A stretch of 64,000 bases of DNA from Sulfuriferula multivorans (lineage in GTDB: Bacteria; Pseudomonadota; Gammaproteobacteria; Burkholderiales; Sulfuriferulaceae), in the NCBI RefSeq assembly GCF_003851125.1, contig NZ_BGOW01000020.1, forward strand, positions 62,001-126,000, in the 5' to 3' direction. The notes beneath the pieces were generated by a model. That model did not search any database. It was not told where the DNA came from and was given only the letters and a program-made list of their open reading frames with translations. Made by a program: the position numbers and the translations under genes. Positions 1 to 64,000 of the stretch are shown here, one piece after another; position 1 is the first letter of the stretch, and every line of letters starts with the position of its first letter.

Positions 1-503
1 TCCGCCAGCAACCGGTTTTCGCGATATAACTCGTCGAACAATGCCAGCTTGCGTTCCGCGGTGTAGCGGGCGATCCAGGCCAGTGCGACTTCGCGCCGCA
101 CCTTGAGCCGTTCGATGCGGCGCTCGGCGACGGCCACCGCTATGCTGCTCTGCGCCACGTCGACACGTGCCTGACGCTTGTCTGAATTGGGCACTTCCTG
201 ACTGACCCCGATGCGCCGCATGGTCATGAAATCACGGTTGAGGTTAAAGCGATCCGGTCCATTGATGGGTAAATTGTCGATACCGAGCATCAGTTTCGGG
301 TCGGGCAGTTCTCCGGCAGGAATGGCGGCCTGACGCGCCGCTTCGATCCGTGCGTTGTCCACGGCTAGCGAAGGCGCGGTACGCTCGGCCAGTTGCAGGG
401 CCTTTTCAAAACTCAGAGGTGCGGCGACGGCGGGCACGGCAATAATTGCCACGGTAATAGCCAGCACATTTCGCTGCCATGTAGGCAACAGGAATGTATT
501 CAT
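1..503 (-). CDS. TolC/CzcC-family outer membrane efflux protein (N-terminal part, runs off left edge)
   Basis: The first 167 residues of an outer membrane efflux channel are present; the rest lies beyond position 1. The N-terminus has a hydrophobic signal segment (about residues 13-28) ending in VAA, then the typical TolC-family start LSFEKALQLAERTAP. It continues with the amphipathic helices of the coiled-coil barrel (RQAAIPAGELPDPKL, GVSQEVPNSDKRQ), the pattern of CzcC/CusC-type heavy-metal RND systems. The start at 503 is chosen because GGAG lies about 8 nt upstream; an in-frame ATG at 533 is less well placed. The Cys-rich exported protein just upstream supports a metal role. It would be the outer membrane partner of an RND pump and membrane fusion protein expected to follow off the window. 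The metal cannot be told from this part. Confidence 0.85.
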   Translation of the reverse strand, partial: MNTFLLPTWQRNVLAITVAIIAVPAVAAPLSFEKALQLAERTAPSLAVDNARIEAARQAAIPAGELPDPKLMLGIDNLPINGPDRFNLNRDFMTMRRIGVSQEVPNSDKRQARVDVAQSSIAVAVAERRIERLKVRREVALAWIARYTAERKLALFDELYRENRLLA

Positions 504-581
504 GCTCAAAACTCCCAGGATGAGCGCGCTCATAGGCGCACAACCCCTCACACCAGGTGAGGGAACAACCAGATCAGAGAA

Positions 582-950
582 TCAAAGCAAGCGTGGCGGA
601 CGCCAGACGCCGGATGCGTCGGAGGAAATGATGCGGGCAGATAGTGGTGGCAAGGATAGCCACTGGGGTAAGGCGAAAGGAACAAATTTCACGGACAGTG
701 CCGGAAATGGATTGGCCGTTTTGTACATTTGTGCACATTGGTTTTGGTCGCATTTGCCTGGTGCACTGTGCTTGTCTCCGCTATCGTTGCAGTGGCAGCA
801 ACATGACTGATCATTCGACATCGAAGCCATATTCTGATCTTGCGACATGGGGCAGGAGCAAGAGGGAAGCACAGCCGCCAGCGCCGCATAGCCGTTTAAC
901 GGCAATGTGAGGCTAAAAAGCAGAATAAGCAGCTGACGTAGCACTTTCAT
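582..950 (-). CDS. small exported Cys-rich protein upstream of metal efflux locus
   Basis: A 122-residue protein with a signal peptide (MKVLRQLLILLFSLTLPLNG, cleavage near GYA-A). The mature part has clustered cysteines and some His and Met residues: SCSCPM, SCCCHC and KCDQNQC, between about residues 30 and 72. The C-terminal 45 residues have no cysteine. This composition suggests soft-metal binding (Cu, Ag, Zn or similar) in the periplasm; no named family is recognised. It reads in the same direction as the TolC-like gene, 79 nt ahead of it, and is probably the first gene of the efflux operon. Small exported proteins of this kind often precede czc/cus-type operons. The function is inferred from composition and position only. 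Confidence 0.6.
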   Translation of the reverse strand: MKVLRQLLILLFSLTLPLNGYAALAAVLPSCSCPMSQDQNMASMSNDQSCCCHCNDSGDKHSAPGKCDQNQCAQMYKTANPFPALSVKFVPFALPQWLSLPPLSARIISSDASGVWRPPRLL

Positions 951-1051
951 AACCGGATCATATTAGCTTTATGGCCTTTTGCGCAAATACCTGCATTCAA
1001 TATGCAATTATTCAAGCCGCTTGCCCCGTTTGTCACCCGCGCATCAGTGTC

Positions 1052-1447
1052 TCAGTTTGCCTCCAGCATACGCTTGAGGCGCGTTTCGTTCAGACCTCCC
1101 AGATGCACCTGACGTATCGTATTGTCTTCCACCAAAACGAAACTGGGCGTAGCAGCTATCCCAAACGCCCGTGCCAGGACCATGGATTGCGCCACATCCA
1201 CCTTCACCAGATTGCGATGCGTTTGCTGCAATCGAGCGACCAGCGGTGCCATGGCCCGGCACGGCCCACAATTCTCGGCGAAGAAATAATAAACACGGCG
1301 GCGTTCACTGGCGGCGATCCCATCCACGCTACTGGTATCGGGCGCGGCACTGCCCACAATGCGCCGGGCGCGCCAGTAAGCCGACAATTGCATCGCCAAT
1401 ACGAGGCCAACAAATATGACAAAGCCTATGAATACCAGGGTTTGCAT
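1052..1447 (-). CDS. membrane-anchored thioredoxin-domain protein
   Basis: A 131-residue protein with one N-terminal transmembrane helix (about residues 4-22, VFIGFVIFVGLVLAMQL) and a short thioredoxin fold. The redox motif CGPC lies at about residues 60-63 in FFAENCGPCRAMAPLV, and the cis-proline loop is AATPSFVLV. It is therefore a redox-active thioredoxin tethered to the inner membrane; the side it faces is not certain, although the N-in anchor would place the domain in the periplasm. It lies on the same strand as the metal efflux genes but about 100 nt upstream of the Cys-rich protein, so it may or may not share their transcript. A role in cytochrome c or disulfide maintenance is possible but not shown. 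Confidence 0.8.
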   Translation of the reverse strand: MQTLVFIGFVIFVGLVLAMQLSAYWRARRIVGSAAPDTSSVDGIAASERRRVYYFFAENCGPCRAMAPLVARLQQTHRNLVKVDVAQSMVLARAFGIAATPSFVLVEDNTIRQVHLGGLNETRLKRMLEAN

Positions 1448-1537
1448 GGAATCTCACCGCAGGAATGACAACGAAACCAAAGGTACAGATAAGTCGAATC
1501 TGCCTTTGGTTCCTTACTGATTGAGTACTGTGCTTAT

Positions 1538-2857
1538 TTAGCCGCCTGTTTCCAGTCCGATGAAAGCGACCATGCTATGTGAGGTATCCGCCGCAATGGT
1601 TACGCACGCATCACCCGCATTGACCGTTTCTACACACAGCATTTCCTGATACTCGTCCGCAGCCATATCAGCAAAACCTTTCTCTTTTTCTATCCAGGGA
1701 TTCCACACCACTGTGGAAGTACTGCCCGATTTTGCTACACGAATTTTTCGGTTCAGTTTTGCGTCATCGATCACGCAATCGGTAATGGTGTCGATATATA
1801 CGCGATCGGTTTCTCCACTGAAACTGACTGCTCCGATTTGGGTGTCACGGGCGAAATCCCGCACTTTATCCAGATACTCGGTATTTTCCAGACCCAGTAC
1901 CTGCGTTTGATGGATGTTCCCTACATGAAAATAAGTATGCAATCCTTCGCTGATCTCAAATGCTGTCGCGCCCTTATTACGCGTCACCAGTTCCATCTTG
2001 AGCGCCGCCCCCACGGTGACAATCAGCTCCAGGTCAAAAGCGTAATTCCACAGCGCGCGGGTGGATTCGTCATCTTTCATGCTGAACCGGATAAATACGC
2101 TGTCGGCCATGCCCTGGCCGGTTTCGCGCACTTCCCACATGCGCGTGCGCACAAAACCATGCGCAGGCTTGCCCGCCTCGCCCGCGCCGAACCACGGCCA
2201 GCATACCGGTACGCCGCCGCGCACGCCTTTACCTGGTTGATATACCGCAGCGCGGCTTACCCACAGCACCGGCAGCTGCCCGCTTGGCTGCCATTCCAGC
2301 ACTTGCGCACCCTGTACTGCAATGCGTGCGCTTGCATGCGGCGTGGTAATTTCGACTACCGGCAACCCCGCTGCGGCATCGACAAATTCAAGCTTGCCGG
2401 CAATGGCAAACTGCTGGTTGAGAGTATCGGTGTGTTGTGGCATAACAAGCTCCATACGTAGGTGAGGAATATCGGCGTCGGGAAATTCCGCGCCAACGGG
2501 TTGAAAACCGAAACGGGCATAAAATCCCGCGGCATGGGTCTGGGCATTCAGATACAGCCAGCCCAGATGCTGCTGGCGTGCGGCATGCAACACGGCATTC
2601 AGCAATGCGCGCCCTGCGCCTTTGCCGCGCCAGGCTGGCAGCACCGCCATACGGCCGATGTGTCCATCGGCAAGCAAACGGGCGCAACCGACCGCGCTGC
2701 CATGGTCTAGTGCAATGAAATGGGTCGCAGCGGCGTCCAGCCCATCCCATTCCAGCGCTTCCGGCACGCCCTGCTCCTCGATAAAAACAGTGCGACGCAG
2801 GCTTGCCAATGTGTCGGATTGTTGCGCCCAGCTTACCGTGGCGACATGCAGGATCAT
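1538..2857 (-). CDS. GNAT N-acetyltransferase fused to aldose-1-epimerase-like (YeaD) domain
   Basis: A single 439-residue frame holding two proteins that are usually separate. Residues 1 to about 137 are a GNAT acetyltransferase (RRTVFIEEQGVP, then the acetyl-CoA loop VLPAWRGKGAGRAL and ARFGFQPVG). From about residue 145 to the end is a D-hexose-6-phosphate mutarotase (YeaD) domain: GAQVLEWQPSG, GVRGGVPVCWPWFG, HGFVRTR, EGLHTYFHVG, WNPWIEK. The start is placed at 2857 because this ATG overlaps the stop of the ABC exporter gene as ATGA, which suggests translational coupling. The longer frame to 2902 has no better start. The epimerase part would interconvert anomers of hexose phosphates; the substrate of the GNAT part is unknown. 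Confidence 0.85.
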   Translation of the reverse strand: MILHVATVSWAQQSDTLASLRRTVFIEEQGVPEALEWDGLDAAATHFIALDHGSAVGCARLLADGHIGRMAVLPAWRGKGAGRALLNAVLHAARQQHLGWLYLNAQTHAAGFYARFGFQPVGAEFPDADIPHLRMELVMPQHTDTLNQQFAIAGKLEFVDAAAGLPVVEITTPHASARIAVQGAQVLEWQPSGQLPVLWVSRAAVYQPGKGVRGGVPVCWPWFGAGEAGKPAHGFVRTRMWEVRETGQGMADSVFIRFSMKDDESTRALWNYAFDLELIVTVGAALKMELVTRNKGATAFEISEGLHTYFHVGNIHQTQVLGLENTEYLDKVRDFARDTQIGAVSFSGETDRVYIDTITDCVIDDAKLNRKIRVAKSGSTSTVVWNPWIEKEKGFADMAADEYQEMLCVETVNAGDACVTIAADTSHSMVAFIGLETGG

Positions 2858-4650
2858 GCGGCTTCTATCCTTTCTGTGGCTTCTTCCTGCTGCATTGCCC
2901 ACAACCGCGCATACACGCCGTTTTGCGCCAGTAATTCGCGATGGCTGCCGCGCTCCACGATTTCGCCCTGCTCCATCACCAATATTTGATCTGCGTCGAT
3001 GATGGTGGACAGACGGTGGGCAATGGTCAGCGTGGTACGCGATTTGGCGATTTCCTTGAGTTCGGCCTGGATAATTTTTTCGGTCGTTGTGTCGAGTGCG
3101 GAAGTGGCTTCGTCCAGGATCAGGATGGCCGGATTTTTGAGCAAGGTACGCGCAATCGCCACGCGCTGCTTTTCACCTCCCGAAAGTTTGAGGCCGCGTT
3201 CGCCCACGGTGGTTTCCCAGCCTTTGGGGAGCGACTCGATAAAATGCAGGATGTGAGCGGCGCGCGCTGCCTCGACGATTTCTTCTCGGCTGGCCTCGGG
3301 GCGACCGTAAGCGATGTTGTAGTAGATGCTGTCGTTGAACAGCACGGTATCCTGCGGCACGATGCCAATCGCGGCACGCAGGCTGTGCTGGGTGACGCTG
3401 CGGATGTCCTGGCCATCGATGCTGATGCGTCCGCCGGTCACGTCGTAGAAGCGGAACAGCAGCCGCGCCAGTGTGGATTTGCCGGCTCCGCTGGTGCCGA
3501 CCACCGCTATGTTGTGCCCGGCGGGGATGTCAAAACTCACGCCATGCAATATCTTGCGGTCCGCATCGTAGCCGAAACGCACATCTTCGAAGCGCACCAC
3601 ACCGCCCTTGAGCTGCAGCGGTCTGGCAGCCGGGGCGTCCTGGATTTCGCGGTTGACGTGAAGCAGCTTGAACAGCCGCTCGATATCGGTGAGAGACTGT
3701 TTGATCGAGCGATACATCACGCCCAGGAAATTCAGCGGAATGAACATCTGGATCAGGAAGGCGTTGATCATCACCAGATCGCCAATGGTGAGCTTGCCCG
3801 CAACCACACCAGCGGAAGCGCGCAGCAGCATGATCGTCACGCCGGTGGCAATAATTATCGCCTGCGCTGCATTGAGCAGACCCAGCGATGTCTGGTTCTT
3901 GACCGCGACTTTTTCCCAGCTCTGCAGGCTGACGTCGTAACGTCTGGCCTCGAAATCCTCATTGCCGAAGTATTTCACCGTCTCATAATTCAGCAGGCTG
4001 TCGATGGCCTTGGTATTGGCCTGCGAGTCGAGTTCGTTCATTTCACGGCGAATATGGGTACGCCATTCTGTAATGGTGATGGTGAGTGCGATATACACCA
4101 CAAGCACCGCCAGGGTGATGGCGGCGAATATCCAGTCGAATTTGGCAAACAGTATTCCCGCCACCAGACTGATTTCAATCAGCGTGGGCAGGATGGAAAA
4201 CAGGGTGAAATTGATCAGCGAGGAAATGCCGCGCGCGCCCCGCTCTATGTCGCGCGACACCCCACCAGTCTGGCGTTCCAGATGAAAGCGCAGCGAGAGA
4301 TTATGCAGGTGACGGAATACCTCCAGCCCTACGCGGCGGATGGCGTGCTGAGTCACTTTGGCGAACACGATGTCGCGCAGATCGGAAAACACCGTGCTGG
4401 CCAGCCGCAATACTCCGTAGCCCAACAACAGAGCCACCGGTACGACCAAGGCTGCCTTGGGCTGGTTGAGCGAATCCACGACCCGCTTCAATATCAGCGG
4501 GACGCCCACTACGGCGAGTTTGGCGCCGATCAGGAAACTCAGCGCAATGGCGACGCGCCATTTGTATTCCCACAGATAGGGCAACAGCAGGCGGATAGTG
4601 CGCCAGTCGGCAGTGCCAGGCTGGCCGCCATCAGAAGCGAAGCGACGCAT
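2854..4650 (-). CDS. ATM1-type ABC exporter, fused permease and ATPase
   Basis: A 598-residue half-transporter. The N-terminal half has about six transmembrane helices with the ATM1/HMT1 signatures RQTGGVSRDIERG and LLNYETVKYFGNE. The C-terminal nucleotide-binding domain has Walker A (VGTSGAGKSTL), the signature LSGGEKQR and Walker B (ILILDEATSALD). Bacterial ATM1 proteins export glutathione-bound species (metals or sulfur compounds) from the cytoplasm, which is the likely role here. The substrate is assigned by family only. The gene is translationally coupled to the downstream GNAT-epimerase fusion and is divergent from the ArsC-like gene, with about 50 nt between them, so the two promoters must overlap. 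Confidence 0.9.
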   Translation of the reverse strand: MRRFASDGGQPGTADWRTIRLLLPYLWEYKWRVAIALSFLIGAKLAVVGVPLILKRVVDSLNQPKAALVVPVALLLGYGVLRLASTVFSDLRDIVFAKVTQHAIRRVGLEVFRHLHNLSLRFHLERQTGGVSRDIERGARGISSLINFTLFSILPTLIEISLVAGILFAKFDWIFAAITLAVLVVYIALTITITEWRTHIRREMNELDSQANTKAIDSLLNYETVKYFGNEDFEARRYDVSLQSWEKVAVKNQTSLGLLNAAQAIIIATGVTIMLLRASAGVVAGKLTIGDLVMINAFLIQMFIPLNFLGVMYRSIKQSLTDIERLFKLLHVNREIQDAPAARPLQLKGGVVRFEDVRFGYDADRKILHGVSFDIPAGHNIAVVGTSGAGKSTLARLLFRFYDVTGGRISIDGQDIRSVTQHSLRAAIGIVPQDTVLFNDSIYYNIAYGRPEASREEIVEAARAAHILHFIESLPKGWETTVGERGLKLSGGEKQRVAIARTLLKNPAILILDEATSALDTTTEKIIQAELKEIAKSRTTLTIAHRLSTIIDADQILVMEQGEIVERGSHRELLAQNGVYARLWAMQQEEATERIEAA

Positions 4651-4699
4651 GAGCAGTTCTCGATTAAAATGGGCGAATTATTACTATTCTATCGGCACC

Positions 4700-5047
4700 A
4701 TGCGCATTTACGGTATTTCCAATTGCACTACGGTCAAAAAAGCCTTGGCCTGGCTGGATGAACACGGCCAGACTTACGAATTTCATGATTTCAAGAAATC
4801 CGGCGTCAATGTCGCGTTGCTGAACACATGGGCGCAACAGGTGGGCTGGGAAAAATTGCTTAACCGTCAGGGCATGACCTGGCGCCAGCTGCCAGACGCG
4901 ATAAAAACCAGCATCACCACCCAGGAAGCCGCGTTTGCGCTGATGATGGAAAAAACCAGTGTGATCAAACGCCCGGTGCTGGAACATGCGCACCAAATAG
5001 TAATCGGATTTAACCCCGCGGAATATGCTGCTGTCCTGGGAGCGTGA
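4700..5047 (+). CDS. ArsC/Spx-family reductase-like protein (YffB type)
   Basis: A 115-residue protein of the ArsC/Spx thioredoxin-like family: MRIYGISNCTTVKKALAWL, then HDFKKSGV, and the late KRPVLEH motif around residue 93. It has the single N-terminal Cys (residue 9) and lacks a CxxC pair, as in YffB of enteric bacteria, which is also encoded directly upstream of dapE. The family is glutathione-linked, but no substrate is known for YffB, and arsenate reduction should not be assumed. The ATG at 4700 is chosen because the family begins MRIYG; the open frame further upstream has no family match. Confidence 0.85.
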   Translation: MRIYGISNCTTVKKALAWLDEHGQTYEFHDFKKSGVNVALLNTWAQQVGWEKLLNRQGMTWRQLPDAIKTSITTQEAAFALMMEKTSVIKRPVLEHAHQIVIGFNPAEYAAVLGA

Positions 5048-5048
5048 C

Positions 5049-5162
5049 ATGAGAACAAATGCTTTTGTTGTAGCGATGCTGATAATTCCAGCATCAATAG
5101 TCGGTAATCCCGCTAAGGCCGCAACACGCACACTCGAACAGAAATTATCCATTCCTTCGTAG
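5049..5162 (+). CDS. possible small exported peptide, 37 aa
   Basis: A short frame starting 1 nt after the stop of the ArsC-like gene and ending 20 nt before dapE. The translation is MRTNAFVVAMLIIPASIVGN followed by PAKAATRTLEQKLSIPS. The first 25 residues look like a signal peptide (basic start, hydrophobic core, AKAA cleavage), leaving a mature piece of only about 12 residues. It sits in the direction of the operon but has no clear Shine-Dalgarno sequence and no recognised family. It may be a translated spacer or a leader rather than a functional gene. Confidence 0.25.
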   Translation: MRTNAFVVAMLIIPASIVGNPAKAATRTLEQKLSIPS

Positions 5163-5176
5163 CTGCCAGAAAATAA

Positions 5177-7218
<2,042 letters not shown>

Positions 7219-7240
7219 ACAACAGGCTGCAAACCGCCAC

Positions 7241-7627
7241 TTATTTGACGATTTTAAGACTTGGCTTGGTGGGTTTTGGTGGGTCTGTTTCGGGCGGACT
7301 TGATATATCGGTTTGTTTTTCTACGGCGAAACCCATACCTTCCCCATTTTCCCGGGCAAAAATACCAACCACTGCCGATATGGGAATGTGCAGCTCGCGC
7401 GAAACTCCGCCAAACCGGGCGGAAAACTGCACCCAGTCATTGTCCATGGTGAGATTTCGGGTCGCGCTGGCAGACAGGTTAAGCACGATCTGGCCTTCCT
7501 TGACAAACTCCATTGGCACTCGCGTATTCTGGTCAACTGCAACCGAGAGATGGGGAGTAAAGCCATTGTCCACGCACCATTCGTAAATGGCACGGATCAA
7601 GTAAGGCTTGGTCGTGGTGGATGGCAT
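7241..7627 (-). CDS. sspB: ClpXP protease specificity-enhancing factor SspB
   Basis: A 128-residue SspB adaptor. It opens with KPYLIRAIYEWCVDNGFTPHLSV and has the SsrA-binding fold (VLNLSASATRNL, FSARFGGVSRELHIPISAVVGIFARENGEG). The tail is acidic and proline-rich and ends PSLKIVK, the conserved XB peptide that docks on the ClpX zinc domain. SspB tethers SsrA-tagged, stalled-ribosome products to ClpXP. Its start overlaps the sspA stop by one base (TAATG), and the sspA-sspB pair downstream of the bc1 genes is the standard arrangement in this class. Confidence 0.95.
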   Translation of the reverse strand: MPSTTTKPYLIRAIYEWCVDNGFTPHLSVAVDQNTRVPMEFVKEGQIVLNLSASATRNLTMDNDWVQFSARFGGVSRELHIPISAVVGIFARENGEGMGFAVEKQTDISSPPETDPPKPTKPSLKIVK

Positions 7628-8226
7628 TACTTGCGCATCGCTTTTTCGTTAGGTGTCAGTGCTTCAATAAATGCAGGCCGGCTAAAAATTCGTTCGGCAT
7701 ATTTAAGCAGATTGGCGGCTTGCCGCGGTAGCTGGACGTCGTAATGATCCAGCCGCCACAGCAAGGGAGCAATGGCTACGTCAAGCATGGAGAAATCATC
7801 ATTCAGCATGTATTTCTGCTTGGCGAAAATCGGGGCTATCTGGGTCAGGCTGTCGCGCACCATCGCACGCCCTTTTTCCGCTGCTTTCTGGCTGCCGTGC
7901 TCTATTGCATGCACATGGCTGAAAAGATCCTGTTCAAAATTAAACAGGAACAGGCGTGCCCGTGCGCGCATTACCGGGTCGGCCGGCATGAGTTGCGGAT
8001 GCGGAAAGCGCTCATCGATGTATTCGTTGATGATATTCGCTTCATACAGAATAAGATCGCGTTCGACCAATACTGGAACACGATTGTAGGGATTCATCAG
8101 CGCCAGATCTTCGGGCTTGTTGTGCAAGTCCACGTCGATGATTTCAAAATCCATGCCTTTTTCGAATAGAACGATACGGCAGCGCTGGCTATAAGGGCAG
8201 GTATTGCCGGAATACAAAGTCATCAT
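7627..8226 (-). CDS. sspA: stringent starvation protein A (GST-fold regulator)
   Basis: A 199-residue protein with a thioredoxin/GST fold. The N-terminus MTLYSGNTCPYSQRCRIVL and the loop MNPYNRVPVLVERDLILYEA, followed by the EYIDERFPHPQLMPADP region, are typical of SspA. The family binds RNA polymerase and modulates transcription under starvation and acid stress rather than acting as a glutathione transferase. Two consecutive ATGs open the frame, so the start could be 3 nt later. It is coupled to sspB and lies about 77 nt downstream of petC on the same strand. Confidence 0.93.
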   Translation of the reverse strand: MMTLYSGNTCPYSQRCRIVLFEKGMDFEIIDVDLHNKPEDLALMNPYNRVPVLVERDLILYEANIINEYIDERFPHPQLMPADPVMRARARLFLFNFEQDLFSHVHAIEHGSQKAAEKGRAMVRDSLTQIAPIFAKQKYMLNDDFSMLDVAIAPLLWRLDHYDVQLPRQAANLLKYAERIFSRPAFIEALTPNEKAMRK

Positions 8227-8303
8227 GATGCTTTACCCTGAAAATGACATGGCCGGCGGAGTACCGCCGGCCGTGAAAACAATGATGGAATGTATGGTGG
8301 AGC

Positions 8304-9023
8304 TTAGTGAATATCCTTCCAGAACTCTTTCTTCAGGTAGTAAGCCAGAATAAAGAATACCCCGAGGAACAGCATCACCACTATTCCTAACTCCTGACGG
8401 GTGGTCCGTATGGGTTCACCCATCCAGGTCAAATAATTGACCAGATCGCCAACCATGGCGTTGTACTCGACTTGACTCATCTTGCCCGGCTTGACCAGTT
8501 CGAATTCTGGGGCAGCATTCTCATCATGAGCGTCGGCACTCTTTTTAAGTACCTGCTCACCCTGCAAACTCCAGAGGACATTCGGCATCCCCACTTTTTC
8601 GAATACCGTATTGTTCCAGCCGGTGGGGCGGGTATCGTCAAGGTAGAAGCTGCGCAGATAAGTGTACAACCAGTCCGGGGTGCGAGCTCGCGCCTCAACG
8701 GAAAGATCCGGAGGAGCGGCGCCGAACCATTCCTGGGCATTTACAGGGCTCATGCTAATGCTCATGGTATCGCCCACGTTGGCACTCGCAAACATCAGAT
8801 TATTCTTGATCTGATCTTTGGTCAGACCAATATCTTCCAGACGCGAATAGCGCATGGCATTGGCACTGTGACAACTCAGGCAATAGTTGGTGAAGATGCG
8901 CGCGCCACGTTGCAGTGACGCGTAGTCTTCGAGGTTGACTGGCGCTTTATCCAGATGGACGCTCTCCTCCGATCCAAAGGCAAGCAGAGGCACAAACAGT
9001 AGCGCAAACAGAAACTTCTTCAT
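8304..9023 (-). CDS. petC: ubiquinol-cytochrome c reductase, cytochrome c1 subunit
   Basis: A 239-residue cytochrome c1. The signal peptide is MKKFLFALLFVPLLAFGSEE. The heme c site is CLSCHSANAMRYSR (about residues 48-61), and the distal Met ligand region is FSKS-equivalent near YNAMVGDLVNYLTWMGEP. One C-terminal membrane anchor (IVVMLFLGVFFILAYYL) precedes a short basic tail. It accepts electrons from the Rieske protein and passes them to a soluble cytochrome c at the periplasmic face. Its ATG overlaps the petB stop (TAATG), so it is translationally coupled. Confidence 0.95.
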   Translation of the reverse strand: MKKFLFALLFVPLLAFGSEESVHLDKAPVNLEDYASLQRGARIFTNYCLSCHSANAMRYSRLEDIGLTKDQIKNNLMFASANVGDTMSISMSPVNAQEWFGAAPPDLSVEARARTPDWLYTYLRSFYLDDTRPTGWNNTVFEKVGMPNVLWSLQGEQVLKKSADAHDENAAPEFELVKPGKMSQVEYNAMVGDLVNYLTWMGEPIRTTRQELGIVVMLFLGVFFILAYYLKKEFWKDIH

Positions 9024-10246
9024 TATCCAGTCACCCTTTCCGGTTCAGGTTTGGTCTTGTCAATCTTGGTATACCAGGGCATTAACAGGAAGAAGGCGAA
9101 ATAAATCACGCTAAATCCCCGCGCCAGATTCGTGGTAAGCACGGTAACACCTTGTGTGCCAAGATAACCCAGTGCAATAAAGCTGATAACAAACACGGTC
9201 AGGAAGCTCTTGTATAAAGTGCCACGATAACGGATTGATTTAACTTTGGAACGATCTAGCCATGGCAGGAAGAACATGATCACCACTGATGCACCCATCG
9301 CCACAACACCAAGGAATTTATCCGGCACGGCGCGCAAAATGGCGTAGAACGGGGTGAAATACCATACCGGCTCAATATGCGGAGGCGTTTTCAGTGGGTT
9401 TGCAGGAATGAAGTTATTTGCTTCAATGAACCAGCCACCGAATGTTGGCGCAAAGAAGACAATCGCCGAAAATATCATCAGAAACACCACCACCCCCATG
9501 ATGTCCTTCACCGTGTAATACGGATGGAAAGGAATGCCATCAAGCGGAATGTGGGTGACAGGGTCTTTGTGCTTCTTGATTTCGATACCGTCCGGATTGT
9601 TCGAGCCCACCTCATGCAAGGCGATGATGTGGGCAGCGACCAGACCTACCAGCACCAGCGGTAGCGCAATCACGTGGAAAGCAAAGAAGCGGTTCAGTGT
9701 GGCATCAGACACCACGAAGTCGCCGCGTATCCACAGTGACAGGTCATTACCAATTACTGGAATTGCGCCAAACAGGGAAATAATCACCTGCGCACCCCAG
9801 TACGACATCTGGCCCCATGGCAGCAAGTAGCCCATGAATGCTTCGGCCATTAATGCGAGGTAGAGGAACATGCCGAACACCCAGATCAATTCGCGTGGTT
9901 TGCGGTATGAGCCATACATCAGGCCACGGAACATATGCAGGTACACCACCACGAAGAACATCGAAGCGCCGGTGGAGTGCATGTAGCGGATCAGCCAGCC
10001 CCAGTCCACGTCACGCATGATGTACTCGACCGACATGAATGCCAGGGCAGCATCAGGTTTGTAGTTCATGGTGAGGAAAATGCCGGTAACGATCTGCATC
10101 ACCAATACCAACAGTGCCAGCGAACCAAAGAAGTACCAGAAATTGAAATTCTTCGGTGCGTAGTACTCGGACAAATGCGTTTTCCAGTTGGCTGTTAATG
10201 GAAATCGCTCATCTATCCAGCCAACAAATTTTTGCATGGTACTCAT
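9023..10246 (-). CDS. petB: ubiquinol-cytochrome c reductase, cytochrome b subunit
   Basis: A 407-residue integral membrane cytochrome b with about eight helices. Heme-ligand histidines are visible in helix B (RYMHSTGASMFFVVVYLHM) and helix D (FAFHVIALPLVLVGLVAAH). The quinol-oxidation loop carries the PDNP-equivalent of this family in NPLKTPPHIEPVWYFTPFYAI, with PEWY replaced by PVWY; PVWY is seen in some proteobacterial cytochromes b. It belongs to the petABC operon, starting 3 nt after the Rieske gene. It catalyses the Q cycle in the cytoplasmic membrane. Confidence 0.95.
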   Translation of the reverse strand: MSTMQKFVGWIDERFPLTANWKTHLSEYYAPKNFNFWYFFGSLALLVLVMQIVTGIFLTMNYKPDAALAFMSVEYIMRDVDWGWLIRYMHSTGASMFFVVVYLHMFRGLMYGSYRKPRELIWVFGMFLYLALMAEAFMGYLLPWGQMSYWGAQVIISLFGAIPVIGNDLSLWIRGDFVVSDATLNRFFAFHVIALPLVLVGLVAAHIIALHEVGSNNPDGIEIKKHKDPVTHIPLDGIPFHPYYTVKDIMGVVVFLMIFSAIVFFAPTFGGWFIEANNFIPANPLKTPPHIEPVWYFTPFYAILRAVPDKFLGVVAMGASVVIMFFLPWLDRSKVKSIRYRGTLYKSFLTVFVISFIALGYLGTQGVTVLTTNLARGFSVIYFAFFLLMPWYTKIDKTKPEPERVTG

Positions 10247-10249
10247 TCG

Positions 10250-10843
10250 TTACGCTCCTTTACTGTCATCACCAACCAGGATCAGGTTGTCGTTGACAAA
10301 TTTGTATGGTGGGATATCCATATTCAGGGGCGCCGGCACATCTTTGAACACCCGAGCTGCAAGGTCATACTTGGAACCGTGACAAGGACAGAGCCAGCCA
10401 CCGGGCCAATCCGCGCCCAGATCCGCGGCACCCACTTCTTTACGGAAGGTAGGAGAGCAACCAAGGTGAGTGCAGATGCCAACCACCACCAAAAATTCGG
10501 GCTTGATGGAGCGCCATTCGTTTTTGCAGTATTCGGGTTGTTGCGGCTGTTCTGACTTTGGATCCAGCAAAAACGAGTCATTTTTAGGCAGTCTGGCCAG
10601 CATTTCCTTGGTGCGGTTGACTACCCACACCGGTTTGCCCTGCCATGCGACTGCCAGCAACATACCAGACTCCAACTTGCTGATGTCTACATCGACCGGT
10701 GCACCAGCTGCCTTGGCACGCTCGCTCGGTAGCATACTCATGACAAAAGGCACCATCACGGCGACACCTGCCACTCCACCAACGGCAGTAGTGGCAGCGA
10801 TAAGGAAGCGCCGCTTGCTACGATCCACTTGCTGATTGCTCAT
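10250..10843 (-). CDS. petA: ubiquinol-cytochrome c reductase, Rieske iron-sulfur subunit
   Basis: A 197-residue Rieske protein. The N-terminus has a Tat-like twin-Arg patch followed by a membrane anchor (RSKRRFLIAATTAVGGVAGVAVMVPFVM), which stays uncleaved in the family. The [2Fe-2S] ligands are in box 1 CTHLGC and box 2 CPCHGSKYD, and the Pro loop follows as DVPAPLNMDIPPY. It is the first gene of the petABC operon; the promoter must lie in the roughly 180 nt separating it from the divergent DegS-like protease gene. Confidence 0.96.
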   Translation of the reverse strand: MSNQQVDRSKRRFLIAATTAVGGVAGVAVMVPFVMSMLPSERAKAAGAPVDVDISKLESGMLLAVAWQGKPVWVVNRTKEMLARLPKNDSFLLDPKSEQPQQPEYCKNEWRSIKPEFLVVVGICTHLGCSPTFRKEVGAADLGADWPGGWLCPCHGSKYDLAARVFKDVPAPLNMDIPPYKFVNDNLILVGDDSKGA

Positions 10844-10980
10844 AAACGATCCCTGTTTAGGTGACTACAGACTTGCAAAACCGCTATTTTAACCAAAACT
10901 GGCTTGAAACATAAAGCCCCTGCCCGCATTTAAACGACAATTTAAATTTTTGGCCTGAAATTCCGTCCTTATCTGTCCTG

Positions 10981-10986
10981 TATAAT
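10981..10986 (+). promoter_or_regulatory. candidate -10 hexamer for the DegS-like protease gene
   Basis: A perfect TATAAT lies 38 nt upstream of the chosen ATG. No good -35 hexamer is present at 16-18 nt spacing, so the call rests on the -10 element only. Confidence 0.3.
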
Positions 10987-11024
10987 TTTCAGTAATCTGT
11001 TTTAATCCATAGGTGTATTTGATA

Positions 11025-12194
11025 ATGCGGAAGTTTTGGCTAGTTTTTGCTCAGAGCACCACCATCGCGCTCGGCGTGCTTTTTGTAGTCGTTATTTTCA
11101 GGTCTGACTGGCTCACCTGGCGTAACGTAAATAATGGCCCGGGAATCACCATTCGCGAAGTAGCGGCGCCGAGCAGTGGCGGCGCACAGATCGATTCGTT
11201 AAGTGCGGCAGCCAAAAAAGCCATTCCATCTGTGGTGAATGTTTTTACCAGCAAGGAAGTGCGTTTACCCCGTAATCCACTGGCTGACGACCCCGTCTTC
11301 AAACGTTTTTTTGGCGACCACCCCACATCACGTTCGCAGCGAGTCAACAATCTCGGCTCGGGTGTTATCGTCAGCTCGGATGGTTATATCCTTACCAATC
11401 ATCACGTTGTCGAAGCTGCGGATGAAATTCAGGTTGCGCTGCATGACGGACGTACGGTACTTGCCAAGGTAGTGGGCTCTGATCCAGAGACTGATCTTGC
11501 GGTCCTCAAGGTCAATCTTACCGGATTGCCTGCCATCAGTTTCGCCCAGCCGGATAAAGGCAATGTCGGCGATTTTGTATTGGCTATTGGTGATCCGTTC
11601 GGTGTCGGTCAGACTGTCACGATGGGTATTATCAGTGCGCTCGAACGCACGCACCTTGGCATCAATACTTTTGAAAACTTCATCCAGACTGACGCCGCCA
11701 TCAACCCCGGCAATTCAGGTGGCGCGCTGGTCAATGCGCAAGGCAATCTTATTGGTATCAATAGTGCTATCTATACACGTACCGGCGGCTCACAAGGTAT
11801 CGGTTTTGCCATTCCGGTCAGTCTGGTTGTCCAGATCATGGACCAGATTATCAAACATGGATCTGTGACGCGCGGCTGGATCGGGGTTGAAGTCCAGGAT
11901 TTGACGCCAGAACTGGCCGAATCATTCAAATTGCCAAGCACCGATGGCGCGCTTATCGCCGGGATACTCAAAGGCGGCCCTGCAGATTTGGCGGGTATCA
12001 AACCAGGGGATGTCTTGATTGACGTCAACGGCAAACCTGTAAAGGATTCCACTTCACTGTTGCAATTGATTGCGGCGCAAACGCCTGGTCAAACGGCTCA
12101 ATTGAAACTGCTGCGCAAGACGAAAGAAATCGTTGCCACAGTCAATATCAACAAGCGCCCCAAAATCGAGCAACCTGTCGATGATGAGCAATAG
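11025..12194 (+). CDS. membrane-anchored trypsin-like serine protease with one PDZ domain (DegS/AlgW type)
   Basis: A 389-residue HtrA-family protease. An N-terminal membrane anchor (FWLVFAQSTTIALGVLFVVVIF) is followed by the protease domain. The catalytic triad is visible as ILTNHHVVEA (His), DPETDLAVLKV (Asp) and NPGNSGGALVN (Ser). A single PDZ domain follows (GWIGVEVQDLTPELAESF to about residue 375). One PDZ plus an uncleaved anchor is the DegS/AlgW arrangement, which senses misfolded outer membrane proteins and cleaves an anti-sigma factor such as RseA. No rseA-type gene lies nearby. An in-frame GTG at 11013 is an alternative start; the ATG was preferred. Confidence 0.85.
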   Translation: MRKFWLVFAQSTTIALGVLFVVVIFRSDWLTWRNVNNGPGITIREVAAPSSGGAQIDSLSAAAKKAIPSVVNVFTSKEVRLPRNPLADDPVFKRFFGDHPTSRSQRVNNLGSGVIVSSDGYILTNHHVVEAADEIQVALHDGRTVLAKVVGSDPETDLAVLKVNLTGLPAISFAQPDKGNVGDFVLAIGDPFGVGQTVTMGIISALERTHLGINTFENFIQTDAAINPGNSGGALVNAQGNLIGINSAIYTRTGGSQGIGFAIPVSLVVQIMDQIIKHGSVTRGWIGVEVQDLTPELAESFKLPSTDGALIAGILKGGPADLAGIKPGDVLIDVNGKPVKDSTSLLQLIAAQTPGQTAQLKLLRKTKEIVATVNINKRPKIEQPVDDEQ

Positions 12195-12211
12195 CTGTTC
12201 AGCGATTTAAA

Positions 12212-13693
12212 TCAAAGCGCGTTGCGCCATTCCTGATCTTCCGAATCGAACAGACGGTTGGCTTCCTGCGGCCCCCAACTGCCTGCACGATAGGTGTGAA
12301 TGAAATCACGTTCCTGCGCCCAGTATTTGATAATAGGGTCGACCACGCGCCACGCCCACTCTACCTCGTCAAAACGAATAAACAGCGTACGGTCGCCTTC
12401 GATCACATCGAGTAACAGGGTTTCGTAGGCATCCAGCGGCGCCTCATGGGTCTGCCGATAGCTGGCATTGAGTTGCATCATGCGCGTATCCATATCCAGA
12501 CCGGGCTGCTTGACCTGGATTTCCATGCGCATGCTTTCTTCCGGCTGGATAGAAAGTACGATCCAATTCGGGTCTATGGTCTCTAGCGGAGTTTCGCGGA
12601 ACAGTTGCTGAGGCGGATGTCGAAAACGCAGCGCGATCATGGATGTTTGATCCGCAAGTCGTTTACCTGTGCGCAGATAAAACGGCACACCACGCCAACG
12701 CCAGTTATCGATGTAGAATTTGGCCGCAACAAATGTTTCAGTAATCGAATTTGGTTCGACGCCGGACTCCTGCTGATAACCCTGTACTGCAGCACCTTCA
12801 ATAGCGCCCGGCGCATACTGTGCCCGGAAAGCATGGGCATGCACAGAACGCCGGGGTATTGGGCGGATGGAGCGCAGCACTTTGACTTTTTCATCACGCA
12901 ACGCATCCGCTTCCAGCGCCGGCGGTGGTTCCATCGCCACCACTGTTAGCAATTGCATCAAGTGATTTTGCAGCATGTCTCGCAAAGCACCTGACTTATC
13001 ATAATAATCGGCGCGATTTTCGATTCCTACCGTTTCCGCCACCGTAATTTGCACATGATCGATAAAATTGCGGTTCCATAATGGCTCGATAAGCGTATTG
13101 GCAAAGCGGAACACCAGCAGGTTCTGTACAGTTTCCTTACCCAGATAGTGGTCAATGCGGAAAATCTGCTGTTCGTCAAAATGGCGATGCAATAACTCGT
13201 TGAGATACTGAGCAGACTCGATATCCTCGCCAAAGGGTTTTTCCACCACGATTCGATGCATTCCGCGCGGTTTGCTGAGACCGGATTTATCCAGGTTTTT
13301 GATTACTGAGGAAAAATCGGTGGGTTTGATTGCGAGATAAAATATCACATTGGAACACACGCCTGCCTTGGGTTTACCCAGATCCTCCTTGAGGCGCTGG
13401 TAGGATTCCACTTCACCCAACTCACCTTGCAGATAATTGAAACGCGCCACAAAACGCGCGCAAACATCCTCAGCGCCGCGATCCAGGATTTTGTCATGCA
13501 ACAGTGCCATGACGTGTTCGCGCCACATTTTGTCGTCCCAAACGCGTCGGCCAAAAGCAATAAACGTAAGATTCTCGGGCAAACGTTTCGCCTGTTCCAA
13601 TCGATACAGCGCGGGTATCAGTTTGTTCGAGGCAAGGTTTCCAGTGGCACCAAAAATGACAAAATTACACGGATACATTACGGTCTCGCTCAT
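12212..13693 (-). CDS. zwf: glucose-6-phosphate 1-dehydrogenase
   Basis: A 493-residue enzyme of normal length. It oxidises glucose-6-phosphate to 6-phosphogluconolactone with NADP (or NAD). The coenzyme-binding motif near the start is [16 protein letters not shown], and the catalytic substrate-binding motif is [22 protein letters not shown] is the conserved Lys-containing segment. Its ATG overlaps the gnd stop as ATGA, so gnd and zwf form one translationally coupled unit for the oxidative pentose phosphate route. It ends 17 nt from the convergent protease gene. Confidence 0.96.
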
Positions 13694-14610
13694 GCATCAC
13701 CTTCCTTCACCGCATGGCCACCAAATCCCATGCGCATCATCGCCAGTAGCTTGTTGGCGTAGTCGCCTTGCCCTTGCGATGCAAAGCGCATCATCAATGC
13801 CATCGACATTACCGGTGCCGGCGTGCCCTGCTCAACCGATTCGAGCACCGTCCAACGCCCTTCACCCGAATCGGCAACATACGGCTGAATATCATCGAGA
13901 GCTTGATCACGTTGCAAAAATTCGGCAGCCAGATCCAGCAGCCACGAGCGCACCACACTGCCATGGCGCCACATTTCAGCCACCGCAGCCAGATCAATAT
14001 CGAATTCGCGCTTGCCTTTCATCAAAGCCAGCCCTTCGGCCAGTGCCTGCATCATTCCGTATTCGATGCCGTTATGTACCATTTTGACAAAATGACCACT
14101 TCCCGCAGCACCGCAATGCAGCCAACCGGCATCGGGTGCCGGGGCAAGAATTTTAATGAAAGGCTCTGCAGCAGCAAGCGCTTCTGCGCTGCCCCCCACC
14201 ATCAAGGCGTAGCCGTTCTGCAGTCCCCATATGCCGCCGGAGACGCCTGCATCCATAAAATGCAAGCCTGCTTGCGTCAATTGCGCTGCATGGCGTTGGG
14301 AATCTTTGTAATAAGCGTTGGCGCCGTCCACTACGGTGTCGCCGGGTGACAAGAGTGGCAACAATACCTCAAGCGCGTCTTCCGTTGGCCGCCCGGCAGG
14401 CAACATCAACCAGACCAGACGCGGCGCTGCGAGTCCAGCCACCAGATCAGCCAGAGAACCCTGTGCCAAGACATTGGGGTGTTCCTGCGCAAGATTCAGC
14501 GCAACATCGTGACTGCGATTCCAGGCATGGACAACCGTGCCTCCACGCGCCAGGCGCCGCGCCATATTGGCACCCATTTTCCCCAACCCCAGCATCCCGA
14601 TCTGCTTCAT
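13690..14610 (-). CDS. gnd: 6-phosphogluconate dehydrogenase, decarboxylating (short GndA/YqeC type)
   Basis: A 306-residue dehydrogenase, about two thirds of the length of the classical 470-residue Gnd, as in the short NAD-preferring family. The N-terminal Rossmann motif is [17 protein letters not shown]. The substrate loop is [21 protein letters not shown], and the catalytic Lys region is [22 protein letters not shown]. It converts 6-phosphogluconate to ribulose-5-phosphate and CO2. A 109-nt gap upstream separates it from the anti-sigma gene and should hold the gnd-zwf promoter. Confidence 0.94.
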
Positions 14611-14719
14611 TCACTTCTCTCCGATTGACGTCGACTCCATACATGCTGCTAAACACACATGGCTTTATGCTAGTTGGCTAAAAGCGACAATACAACCGGA
14701 TAAAGAAAATATAAGTGGG

Positions 14720-15448
14720 TTAAACCTTGATATAGGTCCAACCATGCTGCAGACGGTTGATGATTTCTCCAACGGCGGTCGGTGCAACACGGGTCTCGGG
14801 AAGCAATTTGACTTTAACGCCCTCTTTACTCAAGCGGCGCATGGTTTGTCCGCAAGCAACAAAACTGATGTTGGTATGCTGACGCGCAAGCTTCTCGATT
14901 CGAGCGGCATAGGGAGTGGCGTCGGCACGCAAAAGGTCGAGGCCATAACTATTGGCAATCACTTCGACCTGAACAGGCTGCCCAATAATTCTCTCGTGCT
15001 GAAGCAGATAGTCCACATCATCCAGCAAAGTTTTTAATTTGACTGGCTGATCAGAATCTACGTGCAAAACAATTTTTCGGGTGTCTGCCTTGATGCCCGC
15101 CAAGCTGACCGGGCGCTGCATTCCGGCCTGATTCAGGGCGGGTTGTGCTGGTCGCTGTGGATTATTCCAGTCGCGCCCAAACCAGCCTATGGCAAGCCCT
15201 AACACAAGCACCATGCCAGTTGCCAAATAGTGCGATGCACCAAATTGGCGTGCCCTGTTTTTCTGGTATGCGGGAGGCGGTTCTGCATAACCGTGACTGA
15301 CCATTTCCTTGACGGCACGTAATGCACATAGCTGGTGAGCGAGTTCCGGATCCTTCTCCAACGCAACAAACAGCCTATCTTTTTCAACCAGATCCAGTTC
15401 GCCGTCAATAAACGCATTCAATTGCTCCTGGGAGATTTCCGGCTTCAT
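14720..15448 (-). CDS. anti-sigma factor with periplasmic DsrE-like sensor domain
   Basis: A 242-residue membrane protein. Residues 1-50 resemble an anti-sigma domain (EQLNAFIDGELD ... ALEKDPELAHQL) but lack the HxxxCxxC zinc motif. One transmembrane helix lies at about 74-91. Residues 125-242 look like a DsrE/DsrF-family domain, with the conserved cysteine (Cys199) in SFVACGQTM and the C-terminal ending HGWTYIKV. The two exported proteins encoded divergently, at 16210 and 16765, share the same Cys context and ending. Its start overlaps the sigma gene stop (ATGA). I infer that the cytoplasmic part holds the ECF sigma factor and that the periplasmic DsrE-like part senses a sulfur or redox signal, or a partner protein; this is not a described function. 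Confidence 0.7.
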   Translation of the reverse strand: MKPEISQEQLNAFIDGELDLVEKDRLFVALEKDPELAHQLCALRAVKEMVSHGYAEPPPAYQKNRARQFGASHYLATGMVLVLGLAIGWFGRDWNNPQRPAQPALNQAGMQRPVSLAGIKADTRKIVLHVDSDQPVKLKTLLDDVDYLLQHERIIGQPVQVEVIANSYGLDLLRADATPYAARIEKLARQHTNISFVACGQTMRRLSKEGVKVKLLPETRVAPTAVGEIINRLQHGWTYIKV

Positions 15449-15999
15449 TTTACGCTCCTCAGCGTCCCCGTTTTTATCTGGGGTGACAACTCAACCAGTT
15501 TCGCTTTCAAGGACTGGCGTCCACGGCATAAGCGACTCATCACTGTACCTACCGGAATTTCAAGGATTTCGGCCACCTGGTTGTAGCTGAACCCTTCCAG
15601 ATCAATCAGCGTCAGAACTTGACGCTGGCCTATCGGCAATTGCGCAACCGCGGCGCGTACCCGATCAACTATCTGGCTACGTGAATGGATATGCTCGGGG
15701 GTTTCGTCATGGGCATAGTGATGGTCTTCCAGTTCGTCAACATCCTGAAAGGTTTTTTGACACCTGAAGCAATCGCGCCAGCAGTTATGCAAAATTTTGA
15801 ACAGCCAACTGTCAAGCTGAGCCGGGTCGCGCAACTGATGTAGCCGGGCCAATCCGCGAGTGAGCGCCTCTTGCACCAAATCATCGGCCAATGAACGATC
15901 ATGGCACCAGGAGTAGGCAACACGATATAAACGCGTGCGCCGTTCCTTGAGTTGAACGCGCAAACTTCCATCGCCAATCAGCAAAGATAATAAACTCAT
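15445..15999 (-). CDS. ECF-family RNA polymerase sigma factor
   Basis: A 184-residue sigma-70 family protein of the extracytoplasmic function group. Region 2 is visible as RTRLYRVAYSWCHDRSLADDLVQEAL ... QLDSWLFKILHNCWRDCFR. Region 4 follows as RAAVAQLPIGQRQVLTLIDLEGFSYNQVAEIL with the recognition helix IPVGTVMSRLCRGRQSLK. It is followed, with a 4-nt overlap, by the DsrE-type anti-sigma factor. The 210-nt divergent intergenic region toward the first DsrE-like gene contains a perfect inverted repeat and is the natural target for autoregulation. ECF factors usually act on their own promoter and a small regulon. Confidence 0.9.
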   Translation of the reverse strand: MSLLSLLIGDGSLRVQLKERRTRLYRVAYSWCHDRSLADDLVQEALTRGLARLHQLRDPAQLDSWLFKILHNCWRDCFRCQKTFQDVDELEDHHYAHDETPEHIHSRSQIVDRVRAAVAQLPIGQRQVLTLIDLEGFSYNQVAEILEIPVGTVMSRLCRGRQSLKAKLVELSPQIKTGTLRSVK

Positions 16000-16080
16000 A
16001 CCCTGAAAAGACCAGTAATGTTTGTATTGAAGTGCTTCATAACTAAGTAGACGTTGGATCCTATCAATCTATTCCATTCC

Positions 16081-16111
16081 AGAAATATTCCTTTTGCCAT
16101 GGAATATTTCT
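16081..16111. repeat. 11-bp perfect inverted repeat between sigma factor and DsrE-like gene
   Basis: The arms AGAAATATTCC and GGAATATTTCT are perfect reverse complements separated by 9 nt. The repeat lies midway between the divergent starts at 15999 and 16210. A site this regular could be a repressor operator, or a hairpin in either leader. GGAAT in the right arm also recalls ECF -35 elements. Confidence 0.6.
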
Positions 16112-16209
16112 ATAGTGCAATTTGTCTATATTAGGCCATATAGCAAAGATGTATGATTGCTCGTATCAATCATTAATGCTTTTAGAACAAAATAAAAAAG
16201 GAGTTGGAG

Positions 16210-16620
16210 ATGAAGAAAGTCATATTTGCACTGCTGCTGTTTTTTGGTCTGAGTAATGCGCTATTTGCACATGACGGCCCTGTTTCCGAAGGGGTAGTGG
16301 TCCAGGCAAATGGCAATGATGCCGCCGATTTCAAACGTGCCCTGATACTCGCCTCCAACATGCATGAAGTCCTGACCAAGGCAAAATTCGAGATTGTGGT
16401 CTATGGGCCCAGCGTGAAACTCCTTACTGCTTTTAGCAACGAGGTGCCGCTAATCCAGAAAGTACAAAGCGAAGGAATTAAAGTTATTGCCTGCGGAAGA
16501 TCCCTCAAGTCAGAACACTTGAAGGATAGTGATTTGGCACCTAACATCACCGTGGTACCATTTGGCGCCGTCCATATTGTAAACAGACAAAAACAGGGGT
16601 GGCAGTATATCAAGCCCTAG
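16210..16620 (+). CDS. exported DsrE-family protein
   Basis: A 136-residue periplasmic protein. The signal peptide is MKKVIFALLLFFGLSNALFA with cleavage before HDG. The mature part is one DsrE/DsrF-like domain: VVVQANGNDAADFKRALILASNM, EIVVYGPSVKLL, then the conserved Cys95 in KVIACGRSL and the C-terminal motif QGWQYIKP. The ATG at 16210 is preferred because AAGGAG lies 6 nt upstream; the TTG at 16204 overlaps that site. DsrE proteins carry sulfur as persulfide or bind small molecules; this exported group has no firmly assigned function. It shares its ending and Cys context with the anti-sigma factor at 14720-15448 and with the next gene. Confidence 0.8.
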   Translation: MKKVIFALLLFFGLSNALFAHDGPVSEGVVVQANGNDAADFKRALILASNMHEVLTKAKFEIVVYGPSVKLLTAFSNEVPLIQKVQSEGIKVIACGRSLKSEHLKDSDLAPNITVVPFGAVHIVNRQKQGWQYIKP

Positions 16621-16764
16621 CAACAAGCATGCGTCTTCTACTCGATCCAAAATCAGCAAAAGACTGAGTGAGACACGCATTCAGTAGCACGAGGCAACAC
16701 ATCGCAGTCGAAACAGGGATATCCCCATTTGCAATATTAACCTGACATATCGAAAGGCACCGCA

Positions 16765-17250
16765 ATGAACTTGAATAAAGTGAAAATCGCCCTATTCGCA
16801 ACCACGCTGTTTTTCTCCTTGGGCGCTGGCGCTACTCAGTCCCTTCTGCAAGGATATTCCTATGATCACCCGAAACTCATACATGACCTGCCTTTCGCCA
16901 AGCACCATGCTGTACTGCAGGTAAGCCAGGATGATCCTGAATTATGGAATCTGACACTGAACAATGCCACCAACATGCTCCAATATTTCGGCGAGGATAA
17001 AGTACAGATCGTTGTCGTGGCTTACGGTCCTGGTCTTAAAATGCTGTTGAAGGACTCCCCGGTAGCCAAGCGCCTGCAGACCCTTGATGCACAAGGTGTG
17101 GAATTTGATGCCTGCAATGTCACCTTGCAAGGTATGGCAAAAAAATTGGGACATGTTCCTGAATTGGCTCCGGAATCAGTGATCGTCCCAGGCGGCATCA
17201 TTCGAATCATGCAACTCCAGCAGCATGGCTACAACTATATCAAGCCTTGA
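16765..17250 (+). CDS. second exported DsrE-family protein
   Basis: A 161-residue protein paralogous to the one 145 nt upstream. It has a signal peptide (KIALFATTLFFSLGAGA) and a longer N-terminal mature stretch (TQSLLQGYSYDHPKL). The DsrE-like domain follows: VLQVSQDDPELWNLTLNN, QIVVVAYGPGLKMLL, then Cys117 in EFDACNVTL and the tail QQHGYNYIKP. A Shine-Dalgarno sequence (AAAGG) precedes the ATG. With the divergent sigma/anti-sigma pair it makes a locus with three DsrE-like domains on the outside of the membrane. It may be a ligand or client of the anti-sigma sensor domain, or a target of the ECF regulon; this is inference. Confidence 0.8.
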   Translation: MNLNKVKIALFATTLFFSLGAGATQSLLQGYSYDHPKLIHDLPFAKHHAVLQVSQDDPELWNLTLNNATNMLQYFGEDKVQIVVVAYGPGLKMLLKDSPVAKRLQTLDAQGVEFDACNVTLQGMAKKLGHVPELAPESVIVPGGIIRIMQLQQHGYNYIKP

Positions 17251-17324
17251 GATTCGCCTGGAATCGACTCAACACAGCGGCTTAAGCGTGATGAGATCGT
17301 AATTCCTCTTTGTGCGGCAAACCT

Positions 17325-17346
17325 ATCCTCCCCAGTCGGGGAGGAT
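17325..17346. terminator. hairpin between DsrE-like gene and convergent GST gene
   Basis: A 9-bp perfect stem (ATCCTCCCC / GGGGAGGAT) with an AGTC loop sits between two convergent genes. On the plus strand it is followed by TTCATTT, a weak T-tract. It probably ends the DsrE transcript and perhaps also the GST transcript. Confidence 0.65.
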
Positions 17347-17351
17347 TTCAT

Positions 17352-17963
17352 TTAAACTGGCGGCTCTGTACTATTAAATGAAGCACGGCTACTTAACTTT
17401 GTTGCGAGCCGAGCCAAGTTTGGGTAACCCTCGCGCCATTTTATCTTCTCGGCGAAGCGTAAATCCAGATAGCCCAAAGCACACCCCACGGCAATATCGG
17501 CTAGGGAAAATCCCGTTTCCATGCACCAGGGCTTCTCTCCCAAATATTCCGCCAAAGTTTCCAGACCGCGAAAAATCTTTCCCTCCTGCCGGATTATCCA
17601 TTCAGGATTTTGCTGATCCTGTGCACGCTTTTTTTCGATAAAAATTGCTGCGGCTGCATCACAGATGCCATCTGCCAGGGCCTCCCAACGTTTCACCAGT
17701 ATGCGACTGTGCGCATCCTGAGGAAACATACGTCCCACGGGTGAAACGTTATCCAGATATTCCACAATCACCCTTGAATCAAAGAGAGCGGTGCCGTCAT
17801 CCAGTAGCAGCACAGGGATTTTCCCAAGTGGATTGTAATCGGGGACGTGGCTATCCTCGTTCCATGGAATATCCACCACCAATTCGCATTCAATATGTTT
17901 TTCCGCCAGCACCACGCGTACTTTTCGGGCAAAAGGGCTGGTCAAGGATGCAATCAGTTTCAT
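17352..17963 (-). CDS. glutathione S-transferase family protein
   Basis: A 203-residue GST. The N-terminal thioredoxin fold is MKLIASLTSPFARKVRVVLAEK, with the cis-Pro loop NPLGKIPVLLLDDGTALFDSRVIVEYL. The C-terminal helical domain includes WCMETGFSLADIAVGCALGYLDL. It resembles the YibF-type bacterial GSTs. The SPFARKV segment carries the usual Ser catalytic position. The substrate is unknown. It stands alone, converging on the DsrE genes and divergent from the histidine kinase gene about 115 nt away. Confidence 0.9.
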   Translation of the reverse strand: MKLIASLTSPFARKVRVVLAEKHIECELVVDIPWNEDSHVPDYNPLGKIPVLLLDDGTALFDSRVIVEYLDNVSPVGRMFPQDAHSRILVKRWEALADGICDAAAAIFIEKKRAQDQQNPEWIIRQEGKIFRGLETLAEYLGEKPWCMETGFSLADIAVGCALGYLDLRFAEKIKWREGYPNLARLATKLSSRASFNSTEPPV

Positions 17964-18080
17964 AGATACTTTCTAAATAGAAAAGGGTTAACCGGACCAT
18001 CACGGATGACAAGCGTTTATACTGACAATCGAACAATACCGTACCTAACTAGGACTTGAGCTTTCTAAAATTCATTCCGT

Positions 18081-19538
18081 ATGAACAATAATACATTCAT
18101 AGACATACCAGACCCTCGTTGGCTGCCCATTCTCATGAATGGCTCGCTCAGCGAGATTTATGTAATGGATTGTGACACGCTGTATTTGGTTCACGCAAAT
18201 GACGCCGCATATCTCAATCTACAGTACTGTGCCGCTGAATTGGCAGGCATGACCATGCTTAATGTAACCCGCGGCCTATCTGAAAAAAAGCTGACCGAAG
18301 CATTACAGCCCTTGCGTACAAGCAATGCTGAATACGTCCCGCTTGAGTTAACACTGGTACGCCGCGATGGTACTACCTACCCCATCAGTTTTCGAGTGTT
18401 TCTATCGCATTCGATGATTATTGCGATTGGCAATGACCAGACTGCCTCAATTGCCTCTGCCCAGGCTTTGGGACTAAGCGAATCGCGCTTTCGTGCAATC
18501 GTGTCAAACATGCCTGGCCTGGTTTATCAGTTCGTGCGCCAACACAATGGAGAAATTTCTTTTCCTTATCTCAGCGACGGCTGTCACGCGCTGCTTGGCG
18601 TTACTCCCAGTCAGTTACGTAGTGATCCCACGCTATTTGCCGATTTGATTCTGCCGGAAGATATGCCTTCCTACATTGATTCAATGATGGCTTCGGCACG
18701 CACCCTTTCAGCGTGGAACTGGGAGGGCAGAATCTGGATTGAAAAATGGAAGGACACCAAATGGATCAACTTGCGAGCCACTCCCCGCACCATCGATCAG
18801 TCGCATGAACGCCCAGGCGTTGCATGGGATGGCGTAATGACCAATATCACTCAAAGCAGACTGGAAAAACACGAAATCCGCAGTTCCCGAGAACAACTTG
18901 CCGAATTGTCTGCACATATCGAACTGGTCAAGGAACAGGAACGCACTCGTATCGCCCGCGAAATTCATGATGATCTGGGCGGCAACCTGACTGCCATTAA
19001 AATGGCAATGGCTTTACTGATCCGGCGCCTGCCCGAGACGCCTGAATTGCTTGAAAAAGCCCATTACGTGGAGGCACTGGCGGATCGCAGTATAGAATCT
19101 GCGCATCGCATTGCAGCAGATTTGCGTCCCAGCGTGCTGGACTTTGGCATCGTAGCTGCGCTAGAGTGGCACGCCAAGGAGTTCGAGAAACAAGCTGGCA
19201 TACCCTGCAGTTTTTCTTCGAACTGCGAAGAAATTCAACTCGATCCTGACCAGGCTACAGCTCTGTTCCGGATTTTTCAGGAGGCCTTGACCAATATTGC
19301 CAAACACGCGCATGCCAGCCGAGTGACCGTCAAGCTCGCCTTGAGCAAACGCTGCGTTGACCTGGAAGTAGCCGATAATGGACGAGGCATCAACACAGCC
19401 GACCGAATGAAGCCGAAATCCTTTGGTATACGCGGCATGGTGGAACGTGCCAATGCACTGGGCGGGAAACTCCATATAAGTCCGATTGCTGCAGGCGGGA
19501 GTCTGGTACGCATCAAAATCCCGTTATCCACAACATGA
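18081..19538 (+). CDS. cytoplasmic PAS-domain histidine kinase, NarL-type system
   Basis: A 485-residue sensor kinase with no transmembrane segment. Two PAS-like domains lie at about residues 18-115 and 135-255 (FRAIVSNMPGLVYQFVR, YLSDGCHALLGVTPSQL). A HisKA_3 dimerisation domain follows, with the phospho-acceptor His296 in IAREIHDDLGGNLTAIKM. The HATPase domain shows the N box EALTNIAKHAHAS and the G box VADNGRGI. It pairs with the LuxR-type response regulator 70 nt downstream. The absence of a membrane anchor and the PAS domains point to a cytoplasmic signal such as redox, a ligand or light; the signal is not identifiable. Confidence 0.9.
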   Translation: MNNNTFIDIPDPRWLPILMNGSLSEIYVMDCDTLYLVHANDAAYLNLQYCAAELAGMTMLNVTRGLSEKKLTEALQPLRTSNAEYVPLELTLVRRDGTTYPISFRVFLSHSMIIAIGNDQTASIASAQALGLSESRFRAIVSNMPGLVYQFVRQHNGEISFPYLSDGCHALLGVTPSQLRSDPTLFADLILPEDMPSYIDSMMASARTLSAWNWEGRIWIEKWKDTKWINLRATPRTIDQSHERPGVAWDGVMTNITQSRLEKHEIRSSREQLAELSAHIELVKEQERTRIAREIHDDLGGNLTAIKMAMALLIRRLPETPELLEKAHYVEALADRSIESAHRIAADLRPSVLDFGIVAALEWHAKEFEKQAGIPCSFSSNCEEIQLDPDQATALFRIFQEALTNIAKHAHASRVTVKLALSKRCVDLEVADNGRGINTADRMKPKSFGIRGMVERANALGGKLHISPIAAGGSLVRIKIPLSTT

Positions 19539-19608
19539 GAGAATGCGGGATAATCTCAAAGAGAAAGAATCAACAGGATTTGACTTCGAGTACTAGCCAG
19601 GTAGCCTT

Positions 19609-20256
19609 ATGACAGTAACGAAAGCAATCAAGGTGTTTATCGCGGACGATCACGCAATCGTACGTGAAGGTTTGAAACAGATACTCGCCGACACCAAAGA
19701 CATCATCGTGGCAGGCGAGGCAGAAAACGGTCTGGATGCCATCCGGTCGACCCGAAAAAGCGGCTGTCATGTGCTGTTACTGGATATCTCCATGCCTGAC
19801 CGCAGCGGCATCGAAGTATTAAAGCAGATAAAAAAGGAATCCCCAGGTATTGCTGTGCTCATGTTATCCATGCACCGCGAGGATCAATACGCCATCCGCT
19901 CGCTCAAAGCCGGCGCATCGGGCTATCTCAATAAACAAAGCGCTCCTGCGGAACTGGTCAATGCCATCCGCCAGGTTGCTGCCGGTAAAAAATATATCAC
20001 TGCCGAACTCGCCCAGGAACTGGCGAATCACTTCGATGACGCACAGGAAACACCCCCGCACGAACTACTTTCCGATCGTGAATATCAGACTTTAACGATG
20101 ATCGCATCGGGCAAAACGGTCAGCGACATTGCGAATGAGCTAACGCTTTCAGTCAAGACGATCAGCATGTATCGTTCACGTTTATTATTAAAAATGAAAC
20201 TGCACAATAATGCCGAATTAACCCATTACGCCATCAAGAACCAGCTGGTAGAGTAA
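19609..20256 (+). CDS. NarL/FixJ-family response regulator
   Basis: A 215-residue response regulator. The receiver domain has the acidic pair in FIADDHAIVREG, the phospho-acceptor Asp59 in LLLDISMPDRSG, and the late Lys in GASGYLNKQSAP. The LuxR-type helix-turn-helix is at about residues 150-210 (LSDREYQTLTMIASGKTVSDIANELTLSVKTISMYRSRLL). It is cotranscribed with the PAS histidine kinase. The perfect inverted repeat 30 nt after its stop, in front of the next gene, is a candidate binding site for it or another regulator. Confidence 0.93.
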   Translation: MTVTKAIKVFIADDHAIVREGLKQILADTKDIIVAGEAENGLDAIRSTRKSGCHVLLLDISMPDRSGIEVLKQIKKESPGIAVLMLSMHREDQYAIRSLKAGASGYLNKQSAPAELVNAIRQVAAGKKYITAELAQELANHFDDAQETPPHELLSDREYQTLTMIASGKTVSDIANELTLSVKTISMYRSRLLLKMKLHNNAELTHYAIKNQLVE

Positions 20257-20285
20257 ACAAGTAACCCATCTCTGAACCCTCATTT

Positions 20286-20320
20286 ATTTTACAAATTGCA
20301 CACAGAACAATTTGTAAAAT
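20286..20320. repeat. 13-bp perfect inverted repeat upstream of channel-like gene
   Basis: The arms ATTTTACAAATTG and CAATTTGTAAAAT are exact reverse complements with a 9-nt spacer. The repeat lies 26 nt before the ATG of the downstream gene. It could be an operator or an AU-rich hairpin; the run TTTTTT a few nt later would fit a weak terminator for the response regulator transcript. Confidence 0.65.
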
Positions 20321-20346
20321 GTCAGATCATTTTTTAAGGAGTTGCC

Positions 20347-21015
20347 ATGCAACAGCTTGATATTTTTCTCGCTTCCATCACTTCATTCTGGACACAACTG
20401 GCAGCCTTTGTACCGCAGTTAATGGCTGCCCTGGTGTTAATGTTTGTAGGCTGGCTGGTGGCCAAGCTGGTGCGCGCGGGGATGGTCAAGCTGCTCCACG
20501 TACTGCAGTTTGACAAGCTATCAGAACGTTCGGGTATCGAAGCTTTTCTCAAACAAGGTCAGCTCGAGGTATCTCTCGGCGGACTACTGGCGGGATTAAT
20601 GTATTGGCTGATTATCCTGATTGTCATTGTCACGGTATCCAATAGCCTGGGCCTGCATATCGTAGCAGAGCTGTTCAACCGTATCGTTCTGTATATACCC
20701 AATATCATCGTTGCCATATTCGTCCTGGTACTTGGGGCAATCTTGTCGCGCTTCATCAATCGCCTGATCTTTGCCTATCTTAGCAACATAGGTGTACAGG
20801 GGGCGTTGACCATCAGCACCATTTCAGAATATGCAACGCTGATTTTTGTATTTTTTGTTGCCCTGGAACAACTCAATATCGGCCGCGAATTGCTCACAGC
20901 CGCATTTATTATTGGTTTTGGTGCCGTAGGGCTGGCATTTGCACTGGCATTTGGCTTGGGTGGACGCGATTGGGCGGCAGGCGTGATTGCGCGCATGACG
21001 CAAAAGCGCAAATAG
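20347..21015 (+). CDS. TM-helix-repeat membrane protein related to small mechanosensitive channels
   Basis: A 222-residue integral membrane protein with about five hydrophobic helices. It shows the conserved TM-helix repeat pattern (ALVLMFVGWLVAKLVRAGMVKLLHVLQFDKLSERSG and NIIVAIFVLVLGAILSRFINRLIFAYL) and ends with GFGAVGLAFALAFGLGGRDWAAGVI, the pore-like segment seen in MscS relatives. It has no C-terminal MscS beta domain, so it matches the CmpX / conserved TM-helix family rather than true MscS. A strong ribosome binding site (AAGGAG) precedes the ATG. It may act in osmotic or envelope stress; the function is not established. Confidence 0.75.
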   Translation: MQQLDIFLASITSFWTQLAAFVPQLMAALVLMFVGWLVAKLVRAGMVKLLHVLQFDKLSERSGIEAFLKQGQLEVSLGGLLAGLMYWLIILIVIVTVSNSLGLHIVAELFNRIVLYIPNIIVAIFVLVLGAILSRFINRLIFAYLSNIGVQGALTISTISEYATLIFVFFVALEQLNIGRELLTAAFIIGFGAVGLAFALAFGLGGRDWAAGVIARMTQKRK

Positions 21016-21074
21016 CTTCAGCGCGTATCCTCAGCCCATACCGGAAATATTACCGGGTGGCCAAAATCAAGGTT

Positions 21075-22007
21075 CTAGCGTTTCTTGTCTTGCGGGCGAT
21101 TCTGCGGCAGCATTTCCGGAACAGGTAAATCCGTCCATTTCAGGATTGCTGCGACCTGCTGCGATTCCAATTCCAGCATCTGGCCGCGCTTTACCCGCGG
21201 CGGAAGGTTGACCATGCCGAAACGCACCCGGATCAAACGGCTTACCATCATCCCCATGGCTTCGAACATGCGTCGCACTTCGCGATTGCGGCCTTCCTTG
21301 ATGATCACCTGATACCAGCGGTTGGAACTTTCTCCCCCCTGTTCGGCGATGCGCTCAAAGTGGGCAGGTCCATCATCCAACTGGATTCCGGCGGTCATGC
21401 TGCGCATTTGCTCCTGACTGAGCTCGCCCATGATACGCACCGAATATTCACGTTCCACTTCAAAGCTGGGATGCATCAAGCGATTGGCCAGATCGCCACT
21501 GGTGGTAAAAATAAGCAGGCCTTCGGTATTGAAATCCAGTCGGCCTATGGCGATCCACTTGCCATTACGCACGCGCGGCAATTCCTCGAATACCGTGGTG
21601 CGCGCCTGCGGGTCGTCGCGGCTGACGATTTCGCCTTCGCGTTTGTGATAGATCAACACGCGCGGCAGTTCGTCTTCCAGATTCAGCTTGACTGGCCGGT
21701 TATCCACCAGGATACGATCGCCCGGCGATACCCGACGGCCGAGCGTGGCCACAGTACCGTTGACCGAAACTCGTCCCGCTTCAATCCATGTCTCCATATC
21801 GCGGCGTGATCCCAACCCGGAACCTGCCAACACTTTTTGCAGCTTTTGCGATGCAGGCGCGTCGTTTTCGGGTTCTGCGCTGATTTCAGGCACAGTGCTT
21901 GGTTTCTGCACACGTGGTTTGACCGGCTCCGGCGCCAGGGGACGGCGGATCGGCGACGCAGGCTTTGCACGGGATTTTTTAGGTGGACGAATCGGGGAAG
22001 ATGGCAT
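21075..22007 (-). CDS. rluB: 23S rRNA pseudouridine(2605) synthase
   Basis: A 310-residue RsuA/RluB-family pseudouridine synthase. A basic, proline-rich N-terminal extension (residues 1-50) is followed by an S4 RNA-binding domain (LQKVLAGSGLGSRRDMETWIEAGRVSVNGTVATLGRRV). The catalytic domain has the active-site Asp in IGRLDFNTEGLLIFTTSGDLANRL. NREVRRMFEAMGMMVSRLIRVRFG is the late family motif. It modifies U2605 of 23S rRNA. It lies downstream of scpB on the same strand, as in many proteobacteria. Confidence 0.93.
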   Translation of the reverse strand: MPSSPIRPPKKSRAKPASPIRRPLAPEPVKPRVQKPSTVPEISAEPENDAPASQKLQKVLAGSGLGSRRDMETWIEAGRVSVNGTVATLGRRVSPGDRILVDNRPVKLNLEDELPRVLIYHKREGEIVSRDDPQARTTVFEELPRVRNGKWIAIGRLDFNTEGLLIFTTSGDLANRLMHPSFEVEREYSVRIMGELSQEQMRSMTAGIQLDDGPAHFERIAEQGGESSNRWYQVIIKEGRNREVRRMFEAMGMMVSRLIRVRFGMVNLPPRVKRGQMLELESQQVAAILKWTDLPVPEMLPQNRPQDKKR

Positions 22008-22052
22008 GAGAGTGTAGTCCGGAAGTGCAGCAGGAACGCAGCTATGCGCTAA

Positions 22053-22658
22053 TTATACCGGCGAATCGTCGCTTGCCTGTTCTATTAGCTCAGCCAGATT
22101 GAGTTCACCACTATGCGGATTGGGATCCACCAGAGATCCCAATTCGACCAATGGCGGCAATTCATCCAGCGCACGCAGATTGAGGTCACTCAGGAATTGT
22201 TTGGTCGTCGCATACAGGGCAGGCCGTCCCGGTACATCACGGTGACCGACGACCTTGATCCAGTCGCGCTCTTCCAGTGTTTTAATAATCTGGGTGTTCA
22301 CCGTCACACCCCGAATTTCTTCAATATCGCCACGTGTCACGGGCTGCTTATAGGCAATGATGGCGAGGGTTTCCATCACGGCACGCGAATATTTTGGAGG
22401 CTTTTCCGGGTTGAGACGGTTGATAAAATGTTGATATTCGGGACGCGTCTGAAAACGCCAGCCGGATGCCACCAGCGCCAGCTCCACCCCCCTTCCCTGC
22501 CAGTCATCACGCAACTCATCGAGTGCGCGACGCAAAAACTCGATACTCAATTCCTCTTCAAAAAGACGCTGCATATCATTGATTAACAATGGCTCTCTCG
22601 AGGAAAGTAGCGCGGTTTCCAGGACGATTTTGAGTTCTGAAATATTATTGATCGGCAT
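22053..22658 (-). CDS. scpB: segregation and condensation protein B
   Basis: A 201-residue ScpB, a kleisin-associated winged-helix protein that works with ScpA and SMC in chromosome condensation. It opens MPINNISELKIVLETALLSS and shows the family core KYSRAVMETLAIIAYKQPVTRGDIEEIRGV and GHRDVPGRPALYATTKQFL. The ATG at 22658 is chosen because it matches the family start; the longer frame to 22727 lies inside scpA. It overlaps the end of scpA by 14 nt, so translation is probably coupled. Confidence 0.92.
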   Translation of the reverse strand: MPINNISELKIVLETALLSSREPLLINDMQRLFEEELSIEFLRRALDELRDDWQGRGVELALVASGWRFQTRPEYQHFINRLNPEKPPKYSRAVMETLAIIAYKQPVTRGDIEEIRGVTVNTQIIKTLEERDWIKVVGHRDVPGRPALYATTKQFLSDLNLRALDELPPLVELGSLVDPNPHSGELNLAELIEQASDDSPV

Positions 22659-23442
22659 GTGATAAACGGATATAAATGGGTGAAAAGGCGGCGCTCTGAG
22701 TGATTTCAACCATGCGTTCGCGCGCAAGTTCGAGGATGGCGAGAAACGTTACCACCAGATGCGGGATGCCCTTACCGGGGTCAAACAAGCAGGCAAACTC
22801 AAGGAAATCACCGGTCTGCAAGGCATCCAGTATCTGCCCCATTGCCTCGCGTACCGACAGTTCCTGACGGCCCACAGTATGGCGACGGTGCGCACCGGCG
22901 CGTGCAACAAGACCAAGCCAGGCGGCGCGCAAATCTCCCGGTTCGACATGAGGCAACAATTTACCTGCCTCTTCACCCCATATCGCAATCACCTCGAAAT
23001 CACGGCCTTCACGTGGCTTGTTTTCGACCGTTTGTGCAGCAATTTTCATCTGCTCGTATTCGAGCAGGCGCCGTACCAGTTCGGCGCGTGGATCTTCCAC
23101 CTCCCCGGTTTCATCCTCTTGCAGCCGACGCGGCAACAACATGCGCGACTTGATTTCGATCAGCAGGGCCGCCATCAGCAAGTATTCCGCCGCCAGATCC
23201 AGCCGGCTGCTACGCATCAATTCTACATAATCCATGTACTGGCGCGTGATATCGGCCATCGGAATATCCAGCACATCCAGATTGTGGCGGCGGATAAGAT
23301 ATAGCAGCAGATCGAGCGGACCTTCAAACGCATTGAGATATACCGCCAAGGCATCCGGCGGAATGTACAAATCCTGCGGCAAGTCGGTGAATGGCTCGCC
23401 ATTCACCAGGGCCAGCGGCTGGGTATCTATTATTTCTGACAT
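22645..23442 (-). CDS. scpA: segregation and condensation protein A
   Basis: A 265-residue ScpA kleisin. The N-terminal SMC-binding helix region is FEGPLDLLLYLIRRHNLDVLDIPMADITRQYMDYVE, followed by YLLMAALLIEIKSRMLLPR. The C-terminal winged-helix part is FSPIYIRLSHADQ. It bridges the SMC heads with ScpB. It is the first gene of the scpA-scpB-rluB group and lies 78 nt downstream of tRNA-Sec on the same strand. Confidence 0.93.
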   Translation of the reverse strand: MSEIIDTQPLALVNGEPFTDLPQDLYIPPDALAVYLNAFEGPLDLLLYLIRRHNLDVLDIPMADITRQYMDYVELMRSSRLDLAAEYLLMAALLIEIKSRMLLPRRLQEDETGEVEDPRAELVRRLLEYEQMKIAAQTVENKPREGRDFEVIAIWGEEAGKLLPHVEPGDLRAAWLGLVARAGAHRRHTVGRQELSVREAMGQILDALQTGDFLEFACLFDPGKGIPHLVVTFLAILELARERMVEITQSAAFSPIYIRLSHADQ

Positions 23443-23520
23443 CCATGCATTTTGCCTGAGTCAGAGCGGTTTGGGCTATAGTCAGGCGTTAAACAAATCC
23501 AGTGTCATGTCAGATGGAAT

Positions 23521-23617
23521 TGGCGGAAGAGAGTGGGAGTCGAACCCACCAAGGATCGTCTGACGACCCTTACCGGATTTGAAGTCCGGCCGCCCCACCG
23601 GGGAACGAATCTCTTCC
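23521..23617 (-). tRNA. selC: tRNA-Sec (anticodon UCA)
   Basis: The complementary strand folds as selenocysteine tRNA: an 8-bp acceptor stem (GGAAGAGA / TCTCTTCC), an anticodon stem-loop GGACTTCAAATCCGG with anticodon TCA, a long variable arm, the T arm GGTGGGTTCGACTCCCACT, discriminator G and an encoded CCA. The 8-bp acceptor and UCA anticodon distinguish it from tRNA-Ser. It reads UGA in the fdh catalytic subunit when charged by SelA and delivered by SelB. It lies 42 nt downstream of selB on the same strand. Confidence 0.97.
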
Positions 23618-23659
23618 ATAAACGACAAGCTTGCACAGCAAGCAAGGGTACAACAGCAG

Positions 23660-25567
23660 CTAGCCTGTAAACAAATCTGCGTGGCGCAGTTTGTGCCGAT
23701 CACGCGTACGCCGGGTGAAGCCCACCCGGTCAAAGAATTCCAGAATCTGGATCGCCAGTTTGCGTCCTACGCCGATACGATCGCGGAAAACAGCAGCTTC
23801 GAGCAGATCGTCCTGTGCCAGTTGGTGGGCGATGGTAGCGAGTGCCGTGACCGATCCACGCGTGAAAAAATGGTCGTGTGCCACCTGAAACACATCCCCC
23901 AAACGTGCCAATCGCTGCAATAGCAGACGCATGGCAGATTCGTCCACATCCAGGACCTTCGCGATATCCCGCACTCTGGGCGGCTGGTAAGGCGCGGCAT
24001 CCAGCAATGGGTGCACTTTGGCCCAGAGTTTTTCCTCGTGTGCCAACAGGGCCACACTGTGACCCGGTAAATGCAGCCACAATCCGCTGGCTTTGATGTT
24101 GCCAATGGCCAGCGATTCATCAGTAAGCGCCAGAAAAGCTGAGCGCGACAGCATCGGCGCAGTCATCCGGCGCAAACGCTCGCGGTCCACGCCCAGCATA
24201 TCCGGCACGCGGGCATGCTCAGCCGTCAACGTATCCAGCAGGCGCTGCCTGAGCGCTTCCCACACGGTTGGGGAAAAGCCGATGGCTGTCTCCCCTTCCT
24301 CCACCCTGCGCATAGCCAGTGAGGCCCATACGCTGCTCGCTTCGTCTTCGCGCAGATTCCAGTTCAGTGCAAAGCGGCGCAAATCCACACCGTTGGTGCT
24401 CGCTTGCAGCATCGCCTGCATGGCATCGGCAGGCGCGCCGGTTTCCAGCGCGCGCAGCAGTGCGATTCTGGACGGCGTGCGTCGTCCGCGCGCGGGCGGA
24501 AAACTGTCCAGCACGCGGCCACCACCAAGGGTTCGGCTGGCAGACTGGTCGCGCACGATGAAACGGTCACCGTGCAGCGCACCTACGGGTTTGTCCAGCA
24601 CCAGTTGCACCAAGGCGTCCATGCCGGGTGCCACCACCTCGCCTTCCAGCACCGACACACGCCCGGAGACATCCGTTGCGCCCAGGTGGACGTGCACCGG
24701 CGTCCAGTGGCGCAGGGGCTTGTCCTCGCTGGCCAGCACGCGCAGTCGTGCATCCAGCCGCGTCACCGGTGCGTGTAGCAGCTCGGCCAGTACCCAGTCG
24801 CCCCGTGCTACGGATGCTTTGTCCAGACCCGGCCCGACCAGGTTGAGTGCGCAACGCTGCCCGGCCACCCCGGTTTGCGCCGGGCGGTCCTGGGCGTGGA
24901 TGCTGCGTACCCGCACCGGGATATTGGAAGGTGACATGACCAGCTTGTCGCCTACAGTCACGACGCCGGAAAATACCGTGCCGGTCACCACCGTGCCAAT
25001 GCCAGACAACGTGAAGCAGCGGTCTACCGCCAGGCGGAAATGGCCGCTGGCCGGGCGTTGCTGCAGCGCCTGCGCTTCCGCTTCCAGGTGCGCGCGCAAC
25101 GCGGGAATGCCGCTGCCAGTCAAGGCCGAAACGGGATAAATGTCGCTGCCTTGCAGGCCAGTGCCCAGCAGCAAGGCAGCGATGTCGGCGCGTACGGCTT
25201 CCAAACGATCGGCGGATACCCGGTCTGCTTTGGTCAACGCCACCACGCCGTGTTGCAGCCCAAGCAGGTCGAGGATGTGCAGGTGTTCGCGCGTCTGCGG
25301 CATGGGGCCGTCGTCGGCCGCCACCACCAGCAGCACAAAATCGATGCCGGTGGCACCCGCCAGCATGTTATGGATGAATTTTTCGTGACCCGGTACGTCG
25401 ACGAAGCCGAGTACATCGCCGTTGGGCAGGGGTGTATAGGCGTAGCCCAAGTCGATGGTGATGCCGCGCGCCTTCTCTTCCTTGAGGCGGTCCGCGTCCA
25501 CGCCGGTCAGGGCTTTGACCAGTGCGGTCTTGCCGTGGTCGATGTGACCTGCAGTGCCGATGATCAA
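23660..25567 (-). CDS. selB: selenocysteine-specific translation elongation factor
   Basis: A 635-residue SelB. The N-terminal EF-Tu-like GTPase shows G1 [17 protein letters not shown], the switch region [18 protein letters not shown] and TKAD. Domains 2 and 3 follow ([17 protein letters not shown]). About 250 C-terminal residues form the winged-helix domains that bind the SECIS RNA. It delivers Sec-tRNA to in-frame UGA codons. Its ATG overlaps the selA stop (ATGA); it is the last protein gene of the formate/selenium operon before selC. Confidence 0.95.
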
Positions 25568-27006
25568 AAGCGCAAAGAACCGAGTTGGGATTGCAGCATG
25601 TCTGCCTGCTCCAGGCAGCGCAAATCCATGCAGAATGCGCCTTCACTTACGCGGCCAATGACCGGAACCGGCAGATTGCGGAAGGCGTGCTCAATTTTTT
25701 TCAGCGCTGTGCCTTCACCCTTGCCACGCACAACGGGCGTTAGCGCCAGACAGAAGCTGGGCAGGCGGTCGATCGGCAACGAGCCGCTACCGATCTGGCT
25801 GTGGCAGGCGCGCACCTCAACCTGTGCCACGCCCGCCAGCGCGGCGCCCATGGCGGGCAACAGGGTCTGGGCAGTGCGTTCGATGTCGGCCACAGCGCGG
25901 GTCAGCAGGCGCAGCGTGGGCAAGCGCGCAGCCAGGCGATCCGGGTCGCGGTAGAGCTGCAGCACGGCCTCCAGTGCGGCCAGCGTCATTTTGTCCACGC
26001 GCAGGGCGCGTTTGAGCGGGTTTTTCTTGATTCTGGCGATCAGGTCACGGCGTCCGACCAGGATGCCTGCCTGCGGCCCGCCCAGCAACTTGTCGCCGCT
26101 GAAGGTGACTAGATCGGCACCGGCGACGAGCGAATCCATCGGGGTGGGCTCCTGGGGCAGGCCGAAGTCGCGCAGGTTGACCAGGGTACCGCTGCCCAGA
26201 TCCACCATGAAAGGCAAGTTGTGCTTATGTGCAAGTTGCGCCAGTGCGGCTTCCTCGACCGTGGCGGTAAAGCCCTGGATGGCATAGTTGCTGGTGTGCA
26301 CCTTGAGCAGCAGGGCGGTTTTGGCGTCGATGGCTTCGGCGAAATCCTTCAGATGGGTGCGGTTGGTGGTGCCGACCTCCTTCAAGCGGCAGCCCGCCCG
26401 CGCCATGATGTCCGGCACGCGGAACGCGCCGCCAATTTCCACCAGCTCGCCGCGCGACACGATCACCTGTTTGCGCAGGCCCAGGCTGTTGAGCGCGAGG
26501 AACACCGCAGCGGCGTTGTTGTTGACCACAGTGGCTGCTTCCGCGCCGGTAATTTCGCACAATAGCGGTTCGATCAGCTCATCGCGGTCGCCGCGTGTGC
26601 CGCTGGCAAGGTCGTATTCCAGGTTGCAGGATTGTGAGGCGGCCATCACCACTGCGGCCACTGCTTCGTCCGGGAGGCGCGCGCGTCCCAGGTTGGTGTG
26701 CAGTACGGTGCCGGTCAGGTTGAGCACCTGGCGCAAATGCGGTTGACGCGCAGCAGCCAGGCGCTGTTCAAGCATCTCGGCGAGTTTGATTTCAGCAAAG
26801 GCATCGGCGGGCAACGCCAGGTTGCCAGCCAGGCGCTCGCGCAGCTCTGCGAGCCATTGGCGTACTGCAGCAGTGGTGACTGCGCGGCCATAGGTTTCCG
26901 TCAAAGCGCGTACCGAAGGCAGGTTCAGCACGCGATCGACAGAGGGAATCGTGGGCAACGGTGTGGCAGGCGCCGTTCCGTCGGCCGCGTGGGGAGACAA
27001 GCTCAT
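25564..27006 (-). CDS. selA: L-seryl-tRNA(Sec) selenium transferase
   Basis: A 480-residue PLP enzyme of normal SelA length. It converts Ser-tRNA(Sec) to Sec-tRNA(Sec) using selenophosphate. The N-terminal tRNA-binding part begins IPSVDRVLNLPSVRALTETYGR. The catalytic core shows LNLTGTVLHTNLGRARLP, VVNNNAAAVFLALN, and the PLP lysine in TFSGDKLLGGPQAGI. It overlaps fdhE and selB by 4 nt on each side (ATGA), so the three are tightly coupled. The selenophosphate synthetase gene selD is not in the window. Confidence 0.96.
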   Translation of the reverse strand: MSLSPHAADGTAPATPLPTIPSVDRVLNLPSVRALTETYGRAVTTAAVRQWLAELRERLAGNLALPADAFAEIKLAEMLEQRLAAARQPHLRQVLNLTGTVLHTNLGRARLPDEAVAAVVMAASQSCNLEYDLASGTRGDRDELIEPLLCEITGAEAATVVNNNAAAVFLALNSLGLRKQVIVSRGELVEIGGAFRVPDIMARAGCRLKEVGTTNRTHLKDFAEAIDAKTALLLKVHTSNYAIQGFTATVEEAALAQLAHKHNLPFMVDLGSGTLVNLRDFGLPQEPTPMDSLVAGADLVTFSGDKLLGGPQAGILVGRRDLIARIKKNPLKRALRVDKMTLAALEAVLQLYRDPDRLAARLPTLRLLTRAVADIERTAQTLLPAMGAALAGVAQVEVRACHSQIGSGSLPIDRLPSFCLALTPVVRGKGEGTALKKIEHAFRNLPVPVIGRVSEGAFCMDLRCLEQADMLQSQLGSLRF

Positions 27007-27926
27007 GCGTCGTGTGACCCCGGGAACAGCAGCAGGTTGGGACCGCTGCGCTGATAGCCCGCCTCATCCATGAGAATGTCCAGCGCCAGGCTCGCCAGAT
27101 CGTCGGCGACGGGATCAACAGCCATGTTTTTTTCCATGTAGAGGATTTTCAGGTAGCTGTTGCACTCGTCGCAGATTTCCGCCTTCACCGCTTCATCGCC
27201 GCCGTCGATATTGAAATAGGCAATGCCCTTGGTGGACTCGCAATGGCTGCATTTGATCCGCACCATGTTCCATTCGCTTTCGCACAGGGAACAGTGCAGG
27301 TAGCGCAGCCCTTGTTCGACCCCGCCGATACGTACCACGCTGGCGGTGGGCAGAGAACCGCACGCCGGGCACAGGGTATGCACGTCGGGCCGGGGAAAGT
27401 CGCCCGGTTCAAGGGCAGAGGCCAGACGCACCCAATACACCTGCAGCGCAGCACCGATCAACGGGGCCGCGGCCAGATCCAGTCCAGCATAATCGCCGCT
27501 TAGCAAACGGTCGGCAAAGATATCCAGCTCCGTCTCTGACAACGCCTGGATACGGGCTATTGCAGCTTGCGTAGCAGCGTTTGCCTGCCCCGACACTTGT
27601 TTCAGGATGGTGCTCAGACCCTCGCGCCAACTGGCGTCGCGCAGCAGCGTTTGGGTGCCCAGAGGTGGCATGCCGTGGGTTTTGCATAGCATGATCTGCT
27701 CGGCATCCGGCAGTTTGGGTGTGCCCAGGTTATTCAGGGCGTGGTGCTGTGCCTCGGCCAGATGCCCCATAAAACGCAGGAAGTCGGCCATGGCGTGCCC
27801 CTCAGCGAGGCTCATCAAGCGCCGTGAACGCTCGCCGAACAATACGCTGGCATTTGGCTGGCGCAGGAACGGCGGCTCAATGGAGGGTGGCTGGATAAAA
27901 CCCGGTTCAATAATGGTCGTGGCCAC
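27003..27926 (-). CDS. fdhE: formate dehydrogenase accessory protein FdhE
   Basis: A 307-residue FdhE, a cytoplasmic rubredoxin-like maturation factor for respiratory formate dehydrogenases. The C-terminal half has the four CxxC pairs: CPACGSLP, CSLCESEW, CSHCEST and CDECNSYLK. The N-terminal part begins with the PPFLRQPNASVLFGERSRRL segment. It overlaps the 3' end of the cytochrome b gene by 20 nt and selA by 4 nt, placing it in the fdh-sel operon. Confidence 0.94.
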   Translation of the reverse strand: MATTIIEPGFIQPPSIEPPFLRQPNASVLFGERSRRLMSLAEGHAMADFLRFMGHLAEAQHHALNNLGTPKLPDAEQIMLCKTHGMPPLGTQTLLRDASWREGLSTILKQVSGQANAATQAAIARIQALSETELDIFADRLLSGDYAGLDLAAAPLIGAALQVYWVRLASALEPGDFPRPDVHTLCPACGSLPTASVVRIGGVEQGLRYLHCSLCESEWNMVRIKCSHCESTKGIAYFNIDGGDEAVKAEICDECNSYLKILYMEKNMAVDPVADDLASLALDILMDEAGYQRSGPNLLLFPGSHDA

Positions 27927-28557
27927 GTATTTCTCCCTTTTTTATTTTTCGATACCAGTCCAGGTGGTGCTGGCGCGTCCAGGCCTCGGTCACAGTACCC
28001 CGCGTCATGGCACCCACCGATCCCTTGACCCAGATTGCCGCGTAAATATGGATTATCAGCCCGGTAATCGCAACAAAAGCACTGAGGGCATGCACCAATA
28101 CCGCCACTCGTATTAAGACAATGGGCACGTAAGGCGCGAAATACGGCTGCCAGATCAATATTCCGGTAATCAATAGAAGCAGGATGCTAATTACCATGGT
28201 CCAGAAAAATAATTTCTGGCCGGCATTGTAACGTCCTACCGCCGGCAGTTTTTCCTCTTGATTTGTGACAACGTCATCCATTTGCCGTAGCCATTGACGG
28301 TCATTGCCGGTAAGGAAATTATGGCCCCAGAAACGGAGCGCGAGGGCCAGGAATGCAACGAACATGACGACACCGATAAAAGGATGCAGGATGCGGGTCC
28401 ACGGACCGCCGCCCAATAGGTGAGAGAGAAAGAAAAATGCTGGATGAAACAACGCAAGACCGCTCAGTGCCACCAGAATAAAAGTGATTGCCACAAACCA
28501 GTGATTGAACCGGTCGGATGGAGGATAGCGCTCTATCAAGTAAGGCCGTTTGGACAT
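27907..28557 (-). CDS. fdoI: formate dehydrogenase cytochrome b556 (gamma) subunit
   Basis: A 216-residue membrane cytochrome with four helices. It begins MSKRPYLIERYPPSDRFNHW, carrying the first heme His. Other likely His ligands are in the second helix (RILHPFIGVVMFVAF) and in LVHALSAFVAITGLIIHIYAA. It anchors the periplasmic catalytic and iron-sulfur subunits and passes electrons to quinone. It lies 61 nt downstream of the iron-sulfur subunit gene and overlaps fdhE. Confidence 0.93.
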   Translation of the reverse strand: MSKRPYLIERYPPSDRFNHWFVAITFILVALSGLALFHPAFFFLSHLLGGGPWTRILHPFIGVVMFVAFLALALRFWGHNFLTGNDRQWLRQMDDVVTNQEEKLPAVGRYNAGQKLFFWTMVISILLLLITGILIWQPYFAPYVPIVLIRVAVLVHALSAFVAITGLIIHIYAAIWVKGSVGAMTRGTVTEAWTRQHHLDWYRKIKKGEIRGHDHY

Positions 28558-28618
28558 GATGACTCCATTAAAAATTGCTCACGCGAAATGCGGGCATAAG
28601 TAATGCGCTGAATCAGAA

Positions 28619-29506
28619 TTAAATATCCTCTTTCTCCACATGCTCCGCTTCTTCCTCCTTGACCTCGTTCGGCCCTACGGTCACGTAGTGGAAGAAACCA
28701 ACTAGTGCGGCCAATCCCAGACCAGCCGACAGCAGCGGTTTAGTGATCCCTTTCCATAGCGAGACCAGCGGACTGATCTGGGGATCCTTGGGCAGGTCAT
28801 GGTAGAGCTCAGGCTTGTCGGCGTGTTGCAAAACATACATGACATGGGTGCCGCCCACCCCTTGCGGATCATACAGCCCGGCGTTCTGATAGCCGCGCTC
28901 CTTGAGGTCGGTAATGCGCCCCTCCGCATGGTGAATCATGTCGTCCTTGCTGCCGAACACCAGTGCCCCTGTCGGACACGCCTTGATGCACGCGGGTTCC
29001 ATGCCGACCGCAACCCGGTCGGAACAGAGCGTGCACTTGTAGGCCTTGTTATCCTTCTGGGAAATGCGCGGGACATTGAAGGGACAACCGGTGATGCAGT
29101 AACCGCAACCGATGCAGTTTTCCTCGTGAAAATCCACGATGCCATTGGCGTACTGAATGATGGCGCCGGGTGAAGGGCAGGCCTTGAGGCAACCGGGATC
29201 CGCACAGTGCATGCAGCCATCTTTGCGGATCAGCCATTCCAGTTTGCCCTGCTCCACCTCGACTTCCGAAAAGCGCATCACGGTCCAGGAATCCGCCGAT
29301 AAGTTGGGCGGGTTGTCATATACCCCAACACAGGTGCCGATCTCGTCACGTACGTCGTTCCACTCCATGCACGCTGACTGGCAGGCCTTGCAGCCGATGC
29401 ACTTCGACACATCGATGAGCTTGGCCACCGGCATGGTCTGCCGGACATCCGGTGAAGGCGTCGTGGTCGCGGAGCGGCGTTGAATATCCAGGGATTGCAA
29501 TGCCAT
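28619..29506 (-). CDS. fdoH: formate dehydrogenase iron-sulfur (beta) subunit
   Basis: A 295-residue four-cluster ferredoxin subunit. The Cys clusters are [35 protein letters not shown] and [21 protein letters not shown] single C-terminal membrane helix ([19 protein letters not shown]) ties it to the gamma subunit, as in FdnH/FdoH. It wires electrons from the molybdopterin subunit to cytochrome b. It has no signal peptide, as expected for a subunit exported together with the Tat-targeted alpha subunit. It starts 11 nt after the alpha gene. Confidence 0.95.
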
Positions 29507-29517
29507 GTCTTATCTCC

Positions 29518-32500
29518 TCAAGCTTTCTCGATGTCCACCAGGAACGATTTGAACTCAGGCGTCTGGGTATTCGCATCGCCCACGTAGGGTGTAAGGGTGT
29601 TCGCCAGATAGCCATTCTTCGCCACCCCCTTGAATCCCCAGTGGATCGGGATACCGACGGTGTGCACCGTCTTGCCATTCACTGTGAGCGCCTTGAGGCG
29701 TTTGGTGACCACCGCTACCGCCTTGATGTGGCCGCGGTTGGAGCGCACCGTCACCATGCTGCCATTCGCGATCCCTTTCTCCTTGGCCAGCTCTTCACCC
29801 AATTCGACGAATTGCTGGGGCTGGAGCACGGAATTGATGACTGCGTGCTTGGTCCAATAATGGAAGTGCTCGGTGAGCCGGTAGGTGGTTCCCGCGTAAG
29901 GGAAATCCTTGGCGGTGCCAAACTGCTCCAGATCGCCCTTGAATACCCGCGCCGCCGGATTGCTCACCACTTTAGGATGCAAGGGGTTGGTGCCGATGGG
30001 CGTTTCAAACGGCTCGTAGTGTTCCGGGAATGGCCCTTCCACCATCTTGTCGAGCGCAAACAATCGCGCCACACCCTCCGGCTGCATGATGAAAGGTTCC
30101 ATGCCCTGATCGGGTGCGGAATCCGGTTTGAAGTCGGGCACGTCGAACCCCACCCATTTGCTGCCGTTCCAGTGGATGATGCTGCGCTTGGGATCCCAAG
30201 GCTTACCCGCCGGGTCGCAGGAAGCGCGGTTATAGAGAATGCGCCGGTTGGCGGGCCAGGCGAAGGCCCAGCCCAGGGTCTCCCCCAATCCGCTCGGATC
30301 AGCATTGTCCCGGCGCGCCATCATGTTGCCCTTTTCGGTCCAGGCACCGGTAAATATCCAGCAGCCGCTGGCGGTGGAGCCGTTGTCCTGTAACAGGGCG
30401 AAGCTATCCAGCTGTTGTCCGGCCTTGACCAGCACCTTGGTCGCATCCTTCGGATCTGCAATATCAGCCAGCGCCTTGCCGTTGTATTCCCTGGCCAGTT
30501 CCTCCGGGCCGGGCAGATCGGGAATAGCGTAATTCCAGGTCAGATTGAGGACAGGATCCGGGAAGGCACCGCCTTCTTTCTTATACATATCTCGTAGGCG
30601 GCTAAAGATGCCTGCCATGATCTCCGGGTCGCCTTTGGCTTCTCCAGGCGGCTCAGCGCCTTTCCAGTGCCATTGCATCCAGCGGCTGCTATTCACCAAG
30701 GCTCCGTCCTCTTCCGCGAAGCAGGAGGAGGGCAGGCGAAATACCTCGGTCTGAATCCGGCTGGAATCCACATCATTGTATTCGCCGAAATTCTTCCAGA
30801 ACTCGGAGGTTTCCGTCGCTAGTGGGTCGATGATGACGAGGTACTTGAGCTTGGCCAGCGCGCCGCCGATTTTCGCCTTGTTGGGAAAAGCCGCCAGCGG
30901 ATTGAAGCCCTGGCAGAAATAGCCGTTCATTTTGCCGTTATGCATATCCTCGAACACCTGCAGGACATCATGTACCTTGTCCAGCTTGGGCAGGTAGTCG
31001 TAGGCCCAGTTGTTTTCCTGGGTCGCCGCATCCCCAAACCAGGCTTTCATCAGACTCACGTGAAATTTGGGATAATTTTGCCAGTAGTTGAGTTGCCCAG
31101 GACGCAGCGCTTTCGGCGTACGCTTTTCGATAAACGTCGGGTAGTCCGTTTCCTTTTCACCCGGCAGCGTCAGATAGCCCGGCAGCATGTTGGAAAGCAG
31201 GCCCAGGTCGGTGAGGCCCTGAATGTTGGAATGGCCGCGTAGCGCGTTTACCCCGCCGCCAGCCATGCCCACATTGCCGAGCAAGAGCTGCACCATGGCA
31301 GCGGTGCGGATCATCTGCGATCCGACGCTATGCTGGGTCCAGCCCAGCGCGTACATGATGGTCATGGTCTTGTTGGGTGCGCTGGTTTCCGCAATCATCT
31401 CGCACACCTTGAGGAACTGCTCCTTGGGTGTGCCGCAGATGTTGCTCACCACATCCGGCGTGTAGCGGGCGTAGTGCTGCTTCATCAGATTGAACGCGCA
31501 GCGCGGATTGGCGAGCGTTTCGTCAACCTCGGCAAAGCCATCCGCGCCGATCACATAAGACCATGTGCTTTTGTCGTAGCTGCGTTTAGCGGCATCGTAG
31601 CCTGAGAACAGGCCTTCCTCGAACTGGTAGTCGCCATTGATCAGGAAGGTGGCATTGGTGTATTTCTTGACGTACTCGTGCTGGATCTTGTCGTGGGCCA
31701 GCAAATAGTTGATCAGGCCGCCCAGGAAAGCGATATCCGTGCCGGTACGGATCGGTGCGTAATAGTCGGCCACCGCCGCCGAGCGGTTGAAGCGGGGATC
31801 CACCACCACCAGCTTGGCCTTGTTGTGGGCCTTCGCTTCCGTTACCCATTTGAAGCCGCACGGGTGTGCCTCGGCGGCATTGCCGCCCATGATCAACACC
31901 AGATTTGCGTTCTTGATGTCAACCCAATGGTTGGTCATCGCGCCGCGACCGAACGTAGGGGCAAGACTTGCCACCGTAGGTCCGTGTCAAACACGTGCTT
32001 GATTGTCGAATGCGAGCATCCCTAAACTGCGAACCACCTTGTGGGTCAGGTAACCGCTTTCGTTGGACGAAGCGGACGCCGCGAGAAAACCCGTCGTGAG
32101 CCAGCGATTCACCGTTGCGCCTTCGGCATTCTTGGCGATAAAGTTTTTGTCCCGATCGTCCTTCACCAGCCGGGCGATGCGGCTGAAGGCATCATTCCAG
32201 GAAATGCGCTTCCACTCGGTGGAACCCGCTGCGCGGTATTCGGGAAACTGCAACCGATTCGGGCTGTGAACGAAATCCAGCAGGCCAGCACCCTTGGGAC
32301 ACAAGGTACCGCGATTCACCGGATGATCCGGATCGCCTTCGATATGGATAATATTCAGTTTCGCGTTTTTGGCCTTGTCGCCCAAGCTGTACATCAGCAG
32401 GCCGCAGCTTACCGAACAGTAGGGGCAGGTGTTGCGCGTTTCGGTGCTGCGTAGCAATTTGAATTCGCGCACTTCCGCCAGTGCGACTGCGGGTGAAAAA

Positions 32501-32574
32501 CCCATTACGGCAAGACTGGATCCGCCCATGCCTGCAGCACAGATTTTAAAAAACTGCCTACGGTTGACTTGCAT
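29518..32574 (-). CDS. fdoG: selenocysteine-containing formate dehydrogenase catalytic (alpha) subunit
   Basis: One 1018-residue protein when the in-frame UGA at 31987-31989 is read as selenocysteine (residue 196). It oxidises formate to CO2 at a bis-MGD centre in the periplasm. The Tat signal is VNRRQFFKICAAGMGG, and the [4Fe-4S] motif is CPYCSVSCG with the fourth Cys in NRGTLCPKG. The Sec context is NQARVUHGPTVASLAPTFG, the same as in E. coli FdnG, where Sec is also residue 196. The ATG at 32574 follows GGAGG; the TTG at 32586 is less likely. Gene callers will split it into 199- and 818-residue pieces. It heads the fdoGHI-fdhE-selAB-selC cluster. Confidence 0.97.
31951..31989 (-). promoter_or_regulatory. 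bacterial SECIS element following the UGA codon
   Basis: Directly 3' of the UGA on the minus strand the RNA can form a hairpin whose core is GGUGGCAAGUCUUGCCCC (31975-31958): two G-C pairs, one bulged U, the stem GGCA/UGCC and an apical loop containing GU. The bulged U and GU loop are the features SelB recognises in the E. coli fdhF and fdnG elements. Confidence 0.88.
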
Positions 32575-32629
32575 CGCTTCCTCCAATGGATGAAATGATT
32601 ATTGGGATATTAACAACTGCAAAAATACG

Positions 32630-32645
32630 AGCAATAAATATGCCG
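32630..32645 (-). promoter_or_regulatory. candidate sigma-54 promoter of the fdh-sel operon
   Basis: On the minus strand the sequence is CGGCATATTTATTGCT: GG and GC are exactly 10 nt apart and the -12 box TTGCT is perfect. The predicted start point is near 32619, 45 nt before the fdoG ATG. The divergent neighbour encodes an NtrC-type activator, the kind of protein such a promoter needs. Confidence 0.6.
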
Positions 32646-32849
32646 CCATAAAAACACTTTAATAAACATATTGTTGGTTAATATTTCATTCATGAGCATG
32701 GACAAAAATACCCATTCGCAAGACAGAATGTCCCAACTCCGATGAGCGATTTAGTGCTATCACCAACACCATGCTTGCGACATGGGCCTGGAAGCATCAC
32801 ACTTTAAAGAGTAGACCAAAAAAATTAAATAATGCGGCAGGAGTTTGCA

Positions 32850-34244
32850 ATGAGTACTTCACCTTACCTTGGCCAGGTGGATGCATCCGGCATGCCGACT
32901 GCGTCGTCCGAATTCGGTTCATGGCAGCAGTACGCCATACTGGTAATAGACGACGAAGGCGGCATGCGTAATTTTCTTGGCCGGGCACTAAGTAGCCGCT
33001 GCGGCGCGGTCAAGACAGCCGCCAGCGCAGAAGATGGCGCGCGCCTGGTAGAGGAACAACACTTCGATCTGATCATCCTCGACGTTTCCCTGCCCGGTAA
33101 ATCCGGCATCGAGTGGCTGCACGAATTGCGCCATACCGGCTTCTACGGCGACGTCATCCTGATTACTGCCTTCGCCGACATGGAAACCGCCATCGGTGCA
33201 TTGCGCGCAGGCGCTACCGATTTCATCCTGAAACCATTTCGTATCGACCAGTTGCTTAACGCCATCGGCCGCTGTTTCGACCGCGCGCATCTGGCGCGGG
33301 AAAATTTTGTGCTACGCCGCGCCATGGCAGAGCTGTCCGAGGTAACGGAACTGGTGGGAGAATCCTCCGCCATGGCTGAAATGCGCGCCATGATCAACCG
33401 CCTGGCGCCATTACCCACCACAGTTCTGATCAGTGGCGAATCCGGAACCGGCAAGGAAGTTGTGGCACGTGCCTTGCACAACCATAGCCCGCGCGCCAGC
33501 CAGCCTTTTGTACCCGTCAACTGCGGCGCCATTGCAGCGGAACTGATCGAAAGTGAGCTGTTCGGTCATGTCAAGGGCGCCTTCACCGGCTCCATCGGTG
33601 AACGCAAGGGGCTGTTTTTCTACGCTCAGGGCGGCACCCTGTTCCTCGACGAGGTGGGTGAACTGCCACTTGCCATGCAGACCAAGCTGCTGCGCGTATT
33701 AGAGGAAAAAAGGATACGACCGGTAGGCTCAGAACGCGAAATTCCTGTCGATGTACGCATCCTCGCTGCCACCAATCGCAAGCTTTCCAGCGCGGTTCAT
33801 AGCGGGCATTTTCGGGCGGATCTGTTCTATCGTCTGGACGTGATGAGTATTCTTATTCCACCTCTACGTGAACGGCGTGACGATGTCCTGCCATTGGCGC
33901 GGCATTTCATGGGGCAACTATCTGCTCAGCTCGGCGTACCACCCATCACTATCTGCGACGATATCATGCAAGCCATGCGCGTTTATACCTGGCCCGGCAA
34001 TGCGCGTGAACTCAGAAACCTGATCGAGCGTTCGCTCATCCTGGGAAAATTTCCCATTGGCTGCGTGAGTCCGGTCAACGCGCCTGCCCTTCCCGGTCAG
34101 GCACCGGTTACGCTTGAGGAAGTGGAAAAGCAACATATCCTGCGTGTGCTCGATAGCGTGTCCGGCAACAAGTCGGAAGCCGCCCGCCTACTCGATATTT
34201 CGCGCAAGACGCTGGAACGCAAGTGCAACGCCTGGCAAATCTGA
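32850..34244 (+). CDS. sigma-54-dependent (NtrC-type) response regulator
   Basis: A 464-residue activator. The receiver domain has the acidic pair D34-D35 and the phospho-acceptor D78 in IILDVSLPGKSG. The AAA+ domain shows Walker A GESGTGKE (196-203), Walker B GGTLFLDEVGEL and the R-finger region FRADLFYRLDV. The C-terminal Fis-type helix-turn-helix is GNKSEAARLLDISRKTLERK. The sigma-54 contact loop reads GAFTGS instead of GAFTGA. The ATG at 32850 is preferred because CAGGAG lies just upstream; the frame opens at 32832. It is divergent from the fdh operon and followed by its sensor kinase, so it probably activates fdh expression; this is inference. Confidence 0.92.
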   Translation: MSTSPYLGQVDASGMPTASSEFGSWQQYAILVIDDEGGMRNFLGRALSSRCGAVKTAASAEDGARLVEEQHFDLIILDVSLPGKSGIEWLHELRHTGFYGDVILITAFADMETAIGALRAGATDFILKPFRIDQLLNAIGRCFDRAHLARENFVLRRAMAELSEVTELVGESSAMAEMRAMINRLAPLPTTVLISGESGTGKEVVARALHNHSPRASQPFVPVNCGAIAAELIESELFGHVKGAFTGSIGERKGLFFYAQGGTLFLDEVGELPLAMQTKLLRVLEEKRIRPVGSEREIPVDVRILAATNRKLSSAVHSGHFRADLFYRLDVMSILIPPLRERRDDVLPLARHFMGQLSAQLGVPPITICDDIMQAMRVYTWPGNARELRNLIERSLILGKFPIGCVSPVNAPALPGQAPVTLEEVEKQHILRVLDSVSGNKSEAARLLDISRKTLERKCNAWQI

Positions 34245-34254
34245 TTCCGATATC

Positions 34255-36279
34255 GTGCAGTTGAGGTCTCTGAAATCCAGGCTGCAGTTTTCTGTCCGTT
34301 CCAAGCTGCTGTTTCTGGTGCTGCTGCCCCTGTTGGTGGTGCTTCCAATCCTGATAGGGCTCACCTCATACTGGGCCAATACCTACTACGACCGCCTGCT
34401 GATTTTCAAGGTCAACAGCGATCTGGCCGTCGCCCATCAATATTTTACCAACGTCACCGATCATCTAGGGCAGGAAGTCGGCGGTCTGGCACGCTCCTAC
34501 AGCCTGGTTAGCCTGTTGGGGCAACATACTCAGGCAGACAAGACCAACTGGCTGATGTGGACACGTGATGAACACAAGCTGGATTTCTTGTATCTGCTTG
34601 ATACCCACGGCCGCATTATCGCGCCAGCCAGTCGCTTCGATGCCGCTGCATGGCCGGTAGTGAAGCAGGCGCTACAGGGGGAATCATCTACTGCCATCGA
34701 CATTTTCACACCCGCGCAACTGTCTGCGATTGACCCGGCATTGGCCCGACGCGCCCTGATCGAGATCGTCCCCACGCGCAATGCGGCAACCTCATCTCAG
34801 CGCATGGAAACTCGCGGCATGATGATACACACCGCGACGCCAGTCTATGACACGCAGGGGCAACTCGCGGGAGTGCTGGAAGGCGGCGTGCTGCTCAACC
34901 ACAATCTGGATTTCGTCGACACCATCAATAACCTGGTTTACAAGGAAGGCTCGCTACCGTTTGGTTCCAAAGGCACGGCCACGCTGTTTCTGGATGACGT
35001 ACGCATTGCCACCAACGTACGCCTGTTCGAGGGAAAACGCGCACTCGGTACCCGCGTCTCGCGTGCGGTGCGTGACACGGTGCTGGGGCGCGGTGCCAGC
35101 TGGCTGCAACGTGCTTTCGTGGTCAACGACTGGTATGTGTCTGGCTATGAGCCCATTCAGGACAGCTTCGGAAAGCGCGTCGGCATGCTCTACGTGGGTT
35201 TCCTTGAAGCGCCATTCGATACCGCCAAAACGGTGGCACTGGCGGGGATAATCCTGGTGATTGTGCTGGTGAGTGCCGTAGGTGGTTTTATCTCGCTGAA
35301 ATGGGCACGCGCCATTTTTCTGCCGCTGGAGAAAATGAACCAGACCATGAGTGCGGTGGAAACCGGCGATCTGTCAGCGCGCACCGGCACACTGGCAAGC
35401 CAGGATGAAATCGGCCAATTGGCGCGACATTTCGACCAGTTGCTGGAAAAACTCCAGACTCAGAATCGCGAGCTCAAAAAATGGGCAGATGAACTGGACG
35501 GAAAAGTCGTAGAGCGCACTATCGCACTGGAGTTAGCCAATCAACGCCTGATAGACACCCAAAAACAATTGGTGATGTCGGAAAAGCTGGCGGCTATCGG
35601 TGAACTCACCGCGGGCGTGGCGCACGAGATCAACAACCCTACAGCAGTCATCCAGGGCAATCTCGATTTGCTGGTTGAACTGATCGGTGCACATGCCAAC
35701 CCGGTGCGCGAGGAAATTCGCCTTATCAACCAGCAAATACAGCGCATCCGCCTGATAGTCACCAACCTGTTGCAATTCGCACGTCCGGCGGAATTCGCCG
35801 GTTATGTCGAGCCACTGGATGTAAACCCGTTGCTGTCGGATTGCCTGGTATTGGTCAGACACCAGCTTGGCAAAACGCGTATCGCCGTTACTCAGGATTA
35901 TCGCGCAACACACCACATCGCGATGAACCGCAATGAACTGCAGCAGGTCATCGTCAATTTGATGGTCAACGCCATCCACGCCATGCCTGAGGGAGGAACA
36001 TTAACGCTGGTTACGCGCGACTGGGAAAACACCGGCGTCAGCATCAGCGTGTCTGATACTGGAGCAGGCATTGCGCCTGAAGTATTGCCACGTATTTTTG
36101 ACCCATTTTTTACTACCCGCAAACAGCATGGCAGTGGACTGGGATTGTCGGTCAGCTATGGATTACTGGAGCGCTATGGCAATCGCATCACGGTGTCTAG
36201 TGAACCGGGTAAAGGCGCAACATTCACGATCTGGCTGCGGGTCGAGCCAATTTATATGGAAGGCGGAGCTGTCGACTGA
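34255..36279 (+). CDS. membrane sensor histidine kinase partnered with the NtrC-type regulator
   Basis: A kinase of about 674 residues. An N-terminal membrane helix (LLFLVLLPLLVVLPILIGL) is followed by a large periplasmic Cache-like domain (YYDRLLIFKVNSDLAVAHQYF to about residue 315) and a second helix (VALAGIILVIVLVSAVGGFISL). A HAMP linker comes next, then a short coiled coil, HisKA with His457 in GVAHEINNPTAVIQGN, and HATPase (DTGAGIAPEVLPRIFDPFFTT, GLGLSVSYGL). The start is uncertain: a GTG at 34255 lies 10 nt after the regulator stop and fits the topology, but has no good ribosome site. The double-pass sensor suggests a small extracellular ligand, possibly formate given the neighbours. 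Confidence 0.88.
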   Translation: MQLRSLKSRLQFSVRSKLLFLVLLPLLVVLPILIGLTSYWANTYYDRLLIFKVNSDLAVAHQYFTNVTDHLGQEVGGLARSYSLVSLLGQHTQADKTNWLMWTRDEHKLDFLYLLDTHGRIIAPASRFDAAAWPVVKQALQGESSTAIDIFTPAQLSAIDPALARRALIEIVPTRNAATSSQRMETRGMMIHTATPVYDTQGQLAGVLEGGVLLNHNLDFVDTINNLVYKEGSLPFGSKGTATLFLDDVRIATNVRLFEGKRALGTRVSRAVRDTVLGRGASWLQRAFVVNDWYVSGYEPIQDSFGKRVGMLYVGFLEAPFDTAKTVALAGIILVIVLVSAVGGFISLKWARAIFLPLEKMNQTMSAVETGDLSARTGTLASQDEIGQLARHFDQLLEKLQTQNRELKKWADELDGKVVERTIALELANQRLIDTQKQLVMSEKLAAIGELTAGVAHEINNPTAVIQGNLDLLVELIGAHANPVREEIRLINQQIQRIRLIVTNLLQFARPAEFAGYVEPLDVNPLLSDCLVLVRHQLGKTRIAVTQDYRATHHIAMNRNELQQVIVNLMVNAIHAMPEGGTLTLVTRDWENTGVSISVSDTGAGIAPEVLPRIFDPFFTTRKQHGSGLGLSVSYGLLERYGNRITVSSEPGKGATFTIWLRVEPIYMEGGAVD

Positions 36280-36457
36280 ATTGTTGATCCCGGCCTGGCA
36301 ATTTCCCGGCAGCGTTACATTTCGTTACAAATTGACACCCCTACTCCCGGCTTGGACGGCTAATCTGCAGTTGTGCCCAGACATGCACGCGGATCAGGTA
36401 GCTTTCAGCTACTTCAGTGAACCGCATGTTTCAAGCCACTTAACTAGGAGACACATC

Positions 36458-36754
36458 ATGAACAGATCAAATCGATTGATTACAGCTTTACTGGTGAGCG
36501 CAGGCCTGCTTATTGGCCTCCCTAGCCTGGCCCAGGCTCATGATAATGATGGGGGGCGTCTTGGCATCAACTTCTCGATAGGTGCCCCTGTTTATTATGG
36601 GCCGCCCGCTTATGTTTATACGCCGCCGCCTCAGGTCTATTATGGGCCGCCGCGCCCCGTCTATTATGATCGTGGATATGGCGACTGGCATGATCGCGGA
36701 CGTTGGCATGGCCGCGGGCATGGTCGCCATCACGAACGCGACGATGACGATTAA
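36458..36754 (+). CDS. small exported Tyr/Pro- and His/Asp-rich protein
   Basis: A 98-residue protein with a signal peptide (LITALLVSAGLLIGLPSLAQA) and an ATG preceded by AGGAG. The mature part has three loose repeats of the PVYYGPP type (PVYYGPPAYVY, QVYYGPPRPVYY) and then a His/Gly/Arg stretch (WHGRGHGRHH) ending in four Asp. It resembles small proteobacterial PXPV/YXPP-repeat exported proteins without known function. His and Asp could bind metal. It follows the sensor kinase by about 180 nt but is probably separately transcribed. Confidence 0.7.
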   Translation: MNRSNRLITALLVSAGLLIGLPSLAQAHDNDGGRLGINFSIGAPVYYGPPAYVYTPPPQVYYGPPRPVYYDRGYGDWHDRGRWHGRGHGRHHERDDDD

Positions 36755-36777
36755 GGCTTAATCGAGGCTGATCCCTG

Positions 36778-37980
36778 TCAATCGTAACCCAGCCCCATCA
36801 CCTCGCGCACGTCACGCATCGTCTCGCGCGCGAGGTCACGAGCTTTTTCGCAACCATCCGCGATGAGATTACGTACTAACGACGGACTTTCCTGGTACAT
36901 CCGGGCACGTTCGCGCATCGGCTCTTGCTCTTTCAACACACCTTCGATGACAGGCTGTTTGCATTCCAGGCAACCAATGCCTGCGCTGGTACAGCCCGCA
37001 CGTACCCAGGTTTGCACATCCTCGCCGGAATACACCAGATGCAACTGCCACACCGGGCATTTTTCCGGCGACCCGGGATCTGTGCGCCGTACGCGTGCCG
37101 GATCGGTGGGCATGGTGCGAATTTTTTTGGTTACGCTTGCCGCGTCTTCACGCAACGAAATGGTGTTGTTGTACGACTTGGACATTTTTTGTCCGTCCAG
37201 GCCGGGCATTCTGGATGCAGCGGTGAGCAGCGCCTGCGGTTCGGCCAGGATCATTTTGCCACCGCCTTCGAGATAACCAAACAGGCGTTCACGGTCGCCC
37301 AGCGACAGATTCTGCTGTTCGTTGAGTAAGGCCTTGGCAGATTCCAGTGCTTCGTCGTCGCCCTGTTCCTGATAGCGGGTGCGCAATTCTTCGTATAAGC
37401 GTGCTTTTTTGCTGCCCATTTTTTTGACTGCAGCTGCGGCCTTTTGCTCGAAGCCAGGCTCACGCCCATACAGGTGGTTGAAACGGCGCGCCATTTCACG
37501 CGTGAACTCGATGTGTGGCACCTGGTCTTCGCCCACCGGCACCTGATTGGCACGGTAGATCAGTATGTCCGCACTTTGCAGCAGCGGGTAACCCAGAAAA
37601 CCATAGGTGGACAGGTCTTTTTCGCTCAACTTTTCCTGCTGGTCCTTGTAAGTAGGCACCCGTTCCAGCCAGCCAAGCGGTGTAATCATCGACAACAGCA
37701 GATGCAATTCGGCATGCTCCGGCACCTGCGACTGGATAAACAACGTAGCCTGGGACGGATCGACGCCCGCAGCAAGCCAGTCAATCACCATTTCCCATAC
37801 GTTGTCCTGAATCACCTCGGGTGTGTCGTAATGGGTGGTCAGTGCATGCCAGTCTGCTACGAAAAACAGGCATTCATATTCGTGCTGGAGATTAACCCAG
37901 TTTTTCAATACGCCATGATAATGGCCCAGGTGTAGGCTGCCGGTAGGGCGCATGCCGGATAAAACGCGGTTTGCGTACAT
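36778..37980 (-). CDS. trpS: tryptophanyl-tRNA synthetase
   Basis: A 400-residue class I synthetase, longer than the usual 335 because of an insertion before the KMSKS loop, as is common in betaproteobacteria. The HIGH motif is in TGSLHLGHYHGVLKNW and the KMSKS motif is GQKMSKSYNN. The Trp pocket segment GEDQVPHIEFTREMARRFN is present. It charges tRNA-Trp in the cytoplasm. It heads away from the exported repeat protein gene and lies 8 nt downstream of the M50 protease gene, in a four-gene minus-strand run. Confidence 0.96.
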   Translation of the reverse strand: MYANRVLSGMRPTGSLHLGHYHGVLKNWVNLQHEYECLFFVADWHALTTHYDTPEVIQDNVWEMVIDWLAAGVDPSQATLFIQSQVPEHAELHLLLSMITPLGWLERVPTYKDQQEKLSEKDLSTYGFLGYPLLQSADILIYRANQVPVGEDQVPHIEFTREMARRFNHLYGREPGFEQKAAAAVKKMGSKKARLYEELRTRYQEQGDDEALESAKALLNEQQNLSLGDRERLFGYLEGGGKMILAEPQALLTAASRMPGLDGQKMSKSYNNTISLREDAASVTKKIRTMPTDPARVRRTDPGSPEKCPVWQLHLVYSGEDVQTWVRAGCTSAGIGCLECKQPVIEGVLKEQEPMRERARMYQESPSLVRNLIADGCEKARDLARETMRDVREVMGLGYD

Positions 37981-37988
37981 GATTGTAT

Positions 37989-38690
37989 TTAGTTGGTGAT
38001 AATTTGAATGAGGGTAGCGATCTCGGCATGACCCAGGCCGGAGAAAGCACCCGTAATAACGATGACCAGCATTAATAACGGGCTGAGTATCAACCCGAGC
38101 CAGCCAATAAACATCAGCGCGAGAAGAATATAAAACCCGTACGGCTCGATTTGCGCAAAGCGGTATGCATAAGGTCCTGGCAGTAAGCTCACGGCAATAC
38201 GTCCGCCGTCCAGCGGCGGCAGTGGCAGCAGATTCAACGCCATCAACACTGCATTGATGAAAATGCCTGCTGCGCCCATCAGCGCCAAGGGTTGGGTATA
38301 ACTATCGCCCAGCGATATTCCCAGCTTGATGATCAGCGCCCATAATATGGCCATGAACAAATTGGCTGCGGGTCCTGCTATGGCTACCCACAACATGTCG
38401 CGCTTGGGATTACGCAGCGCGCCAAAATTGACCGGCACCGGTTTGGCCCAACCGAACAGAATGAAGCCGCCACCCAGCACTTTACTCAGCAACAGGATGC
38501 TCAACGGTACCAGGATGGTACCCACCGGATCGATATGCTTGAAAGGATTGAGCGTGACGCGTCCCAGCATCCAGGCAGTCGAGTCACCGAAAAACTTGGC
38601 GACATAACCGTGCGCAGCTTCATGCAGGGTAATGGCGAAAATGACCGGAATGATCCAGACGCTTATTTTTTGTATCAGGTTAAGTTCCAT
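37989..38690 (-). CDS. M50-family site-2 protease-like membrane metalloprotease
   Basis: A 233-residue polytopic membrane protein of the short M50 group. The zinc motif HEAAH is in the first helix region (FAITLHEAAHGYVAKFFGD), and the third ligand Asp is in LNLLPLPPLDGGRI. There is no PDZ domain, unlike RseP. Its substrate is unknown. It is directly downstream of the YciO-like gene (stop and start overlap) and upstream of trpS, an order repeatedly seen in betaproteobacteria. Confidence 0.9.
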   Translation of the reverse strand: MELNLIQKISVWIIPVIFAITLHEAAHGYVAKFFGDSTAWMLGRVTLNPFKHIDPVGTILVPLSILLLSKVLGGGFILFGWAKPVPVNFGALRNPKRDMLWVAIAGPAANLFMAILWALIIKLGISLGDSYTQPLALMGAAGIFINAVLMALNLLPLPPLDGGRIAVSLLPGPYAYRFAQIEPYGFYILLALMFIGWLGLILSPLLMLVIVITGAFSGLGHAEIATLIQIITN

Positions 38691-39316
38691 TAATTCAATC
38701 CAAAAGGTTGCAGGTCACCGCGTCCGGCGCGCACTAATACGGGTGCATCGCCAGTAAGGTCAATTACTGTAGTGAATTCCACATCACAGGCGCCGGCGTC
38801 CACGATTAGATCCAGGCGTTTTTCCAAACGTTCACGGATATCTTCGGCCTCGTGCATGGGTAGTTCGTCACCCGGCAGGATCAGCGTCATGCTGATAATA
38901 GGCTCGCCCAACTCTTCCAGCAGTGCCAGGGTAACCAAATGTTCCGGCACGCGCAGACCTATCGTATTGCGTTTGGGATGTTGCAGGCGTTTCGGCACCT
39001 CGCGCGTCGCCTCAAGTATAAAGGTGTAACTGCCTGGAGTATTTGCCTTTAGCAGACGAAACTGGGGGTTATCCACCTGGGCATAACGCGCAATCTCGGA
39101 CAAATCCCGGCACATCAGAGTGAAATGATGTTTGTCATCTACTTCACGAATGGCGCGGATACGGTCCTGCGCAGCCTTGTCACCCAAGTGGCAACCCAGC
39201 GCGTAGCTGGAGTCGGTAGGCAAAGCGATCACGCCGCCATCACGCAAAATTGCCGCTGCTTGTTTGAGCAGGCGTGGCTGAGGAGTATCCGGGTGCAACG
39301 TGAAATATTGCGCCAT
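38690..39316 (-). CDS. Sua5/YciO/YrdC-family protein
   Basis: A 208-residue protein with the YrdC-like fold: GGVIALPTDSSYALGCHLGD, then HHFTLMCRDLSEIARYAQVDN and PGSYTFILEATREVPKRL, with RVPEH. It resembles YciO rather than TsaC, as in the usual neighbourhood with PHP-domain proteins. Sua5/TsaC make threonylcarbamoyl-AMP for tRNA t6A; YciO has a related but weaker activity, so the precise role is left open. It lies between the PHP and M50 genes. Confidence 0.88.
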   Translation of the reverse strand: MAQYFTLHPDTPQPRLLKQAAAILRDGGVIALPTDSSYALGCHLGDKAAQDRIRAIREVDDKHHFTLMCRDLSEIARYAQVDNPQFRLLKANTPGSYTFILEATREVPKRLQHPKRNTIGLRVPEHLVTLALLEELGEPIISMTLILPGDELPMHEAEDIRERLEKRLDLIVDAGACDVEFTTVIDLTGDAPVLVRAGRGDLQPFGLN

Positions 39317-39319
39317 CGC

Positions 39320-40165
39320 TTAACAGGCCGCCCAGTCATGCCAGATAGGTGTACACAACTCAGGTAATGCGGGGAGGCGCCCAATGTCACGATAACCTTC
39401 ACCCGGCGCATGGAAATCCGAGCCGCGCGAGGACAATAACCCGAATTTTTGCGCAAGATTGGCATATTGCGGATATTGCTCTGGCGTGTGGCTGCCGGTC
39501 ACCACCTCTATGCCTACCCCACCCAGATTCTTGAATTCTTCCAGAAGTTCATGCATTTTACCGCTACCCATCTGATAGCGGCCCGGGTGCGCAATGACAG
39601 CTTGACCACCGCTCGCCACAATCCAGCCTACCGCTTCTGCCAGGCTTGCCCATTGGTGGCTGACATAGCCCGGCTTGCCCTTTACCAGATACTTCTTGAA
39701 TACGGTACGCACATCCTTGACGATGCCTTGCGCCACCAGATAGCGCGCAAAATGCATACGGCCAATCAAATTTTTGTTGCCCGCATGTTGATAAGCACCT
39801 TGCAAGCTGTCCTTGATCCCCGCTTTATCAAGTTGAGCAGCCATTTTTGCGGCGCGTTCGCCACGTCCGTGACGTATGCCTTCGAGCCCGGTACTCAGTA
39901 CGGGATGAGCCGGATCGATATTTAGCCCGACGATGTGCAGGGTATGACTACCCCAGGTCACGGAAATTTCCACACCGTTCACCAGTTGGATACCATGCTC
40001 CAGCGCCGCCGCGCGTGCTGCTTCAAGGCCGGCAACGTCATCATGATCAGTGAGCGACAATACCGTCACACCCTGGGCGGCCGCGCGCGCGACCAACTCG
40101 GCCGGCGGCAACATGCCATCAGAGACATTGGAATGGCAATGCAAATCGAAATTTTGTTCAGGCAT
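39320..40165 (-). CDS. PHP-domain metal-dependent phosphoesterase (YciV/RNase AM type)
   Basis: A 281-residue PHP protein. The metal motifs are FDLHCHSNVSDG, SLTDHDDVAG, NGVEISVTWGSHTLHIVGLN and, late, SSRGSDFHAPGE. E. coli YciV (RNase AM) is a 5'-3' exonuclease acting on short RNAs and 3',5'-bisnucleotides, the most likely role. The ATG at 40165 begins MPEQNFDLHCH as expected; the frame running to 40219 lacks a family start. It is divergent from the hypothetical gene at 40241. Confidence 0.88.
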   Translation of the reverse strand: MPEQNFDLHCHSNVSDGMLPPAELVARAAAQGVTVLSLTDHDDVAGLEAARAAALEHGIQLVNGVEISVTWGSHTLHIVGLNIDPAHPVLSTGLEGIRHGRGERAAKMAAQLDKAGIKDSLQGAYQHAGNKNLIGRMHFARYLVAQGIVKDVRTVFKKYLVKGKPGYVSHQWASLAEAVGWIVASGGQAVIAHPGRYQMGSGKMHELLEEFKNLGGVGIEVVTGSHTPEQYPQYANLAQKFGLLSSRGSDFHAPGEGYRDIGRLPALPELCTPIWHDWAAC

Positions 40166-40240
40166 GGCAGGTGACTTGTGAAATACAGGCAAATCATAGC
40201 AAAATACGCACTCCCCCACTATCCCGATACCTCCTTATCT

Positions 40241-40960
40241 ATGCCTATCCCTGCGGAAATCCGCACCAGTTTTGCTGAGGCAAACAATCTCGTGCTGCAA
40301 TCCTTTTCCGAATCCGGCATTCAGGCAGGCAGTCAAGTGACTCCCGATCAATTGGGTGAAGCGATCGAACAATTCCTGTATGTGTTCGATAAACTGGATA
40401 ATGAATATGGTGAAACCGGCTCGCTACCCTATGATGACGTGAGCCAGCTTGGGGATCACGCCATCGGATTTTTGATGGACCTAGCTTACTGGGCGGAACG
40501 ATTAAGACTGCCCAAATCGAAAATGGACCTGGAAAAAACGGCGCTGGCCGTGGCTCACTGGGTAATCCGCCATGATGGTGAATTGCGCACGCTGGAACCA
40601 CTCGTCAACAGCCTGGCTGCCAGCGCCAATCTGACGCAGGACGTGCCTACGCTCAAAGCCATGTGTGAAGTAATTGGTGATGTAATCGAACATGCCGCGC
40701 CTGCTATCAAAAGCGATCTGGAAAAAAACGATACGGCCCGCCCCTGGCGCATTCTCAATTTCAATTACGCTATTGTTGCCACACGCACCCAGGATAAAGC
40801 ATTAATGGCAAAAGCCTTCGATACACTGGGACGAAATTTACCTGAGGATTGCCCGGAATTTTTCGAGCAAGGGCTGCAACAGGCCCAAAAAGAAGTATAT
40901 GGCGCGGAAGTACGCGAATTGATGCAAGATTACTTTAAACGCTGGGCTACTAGGCATTGA
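40241..40960 (+). CDS. conserved-looking hypothetical protein, mostly helical
   Basis: A 239-residue soluble protein without signal peptide or obvious catalytic motif. It is acidic and alpha-helical in appearance (LGEAIEQFLYVFDKLDNEYG, QLGDHAIGFLMDLAYWAERLRLPKSK). I do not recognise the family, although it sits in a conserved order immediately before yciB (3 nt apart). The ATG at 40241 is preferred over 40178, which would place the start close to the divergent PHP gene. Confidence 0.65.
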   Translation: MPIPAEIRTSFAEANNLVLQSFSESGIQAGSQVTPDQLGEAIEQFLYVFDKLDNEYGETGSLPYDDVSQLGDHAIGFLMDLAYWAERLRLPKSKMDLEKTALAVAHWVIRHDGELRTLEPLVNSLAASANLTQDVPTLKAMCEVIGDVIEHAAPAIKSDLEKNDTARPWRILNFNYAIVATRTQDKALMAKAFDTLGRNLPEDCPEFFEQGLQQAQKEVYGAEVRELMQDYFKRWATRH

Positions 40961-40963
40961 ACC

Positions 40964-41497
40964 ATGAAATTCCTGTTTGATTTTTTCCCTATCCTGCTTT
41001 TTTTCATCGCTTATAAATTTGGGGGTATATACGTTGCAACGGGCGTTGCCATTGCGGCCAGCTTTGTACAAATTGGCTGGGTGATGGCGCGCGGCAAAAA
41101 GGTCGAACCCATGATGTGGATCAGCCTGGCGATTATTGTCGTGTTCGGCGGTGCAACGCTATTGTTGCACAATGAAACCTTCATTAAATGGAAGCCAACT
41201 GTGCTCTACTGGCTGTTTGCGGTGGTTTTGTTGGGCGGCTCCTGGTTTTTCAAAAAAAACATCATGCGTACGATGATGGCCAAGCAAATCAGTCTGCCTG
41301 ACCCGGTATGGAATAAACTCAATCTGAGCTGGGCGGGATTTTTCATCGTCATGGGTGCAACGAATTTGTATGTGGCGTACAGTTTTTCCACCGATGTATG
41401 GGTGGATTTCAAGCTGTTCGGCAGTACCGCCATGATGCTGGTGTTTGTCATTGCACAGAGCCTCATCCTGTCCAAACATATGAATAACGAGGAATAG
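40964..41497 (+). CDS. yciB: inner membrane septation protein YciB (IspZ family)
   Basis: A 177-residue polytopic membrane protein with five helices. The start [27 protein letters not shown] and the internal segments [49 protein letters not shown] are characteristic. It is implicated in cell division and envelope maintenance in enterobacteria. It precedes yciI and bolA with almost no spacing, forming a four- or five-gene operon. Confidence 0.94.
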
Positions 41498-41502
41498 ATA
41501 GC

Positions 41503-41805
41503 GTGTGGTATGCAATCATGAGCGAAGACAACAATGACAGCCTGGCGCAACGCATGGCTGCCCGGCCTGCTCATCTGGAACGTTTAAAAGCGCTGCAGAA
41601 TGAGGGCCGTTTGCTTTTGGCTGGACCTTTTCCGGCGATCGACAACATCGATCCGGGTTCCGCGGGTTTTTCCGGCAGTTTGATTGTTGCGGAATTTGAT
41701 TCGCTTGAAGCAGCAAATATTTGGGCCGATGACGATCCCTATGTCATTGCAGGGGTTTACGCTCGAATTATGGTCAAACCGTTCAAAAAAGTCCTGCCTT
41801 CATGA
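41503..41805 (+). CDS. YciI-family protein
   Basis: A 100-residue protein starting with [21 protein letters not shown]. The family core [27 protein letters not shown] and [20 protein letters not shown] matches the YciI fold (ferredoxin-like, with a conserved His/Asp pair). The function is not firmly known. The GTG start is chosen because the family begins WYAI; the ATG at 41518 would remove that strand. Its stop overlaps the BolA-like start (ATGA). Confidence 0.87.
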
Positions 41806-42065
41806 ACACGATTGAACTTATGCGCGACCGCTTAGCCTTAATGCAAGTAGAGCATCTTGATATTGAAGATGAAAGTGCACAACATGCGGGGCACGCAGGT
41901 GCTAGAAGCGGGGGTGGGCATTACAGGCTGCATATTGTTTCTGCAGCGTTTAATGGAAAAACAACCCTAGCACGCCATCGTATGGTATACGATGCGCTAG
42001 GTGACTTAATGCATCATCATATACACGCTTTAAGCATTACTGCGCACACACCAGAAGAACTATAG
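41802..42065 (+). CDS. BolA-family protein
   Basis: An 87-residue BolA-like protein: [60 protein letters not shown], ending [17 protein letters not shown]. BolA proteins partner with monothiol glutaredoxins in Fe-S cluster handling and can bind DNA. The conserved His residues HAGH and RHRMVY are present. It is coupled to the YciI gene by a 4-nt overlap. Confidence 0.9.
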
Positions 42066-42098
42066 TCGCCCTGATTAATTTAACTAAAGGATCAACAG

Positions 42099-42938
42099 AT
42101 GCTATTGAAAAAAATTACTGCCGCTACCGTTTGTGTTTTAGGCCTTACCGCACTGACCGGCTGTAATGCAGCTGAAACCACCGCTAAGCCGGATGCAAAA
42201 GTTTCCTCTACAGCTACTTCCTCCAAACCCGTTGCCATCGTAAATGGCGTAGCGATCCCGCAGAGCCAGTATATTCTGCTCAAACAGGATCGCATTCAGC
42301 AAGGCCAGCCAGACAACGAACAGACTGCCGCCGCATTACGTGACAGCCTGATCAACGCCCAGATACTTGCGCAACAAGCCACCAAAATGGGGCTGGATAA
42401 AGACCCCACCATGCAAACCCGCCTGGATCTGCTCAAAACCGAAATGCTGGCCAAAGCTTTTCTGGCCAATTACGTCAAAACCCATCCTATAAGCGAAGCT
42501 GATCTGAAAGCCCAATACGACAAGGTCAAGGCTCAGATGGGTAGCAAGGAATATGAGGTCAGCCACATACTGGTAGACAATGAAGCTGAGGCCAAGAAAA
42601 TCATCGCTGAACTCAACAGCAAAAAAGCCAAGTTCGAAGATTTGGCCAAGAAATATTCCAAGGATTCCTCGGCAGCCAAAGGCGGTCTGATTGGTTGGGC
42701 AGCCCCAGGCAATCTGGTGAAAGAGTTTTCCGATGCCATGGTGCAACTGAAAAAAGGTGAATACACCAAAACTCCAGTGCATACCCAATTTGGATGGCAT
42801 GTTATCCGCGTAGACAATATCCGCGATCTGAAACTACCACCTTTCAATGAAGTAAAAGATCAATTGCGCGGGCAAATGGAACAGGAAATGGTTAAAAAAG
42901 AAATTACCGATATGCGTGCCAGCGCCAAAGTAGAATAA
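42099..42938 (+). CDS. parvulin-type peptidyl-prolyl isomerase, probable lipoprotein
   Basis: A 279-residue exported PPIase. The signal ends in the lipobox LTGC (Cys23), so it is probably lipid-anchored. A SurA/PrsA-like helical region (residues 50-145) is followed by one parvulin domain: YEVSHILVDNEAEAKKIIAELNS, FEDLAKKYSKDSSAAKGGLIGW, FSDAMVQLKKGEYTKTPVHTQFGWHVIRV. It helps fold envelope proteins. It is the last gene of the yciB-yciI-bolA run and is followed by a strong terminator. Confidence 0.9.
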   Translation: MLLKKITAATVCVLGLTALTGCNAAETTAKPDAKVSSTATSSKPVAIVNGVAIPQSQYILLKQDRIQQGQPDNEQTAAALRDSLINAQILAQQATKMGLDKDPTMQTRLDLLKTEMLAKAFLANYVKTHPISEADLKAQYDKVKAQMGSKEYEVSHILVDNEAEAKKIIAELNSKKAKFEDLAKKYSKDSSAAKGGLIGWAAPGNLVKEFSDAMVQLKKGEYTKTPVHTQFGWHVIRVDNIRDLKLPPFNEVKDQLRGQMEQEMVKKEITDMRASAKVE

Positions 42939-42958
42939 TTTTTGCCATTTGGATGAGG

Positions 42959-42984
42959 AAGCGCGGCTTGTGCCGCGCTTTTTT
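42959..42984 (+). terminator. rho-independent terminator after the PPIase gene
   Basis: A GCGCGGC-TTGT-GCCGCGC hairpin, extended by two A-T pairs, is followed by six Ts, 20 nt after the stop codon. Confidence 0.92.
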
Positions 42985-43100
42985 GTTCCATGATCACCAA
43001 ATAAAATTCAGATGCAAAAATTATTGAAGCGACTATGCTGAATACACGTTGATTTAACGCGCAAGCTAGAGTTCTTTAGGTAAATGATTGTGAGGCAGCA

Positions 43101-43349
43101 ATGAGTGACAAAGACAGACTAAATCTGCAGGACCAGTTCCTGAATGCGCTACGCAAGGAACACATGCCTGTATCCGTGTTTCTGGTGAATGGTATCAAAC
43201 TGGTAGGCAAGATCGAATCATTCGATCAGTACATGGTAATGCTCAAAGGGCATGACAATGTCAGCCAGGCAATCTTCAAGCATGCCATTTCGACAGTTTC
43301 ACCTTCAAGACAAGTTTCTATAGAAGAAAATGCCGGCAAATCGGAGTAA
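43101..43349 (+). CDS. hfq: Hfq RNA chaperone, divergent form
   Basis: An 82-residue Sm-like Hfq. The Sm1 motif is present ([36 protein letters not shown]), and so is the Sm2 region ([12 protein letters not shown]). The loop between them reads [13 protein letters not shown], one to two residues longer than the usual LLRNTVSQMVY type, and Tyr of YKHAIS is Phe. The usual hflX downstream is absent and the gene stands alone after a terminator. It may therefore be a second Hfq paralogue rather than the main one; sRNA-mRNA pairing is the expected role. Confidence 0.88.
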
Positions 43350-43965
43350 TCTGAATATCCAGTGAATTTTTCTGCGACGAAGTTATTTAACTTGATTCAG
43401 AAATAACTTGTGATTTGGCGGAGAGGGCGGGATACTATACCAACTAACATATAACTATATTTAACATTTTGTTATATCATACACATATTTATGTTTTGTA
43501 CCAGAGATTTGTACCAATAATATTGTAGACTATCTTCTTTAATCTCAAGAAGAAGGTTTGGCCACCCACCAAGAAGCCTGCAAAGGGGGCCTCATCGACG
43601 TGCGTTATTAGCGGGCTTTCAGCCCGCCTTCGCGGCATCTGCCAAGATAGTCAACTATTCACAGCAGGGCATATTACCCATGGGCGCAATGTCCCGTGTT
43701 ACCGTCAGAGAGGTCCAGCACGCTACCGTGCCAAATCTCGGGCCGAAGGCGACCTGCCCAAGTTTTTATGCTTCTTGATCGAAACATGACGGGCCTCAAT
43801 AGAGACGTCACTCAAGCGTTCGATACGCACACGTTACGAGAATACTGCGGACGTCCATCTGGGGCACCAGATGCTCGATTTGCATGGGATATAGTCAAAG
43901 CACGATGCTGCTGAAAACCAACTCATTCCTAGCGTCCTTTCAGAGCAACTCAACCGCCCATTGGC
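43350..43965. other. gene-poor stretch at the border of the accessory region
   Basis: No convincing gene lies here. It contains an 18-nt fragment like the 3' end of tRNA-Ser (43416-43433), then about 130 nt of strongly AT-rich DNA (43434-43560), and a GCGGGC-TTTCA-GCCCGC hairpin (43611-43627) without a T-tract. A short frame at 43696-43914 has no recognisable product. Confidence 0.5.
43416..43433 (-). other. fragment resembling a tRNA-Ser 3' end (possible attachment site remnant)
   Basis: On the minus strand the sequence is ATCCCGCCCTCTCCGCCA, which looks like the 3' half of a T stem plus the acceptor stem, discriminator G and CCA of a serine tRNA. No tRNA body is attached. Integrases often use such ends as att sites. 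Identification is by pattern, not by comparison with this genome. Confidence 0.4.
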
Positions 43966-44946
43966 CTAATGGTCCGGAATTGAGAATCCGCAACTGGTGC
44001 CGTCCTTGATTAGAACCTTCTTCTCCCACGGAAGCGTATAATTTCCGGCAACCATGTCTTTCATGTAGGTATACGGGCAATCCTGAGCACCGCCTTTTTT
44101 GGCCACATAGCCACGATGCCCTAACTGATAGATATTGTTTTCCACACCCCAATGCTCGCGGGCCTGATCGGCCAGTTTCGGTACGACCTCCCCGGTAATG
44201 ATCTCCATTGGGAAGCTGCTCCCCTGAACCAGAGTTTCGCCGTCGAAGTTACAGATCATTCCTTCGCCCATGGATCGGAACATCCCGTCGCTGCCGGCGA
44301 GACATACTGATGCGGTGTACATAAGATTCCCGAATGCATTGAGCTGATTGCTGATACGCCAAGAGTGCCGGATCGGCGCGGTATAACCGGCAGTGCGCAG
44401 CAACACGTTGGCTCCCTTGTACGCGGCCTCTCTCGCCATCTCCGGGAACATCCCGTCATGGCAGATAATCAGCGCTATCTTCGACCCTGCCGGCCCGTCG
44501 CATACAGGGATGCCCAGATCTCCTGGCTGCCATGGCTCCACCGGAACCCACGGATGCAACTTGCGGTAATAGAGCGCGATCTCTCCGGCACCGTTGATAA
44601 TGATGCCGCTGTTCCATGGGTTTCCCTCGGGATTGAACTCCATCAGCGAAAAACAGCCCCACACCGCCATTTCCCTGCAAACTTGCTTAAATGCAGATAT
44701 CTCCGGACCGTCCAGGCGACACATCAACTCCGGAGCCATACTCATACTCAGACCATGCAAGCTGTATTCCGGAAACACAATTAAATCTAGCGTTGGCATG
44801 CCCCGTTTCGTATTACGTACCACCTCGCATATTTGCTCGGTAGTTCGCGTTACATCCTCGGGGTTTTCCACGACAGGCAACTGGAACTGCACCAGACCCA
44901 GAACCAATCCGTCTGACGATTTATTAAGCCCGCCCAATCCACTCAT
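43966..44946 (-). CDS. amiF: formamidase (nitrilase superfamily)
   Basis: A 326-residue amidase that hydrolyses formamide to formate and ammonia. The catalytic triad is visible: Glu in IVFPEYSLHG, Lys in YYRKLHPWVP, and the nucleophile Cys in LIICHDGMFPEMA. The start MSGLGGLNKSSDGLVLGLVQFQLPV and the ending SCGFSIPDH follow AmiF of Helicobacter and relatives rather than the broad aliphatic amidase AmiE. It stands alone, preceded by a 237-nt leader and a sigma-54 promoter. Ammonia release suits a nitrogen-scavenging role; the formate could feed the formate dehydrogenase of this genome. Confidence 0.92.
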   Translation of the reverse strand: MSGLGGLNKSSDGLVLGLVQFQLPVVENPEDVTRTTEQICEVVRNTKRGMPTLDLIVFPEYSLHGLSMSMAPELMCRLDGPEISAFKQVCREMAVWGCFSLMEFNPEGNPWNSGIIINGAGEIALYYRKLHPWVPVEPWQPGDLGIPVCDGPAGSKIALIICHDGMFPEMAREAAYKGANVLLRTAGYTAPIRHSWRISNQLNAFGNLMYTASVCLAGSDGMFRSMGEGMICNFDGETLVQGSSFPMEIITGEVVPKLADQAREHWGVENNIYQLGHRGYVAKKGGAQDCPYTYMKDMVAGNYTLPWEKKVLIKDGTSCGFSIPDH

Positions 44947-45980
44947 CTTTATTAATTACTCCTGAAAAAATTCGTTTCCGGATTGGAAAAAACCAAGAAC
45001 TTAAGATGCCCCGCAATTTCACGAACTATGCAACCAATACTGGAAGTCACTAAGCATCGAAACGAGTTGGCTCTGCTATTGATCCGAAAACTTCCTCTGC
45101 CTGGTGACGCTTTGTGTAACCACACAATAGGCTATTAGATAGATTGGATATCCATCTCTGAAACAGTCACCTCCTCAATATTGAAGAACAATTAGCAATT
45201 TACATGCCATAGATGTTTTGCTTTTTAGATCAGTATGTTGAATCAAACAATAAATATTCTGACTACCTATGTCTTTAACAATGTATACATTCTTGGTGCA
45301 TCAGCTCCCAGAACTGTGCACTTAACATTTAAGTCTAATCAGGTGTGCAAGCTATCATTTGACAAGCGATTGGCAGTAGAACGAAAACAATCCATTAGAC
45401 ATAGTCGTCATTTAGTCCACCTGGACAGGAGGAGACATATTTCAGGTTAAATTTTCGCCCTAGACTAGTGCGGGCCTAGATCTACATATGGGAAATTCGA
45501 GCACTTAAAAGAATGGAATTCATGATTTTTTTGAGTGCAAAATAAACAGGCGTTTTGACAGGTCAAGGTGTTTCAGCCTCCCCTGCTTATCCTTTCCTTC
45601 CTCAACTAATTTTCCGGTTTCACTACACTGTGGAACCAATCTTTTGCGCTGATGAACCGCAACCACACTAAGTGCAATGCCAGATAAGCCTTGCCAACAC
45701 ATATGCTATATGCCCGGAAACACCACAAGTGCCATGTTGGTAGATCGTAAAAATCTTCATGGGTATGCCTTTTGCTTTCATGCAACACCACATTCAGTGA
45801 TGCCGCCTTCCTTTTTCTAATGCGAAAAAGGCTATGTTGGAAACATCAAAGCTGGCCGGGGATTTAGCCAGCAATCAAGTTTTATGGCGATGTCTCCATA
45901 GTAAGTAGGTGACGACTGATCGGATGCCTTGCCTCCTAAAGTGGGTGCCAAAATATTTATTGATATTAGTTAGGGGAATC
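44947..45980. other. 1 kb gap holding the formamidase promoter; otherwise no recognised gene
   Basis: Apart from the sigma-54 promoter at 45194-45209 I see no supported gene. Overlapping short minus-strand frames at 45520-45702 and 45606-45791 and a plus frame at 45235-45450 look like decayed or chance coding. A GCTGGC / GCCAGC dyad lies at 45851-45872. The gap is consistent with an eroded insertion. Confidence 0.5.
45194..45209 (-). promoter_or_regulatory. sigma-54 promoter of the formamidase gene
   Basis: Minus strand TGGCATGTAAATTGCT matches the TGGCAC-N5-TTGC consensus with one -24 box change and a perfect -12 box; GG and GC are 10 nt apart. The start point is predicted near 45183, where a 10-bp palindrome (TCAATATTGA, 45175-45184) is centred. 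Confidence 0.7.
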
Positions 45981-46295
45981 ATGACGAAATCGGAACTGAT
46001 CGACCGGCTGGCAGCCAGTTATCCGTGGTTAAGCTCGAAGGATACTGTAGTGGCCGTTACAGCGATCATGGAGGCTTTGGTAAACAGCCTGGCGCAGAAA
46101 AGGCGTATCGAGATTCGAGGGTTCGGCTGTTTCGGCGTTAACTATCGGCCCGCACGAGCCGGGCGCAATCCGCGGACCGGTGAACGAGTAGCCGTGCCGG
46201 AGAAAACCTTGCCCTATTTCAAAGCAGGAAAGCAGCTACGTCAGCGGGTGAATTTTGGAGTTGAAGGATGCAGACAACAAGGCAATCGACTTTAA
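45981..46295 (+). CDS. IHF beta/HU-family DNA-binding protein
   Basis: A 104-residue HU/IHF-fold protein, closest in style to IHF beta: MTKSELIDRLAASYPWLSSKDTVV, RIEIRGFGCFGVNYRPARAGRNPRTGE with the DNA-intercalating proline arm, and VPEKTLPYFKAGKQLRQRVN. The ATG at 45981 follows GGGGA and fits the family start. It is encoded alone in the accessory region, away from rpsA where ihfB usually lies, so it is probably an extra copy. IHF bends DNA at sigma-54 promoters, which are abundant in this region. Confidence 0.85.
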   Translation: MTKSELIDRLAASYPWLSSKDTVVAVTAIMEALVNSLAQKRRIEIRGFGCFGVNYRPARAGRNPRTGERVAVPEKTLPYFKAGKQLRQRVNFGVEGCRQQGNRL

Positions 46296-46444
46296 CCGCG
46301 AGGATAGCGTTGCCATCATTCTGTGGGATGCCCGACCCGGGGTATCAGGTTTAAGGTCGTTCCCGGCGAAGTCTTAGAACATAAACAGTTACAGCCTGGT
46401 AATTGCACTAGCACCAGCTGTCGCTTTGTTACTTGAATATTGAG

Positions 46445-47341
46445 ATGAAAATGTCCCATGTCTTACCCACACACGGTCGCTATGCATATTCGGCGATTAC
46501 CCAGCGAACCGACTACGATTGGCCGGAGGGCAAACGCCTTGCCGTGTATATAGGATTGAACCTGGAACATTTTGCCTTCGGCCAAGGCTTGGGTGCAAGC
46601 CTGACGTCCGCCAGCCCGCAACCGGATGTACTCAACTATTCGTGGCGGGACTACGGCAACCGCGTCGGCGTCTGGCGGCTGCTGGAAATGTTCGACAGCC
46701 TCAAGCTTCCATTGGGCGTCCTGCTGAACACCAGCATTTACGACTATTGTCCGGAGGTCGCGACGGCTTTTAGAAATCGCAGCGATGAAATCATCGGGCA
46801 TGGCCATACCAATTCTGAGCGTCAAGGCGATCTGCCGGAAGAAGAAGAAAAACGACTGATCGAATGTTGCACCAGCCGCCTAACTCAGGAAGAACGCACA
46901 GCACCGAAAGGTTGGTTGAGTCCCTGGATCTCGGAAAGCCTCCACACCCCGGATTTACTCCATGAAGCGGGATACACCTACTCACTGAACTGGTGCCAGG
47001 ACGACCAACCGGTTCGTTTCGTAACCCGCCGAGGCGGCCTTTGGTCCATTCCCTATCCTCAGGAGCTCAACGATATTCCCGCGATTATGGCGCGCTACAC
47101 CAGCGGCGAAGAATTCGGGAACATGATTGTGGATACCTACGATGAAATGATCGTGCAAAGCGAGGCTCAACCGTTGGTGATGGGCATCGCCCTTCACCCG
47201 TATATCGTGGGGCACCCCCATCGGCTACGTCATCTTCGCCGGGCGCTAGGCCATATTGTGGCGGATGGCCGGGCGTGGATAACTCGGCCCGGTGCCATCG
47301 CGGCCCATATGGATGCGCTGACAGTTCCAGGCGAAGCGTAG
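46445..47341 (+). CDS. polysaccharide deacetylase-fold hydrolase (PuuE/allantoinase-like)
   Basis: A 298-residue NodB-fold protein. Relevant segments are DYDWPEGKRLAVYIGLNLEHFAFG, YDYCPEVATAFRNRSDEIIGHGHTNSERQ (with the family HxxxS-like metal region) and LVMGIALHPYIVGHPHRL near the C-terminus. It resembles the PuuE-type enzymes, which act on allantoin-like cyclic ureides, more than chitin deacetylases; the nitrogen-compound neighbours support this. No signal peptide is seen, so it is cytoplasmic. The start is uncertain among 46433 (TTG), 46445 and 46451. The substrate cannot be fixed from sequence. Confidence 0.78.
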   Translation: MKMSHVLPTHGRYAYSAITQRTDYDWPEGKRLAVYIGLNLEHFAFGQGLGASLTSASPQPDVLNYSWRDYGNRVGVWRLLEMFDSLKLPLGVLLNTSIYDYCPEVATAFRNRSDEIIGHGHTNSERQGDLPEEEEKRLIECCTSRLTQEERTAPKGWLSPWISESLHTPDLLHEAGYTYSLNWCQDDQPVRFVTRRGGLWSIPYPQELNDIPAIMARYTSGEEFGNMIVDTYDEMIVQSEAQPLVMGIALHPYIVGHPHRLRHLRRALGHIVADGRAWITRPGAIAAHMDALTVPGEA

Positions 47342-47629
47342 CAAAGTACTGCCTGTGTTTGTTTCCTCTGCGGCCTGGGGTACTTAATATGCGCTCCAAT
47401 TTTGATATCGGAGCACATTGCTGCCGCTCTGCACCAAAAGGGGTGGGGTTTATACAAAGCGCCCCATTATGAGGAATTATGGCGCATCACAAGTGGATAT
47501 TCAGGCTAATTCGGACACATGGGCGGGAGTAAGTTAAGGCTGCAAATCTCCATTGCCAGCCCGCCATAACAGGCACAAGACGTGCCACTAAAGATGGAAA
47601 ACGTTAAGGCCAGTAAAAGCATCCAATGC

Positions 47630-47645
47630 TGGCACGATTACTGCT
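47630..47645 (+). promoter_or_regulatory. sigma-54 promoter of the pyrimidine-type transporter operon
   Basis: TGGCACGATTACTGCT has a perfect -24 box (TGGCACG) and GC exactly 10 nt after GG; only one T of the -12 box differs. The start point is predicted near 47656, 130 nt before the ATPase ATG. Confidence 0.78.
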
Positions 47646-47653
47646 TTTCATTG

Positions 47654-47669
47654 AATGCAACGTTGCATT
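47654..47669. promoter_or_regulatory. 16-bp perfect palindrome over the predicted start point
   Basis: AATGCAACGTTGCATT is a perfect palindrome covering about -2 to +14 of the sigma-54 promoter, the position of a classical repressor operator. Confidence 0.55.
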
Positions 47670-47784
47670 AATTGTTGCTCATCCCCGGGCAGGCTAACTG
47701 AGGCGGTGTTCACCGCAGGTTTGGGCGGCACCATAGAAGAAATGGCCAAAATAATATGTATATGCTCAGGGACAAAGACTCGAA

Positions 47785-48939
47785 ATGACAAAGGAAAAAC
47801 GGGGCGCGGTGGAACTGATCGCGGTAACCAAGCATTATGGTGAAGCGGTGGCTGTTGACGGTGTGAATCTCAAGGTTGCCGCCGGCTCTTACTGCTGCCT
47901 ACTGGGCCCAAGCGGCTGCGGCAAAACAAGTACCTTACGAATAATTGCCGGCCACGAGTCGGTGACGGAAGGTGATGTCCTGATCGCCAATAAGAACGTG
48001 ACCCTGCGACATCCCTCCCTACGCGGAACCGCGCTGATGTTCCAAAACTATGCACTCTTTCCTCATTTATCCTGTGAAGACAACGTAGCTTTTGGACTCA
48101 AGATGCGCGGCGTACCCAAGGCTGAAAGACGCGCACAGGCTCTGGAAATGCTGCGACTGGTGCAAATGGACGCATACAAGGATCGTCGACCCGACCAGCT
48201 ATCCGGTGGCCAGCAGCAGCGAGTGGCCCTGGCTCGGGCACTGATTACCAAGCCTGAAGTACTGCTTCTGGACGAACCTTTGTCCGCCCTGGACCCATTT
48301 TTGAGAGTGAAGATGCGGGCAGAGCTAAAACGCATTCACCGGGAGTTGGGTTTGACATTCATCCACGTCACCCATAGTCAGGAAGAGGCCATGGCCCTAG
48401 CGGACCTGGTAGTGGTCATGAACGGCGGCCGCGTAGAGCAAACGGGATCACCGTGGGAAGTGTTCAATCGCCCGAAAACGGAATTCGTGGCCAGATTCAT
48501 CGGAGGGCACAACGTCATGAGCGGACGCGTGACCCGCGTGGAAATGGCCAACACGCTGCTGACGGCGGGAGAGTACCAATTTATTGTTCCTCACGTAAAT
48601 GCACCAGCGGGAAGCGAGGTATTTTTTTCCGTCCGGGCCGACAGGGTCTCCATGGGTTTGGAGGCAGCTGACCCAGGATCGTCCAACGCGCTCAGTGCGA
48701 CCGTACGCGCCGTCGAATACCAGGGAACACAGGTGCGGATAGGACTTGAATGCCAGGAGGCTGACGAGTTCTCGATCGTGGTAAGTGATCGGGAGTTTTC
48801 GGAAAGGCCGGTCTCGATAGGAGATCGGATCACTGCAAAGTGGGAAGTGGGGGACGCCCATTGCGTTGGGCCTTATCAGACCCAGGAAAGCGGCAACCCT
48901 AATCATACGCAATTCAACCAGGAGGTTTTACATGTCTGA
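47785..48939 (+). CDS. ABC transporter ATPase (PotA-like)
   Basis: A 384-residue ATPase of the spermidine/putrescine-iron importer class. Walker A is LLGPSGCGKTSTL, the Q-loop MFQNYALFPHL, the signature LSGGQQQR and Walker B VLLLDEPLSALD. A C-terminal TOBE-like regulatory domain follows from about residue 240. It starts an operon with binding protein, two permeases, dihydropyrimidinase and a carbamoylase, so it most likely powers uptake of a pyrimidine-derived or hydantoin-like compound rather than polyamines. It overlaps the next gene by 8 nt. Confidence 0.93.
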   Translation: MTKEKRGAVELIAVTKHYGEAVAVDGVNLKVAAGSYCCLLGPSGCGKTSTLRIIAGHESVTEGDVLIANKNVTLRHPSLRGTALMFQNYALFPHLSCEDNVAFGLKMRGVPKAERRAQALEMLRLVQMDAYKDRRPDQLSGGQQQRVALARALITKPEVLLLDEPLSALDPFLRVKMRAELKRIHRELGLTFIHVTHSQEEAMALADLVVVMNGGRVEQTGSPWEVFNRPKTEFVARFIGGHNVMSGRVTRVEMANTLLTAGEYQFIVPHVNAPAGSEVFFSVRADRVSMGLEAADPGSSNALSATVRAVEYQGTQVRIGLECQEADEFSIVVSDREFSERPVSIGDRITAKWEVGDAHCVGPYQTQESGNPNHTQFNQEVLHV

Positions 48940-50233
48940 CGACAATCGCAAAAACGATAGTAACGAACACGGCGGCCTATCGCGCCGAGGTTTTTTAAAG
49001 GGGCTGGCAGTGGCGGGCGGTGCGGCAGCGATTGGAGGTATCAACGGCATACCTTCCGTGTATGCCTCCGAACCAGTAGTTCTGCGCCTCCTCGGCACTG
49101 GAGTGACCCACTACAAGGAAATCGCCGACCAGGCCAAGAAGGACTTGGGCATCACCATCGAGTTCACGACGTTGAATTCCGATGACGCAGTAAAACGCGC
49201 CATTACGCAACCAACATCCTACGACCTCCTGGATAGCGAATATTTTGCTCTGAAGAAAATCATTCCCTCCGGAAATCTGCGAGGCATGGATGTTAAACGT
49301 ATAAAGCACTATGAAGACATCGTGTCAATTTTCACCTCCGGCAAGCTCAACGGCAAGATGGTTTCAAGTCAGGGTACAGCACCGTTTGAGGTCAGCTACC
49401 TGGACGGAGAATTCGGGCGCAAGTTTTCGGCCAAACCTACGGAATGGATGACCGTGGTCCCCACAGTCTACAACGCCGATACTTTGGGGATACGCCCGGA
49501 TCTTATCCATCGCCCGGTTACTTCCTGGGCTGATTTATTGAGCCCGGATTTCAAGGGAAAAACCGCCATTATCGACGTGCCATCCATTGGCATTATGGAT
49601 GCAGCCATGGCCATTGAGGCGATGGGAAAAATGCGCTACCACGACAAGGGCAACATGACCCGGGGGGAAATCGACAAGACCATGGAGATACTCACTGCGG
49701 CCAAGAAGCAGGGACAGTTCCGCGCATTCTGGAAGGATTTCAATGAATCCGTAAACCTGATGGCCTCCGGCGAAGTCGTACTCCAGTCGATGTGGTCGCC
49801 GGCGGTCAGCAAGGTTCGCGAAATGGGCATCGCCTGCAAATACCAACCCCTCAAGGAAGGCTATCGCGGTTGGGGCATCGGCCTTGGTATCCCGTCGCAC
49901 GTGAAGGGGAAAACTTTGGATGCCGCCTACGAATTCATCAATTGGTATCTGTCTGGCTGGGCAGGCGCGTTCCTCAACCGTCAAGGGTATTACACAGCGG
50001 TTCCGAAAACCGCTAAACAATTCATGAGCGCAGACGAATGGGGTTACTGGATGGATGGAAAGCCCGCAAAGAGCAATATTCTGAGCCCGACGGGACAAAA
50101 AGTGGACGCACCAGGAAGCGTTCGCGACGGGGGCTCCTTCGACCAAAGAATGGGCGCTGTAGCCTGCTGGAATACGGTAATGGACGAAGACCGCTATCTT
50201 GTACGCAAGTGGAACGACTTTGTCGCAGCCTGA
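48932..50233 (+). CDS. ABC transporter substrate-binding protein (PotD-like, Tat-exported)
   Basis: A 433-residue periplasmic binding protein. It has a Tat signal (LSRRGFLKGLAVAGGAAAIGG) with cleavage near VYA-SEP, preceded by an AGGAGG ribosome site 5 nt before the ATG at 48932. The body matches the family 1 / PotD fold (PTVYNADTLGIRPDLI, SWADLLSPDFKGKTAIID, GIGLGIPSHVKGKTLDAAYEFINWYLS). The ligand is inferred from the operon: a dihydropyrimidine, hydantoin or ureide. The protein is somewhat longer than classic PotD. Confidence 0.9.
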   Translation: MSDDNRKNDSNEHGGLSRRGFLKGLAVAGGAAAIGGINGIPSVYASEPVVLRLLGTGVTHYKEIADQAKKDLGITIEFTTLNSDDAVKRAITQPTSYDLLDSEYFALKKIIPSGNLRGMDVKRIKHYEDIVSIFTSGKLNGKMVSSQGTAPFEVSYLDGEFGRKFSAKPTEWMTVVPTVYNADTLGIRPDLIHRPVTSWADLLSPDFKGKTAIIDVPSIGIMDAAMAIEAMGKMRYHDKGNMTRGEIDKTMEILTAAKKQGQFRAFWKDFNESVNLMASGEVVLQSMWSPAVSKVREMGIACKYQPLKEGYRGWGIGLGIPSHVKGKTLDAAYEFINWYLSGWAGAFLNRQGYYTAVPKTAKQFMSADEWGYWMDGKPAKSNILSPTGQKVDAPGSVRDGGSFDQRMGAVACWNTVMDEDRYLVRKWNDFVAA

Positions 50234-50246
50234 TCTGAACAACACC

Positions 50247-51152
50247 ATGGCAACGCCGGAAACCCGACGTCGGGTTTCCGGTCCTTTTTGGTCCGTGCTA
50301 TCCACACCACGGATCGCACCCTATTTACAGGTAATGCCGATCACCGCGGTCTTTCTGGTTTTCTTCCTGATTCCAGTGATACTGGTCGTCGTCATCAGCT
50401 TTTTCGATTATCAGACCTACGACATCCTAATACCGGATTTCACCCTAATGAACTACCAGGACGTTTTTTCGTCCTCGGTCACCTATGAAACATATTGGAC
50501 TACAGCCAAGCTCAGCCTGATCGTCTGGGCAGTCACCCTGGTACTTGGCTTCACGCTTTCATATTTTCTCGCGTTCCATGTCCGTAGCCGAAGTCGACAA
50601 GTGGTATTACTCCTTCTGTGCACCATTCCGTTTTGGACATCCAACGAAATTCGAATGATTTCATGGATACCGCTGCTGGGACGTGATGGTGTGGTAAACA
50701 CCGTTCTACAGACCATGGGGATCGTGAAACAACCGCTGGAATGGTTGCTGTATTCCAAATTCGCGGTGGTGCTGGGTTATGTACACCTCTACACAGTGTT
50801 CATGATCGTGCCGATTTTCAACTCCATGATGCGCATCGACAAGTCACTGATCGAAGCGGCCGTGGACTCTGGAGCCAAAGGATGGCAAGTGGTGCTGAAT
50901 ATCATTCTGCCGCTATCCAAATCGGGACTCGCCATCGGCTCCATCTTCGTAATATCCATCGTGATGGGAGATTTTGTCACCGTCAACGTGCTCGGCGGTG
51001 GTCAAGTCGCCTCTATCGGCAAGGTGATCGTCACAGACTTGTCGTCCCTGCAATTTCCCCCCGCAGCAGCTGAATCCATGGTGCTGCTGGCTTTTGTCAT
51101 CATACTGATTGCGGCGCTGGTGAAAATCGTCGATATCAGAAAGGAACTGTGA
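50247..51152 (+). CDS. ABC transporter permease (PotB-like)
   Basis: A 301-residue permease with six predicted helices. The first helix is YLQVMPITAVFLVFFLIPVILVVVISFF. The cytoplasmic EAA loop is LIEAAVDSGAKGWQVVLNIILPLSKSG, which contacts the ATPase. The ATG at 50247 is preferred to 50199, which lies inside the binding protein gene. It lies 13 nt after the binding protein and 4 nt before the second permease. Confidence 0.92.
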   Translation: MATPETRRRVSGPFWSVLSTPRIAPYLQVMPITAVFLVFFLIPVILVVVISFFDYQTYDILIPDFTLMNYQDVFSSSVTYETYWTTAKLSLIVWAVTLVLGFTLSYFLAFHVRSRSRQVVLLLLCTIPFWTSNEIRMISWIPLLGRDGVVNTVLQTMGIVKQPLEWLLYSKFAVVLGYVHLYTVFMIVPIFNSMMRIDKSLIEAAVDSGAKGWQVVLNIILPLSKSGLAIGSIFVISIVMGDFVTVNVLGGGQVASIGKVIVTDLSSLQFPPAAAESMVLLAFVIILIAALVKIVDIRKEL

Positions 51153-51156
51153 AAAT

Positions 51157-51999
51157 ATGGCGCATGGGAAACGTTCGCCAGCCTTCTATTGGCTTGCCAT
51201 TTTATTCGGCCTATTCGTGTTATTTCTGTATGGACCAGTGATAGTCATTGCTGTGCTTTCATTCCAGGGGCCAGAGGGCGGCTTGACTTTCCCCATGCAC
51301 GGTTTTTCCACTCATTGGTTCCACCAGTTATTCGCCGGGCAATCCATAGGGGATATTTCAGGCGCATTCGGCCGTTCACTCAAACTGGGTTTGGTCGTGA
51401 TGGTGATTACCACCATAGCTTCCTTCCTGGCAGGCCTCGGCTTTCGTAGTCGATTCAAAGGCGCGAGCGCGATTTTTTATATTGCAATTGCCAGTTTGAT
51501 CGTACCGTCAGTCGTCATCAGCTTGGGTATTGGCGCCATGTTCGAACTCCTGAAGATAGATCGCACGTGGATCACATCGGCGCTTGGTGCGCAGCTGACT
51601 TGGACCCTACCCTTCGGTCTATTGATCATGTTTGCGGCCTTCAATCGCTTCAATAAATCCTATGAAGAGGCTGCAAGAGGCCTGGGGGCCAGTAGCTTAA
51701 GGGTAATCTGGGAAATTGTGCTGCCCATCCTCGCTCCCAGCCTGCTCGGAGTCGCCCTGTTTGGTTTCACCTTGTCCTATGACGAATTGTCCAGAACCTC
51801 TCAAGCTGCCGGAGCACTCAATACCCTGCCCCTGGAATTACAAGCAATGCAGACCAACGCCACTACACCTGTAATTTATGCCCTCGGCACACTCACCACT
51901 CTGCTTTCATTTACAGTCATCGGGCTAGCTTTGGCGCTGGCAATCTTTCTCAAACGTAGACGGGCTCGGCACGGGTCTGATGCCGTCAAGACAGCTTAA
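51157..51999 (+). CDS. ABC transporter permease (PotC-like)
   Basis: A 280-residue permease with six helices. It begins AFYWLAILFGLFVLFLYGPVIVIAVLSF. The EAA loop is YEEAARGLGASSLRVIWEIVLPILAPS. It pairs with the PotB-like permease to form the membrane channel. The end of the gene is separated from the dihydropyrimidinase ATG by 58 nt. Confidence 0.92.
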   Translation: MAHGKRSPAFYWLAILFGLFVLFLYGPVIVIAVLSFQGPEGGLTFPMHGFSTHWFHQLFAGQSIGDISGAFGRSLKLGLVVMVITTIASFLAGLGFRSRFKGASAIFYIAIASLIVPSVVISLGIGAMFELLKIDRTWITSALGAQLTWTLPFGLLIMFAAFNRFNKSYEEAARGLGASSLRVIWEIVLPILAPSLLGVALFGFTLSYDELSRTSQAAGALNTLPLELQAMQTNATTPVIYALGTLTTLLSFTVIGLALALAIFLKRRRARHGSDAVKTA

Positions 52000-52057
52000 C
52001 CTGCTTGGCCAGCCCAGCGCACTTGTAAAAAGCAACTTGTATTTCCGGAAAGAAAAA

Positions 52058-53437
52058 ATGAAAACCATTATCCGCAATCCTACTATCGTCACTGCTAGCG
52101 ACACGTTCATAGCTGATGTATTGATCGACAACGAAACGATATCCGCCGTCGGCGTCGAACTGGACGTACGGGATGCGACCATCGTTGACGGCGAAGGAAA
52201 ATATTTGCTACCGGGCGGGATAGATGTTCATACTCATCTCGATATGCCATTCGGCGGCACGAAGACTTGCGACGACTTTTATACCGGTCATGTTGCGGCC
52301 GCATTTGGCGGAACAACGACCCATATTGATTTTGCCATCCAGCCAAAAGGTGGTGGCCTTAAGGATGCCCTGAACATCTGGCACGAAAAAGCTCGGGACA
52401 AAGCGGTGATCGACTATGGCTTCCATGTCATCGTGACAGAACTGAACGACCAGGTGCTGGCTGAAATTGCCGAGCTGCCAGCTCAGGGGGTAACCTCAAT
52501 CAAGATGTTCATGGCCTACAAAGGCATCCTGCAAGTAGACGACGATACTTTGTTCAAAGCCTTTGAAATGTGCCGGGATGTCGGCGTGCTGCCCATGGTG
52601 CACGCAGAAAATGGCTGCGCGATCGACGTGCTGGTTAAGCACGAACTGGCGAAGGGGCATTCCGACCCCATTTACCATGCACTTTCACGGCCAGCAAAAT
52701 TGGAGGGGGAAGCTACGGGACGTGCTATTGCTCTGGCGGAAGTTGCCGGTAGTCCGCTGTTCATCGTGCACATGACCTGCGAAGAATCGTTGGGACAATT
52801 ACGCGCAGCCCAGGATCGGGGCGCGAAGATTTACGGAGAAAGTTGCACCCACTACATGTTTTTCACCCTGCACGATCTGGACCGACCGGACTTTGAAGGA
52901 GCCAAATGGGTGTGTTCGCCGCCATTCAGGGAGAAAAAAGACCAGGAGGCAATCTGGAAGGCTCTGCGCAACGGCACCCTCAGTGTCGTTTCCACAGACC
53001 ACTGCGCATTCAAGTTCGACGGACAAAAGAGTCTGGGGCGCGACGACTTTTCCAAGATACCCAACGGCGTACCGGGCATTGAAGAGCGCATGATGGTGAT
53101 GCATCAAGGCGGCGTCAACGACAATCGCTTCAGCCTTAACCAACTGGTCGCACTGACGGCCACCAATCCCGCCAGGCTGTTCGGCCTGGAAGGACGCAAG
53201 GGATCAATTGCAGCCGGCTACGATGCCGATCTTGTGTTGTGGGACTTCAAGGCTCACGCGACCCTCTCAAAGGAGAACTTGCATTCGGCGGTGGACTACA
53301 CGCTTTACGAGGGGCATGTCGTGAAAGGCGTGCCGCAAAAGGTGTGGGTGCGGGGAGAGTTGGTGGTCGACGGGGAAACATTTCTCGGCCAGCCGGGGAA
53401 TGGAAAATTTCAGCCTCGGAAGGTTTTCGAGGTTTAG
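52058..53437 (+). CDS. dihydropyrimidinase / hydantoinase
   Basis: A 459-residue cyclic amidohydrolase of the D-hydantoinase family. The metal motif is GGIDVHTHLDMPFGGT, the carboxylated Lys is in TSIKMFMAYKG, and further ligands are in MVHAENG, FIVHMTCEES and VSTDHCAFKFDGQK. It opens the ring of 5,6-dihydrouracil or hydantoins to N-carbamoyl amino acids. The ATG at 52058 is chosen as the family start with GGAAAG upstream. It is followed by an M20 carbamoylase that would complete the hydrolysis. Dihydropyrimidine dehydrogenase genes are not in the window. Confidence 0.92.
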   Translation: MKTIIRNPTIVTASDTFIADVLIDNETISAVGVELDVRDATIVDGEGKYLLPGGIDVHTHLDMPFGGTKTCDDFYTGHVAAAFGGTTTHIDFAIQPKGGGLKDALNIWHEKARDKAVIDYGFHVIVTELNDQVLAEIAELPAQGVTSIKMFMAYKGILQVDDDTLFKAFEMCRDVGVLPMVHAENGCAIDVLVKHELAKGHSDPIYHALSRPAKLEGEATGRAIALAEVAGSPLFIVHMTCEESLGQLRAAQDRGAKIYGESCTHYMFFTLHDLDRPDFEGAKWVCSPPFREKKDQEAIWKALRNGTLSVVSTDHCAFKFDGQKSLGRDDFSKIPNGVPGIEERMMVMHQGGVNDNRFSLNQLVALTATNPARLFGLEGRKGSIAAGYDADLVLWDFKAHATLSKENLHSAVDYTLYEGHVVKGVPQKVWVRGELVVDGETFLGQPGNGKFQPRKVFEV

Positions 53438-53503
53438 AAACAAGAGACTTGCCACCCAAGCAATTAGCGTTGCTTACTTTTAATCTCATCCTGGAATTCG
53501 ATA

Positions 53504-54784
53504 GTGAACGGTAACTCACAACAGTCTACTAAATGTTCCGACAGCGTACGCGCCAGCCGTTTTGTCGACAAGAACCGCCTCTGGAACCGTCACATGGAAA
53601 TGGCCGCGATCGGTGCGATTCCCGGCAATGGGGTGAACCGGCAGGCGTTGTCTCTCGAAGATATCGCAGCTCGAAAATTATTGATCTCCTGGGCAGCGGC
53701 ACGGCATTACGAAATCGCTATGGACGGCATCGGCAACCTGTTCGTCCGCCGCACCGGAAACGAACCAGAGCTGGCCCCGGTGATGACCGGTAGCCACATG
53801 GACAGTCAGCCGATGGGGGGCCGTTTCGACGGTATATACGGCGTCCTGGCCGGGCTGGAAATCATGGAAGCTTTGGACGAGGCTGGCGTGCAGACCCGGC
53901 GACCCATCGATTTGGTGGCCTGGACCAACGAAGAGGGCAGCCGGTTTGCGCCCGGCGCCATGGGCTCCATGGTTTTCACCGGATCCCGTCCTCTGGACGA
54001 TTTTTTGGGGGTAAAAGATCAGAATGGCATCACTCTGAGCGATGCGCTGGCCGACACCATCGCGGCCATACCGAACTGCGCTTCCCACGAATTTGCGACC
54101 CCTGTTGCTGCTTATGTGGAAGCACATATCGAACAGGGGCCGCTGTTGGAGCAATCAGGCTCGACCATCGGTGTCGTCACAGGCATCCAGGGATTCCGCT
54201 GGTTCAACGTGGAGGTGACCGGCGAAGCAGCACACGCGGGTACCACACCGATTTCCCTGCGCCGGGACGCGCTTCAGACAGCGGTAGCGTGTATATCCGC
54301 GCTGAACGCCTTGATTCGGGAAGAAACGGACACGCTGCGATTCACCATCGGGCGGCTGGACGTCACCCCGAATACACCCAATACGGTACCCTGCAGAGCT
54401 GCTTTTTCCATAGACCTTCGGCACCCGGATCAGGTGGTTCTGGAGCGGGTGGGGGATCTGGTGGAAGCGACTTGTCGCACAGCCTGCATCAGGTGCGCAG
54501 TGAAGGTCACCGAGATTGCCACGCGTTCGCCCTGCGTCTTCAACCCGAGTATGGTGGACTCGGTGGAAGAGGCGGCTGCAAGGCTCGGGCTACCCTCCAT
54601 GAGGATGCCGTCGGGAGCGTTCCATGATGCGCTTTTTATGCACGAGATATGCCCGACGGGAATGGTGTTCGTGCCCTGCGAAAAGGGGATCAGCCACAAT
54701 CCGGCGGAAAACGCGGCACCTGATGACCTTGTTGCCGGGGCGCGAGTTCTACTGGCCACATTGGTCGAACTGGCGAATGCCTGA
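53504..54784 (+). CDS. M20-family N-carbamoyl amino acid hydrolase / allantoate amidohydrolase-like
   Basis: A 426-residue zinc amidohydrolase of the hydantoinase/carbamoylase group, starting with GTG. Visible motifs are TGSHMDSQPMGGRFDGIYGVLAG (metal), AWTNEEGSRFAPGAMGS (catalytic Glu), YVEAHIEQGPLLE, and the late HDALFMHEICPTGMVFVPC. The group includes beta-ureidopropionase, L-carbamoylase and allantoate amidohydrolase; next to a dihydropyrimidinase, hydrolysis of N-carbamoyl-beta-alanine to beta-alanine, CO2 and ammonia is likely. It is the last gene of the operon and ends 83 nt from the convergent SnoaL-like gene. Confidence 0.88.
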   Translation: MNGNSQQSTKCSDSVRASRFVDKNRLWNRHMEMAAIGAIPGNGVNRQALSLEDIAARKLLISWAAARHYEIAMDGIGNLFVRRTGNEPELAPVMTGSHMDSQPMGGRFDGIYGVLAGLEIMEALDEAGVQTRRPIDLVAWTNEEGSRFAPGAMGSMVFTGSRPLDDFLGVKDQNGITLSDALADTIAAIPNCASHEFATPVAAYVEAHIEQGPLLEQSGSTIGVVTGIQGFRWFNVEVTGEAAHAGTTPISLRRDALQTAVACISALNALIREETDTLRFTIGRLDVTPNTPNTVPCRAAFSIDLRHPDQVVLERVGDLVEATCRTACIRCAVKVTEIATRSPCVFNPSMVDSVEEAAARLGLPSMRMPSGAFHDALFMHEICPTGMVFVPCEKGISHNPAENAAPDDLVAGARVLLATLVELANA

Positions 54785-54867
54785 CTGGGGTGACCATGGA
54801 AAGAAGCAATGGACAACGGCTCACTGGCTGCACTTCATACTTGAGTCTATCCACAACTTGAAACATT

Positions 54868-55266
54868 TCAGTCTCGATTTATTGCAGGATCGAGTATCCA
54901 TTCCGCACTATCGTTCCAGACGTCCATACGGGTGATTTTTTTATCGCGAACCTCGAAGCGGTCGAGATAGCGGTTCCCGGAAAAACTGCGTCCATCCGGC
55001 CATTCTCCATACAGTGTGCCGTTGGAATAGACGATGGTATGGTCATCGCGTTCCATCCAGTCAAAATGACCGAAGGCTTTTTTGACCCAGGCATAGCGAG
55101 CCTTGTTGAACATCGTTATCGCCTGTGCATCAGGCATTAATCGACGTCCGGTGAAGGTGATCTGCACACCGTCGGCCAGAAAAGTGGCGGCCTTCTCCGG
55201 GTCTGGCACCATGGATGCAGCCAGAAATTCGCTCACAATATTTACGGCTTCGTTAGTATTACTCAT
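54868..55266 (-). CDS. SnoaL/NTF2-like protein in the URC operon
   Basis: A 132-residue protein with the NTF2/SnoaL fold: AVNIVSEFLAASMVPDPEKAATFLADGVQITFTGRRL, FDWMERDDHTIVYSNGTLYGEW, RFEVRDKKITRMDVWNDSAEW. The ATG at 55266 follows GAGG. It is the last gene of the minus-strand URC operon, 59 nt after the cytosine deaminase-like gene. SnoaL-like proteins act as small isomerases, hydrolases or binding proteins; here it could act on a ring-opened intermediate. The role is unknown. Confidence 0.78.
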   Translation of the reverse strand: MSNTNEAVNIVSEFLAASMVPDPEKAATFLADGVQITFTGRRLMPDAQAITMFNKARYAWVKKAFGHFDWMERDDHTIVYSNGTLYGEWPDGRSFSGNRYLDRFEVRDKKITRMDVWNDSAEWILDPAINRD

Positions 55267-55325
55267 GGCTATCCTCACCATTCCTGGGCCCATTCAAAAT
55301 ATGGAACCCATCAGGCTTATTTACA

Positions 55326-56597
55326 CTAAAGTTGAAAATTGACCTCTCCAGGCCGCCCCGGTAATTTCAGCATCGCGATAGCCGGTGCCGTACTGGCGAT
55401 GATACGCCCTGCCCGAATTACCGCCAGGCGAGTAGCACGCAGTCGGATCGCCTCAACCGGATTGTGTGCCTGCAGCAGTACCAGATTGGCTCGGCAACCG
55501 ACGGCGACGCCGTAGCCATCCAGCCCGAGTATCTTTGCCGGTACATTGGTGACTGCCTCGAAGCAGGCGTGTATCGCGTCCTGCCCGGTCATCTGGGCGA
55601 CATGCAAGCCCATGTGCGCGACCTCCAGCATGTCACCACTGCCGAGGCTATACCACGGGTCCATCACGCAGTCATGGCCGAAGGCGACATCGATACCTGC
55701 GGCGAGCAATTCTGGCACGCGCGTCATGCCACGCCGCTTCGGGTAGGTATCGTGCCGACCCTGCAGCGTGATGTTGATCAGCGGATTTGCGATGACGGCA
55801 ACTCCGGCTTCCTGAATAAGCGGGATCAGTTTTGAGACGTAGTAGTTGTCCATCGAGTGCATCGATGTCAAATGTGAGCCAGCTACCCGGCCCTGCAAGC
55901 CAAGCCGTTGTGTGTGGTACGTGAGGGTTTCGATGTGGCGCGACAGAGGATCGTCGGATTCGTCGCAATGCATATCGACCCGCAGCCCACGTTCGGCCGC
56001 AAGTTCGCACAAAATACGTACAGATTCTGCGCCATCAGCCATCGTACGTTCAAAATGCGGAATGCCGCCCACTACGTCCACACCCTTGTCGAGCGCGCGC
56101 TTGAGGTTATCGAGTGCATCGGGCGCACGCAGCAAGCCATCCTGTGGAAACGCCACTAATTGCAGATCAAGATAGGGTTTTACGCGCTCACGTACATATA
56201 GCAGCGCATCAACCGCCAGCAGGCGCGGATCACAGATGTCAACATGAGAACGAATGGCCAACAACCCCTTCGCGACAGCCCAGTCGCAATAGGCAAGTGC
56301 ACGCTCAACCAGCGCTTCTTGCGTCAACAGTGGTTTGAGCTCGCCCCATAGCGCGATACCTTCAAGCAAGGTACCGGAGCGATTGACTCGCGGCAGCCCG
56401 AAAGACAAGGTCGAGTCCATATGGAAGTGGGCATCTACAAACGGTGCTGTCACCAGCTGACCGACAGCATCGATGGTTTGTGCAGCATCGGCGGCGAGCG
56501 CCGGCTGGATCGCGACTATTCGATCCCCTTCCATGCCAATATCAAGGCCGGTACGGCCATCGGCCAGCGTGCAGTTGCGAAGAAGAAGATCAAGCAT
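55326..56597 (-). CDS. cytosine deaminase-like amidohydrolase
   Basis: A 423-residue amidohydrolase matching CodA-type cytosine deaminases. The metal ligands are visible in FVDAHFHMDSTLS, DMHCDESDDPLSRH, GSHLTSMHSMD and AFGHDCVMDPWYSLGSGDML. It would convert cytosine to uracil and ammonia, supplying the substrate of the downstream URC steps. Related enzymes act on other aminated rings, so cytosine is the likely but not certain substrate. It lies between the RutR-like repressor and the SnoaL-like gene in the URC operon. Confidence 0.88.
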   Translation of the reverse strand: MLDLLLRNCTLADGRTGLDIGMEGDRIVAIQPALAADAAQTIDAVGQLVTAPFVDAHFHMDSTLSFGLPRVNRSGTLLEGIALWGELKPLLTQEALVERALAYCDWAVAKGLLAIRSHVDICDPRLLAVDALLYVRERVKPYLDLQLVAFPQDGLLRAPDALDNLKRALDKGVDVVGGIPHFERTMADGAESVRILCELAAERGLRVDMHCDESDDPLSRHIETLTYHTQRLGLQGRVAGSHLTSMHSMDNYYVSKLIPLIQEAGVAVIANPLINITLQGRHDTYPKRRGMTRVPELLAAGIDVAFGHDCVMDPWYSLGSGDMLEVAHMGLHVAQMTGQDAIHACFEAVTNVPAKILGLDGYGVAVGCRANLVLLQAHNPVEAIRLRATRLAVIRAGRIIASTAPAIAMLKLPGRPGEVNFQL

Positions 56598-56627
56598 ATG
56601 CGTAGTCCAGTTTTAAAAACTCCATTT

Positions 56628-57251
56628 TCAGTGCGCAATGCCGCAACCGCACAGCAACAATTCTGTCAGGTGCTCAGTCGCTTTGTGCATCTGCTGTGCA
56701 TCTAACGCTTGCACTCCGAGCACCGCGCAGATCTGTGTATCGAAGTCAGCATACGTTTGCGTCGCGGCCCAGATGGTAAAAAAAAGATATTTCGGATCGA
56801 CCGGCATCATTTTGCCTTGCGCGATCCAGTGTTCGATCACCTCTGCCTTACGCTCGACCAACTGACGCAGATCCTCGCGTAAATAGTCGCCGATCTCGGG
56901 CGCGCCGTGCAGAATTTCATTGGCAAACACGCGCGACGCATCCGGGTGGGTGACGGAAAGCTGCATCTTGGCCCGAATGTAATCAGTCAGCGCGGTGCGC
57001 GGATCATTGTCCTCGTGAATGCTGTCGGTCTGCGCGAGCCACAATGAAAGGATGTTTGCCAACACCGCACGGTAGATCGCTTTCTTGCTTTTGAAGTAAT
57101 AATGCAGGTTGGACTTCGGGATGTGGGCGCACTCGGCGATTTCCGCCATCGTTGCCCCGACGAATCCTGCGCGCGCGAAAACATGTTCCGCCGCACGCAA
57201 AATATTAGCCTCATTGCTCAAACGAATGCGACTCTTGCTATCGCCTTCCAT
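56628..57251 (-). CDS. RutR-like TetR-family repressor
   Basis: A 207-residue TetR-family regulator with a RutR-type ligand domain. The helix-turn-helix is ILRAAEHVFARAGFVGATMAEIAECAHIPKSNLHYYFKSKKAIYRAVL, and the C-terminal domain keeps RutR segments (FANEILHGAPEIGDYLREDLRQLV, GKMMPVDPKYLFFTIWAATQTYADF). E. coli RutR binds TTGACCAnnTGGTCAA and is released by uracil or thymine. That site is present upstream of this same operon (60506-60521), so self-controlled repression relieved by pyrimidine is likely. The start at 57251 is preferred over 57317, which overlaps upp. Confidence 0.88.
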   Translation of the reverse strand: MEGDSKSRIRLSNEANILRAAEHVFARAGFVGATMAEIAECAHIPKSNLHYYFKSKKAIYRAVLANILSLWLAQTDSIHEDNDPRTALTDYIRAKMQLSVTHPDASRVFANEILHGAPEIGDYLREDLRQLVERKAEVIEHWIAQGKMMPVDPKYLFFTIWAATQTYADFDTQICAVLGVQALDAQQMHKATEHLTELLLCGCGIAH

Positions 57252-57258
57252 AACTATC

Positions 57259-57891
57259 TCACTTGGTACCGAACATCCGGTCGCCGGCATCTCCCAGTCC
57301 GGGTACGATGTAGCCATGATCGTTCAGGCGTTCATCCAGCGCAGCAGTAGTCACCGACACGTCTGGATGAGCCGCCTGCAAGGCAGCCAGACCTTCGGGT
57401 GCCGCCAGCAAACACACATACTTGATCGCGCTCGCGCCGCATTCCTTCAGTCGGTTCAATGCAGCAATGGCTGAATTACCTGTCGCCAGCATCGGATCGA
57501 CCACAATGACCAGACGCTCGCTGATGTCGTCCGGCACCTTCATGTAATACTCGACTGGCTCCAGCGTTTGCGGATCGCGGTACAGGCCGATATGGCCGAC
57601 ACGCGCGGCTGGCAACACATCCAGCATGCCGTCTAGCATGCCGTTGCCGGCGCGCAGGATCGACACCAGGCACAACTTCTTGCCACTGATTATCGGCGAC
57701 GACATAACCGTCAGCGGCGTCTTGATCGTGGCCATTTCAGTGGGCAAATCACGAGTAGCCTCGTAGACAAGCATCTGACTAATTTCACGTAGCAGCCTGC
57801 GAAAATTATCGGTATTCGTCTCCTCATTCCGCATGAAGGTCAATTTGTGCTGGATCAGAGGATGGCTGATCAGGTTAAACATTTTTGTCAT
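57259..57891 (-). CDS. upp: uracil phosphoribosyltransferase
   Basis: A 210-residue Upp of normal length. The start [34 protein letters not shown] is typical, and the PRPP motif is [16 protein letters not shown]. It converts uracil and PRPP to UMP. In URC clusters this enzyme (Urc6) supplies the nucleotide on which the later steps act. The frame extends upstream to 58047 inside the URC4-like gene, but the family start is at 57891. It lies 25 nt after the URC4-like gene and 7 nt before the repressor gene. Confidence 0.93.
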
Positions 57892-57916
57892 CACATTTTC
57901 TCGATTCTCAGGGGGG

Positions 57917-59173
57917 TCAAAAAACAGTGCCATCGCTGGCGATTTGTACCGGAGGGGCGCCACCAGGCCTGCGTTCCGCAGCGATCCGGCGACCCGCCGC
58001 CCAAGTGCCGCCTTCCAATATGCGTGCCAGCGGAAACGCGGCTGCATCCAGTCCTAACTTGGCACGTACCGCGTCCGCCAAATGGTCGAGTGCGATCACC
58101 GTCAGTGCGCGCCATTCCACCACAGCAGGATCGTCGACCATCATGCTGTCGATAAAAAACTCCGGATTGCGGGGCTCCAGCAAACCGAAATCCAATAACA
58201 AGCCGCCATTCCGATATTCAGGCAGCCCCGTTAACTGGTCCAGACCGACGACTTTCAATCCACTTTCTTCCAGTGGTTCGAGCAGTGAATAGGTGAGCCA
58301 CTGGCTGAGTTTGTGGAACGGCAGCAAGCCATCGCGGGTACCGGAATGCCGCCAGCAGTCTCCCAGTGATACACCATCAAGCGAGATACGCCCCGGCCAT
58401 ACAGGGCCCAACGCGCGCAACAACGTTTCCAGCACAAAGGCCGCGTCGATCTGATTGCCAACAGCATGCGCGGCCAGATAGTCATACAGATTGCCGAGCC
58501 GGGCCGGGCTGCCGAATACGGCCGGCGTAGCCGCCACCACCGTACCGAGACGCTGCAGCAGTTGCGTGCGACCCGACAGTCCGACCAGCGGATTGTCATT
58601 ATCAACCTGGAACACCTGAGCTAACGTTAGCGGGTCCAGCTGCGCCAGCGCAGACGCATCGGCGCGCAGCGGTTGCGTTGAGTCGGCTGATAGCGCCCCA
58701 CTTGCAAAGAGCGTCAGACTGGCGACACCTAAACCCTCCGAGCGCGCCAGTATCATTTCATGCGGATGATCCACGTAACGCCAGTCAGGGCCAGCCCCCG
58801 CATCCAGCAACACACTGGATATCACCAGATCAATCCGGGTACGGGCGCGCTCCGCGCTCTGCCAAATGGAGTTGGCGGAAAGCTGCGCCCAGCGGTCAAT
58901 ACCACCAACCTCGTAATGCCGCCAGCGGCTGTGATAGGGCACTTGCAGAGTTGGGTAACGCTGGATAATCGTGTCTACGACATAGGCTGCCGTGATGTCG
59001 AGTTGTTCGGGGTGCCAGGTGAAATAAGCGGCAGTACCCTGCTCCGCCAGCGCCATGATCTGCGCGCAATGGCTGCGCACAGCTTCCGCCGTTAAAAGCG
59101 CCGCTGCAGGATGCGCGGCTGGAACCGGCGTGTGCCAGTTCAACTCAGCTTCAATGTTCAACTGATCGCTCAT
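57917..59173 (-). CDS. URC4-type protein (DUF1688) of uracil catabolism
   Basis: A 418-residue DUF1688 protein. Characteristic stretches are [37 protein letters not shown]-type [29 protein letters not shown], and the C-terminal [24 protein letters not shown]4 was found in yeast and in bacterial clusters as essential for the URC route of uracil breakdown; its exact reaction is not settled. It is 2 nt downstream of the URC1-like gene and 25 nt upstream of upp. Confidence 0.9.
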
Positions 59174-59175
59174 TG

Positions 59176-60423
59176 TTATACGCCTAACTCCCGCCCCTTG
59201 GCCATCGCCAGTTCCTCGATTGAGACTGGTGCACCCGCCGCAAAGTAGCCGGCTGCAACTTTGGCATCCATTTCGACCCGGGCATCGGCCGGAATCAGTT
59301 CGTCAGGGATCGGCACACGTTCCACCACCTCGATTCCCTGCGCGGTCAGCGCACCGTGCTTCATGTTGCTCATCGAGGCCCAGCGATCAATGCGCTTGAT
59401 GCCGAGCCAATGAAACACATCCGGCATCAGTTCCTGGAAGCGCATATCCTGCACCCCAGCCACACATTCGGTACGCGCAAAATAGGTTTCCGCACGGTCG
59501 CCACCGACCTGACGCTTACGTGCGTTATAAACGAGAAACTTGGTCACCTCGCCCAGCGCCCTGCCCTCTTTGCGGTTATACACAACCAGCCCGACGCCGC
59601 CTTGTTGCGCCATCTCGATGCAGACCTCGATGCCATGCGCAAGATAAGGACGACAGGTGCAGATGTCAGAGCCGAACACGTCAGAACCATTGCATTCATC
59701 ATGCACACGGCAGGCGACGCGGGTGACCTCCTTGCCGAGTGCGCTGATCTCCCCAAAACAGTACAGCGTCATGCCGCCGATCGGCGGCAGGAAAACCTTG
59801 AGATCGAAGCGCGTGACCAATTCTGGGAACATGCCACCGGTTTGCTCGAACAAGTGGCGCCTTAATGCGCTTTCATTAATGTTGAAACGCTTCGCCAGCC
59901 CGGGTAGATACCAGACCGGATCAATCGCTGCCTTCGTCACACGCACATCGCCGTTCTCGAACAGAATCTCGCCATCTGGCTTCAGCCTGCCCGCGCTCAT
60001 CGCCTCCTTCAGTTCCGGCATATTAATATGGGCTTTAGTAACAGCGATGGAGGGGCGGATATCTATCCCAGCCGCCGACTGCTTTGCGAATACAGCCGGT
60101 GCCATGTGCCCATAGGGATCGAACGACACAATCTTGTCCGGGTCACCCCATTGCGGATGCGGACCGATCAGTTCTGCCGGCGCGGTATTGGTGAAGTCGG
60201 GACGATGATCCCGGTCAAGCGTGCCGGACGCGACCGCAAGCGCACGGTAAATTGCATAGGCACCGGAATGGGTACCGATCGCATTGCGATGCTGCGGGGT
60301 AGTCAGACTGGCGATAATCGGGCCACGGATTTCCGGGCTCTCGGCGCCCCAATGGATTTCGTTGGAAGGCTGTTCCTTGCTGCTTTGGGAATGATGTGAC
60401 GTCAGAACAATATGGTCAGACAT
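59176..60423 (-). CDS. URC1-type GTP cyclohydrolase II homologue of uracil catabolism
   Basis: A 415-residue protein whose C-terminal half resembles GTP cyclohydrolase II: RVHDECNGSDVFGSDICTCRPYL keeps the three zinc Cys, and KEGRALGEVTKFL follows. The long N-terminal region (TSHHSQSSKEQ to about residue 180) is absent from RibA and typical of URC1. In this pathway it is thought to open the pyrimidine ring of a uridine nucleotide. It is the first gene of the operon and lies 83 nt from a RutR-type operator. Confidence 0.92.
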   Translation of the reverse strand: MSDHIVLTSHHSQSSKEQPSNEIHWGAESPEIRGPIIASLTTPQHRNAIGTHSGAYAIYRALAVASGTLDRDHRPDFTNTAPAELIGPHPQWGDPDKIVSFDPYGHMAPAVFAKQSAAGIDIRPSIAVTKAHINMPELKEAMSAGRLKPDGEILFENGDVRVTKAAIDPVWYLPGLAKRFNINESALRRHLFEQTGGMFPELVTRFDLKVFLPPIGGMTLYCFGEISALGKEVTRVACRVHDECNGSDVFGSDICTCRPYLAHGIEVCIEMAQQGGVGLVVYNRKEGRALGEVTKFLVYNARKRQVGGDRAETYFARTECVAGVQDMRFQELMPDVFHWLGIKRIDRWASMSNMKHGALTAQGIEVVERVPIPDELIPADARVEMDAKVAAGYFAAGAPVSIEELAMAKGRELGV

Positions 60424-60505
60424 GCTTAAGTCTCCAAACTCGAAATCGTCAAATGCAGTGCTTCACAGAAACAAAAGCGAATCAAAAATGATCAACAATA
60501 TAATC

Positions 60506-60521
60506 TTGACCAAATGGTCAG
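60506..60521. promoter_or_regulatory. RutR-type operator
   Basis: TTGACCAAATGGTCAG matches the RutR consensus TTGACCA-N2-TGGTCAA at all but the last base. It lies just downstream (about +5 to +20) of the predicted sigma-54 start point of the URC operon, in a position to block transcription. Confidence 0.82.
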
Positions 60522-60535
60522 CTTTTACGTTGTAA

Positions 60536-60551
60536 AGCACTTCCCATGCCA
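60536..60551 (-). promoter_or_regulatory. sigma-54 promoter of the URC operon
   Basis: Minus strand TGGCATGGGAAGTGCT: GG and GC are 10 nt apart, TGGCA of the -24 box is kept and the -12 box has one change (GTGCT for TTGCT). The start point is predicted near 60525, about 100 nt before the URC1-like ATG. Confidence 0.65.
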
Positions 60552-61036
60552 ACAAAAATTCGCGATTTTCCCGCCTAAAGCTCGATATTCAGCGCTTTCA
60601 AAGGATGCGATGCACAAAACTGGCGCACACGACGCTGCGTTATAGTGCCTCGCACTTTCAAATCCACATCTCTGCGTTTGCATAATTATGCAATCAGGGC
60701 AGCAATCGATCGCGTGTGTTTTAACCCGGTGAAATAGACAAAGGCGGAATGCAGAACCGAATATTTTTGCTGTTGGAAAATTTTGGTTTGCGCTGATGCT
60801 TAGACTTGGTGAGTTGCGTCTAGGCACTGCAAGTTCCAAGTATGCTGAGGCAGTTAACATTATGACCATGGAGGTCTCCTGCTCGGCCATATCTAACGCA
60901 GAACATTGAAGCTCAACGTGAACCCAGAGACAATTCATCCTGGGTCTAGCAGTATCCTTTCAGCGAGATGAGAACCCCTGGCCGTTTACAGATGCGAAGC
61001 CTATGATGGAAACTCCAGCGTCCTGTTAGGCTAACC
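60552..61036. other. gap between URC promoter and small zinc-ribbon gene
   Basis: No supported gene. The 137-residue minus-strand frame at 60525-60938 lacks any family character and would cross the operon promoter. No hairpin or repeat stood out. Confidence 0.4.
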
Positions 61037-61207
61037 TTGACTAAAATCCCGGAACGATGGATACACCCGCAGTCGGGTGACCGATTCTGTACCCAGTGCA
61101 AGGATTTCTGCGCATCAATCGGAGGTATGCAAATAGTCTCGGAGGATAAATTGCATCAACGCTGGATTTGCAAACAATGCAAAGTGCGTCGCGATGAAGT
61201 CCTGTAA
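61037..61207 (+). CDS. small zinc-ribbon-like protein, 56 aa
   Basis: A short frame starting at TTG (or a later start) with AGG about 6 nt upstream. The translation begins MTKIPERWIHPQSGDRF and has CTQCKDFC, then, after about 20 residues, WICKQCKVRRDEVL. Two CxxC pairs in 56 residues suggest a treble-clef or zinc-ribbon fold. It is followed 96 nt later by the DUF1993 gene. The unusual TTG start and lack of a known family lower confidence; the regular Cys pattern argues against chance. Confidence 0.5.
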   Translation: MTKIPERWIHPQSGDRFCTQCKDFCASIGGMQIVSEDKLHQRWICKQCKVRRDEVL

Positions 61208-61303
61208 AAATTTACCCATCCCCGCTTGTAAAGCGCGAACACTTTGACGCTATCCGTCGACAATCAAATGAGTCACTGAATTCTATTTTCAGGAGAAACC
61301 ATC

Positions 61304-61813
61304 ATGTCCATATCCATGTATCTGGCATCAGTCCCGCCCATTCTCCGTGCACTGACTAACTTGCGCGCGATTCTCGAAAAAGCCGCTGCACACGCCGAGG
61401 CCAGGAAGATCGACCCAGCGGTTCTGGTCAACGCACGCATCTTTCCGGATATGCTTCCACTCGTGCGTCAGGTTCTGATTGCGACAGACAATGCCAAGGG
61501 CGCCGCTTCGCGTCTTGCCGGTATGGAACCACCGAAGTACGAAGACAACGAAACCACCTTTCAGGAACTGATGGCTAGAATCGACAAGACGATTGCCTTG
61601 CTTCAAACATTCAATCCAGAACAGATCGATGGTTCGGAGGATAAAACCATTTCGCTGCCTATGCACGATAAGACGCTTACCTTTAAGGGCATGCCCTACT
61701 TGCTCGAGTATGTGCTCCCCAATATCTATTTCCATGTCACAACCACCTATGCGATTCTTCGGCATAACGGGGTGGAAATCGGCAAACAGGATTTCTTGGG
61801 CAAGCTTTCCTAG
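61304..61813 (+). CDS. DUF1993 family protein
   Basis: A 169-residue protein with the DUF1993 pattern: YLASVPPILRALTNLRAILEKAAAHAEARKIDP, VNARIFPDMLPLVRQVLIATDNAKGAASRLAG, and YVLPNIYFHVTTTYAILRHNGVEIGKQDFLG. The fold is a four-helix DinB-like bundle with likely metal-binding His near the C-terminus. The function is unknown. The ATG follows AGGAG. It is encoded alone apart from the small Cys-pair protein upstream. Confidence 0.85.
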   Translation: MSISMYLASVPPILRALTNLRAILEKAAAHAEARKIDPAVLVNARIFPDMLPLVRQVLIATDNAKGAASRLAGMEPPKYEDNETTFQELMARIDKTIALLQTFNPEQIDGSEDKTISLPMHDKTLTFKGMPYLLEYVLPNIYFHVTTTYAILRHNGVEIGKQDFLGKLS

Positions 61814-62486
61814 CGCATGAGCTACACCGATTTTTGAGATGTCAGCGAGCATACGCCAGCGTATCTTTGCAGGTCGATGATTGCCTCAAATTAATTTGTG
61901 ACGGTCTATCAGGCCAACCCAGTGATCGTCTGTTCCTTGGCCAGAGCCGTCGTTGGCGTACTGCGTATGACAGCTATGCACACTGGCCATTGGCTAGAAA
62001 TGCGCTTAATAGCCGCTTACATCTTCGGCGAATACATACTCCCAACCGGTTCTGTTGAAAAACTCAAATTTTCGGTGTCCTGAATTTCTGCCAAAATTCA
62101 ATAGGTATGCATAGATGTGTGTAGGTGATCTTGGTTAAATTCGAGAGCAATTTCCGTAGCCCCCATATCTATGACCGACGCACACACCATAATGCCCTAG
62201 AATTTTTTCTACTCCACCAAAAATGACTTTTTCAACAGAATCAACCCTTAGCAGCCGATCGATCTTCTCAAAATAAGACTCCAGTCGAATCCATCCGATT
62301 CTGCTGCGGCACAACCTTTGCTGCCACAGATGCCGCCGATAATTTGATTGCGAAATGCCGCTGAAAACGCCAAGCCATAAGGCTAAACCTGGGCTTCCAC
62401 CGATTCCCGGACGGTTGGACTATCGCCTTCATCTGTAAGCGCGCCTCATCAGGGCTGCCAGAATTCGAGATTAGAGGGGTCCGTAT
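61814..62486. other. 673-nt stretch with a small inverted-repeat element, no gene
   Basis: No supported gene. It contains the element at 62048-62241; the short frames at 61834-62083 have no recognised product. The remaining 240 nt before the RidA gene show no clear signal. Confidence 0.4.
62048..62241. mobile_element. MITE-like or IS-derived element with terminal inverted repeats
   Basis: The left end TTCTGTTGAAAAACTCA and the right end (reverse complement TTCTGTTGAAAAAGTCA) match at 16 of 17 positions. The roughly 194-bp segment is flanked on both sides by CAACC, a possible 5-bp target duplication. It has no transposase, so it would be a non-autonomous or internally deleted element. Confidence 0.5.
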
Positions 62487-62879
62487 CTAAGCGCGGCGCG
62501 CAATGAGGTCAATCTCAACAAGTGCACTTTTCGCTAGTCCGGACACGCCAACGCAGGTGCGCGCCGGTCGCCGCCCGACTGGGAAATAGCTTGCATAGAC
62601 AACGTTCATCGCTTCGTAGTCATCTTCGAAGTGCGTAAGGAAAATCCTCACTGACAGCACATCGTGCAAAGTGCATCCGCATCCGGACAGGACAGTCTCT
62701 AGGTTCTTCATGACTTGGTGCGTCTGCGCTTCTATGCCCTCCGGGTAGGGTGCTTCCAGCGAGGTATCGATAAAAGGCATTTGCCCCGTCACGAATAACC
62801 ATCCATCCCTTTCGACGGCGTGGCTGAATGGCGCGACCGGGTCGGGTGCCCCAGAAATCATGTGAAAAATCGTTGTCAT
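62487..62879 (-). CDS. RidA/YjgF-family protein
   Basis: A 130-residue Rid protein: PFSHAVERDGWLFVTGQMPFID, VMKNLETVLSGCGCTLHDVLSVRIFLTHFEDDYEAMN, and the signature RPARTCVGVSGLAKSALVEIDLIA with the conserved Arg. RidA proteins hydrolyse reactive enamine/imine intermediates, and RutC of the Rut uracil pathway belongs here. It lies on the same strand as and downstream of the acetamidase gene, separated by a degenerate acetamidase fragment. Confidence 0.92.
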   Translation of the reverse strand: MTTIFHMISGAPDPVAPFSHAVERDGWLFVTGQMPFIDTSLEAPYPEGIEAQTHQVMKNLETVLSGCGCTLHDVLSVRIFLTHFEDDYEAMNVVYASYFPVGRRPARTCVGVSGLAKSALVEIDLIARRA

Positions 62880-62945
62880 AGCTCAGTGCCCCATCTCAAT
62901 CAACGGTAGAATTCACGGCATCGTTGGAACAAGTCTGCTTGTGGA

Positions 62946-63115
62946 TCACATCTGTGGCCGTATGGGGATCTTCACGTTCTTCAGCACACCGTGGCTTGAT
63001 GATGCTGCGGCGTCCACCGGAAATTGTAGACAGCGTGTGCGCAGTCCATGCCTTGGCTGCAGTCGATTTCGTAGATGGTGACCACTTCGCGCTGCTTGGG
63101 TTTCGTGAGTAAATC
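62946..63115 (-). pseudogene. degenerate acetamidase/formamidase fragment
   Basis: Two remnants in different frames resemble the intact gene next to it. At 63005-63086 the minus strand encodes VTIYEIDCSQGMDCAHAVYN then FRWTPQ, against TIFELDTSGEPFARAVYNYV then WTPQ in the intact protein. A stop and frame change follow, and at 62949-62990 GVLKNVKIPIRPQM corresponds to ILQNVKVPARLHFGTM. About 30 residues between them are missing. It is a decayed partial copy, between the RidA gene and the intact gene. Confidence 0.7.
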
Positions 63116-63227
63116 GCCGGATACCCCCCACTAGGCAGAGGCATTGCTTCCAAATGCGCGGCCCTCATATCTTCTATTAAAGGACAAACACGGCAGTACA
63201 TCCAGTATCCGAACCTCCCATACCAGC

Positions 63228-64000
63228 TTAACGGCCGACGAAAACGTTCTTTCGGATTGAGCCGTGTACACCCCAGTTGGCATCGACGACCTGGGTCACA
63301 CCGAAGTCCGCCGCCACCGACAGCAGCGAGATTGCTTCATCTTCGCTCAGGTGATGCACAGTCATCAAAAATCGTCGCAGCTTACGGAAGGCGTCGCGCA
63401 TGGCCTTGTCCAGGCTGGAGTGGTTCGCCACCTCGGTTTGTGCATTGACGCCCAGTTCGACTAGGTAGTTGGGGAACGTGAAGCCGTAGACGGACCATTG
63501 CGAATCGGTTTCGAGCAGGGGGTGGGTCAACCCCTCCAGGATTGTTCCACCCAGGTCATTTTTCTTGTGCAGGATGAACTCAAAGTCCCCCGTAAGCGAG
63601 GTCTCGATCGCCGTGCCACCCAACTCGCTGTCACCTTGTGCTGCATGCGGATCACCCACAGAGAAGAAGGCCCCGTCGACGGCAACGGGGTAGTATATGC
63701 GTGCGCCCTTGCCAATGCGCCAGTCGTCGATGTTGCCGCCGGTGTAGCTCGGTGGGATTGAGCTGACGTAGTCAGACTCCGAAGGTGCCAGGCCCATAGT
63801 GCCGAAATGCAGGCGCGCAGGTACTTTGACGTTCTGCAGGATGTTCTCGCGCTTGCGGATCAGCGAATGATCCACTTTGACACCGGGATAGTCGATCGTC
63901 GAATGAACGATGCCATCTGGATCGGTCTGCGGCGTCCAGACGTAGTTGTAGACAGCGCGAGCGAAGGGTTCTCCGGAGGTGTCGAGTTCGAAGATGGTGA
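63228..64000 (-). CDS. acetamidase/formamidase family amidohydrolase (5' end beyond window)
   Basis: The C-terminal 257 residues of an acetamidase/formamidase are present; the frame stays open to position 64000, so the start is off the right edge. A GTG at 63875 is internal. Visible family segments are ARAVYNYVWTPQTDPDG, HFGTMGLAPSESDYVSSIPPSYTGGNIDDWRIGKGA, DPHAAQGDSELGGTAIETSL and GVTQVVDANWGVHGSIRK. The enzyme hydrolyses short aliphatic amides to ammonia and the acid. With AmiF at 43966-44946 this genome has two unrelated formamide-type amidases. Confidence 0.92.
   Translation of the reverse strand, partial: TIFELDTSGEPFARAVYNYVWTPQTDPDGIVHSTIDYPGVKVDHSLIRKRENILQNVKVPARLHFGTMGLAPSESDYVSSIPPSYTGGNIDDWRIGKGARIYYPVAVDGAFFSVGDPHAAQGDSELGGTAIETSLTGDFEFILHKKNDLGGTILEGLTHPLLETDSQWSVYGFTFPNYLVELGVNAQTEVANHSSLDKAMRDAFRKLRRFLMTVHHLSEDEAISLLSVAADFGVTQVVDANWGVHGSIRKNVFVGR

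Follow-up and report, generated by a model that had tools for sequence, protein, structure and literature searches.

The locus described here lies at positions 14720 to 17250 of a 64,000-nucleotide stretch of Sulfuriferula multivorans DNA, hereafter the window. An ECF sigma factor of 184 residues (15445..15999, minus strand), matched by Sigma70_r4_2 (5.7e-17), Sigma70_r2 (9.4e-11) and, over its cut-off, by TIGR02937 (sigma70-ECF superfamily), is followed by a gene whose ATG overlaps the ECF stop codon by 4 bases and which, judging from its open reading frame, domain searches and an AlphaFold2 (AF2) model, encodes a putative transmembrane anti-sigma factor of 242 residues with a periplasmic DsrE domain (14720..15448, minus strand). 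Divergently from this pair are encoded two exported DsrE proteins, each above the Pfam gathering score and each with a single conserved cysteine: E1 (16210..16620, plus strand; 136 residues; Pfam DsrE 7.3e-9), for which the ATG at 16210 is the best choice of start and the cysteine is residue 95 when counted on the pairwise alignment with the anti-sigma C-terminal domain, and E2 (16765..17250, plus strand; 161 residues; Pfam DsrE 2.4e-6; AF2 pLDDT 91), with Cys117. The positions of all these reading frames match those in an initial annotation of the window. Gene order and topology are those of the RseA/MucA class of transmembrane anti-sigma factors, and an ECF gene is present in 16/16 loci of the genus and in all 80 named loci that we collected.

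The anti-sigma protein divides into a cytoplasmic helical domain (residues 1-60; 15269..15448, minus strand; AF2 helices 7-14, 20-32 and 34-55) that presumably binds sigma, a transmembrane helix (residues 69-95; 15164..15244, minus strand; AF2 helix 72-95, hydropathy 1.63 over 19 residues from residue 69), and a periplasmic DsrE-type domain and putative sensor (residues 121-242; 14723..15088, minus strand), delimited by profile comparison, AF2 and Foldseek. Hydropathy consistent with a single transmembrane helix reaches at least 1.6 in 59 of 84 anti-sigma proteins and peaks at 1.21-1.59 in the remaining 25. Similarity to the RseA/MucA class is weak at the N-terminus, and the periplasmic domain is different: at E<=0.01 there are weak matches to zf-HC2 in 21/84 proteins and to RseA_N in 2/84, the window protein falls under the Pfam gathering scores of both anti-sigma models, and the N-terminal family compared with MucA/RseA structures gave E values of 0.10-0.12 (MucA 6in7, E 0.1, not significant). 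Zinc anti-sigma (ZAS) factors carry an H-x3-C-x2-C zinc motif; Cys41 of the N-terminal domain is found in 79/84 proteins and His52 in 45/84, and we rejected a ZAS identity because around Cys41 there is no conserved histidine four residues before or cysteine three after. From the sequence we infer that the 242-residue protein is an anti-sigma factor holding the ECF sigma factor through its cytoplasmic helices.

A shuffle test and a profile comparison agree with the initial annotation that the C-terminal domain is homologous to both exported neighbors. The domain is 33% identical to E2, and its Smith-Waterman scores of 130 against E2 (shuffles 27.7 +/- 4.9) and 82 against E1 (shuffles 26.3 +/- 4.7) were matched by 0/1000 shuffles in either case, while hhalign joined the anti-sigma and exported DsrE families over 118 columns with a probability of 99.8 and an E value of 1.7e-27. 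The shared endings that had been pointed out (HGWTYIKV in the anti-sigma factor, QGWQYIKP and HGYNYIKP in the exported proteins) are present, and the shuffles rule out chance likeness; the cysteine context described as common to all three differs in E2, which has ACN where the anti-sigma factor and E1 have ACG. Pfam DsrE matches the window domain at E 0.017 and 15.7 bits, under the gathering score of 22.7, and at E<=0.01 the model (PF02635) finds 18/84 anti-sigma proteins versus 60/66 exported ones. Foldseek searches with the AF2 model returned 1l1s as the best match (E 1.1e-9, TM 0.89 on target, rmsd 1.7) and also DsrEFH chains (2hy5_A, E 5.3e-5); as modeled, the periplasmic C-terminal domain has a DsrE-type fold. 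A tree, computed under a software warning that columns were few and that long branches met, places the DsrE domains of the 84 anti-sigma proteins on a single branch (100/99), with every one of the 66 exported domains outside it. The domain was therefore not copied from its local neighbors, which excludes a recent duplication of a neighbor into the anti-sigma factor and confines the earlier suggestion that the factor was built from the exported proteins to, at most, the remote past.

A single periplasmic cysteine is present in every one of the 84 anti-sigma proteins, always at the same position (Cys199; codon 14852..14854, minus strand), which rules out sensing by an intramolecular disulfide. 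The exported proteins, 65/66 with a hydrophobic N-terminus, likewise have one cysteine from residue 48 on, at one invariant position (66/66). The anti-sigma alignment omits L123, L124 (partial anti-sigma), L042 and its copy L080; the exported alignment combines 47 of the 60 DsrE reading frames of non-duplicate loci with 19 proteins from the window, the genus and genome paralogs, and omits the L036 and L042 proteins. Among the 13 exported frames left out for odd starts, excess length or fragmentation, 11 carry a cysteine 42-56 residues from the end, and no such cysteine occurs in the frames called for L052:5014 and L090. The shuffled control in the analysis that listed these frames used three shuffles per strand.

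Linkage of ECF, DsrE-type anti-sigma and exported DsrE genes recurs in many genomes; its absence elsewhere, or a C-terminal domain of another fold, would have counted against the initial annotation, and neither objection was borne out. The 80 named loci, including 9 copies of genus contigs that were kept in these neighbor counts, have an ECF gene in 80 cases, an exported DsrE gene in 53, a porin gene in 24 and any of SoxA/Y/Z/B in 24; GlnE/GroEL genes flank 10/80. A DsbC-like gene lies beside 5/80, including 4 loci of the window's genus. For the 71 non-duplicate loci, on which revised neighbor counts and motif-site counts are based, an exported DsrE gene is near 47, sox genes are near 19, and neither is nearby in 15, some of them on short contigs. 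Relatives show the gene orders ecf-anti-soxYZAXB and soxYZ-ecf-anti-soxAXB, and the best SoxB match lies <=4.5 kb from the anti-sigma locus in 12/44 order genomes. As genome counts that ignore kinship, draw on many metagenome-assembled records and may be low because only 7 or 8 candidates were scored per genome, SoxB was found in 43/44 order genomes with a full-length anti-sigma match versus 117/305 without (42 and 118 if G332, whose cut-off flag was undisplayed, falls under the cut-off), and in 52/66 class genomes with the anti-sigma factor versus 70/303 without. Conversely, 117/160 SoxB-positive order genomes are without the anti-sigma factor, and 14/66 class genomes have the anti-sigma factor without SoxB. 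The sox linkage and co-occurrence, which the initial annotation had not seen, are circumstantial support for a signal based on sulfur over one based on thiols or redox state in general.

Upstream of the ECF gene, 77 of 85 loci (copies of genus contigs excluded) have a promoter-like motif, GGAATA-N15/16-CGTC, and 43/85 have it facing the opposite way. In the window it corresponds to a predicted ECF promoter of the ecf-anti-sigma operon (16049..16076, minus strand; TGGAATAGAT...ACGTCT) and to a predicted divergent ECF promoter of E1(-E2) (16100..16127, plus strand; TGGAATATTT...TTGTCT), which reads TGTC where the motif has CGTC; the pattern of both sites, set after seeing them, matches nowhere else in the 3.62 Mb genome. 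The 71 loci hold 114 motif sites versus 0-5 for seven altered patterns, and the genes behind these sites are ECF (61), DsrE (30), SoxX (3), SoxB (2), SoxY (1), YeeE (1), porin (1) and other (5), with no called start at 10; in relatives, the predicted promoter stands before soxY, soxB, soxX or SoxT/YeeE genes. A stricter pattern gave 48 matches in 20 genomes versus 12 in the reversed control, with 24/48 at the ecf locus itself. Across the genome of the window's organism the strict motif is not enriched (13 sites versus 10 in the reversed control), which led us to reject a large regulon there, and none was seen beside either soxB copy, one of which lies at a contig end and so shows only part of its sox cluster. 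Two of the 13 strict sites look regulatory, the ecf site and C1:107799-107824, 80 bases upstream of another exported DsrE gene; a further one, C1:128005, lies 23 bases before a 117-residue frame of unknown nature.

We interpret this locus, whose architecture, fold, cysteine conservation, gene linkage, sox co-occurrence and promoter-like motif are computational observations, as probably a switch, made of an ECF sigma factor and its anti-sigma factor, that responds to reduced sulfur outside the cytoplasm; sigma binding, sulfur as the ligand, the sign of the response and the feedback are the parts that we infer. The anti-sigma factor would span the inner membrane a single time, with cytoplasmic helices that hold the sigma factor and a periplasmic DsrE-type domain that reports sulfane-sulfur loading through the one invariant cysteine. 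Periplasmic sulfane sulfur could derive from thiosulfate, SoxYZ-bound sulfur, polysulfide, or hand-over by the exported DsrE proteins, and when it is available the cysteine would be loaded, or the domain would change partners, and sigma would be freed. Once freed, the sigma factor would use the back-to-back promoter pair to transcribe both the operon that encodes it and the divergently oriented gene for exported DsrE, and in relatives it would also drive sox genes. The exported DsrE proteins would most likely carry sulfur on their single cysteine and also complete a feedback loop. In its most specific form, to which we give slightly less than an even chance, the anti-sigma factor has a DsrE carrier domain as a dedicated extracytoplasmic sulfane-sulfur sensor, its cysteine being loaded either directly or, within mixed oligomers, by exported DsrE carriers, and the system serves many sulfur oxidizers among the beta- and gammaproteobacteria as a main on-switch of thiosulfate oxidation in the periplasm.

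DsrE proteins work as oligomers, and in other anti-sigma systems exported sensor partners act as co-inhibitors or activators. The anti-sigma DsrE domain may accordingly be a docking module bound by exported DsrE proteins that carry the sensing cysteine and co-inhibit or activate, which we regard as unlikely but worth weighing: the partners are clearly homologous by hhalign, the divergent promoter-like motifs couple the genes, and domain conservation extends beyond the cysteine to residues such as Trp237 (84/84), but against this stand the invariance of the anti-sigma domain's own cysteine and the 24/71 loci with no neighboring exported DsrE gene, whose place might be taken by one encoded elsewhere in the genome. 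We consider it improbable that the anti-sigma cysteine senses thiol oxidants or disulfide stress by pairing with an exported partner in a mixed disulfide, sulfur compounds not being the ligand. One cysteine on each side leaves only an intermolecular disulfide possible, and the DsbC-like gene beside 5/80 loci would fit this scheme, but the linkage and co-occurrence with sox point to sulfur oxidation and away from oxidant defence.

The proposed sulfur switch can be compared with several known systems. The fold of its periplasmic domain is that of DsrEFH (2hy5), MTH1491 (1l1s) and ST0148 (2pd2), with the conserved cysteine aligned in MTH1491 and ST0148, but these are stand-alone proteins with no fusion to a transmembrane regulator. 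The subunits of DsrEFH and TusBCD form cytoplasmic hetero-oligomers, unlike the exported proteins with their hydrophobic N-termini and the anti-sigma domain beyond its transmembrane helix. In DsrE3A/TusA of Metallosphaera cuprina, a DsrE-family cysteine carries a thiosulfonate group and passes it on, although this is a stand-alone carrier pair with no regulatory role mentioned in the available excerpt (PMC4175335). As excerpted, SoxR/sHdrR with SoxT1B, a YeeE-family SoxT, likewise connects sulfane sulfur to thiosulfate oxidation genes in Hyphomicrobium denitrificans (PMC11582611; PMC10451225; PMC12423496), but through ArsR-type repressors informed via a membrane protein, whereas here the candidate sensor lies outside the membrane and is joined to the anti-sigma factor. 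RpoE4/RpoE1 of Sinorhizobium meliloti and SigE of Starkeya novella are ECF26-type sigma/anti-sigma pairs similarly associated with sulfur metabolism, rpoE1 and rpoE4 being autoregulated and sorT/sorA induced by sulfite and also on thiosulfate (PMC3511301; PMC6527743); these alphaproteobacterial pairs differ, in the excerpts of the two papers, in having COG5662-type anti-sigma factors with no DsrE domain mentioned and, as targets, the sulfite oxidases sorT/sorAB in place of sox or exported DsrE genes. Although such ECF/anti-sigma control of sulfite oxidation is known, it is very improbable that the pair described here is sulfite-responsive with its DsrE domain a structural remnant, as a remnant would hardly keep an invariant cysteine and such high conservation, and the neighbors are sox and exported DsrE genes where the published ones, as excerpted, are sulfite oxidase.

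Among the literature matches listed, which did not include the large ECF reclassification paper, we found no description of a DsrE-type anti-sigma factor; DsrE and sulfur are absent from the main text of a classification of class I anti-sigma factors (PMC7406223), and genome papers naming both 'anti-sigma' and 'sox cluster' do not connect the two in their excerpts. In the excerpts of the matches listed, sulfur oxidation is regulated by two-component systems or by repressors of the ArsR or CsoR type, and the abstract of a 2024 study of sulfur oxidizers describes the sensing of external sulfur by regulators as poorly understood (PMC11582611).

If our interpretation is correct, sulfur would be sensed directly from outside to inside by an extracytoplasmic DsrE-type domain that is connected to a sigma factor and, in many lineages, linked to sox genes, with a specific cysteine, a specific promoter motif and specific target genes available for testing. 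The exported DsrE proteins, to which the literature matches listed assign no role in their excerpts, would gain one as well. In many sulfur-oxidizing bacteria, the membrane would hold a switch that resembles a sulfur carrier on its outer side and is expected to restrain a gene-activating factor on its inner side, a testable answer to how sulfur-oxidizing cells might sense sulfur beyond their membrane.

All four genes described in the initial annotation lie where it placed them: the ECF sigma gene (15445-15999, minus strand) overlaps the anti-sigma gene (14720-15448, minus strand; top Pfam match DsrE, sub-threshold) by four bases, and the opposite, plus strand carries E1, with an ATG at 16210 preceded by GGAG, and E2, both matching Pfam DsrE. 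The proposed homology of the anti-sigma C-terminal domain with these exported neighbors is upheld: 39 of 117 positions are identical between that domain and E2, the true score of each pairing among the domain, E1 and E2 exceeded all of 1000 shuffles, and a family-level alignment of 84 anti-sigma factors with 66 exported proteins spanned 118 columns (probability 99.8, E 1.7e-27). AlphaFold2, run on the anti-sigma family alignment, modeled the C-terminal domain at a pLDDT of 90-98 by blocks, with three cytoplasmic helices, a membrane helix (72-95) and a linker (96-110) at pLDDT <50; the E2 model had a mean pLDDT of 91. The expected DsrE fold was borne out by Foldseek, whose best match to the anti-sigma model was MTH1491 (1l1s; E 1.1e-9, TM 0.89 on the target); it also matched ST0148, a designed cage from a DsrE-like protein, and DsrEFH chains A and C (2hy5). 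PDB profile searches concur, retrieving 1l1s with the exported family (E 4.2e-33) and the anti-sigma family (E 2e-19).

The N-terminal part of the anti-sigma factor weakly resembles known anti-sigma domains: Pfam zf-HC2 is matched in 21 and RseA_N in 2 of the 84 proteins, and the structures of MucA and RseA give E values of 0.10-0.12, among unrelated coiled chains with similar values. Because this likeness is weak, we infer sigma binding by this part mainly from gene order. Beyond residue 95, every one of the 84 anti-sigma factors has exactly one cysteine, always at position 199; Trp237 is likewise invariant, and Cys41, on the intracellular side, occurs in 79. The exported proteins each have exactly one cysteine from E2 residue 48 onwards, at position 117 (66/66). 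A single cysteine per anti-sigma periplasmic part and per exported protein rules out a disulfide within the domain. These cysteines could instead bear a persulfide or a thiosulfonate, or join a mixed disulfide, and DsrE3A of Metallosphaera offers a precedent in a thiosulfonate on a DsrE cysteine (PMC4175335).

The linkage of ECF, anti-sigma and exported DsrE genes, for which the initial annotation proposed a search, recurs: among named loci, the best 80 of 109 confirmed stretches and mostly metagenome-assembled records, an ECF gene is found in 80/80 and an exported DsrE gene in 53/80. Record titles include Sulfuriferula, Thiobacillus, Parasulfuritortus, Sulfurisoma and Hydrogenophilus, as well as Gallionella, Thiogranum, Thiohalobacter, Halothiobacillus and Sedimenticola. 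With neighbor families named from one representative each, these loci also contain genes for SoxY (22), SoxZ (22), SoxB (21), SoxA (17) and SoxX (15), at least one of SoxA/Y/Z/B in 24, a Porin_O_P gene in 24 and a YeeE/SoxT-like gene in 9. Nine loci are copies of genus contigs; in the 71 non-duplicates, the DsrE gene is divergent beside the ECF gene in 37, follows closely downstream in 6, has another position in 4 and is missing from 24; sox genes occur in 19 and neither DsrE nor sox in 15. We also read 17 loci from the 34 order genomes that have a full-length match and do not belong to the genus; three of these loci (L173, L182, L183) coincide with named loci and are not independent. Their arrangements include YeeE-soxYZ-ecf-anti-soxYZAXB, all in one direction (L171), soxYZ-ecf-anti-soxAXB (L174), and divergent sets at the ecf locus, soxYZAB in L172 and YeeE-soxYZAXB in L173.

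Other neighbors were seen in smaller groups. GlnE-like and/or GroEL genes adjoin the ECF/anti-sigma pair in 10 of the 80 loci (L081, L082, L083, L086, L088, L097, L107, L108, L116, L125), nine of them without sox or exported DsrE genes nearby and L083 with DsrE and porin genes. A DsbC/DsbG-like disulfide isomerase gene neighbors ecf in five (L104, at 113-865; L068, L087, L095, L098), four being duplicates of genus contigs in which sox genes adjoin the anti-sigma gene. After the locus, the window encodes a PAS/HisKA_3 histidine kinase and LuxR-type response regulator pair (18081-20256), and frames resembling it by appearance lie beside L029 and L032.

Full-length anti-sigma relatives occur in 16/18 genomes of the genus; counting full-length matches only, they occur in 44/349 genomes of the order and 66/369 of the class, the class matches being hand-picked from the listings. 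Of those 44 order genomes, 42 are among the tabulated SoxB rows over the cut-off, compared with 160/349 overall; G332 has a SoxB match at E 1.7e-221, its cut-off flag not shown, and the SoxB search found none in G311. The association was tested in the order (Fisher 7.7e-14 counting 42, 2.2e-15 counting 43) and in the class (52/66 with the anti-sigma factor versus 70/303 without; Fisher 2.8e-17), kinship being ignored in both. In 12 of the 44, no more than 4.5 kb separates the best SoxB from the anti-sigma gene. The converse fails: 117 (or 118) order genomes carry SoxB without the anti-sigma factor. The window's genome has a second SoxB match (contig C36, 159406-161004) without the first 27 profile positions, around which the models used found no further sox gene in the stretch read (L191).

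A two-box search of the 260 bases upstream of ECF in 85 loci, with no motif preset, recovered GGAAT-N17-CGTC towards ECF in 62 and on the opposite strand in 41, with shuffles (three per strand) giving at most 4 for any pattern. The form GGAATA-N15/16-CGTC occurs towards ECF in 77/85 and in the other direction in 43/85; 71 loci hold 114 such sites, versus 0, 1, 1, 1, 1, 3 and 5 for seven altered patterns. Behind these sites lie genes for ECF (61), DsrE (30), SoxX (3), SoxB (2), SoxY, YeeE and porin (1 each), other genes (5), or no called start (10), and 14 of the 17 order loci have a divergent pair. In the window, predicted promoters face ecf (16049-16076, minus strand) and, with TGTC replacing CGTC, the divergent genes (16100-16127, plus strand); a pattern admitting both, set after seeing the sites, has no other match in the 3.62-Mb genome. 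Another strict site lies on contig C1 of this genome, 80 bases before a further exported DsrE gene, and G354 has a site (C16:88952-88978) immediately preceding a DsrE-like match (88468-88821), on a contig different from that of its own ecf locus. As sites accompany ecf and exported DsrE genes, and neither soxB copy in this genome, one of them at a contig end, showed a site next to it, the regulon in this organism looks small and seems to consist of the switch together with genes for exported DsrE proteins.

In a tree of 150 domains, built from few columns and with some long branches, the anti-sigma DsrE domains group on a single branch (100/99) that includes none of the exported ones, which suggests a single old fusion, since kept with an ECF gene. 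DsrE-like proteins, some of which look exported, are unusually numerous in the window's genome: ten places are related to E2, including E2, E1 and the anti-sigma domain (C1, C10, C17, C20, C38, C45, C62), with one more on C2. On C38 (L044:6566-9954), the closest E2 paralogue (67% identity) has a second ECF gene 1.5 kb away, which is followed by a 263-residue protein with an H-x3-C-x2-C stretch like that of zinc-type anti-sigma factors; this may be another sigma system, of a different kind, in the vicinity of an exported DsrE gene.

The anti-sigma factor may itself undergo regulated proteolysis. Window positions 11013-12194, about 2.5 kb from its gene, read as a membrane-anchored HtrA/DegS-like protease, a candidate site-1 protease; similar frames occur at L029, L030 and L180. 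This apparent gene also adjoins apparent cytochrome bc1 genes, and the linkage may have other reasons.

In published work, ECF pairs are described for sulfite oxidation in Alphaproteobacteria (PMC3511301, PMC6527743), and ArsR-type repressors control thiosulfate oxidation in Hyphomicrobium, where SoxT1B serves as the signal unit in the membrane, sensing of external sulfur being termed poorly understood (PMC11582611). No DsrE-type anti-sigma factor is described among the literature matches listed, a coverage outside which most subscription papers and all preprints fall. The locus is therefore classed as a putative ECF/anti-sigma switch whose candidate sensor domain is of a new type. Its architecture, fold, invariant cysteine, linkage, sox co-occurrence and promoter-like pair are shown by computation; the proposed mechanism further supposes that the anti-sigma factor inhibits sigma, that Cys199 is loaded with sulfur, that loading causes release, and that feedback operates. 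On the best account, the anti-sigma factor would be a periplasmic reader of sulfane sulfur, in line with the initial suggestion that a sulfur/persulfide or thiol redox state might be read outside the membrane, and the exported DsrE proteins would be regulated single-cysteine carriers that may act as its partners.
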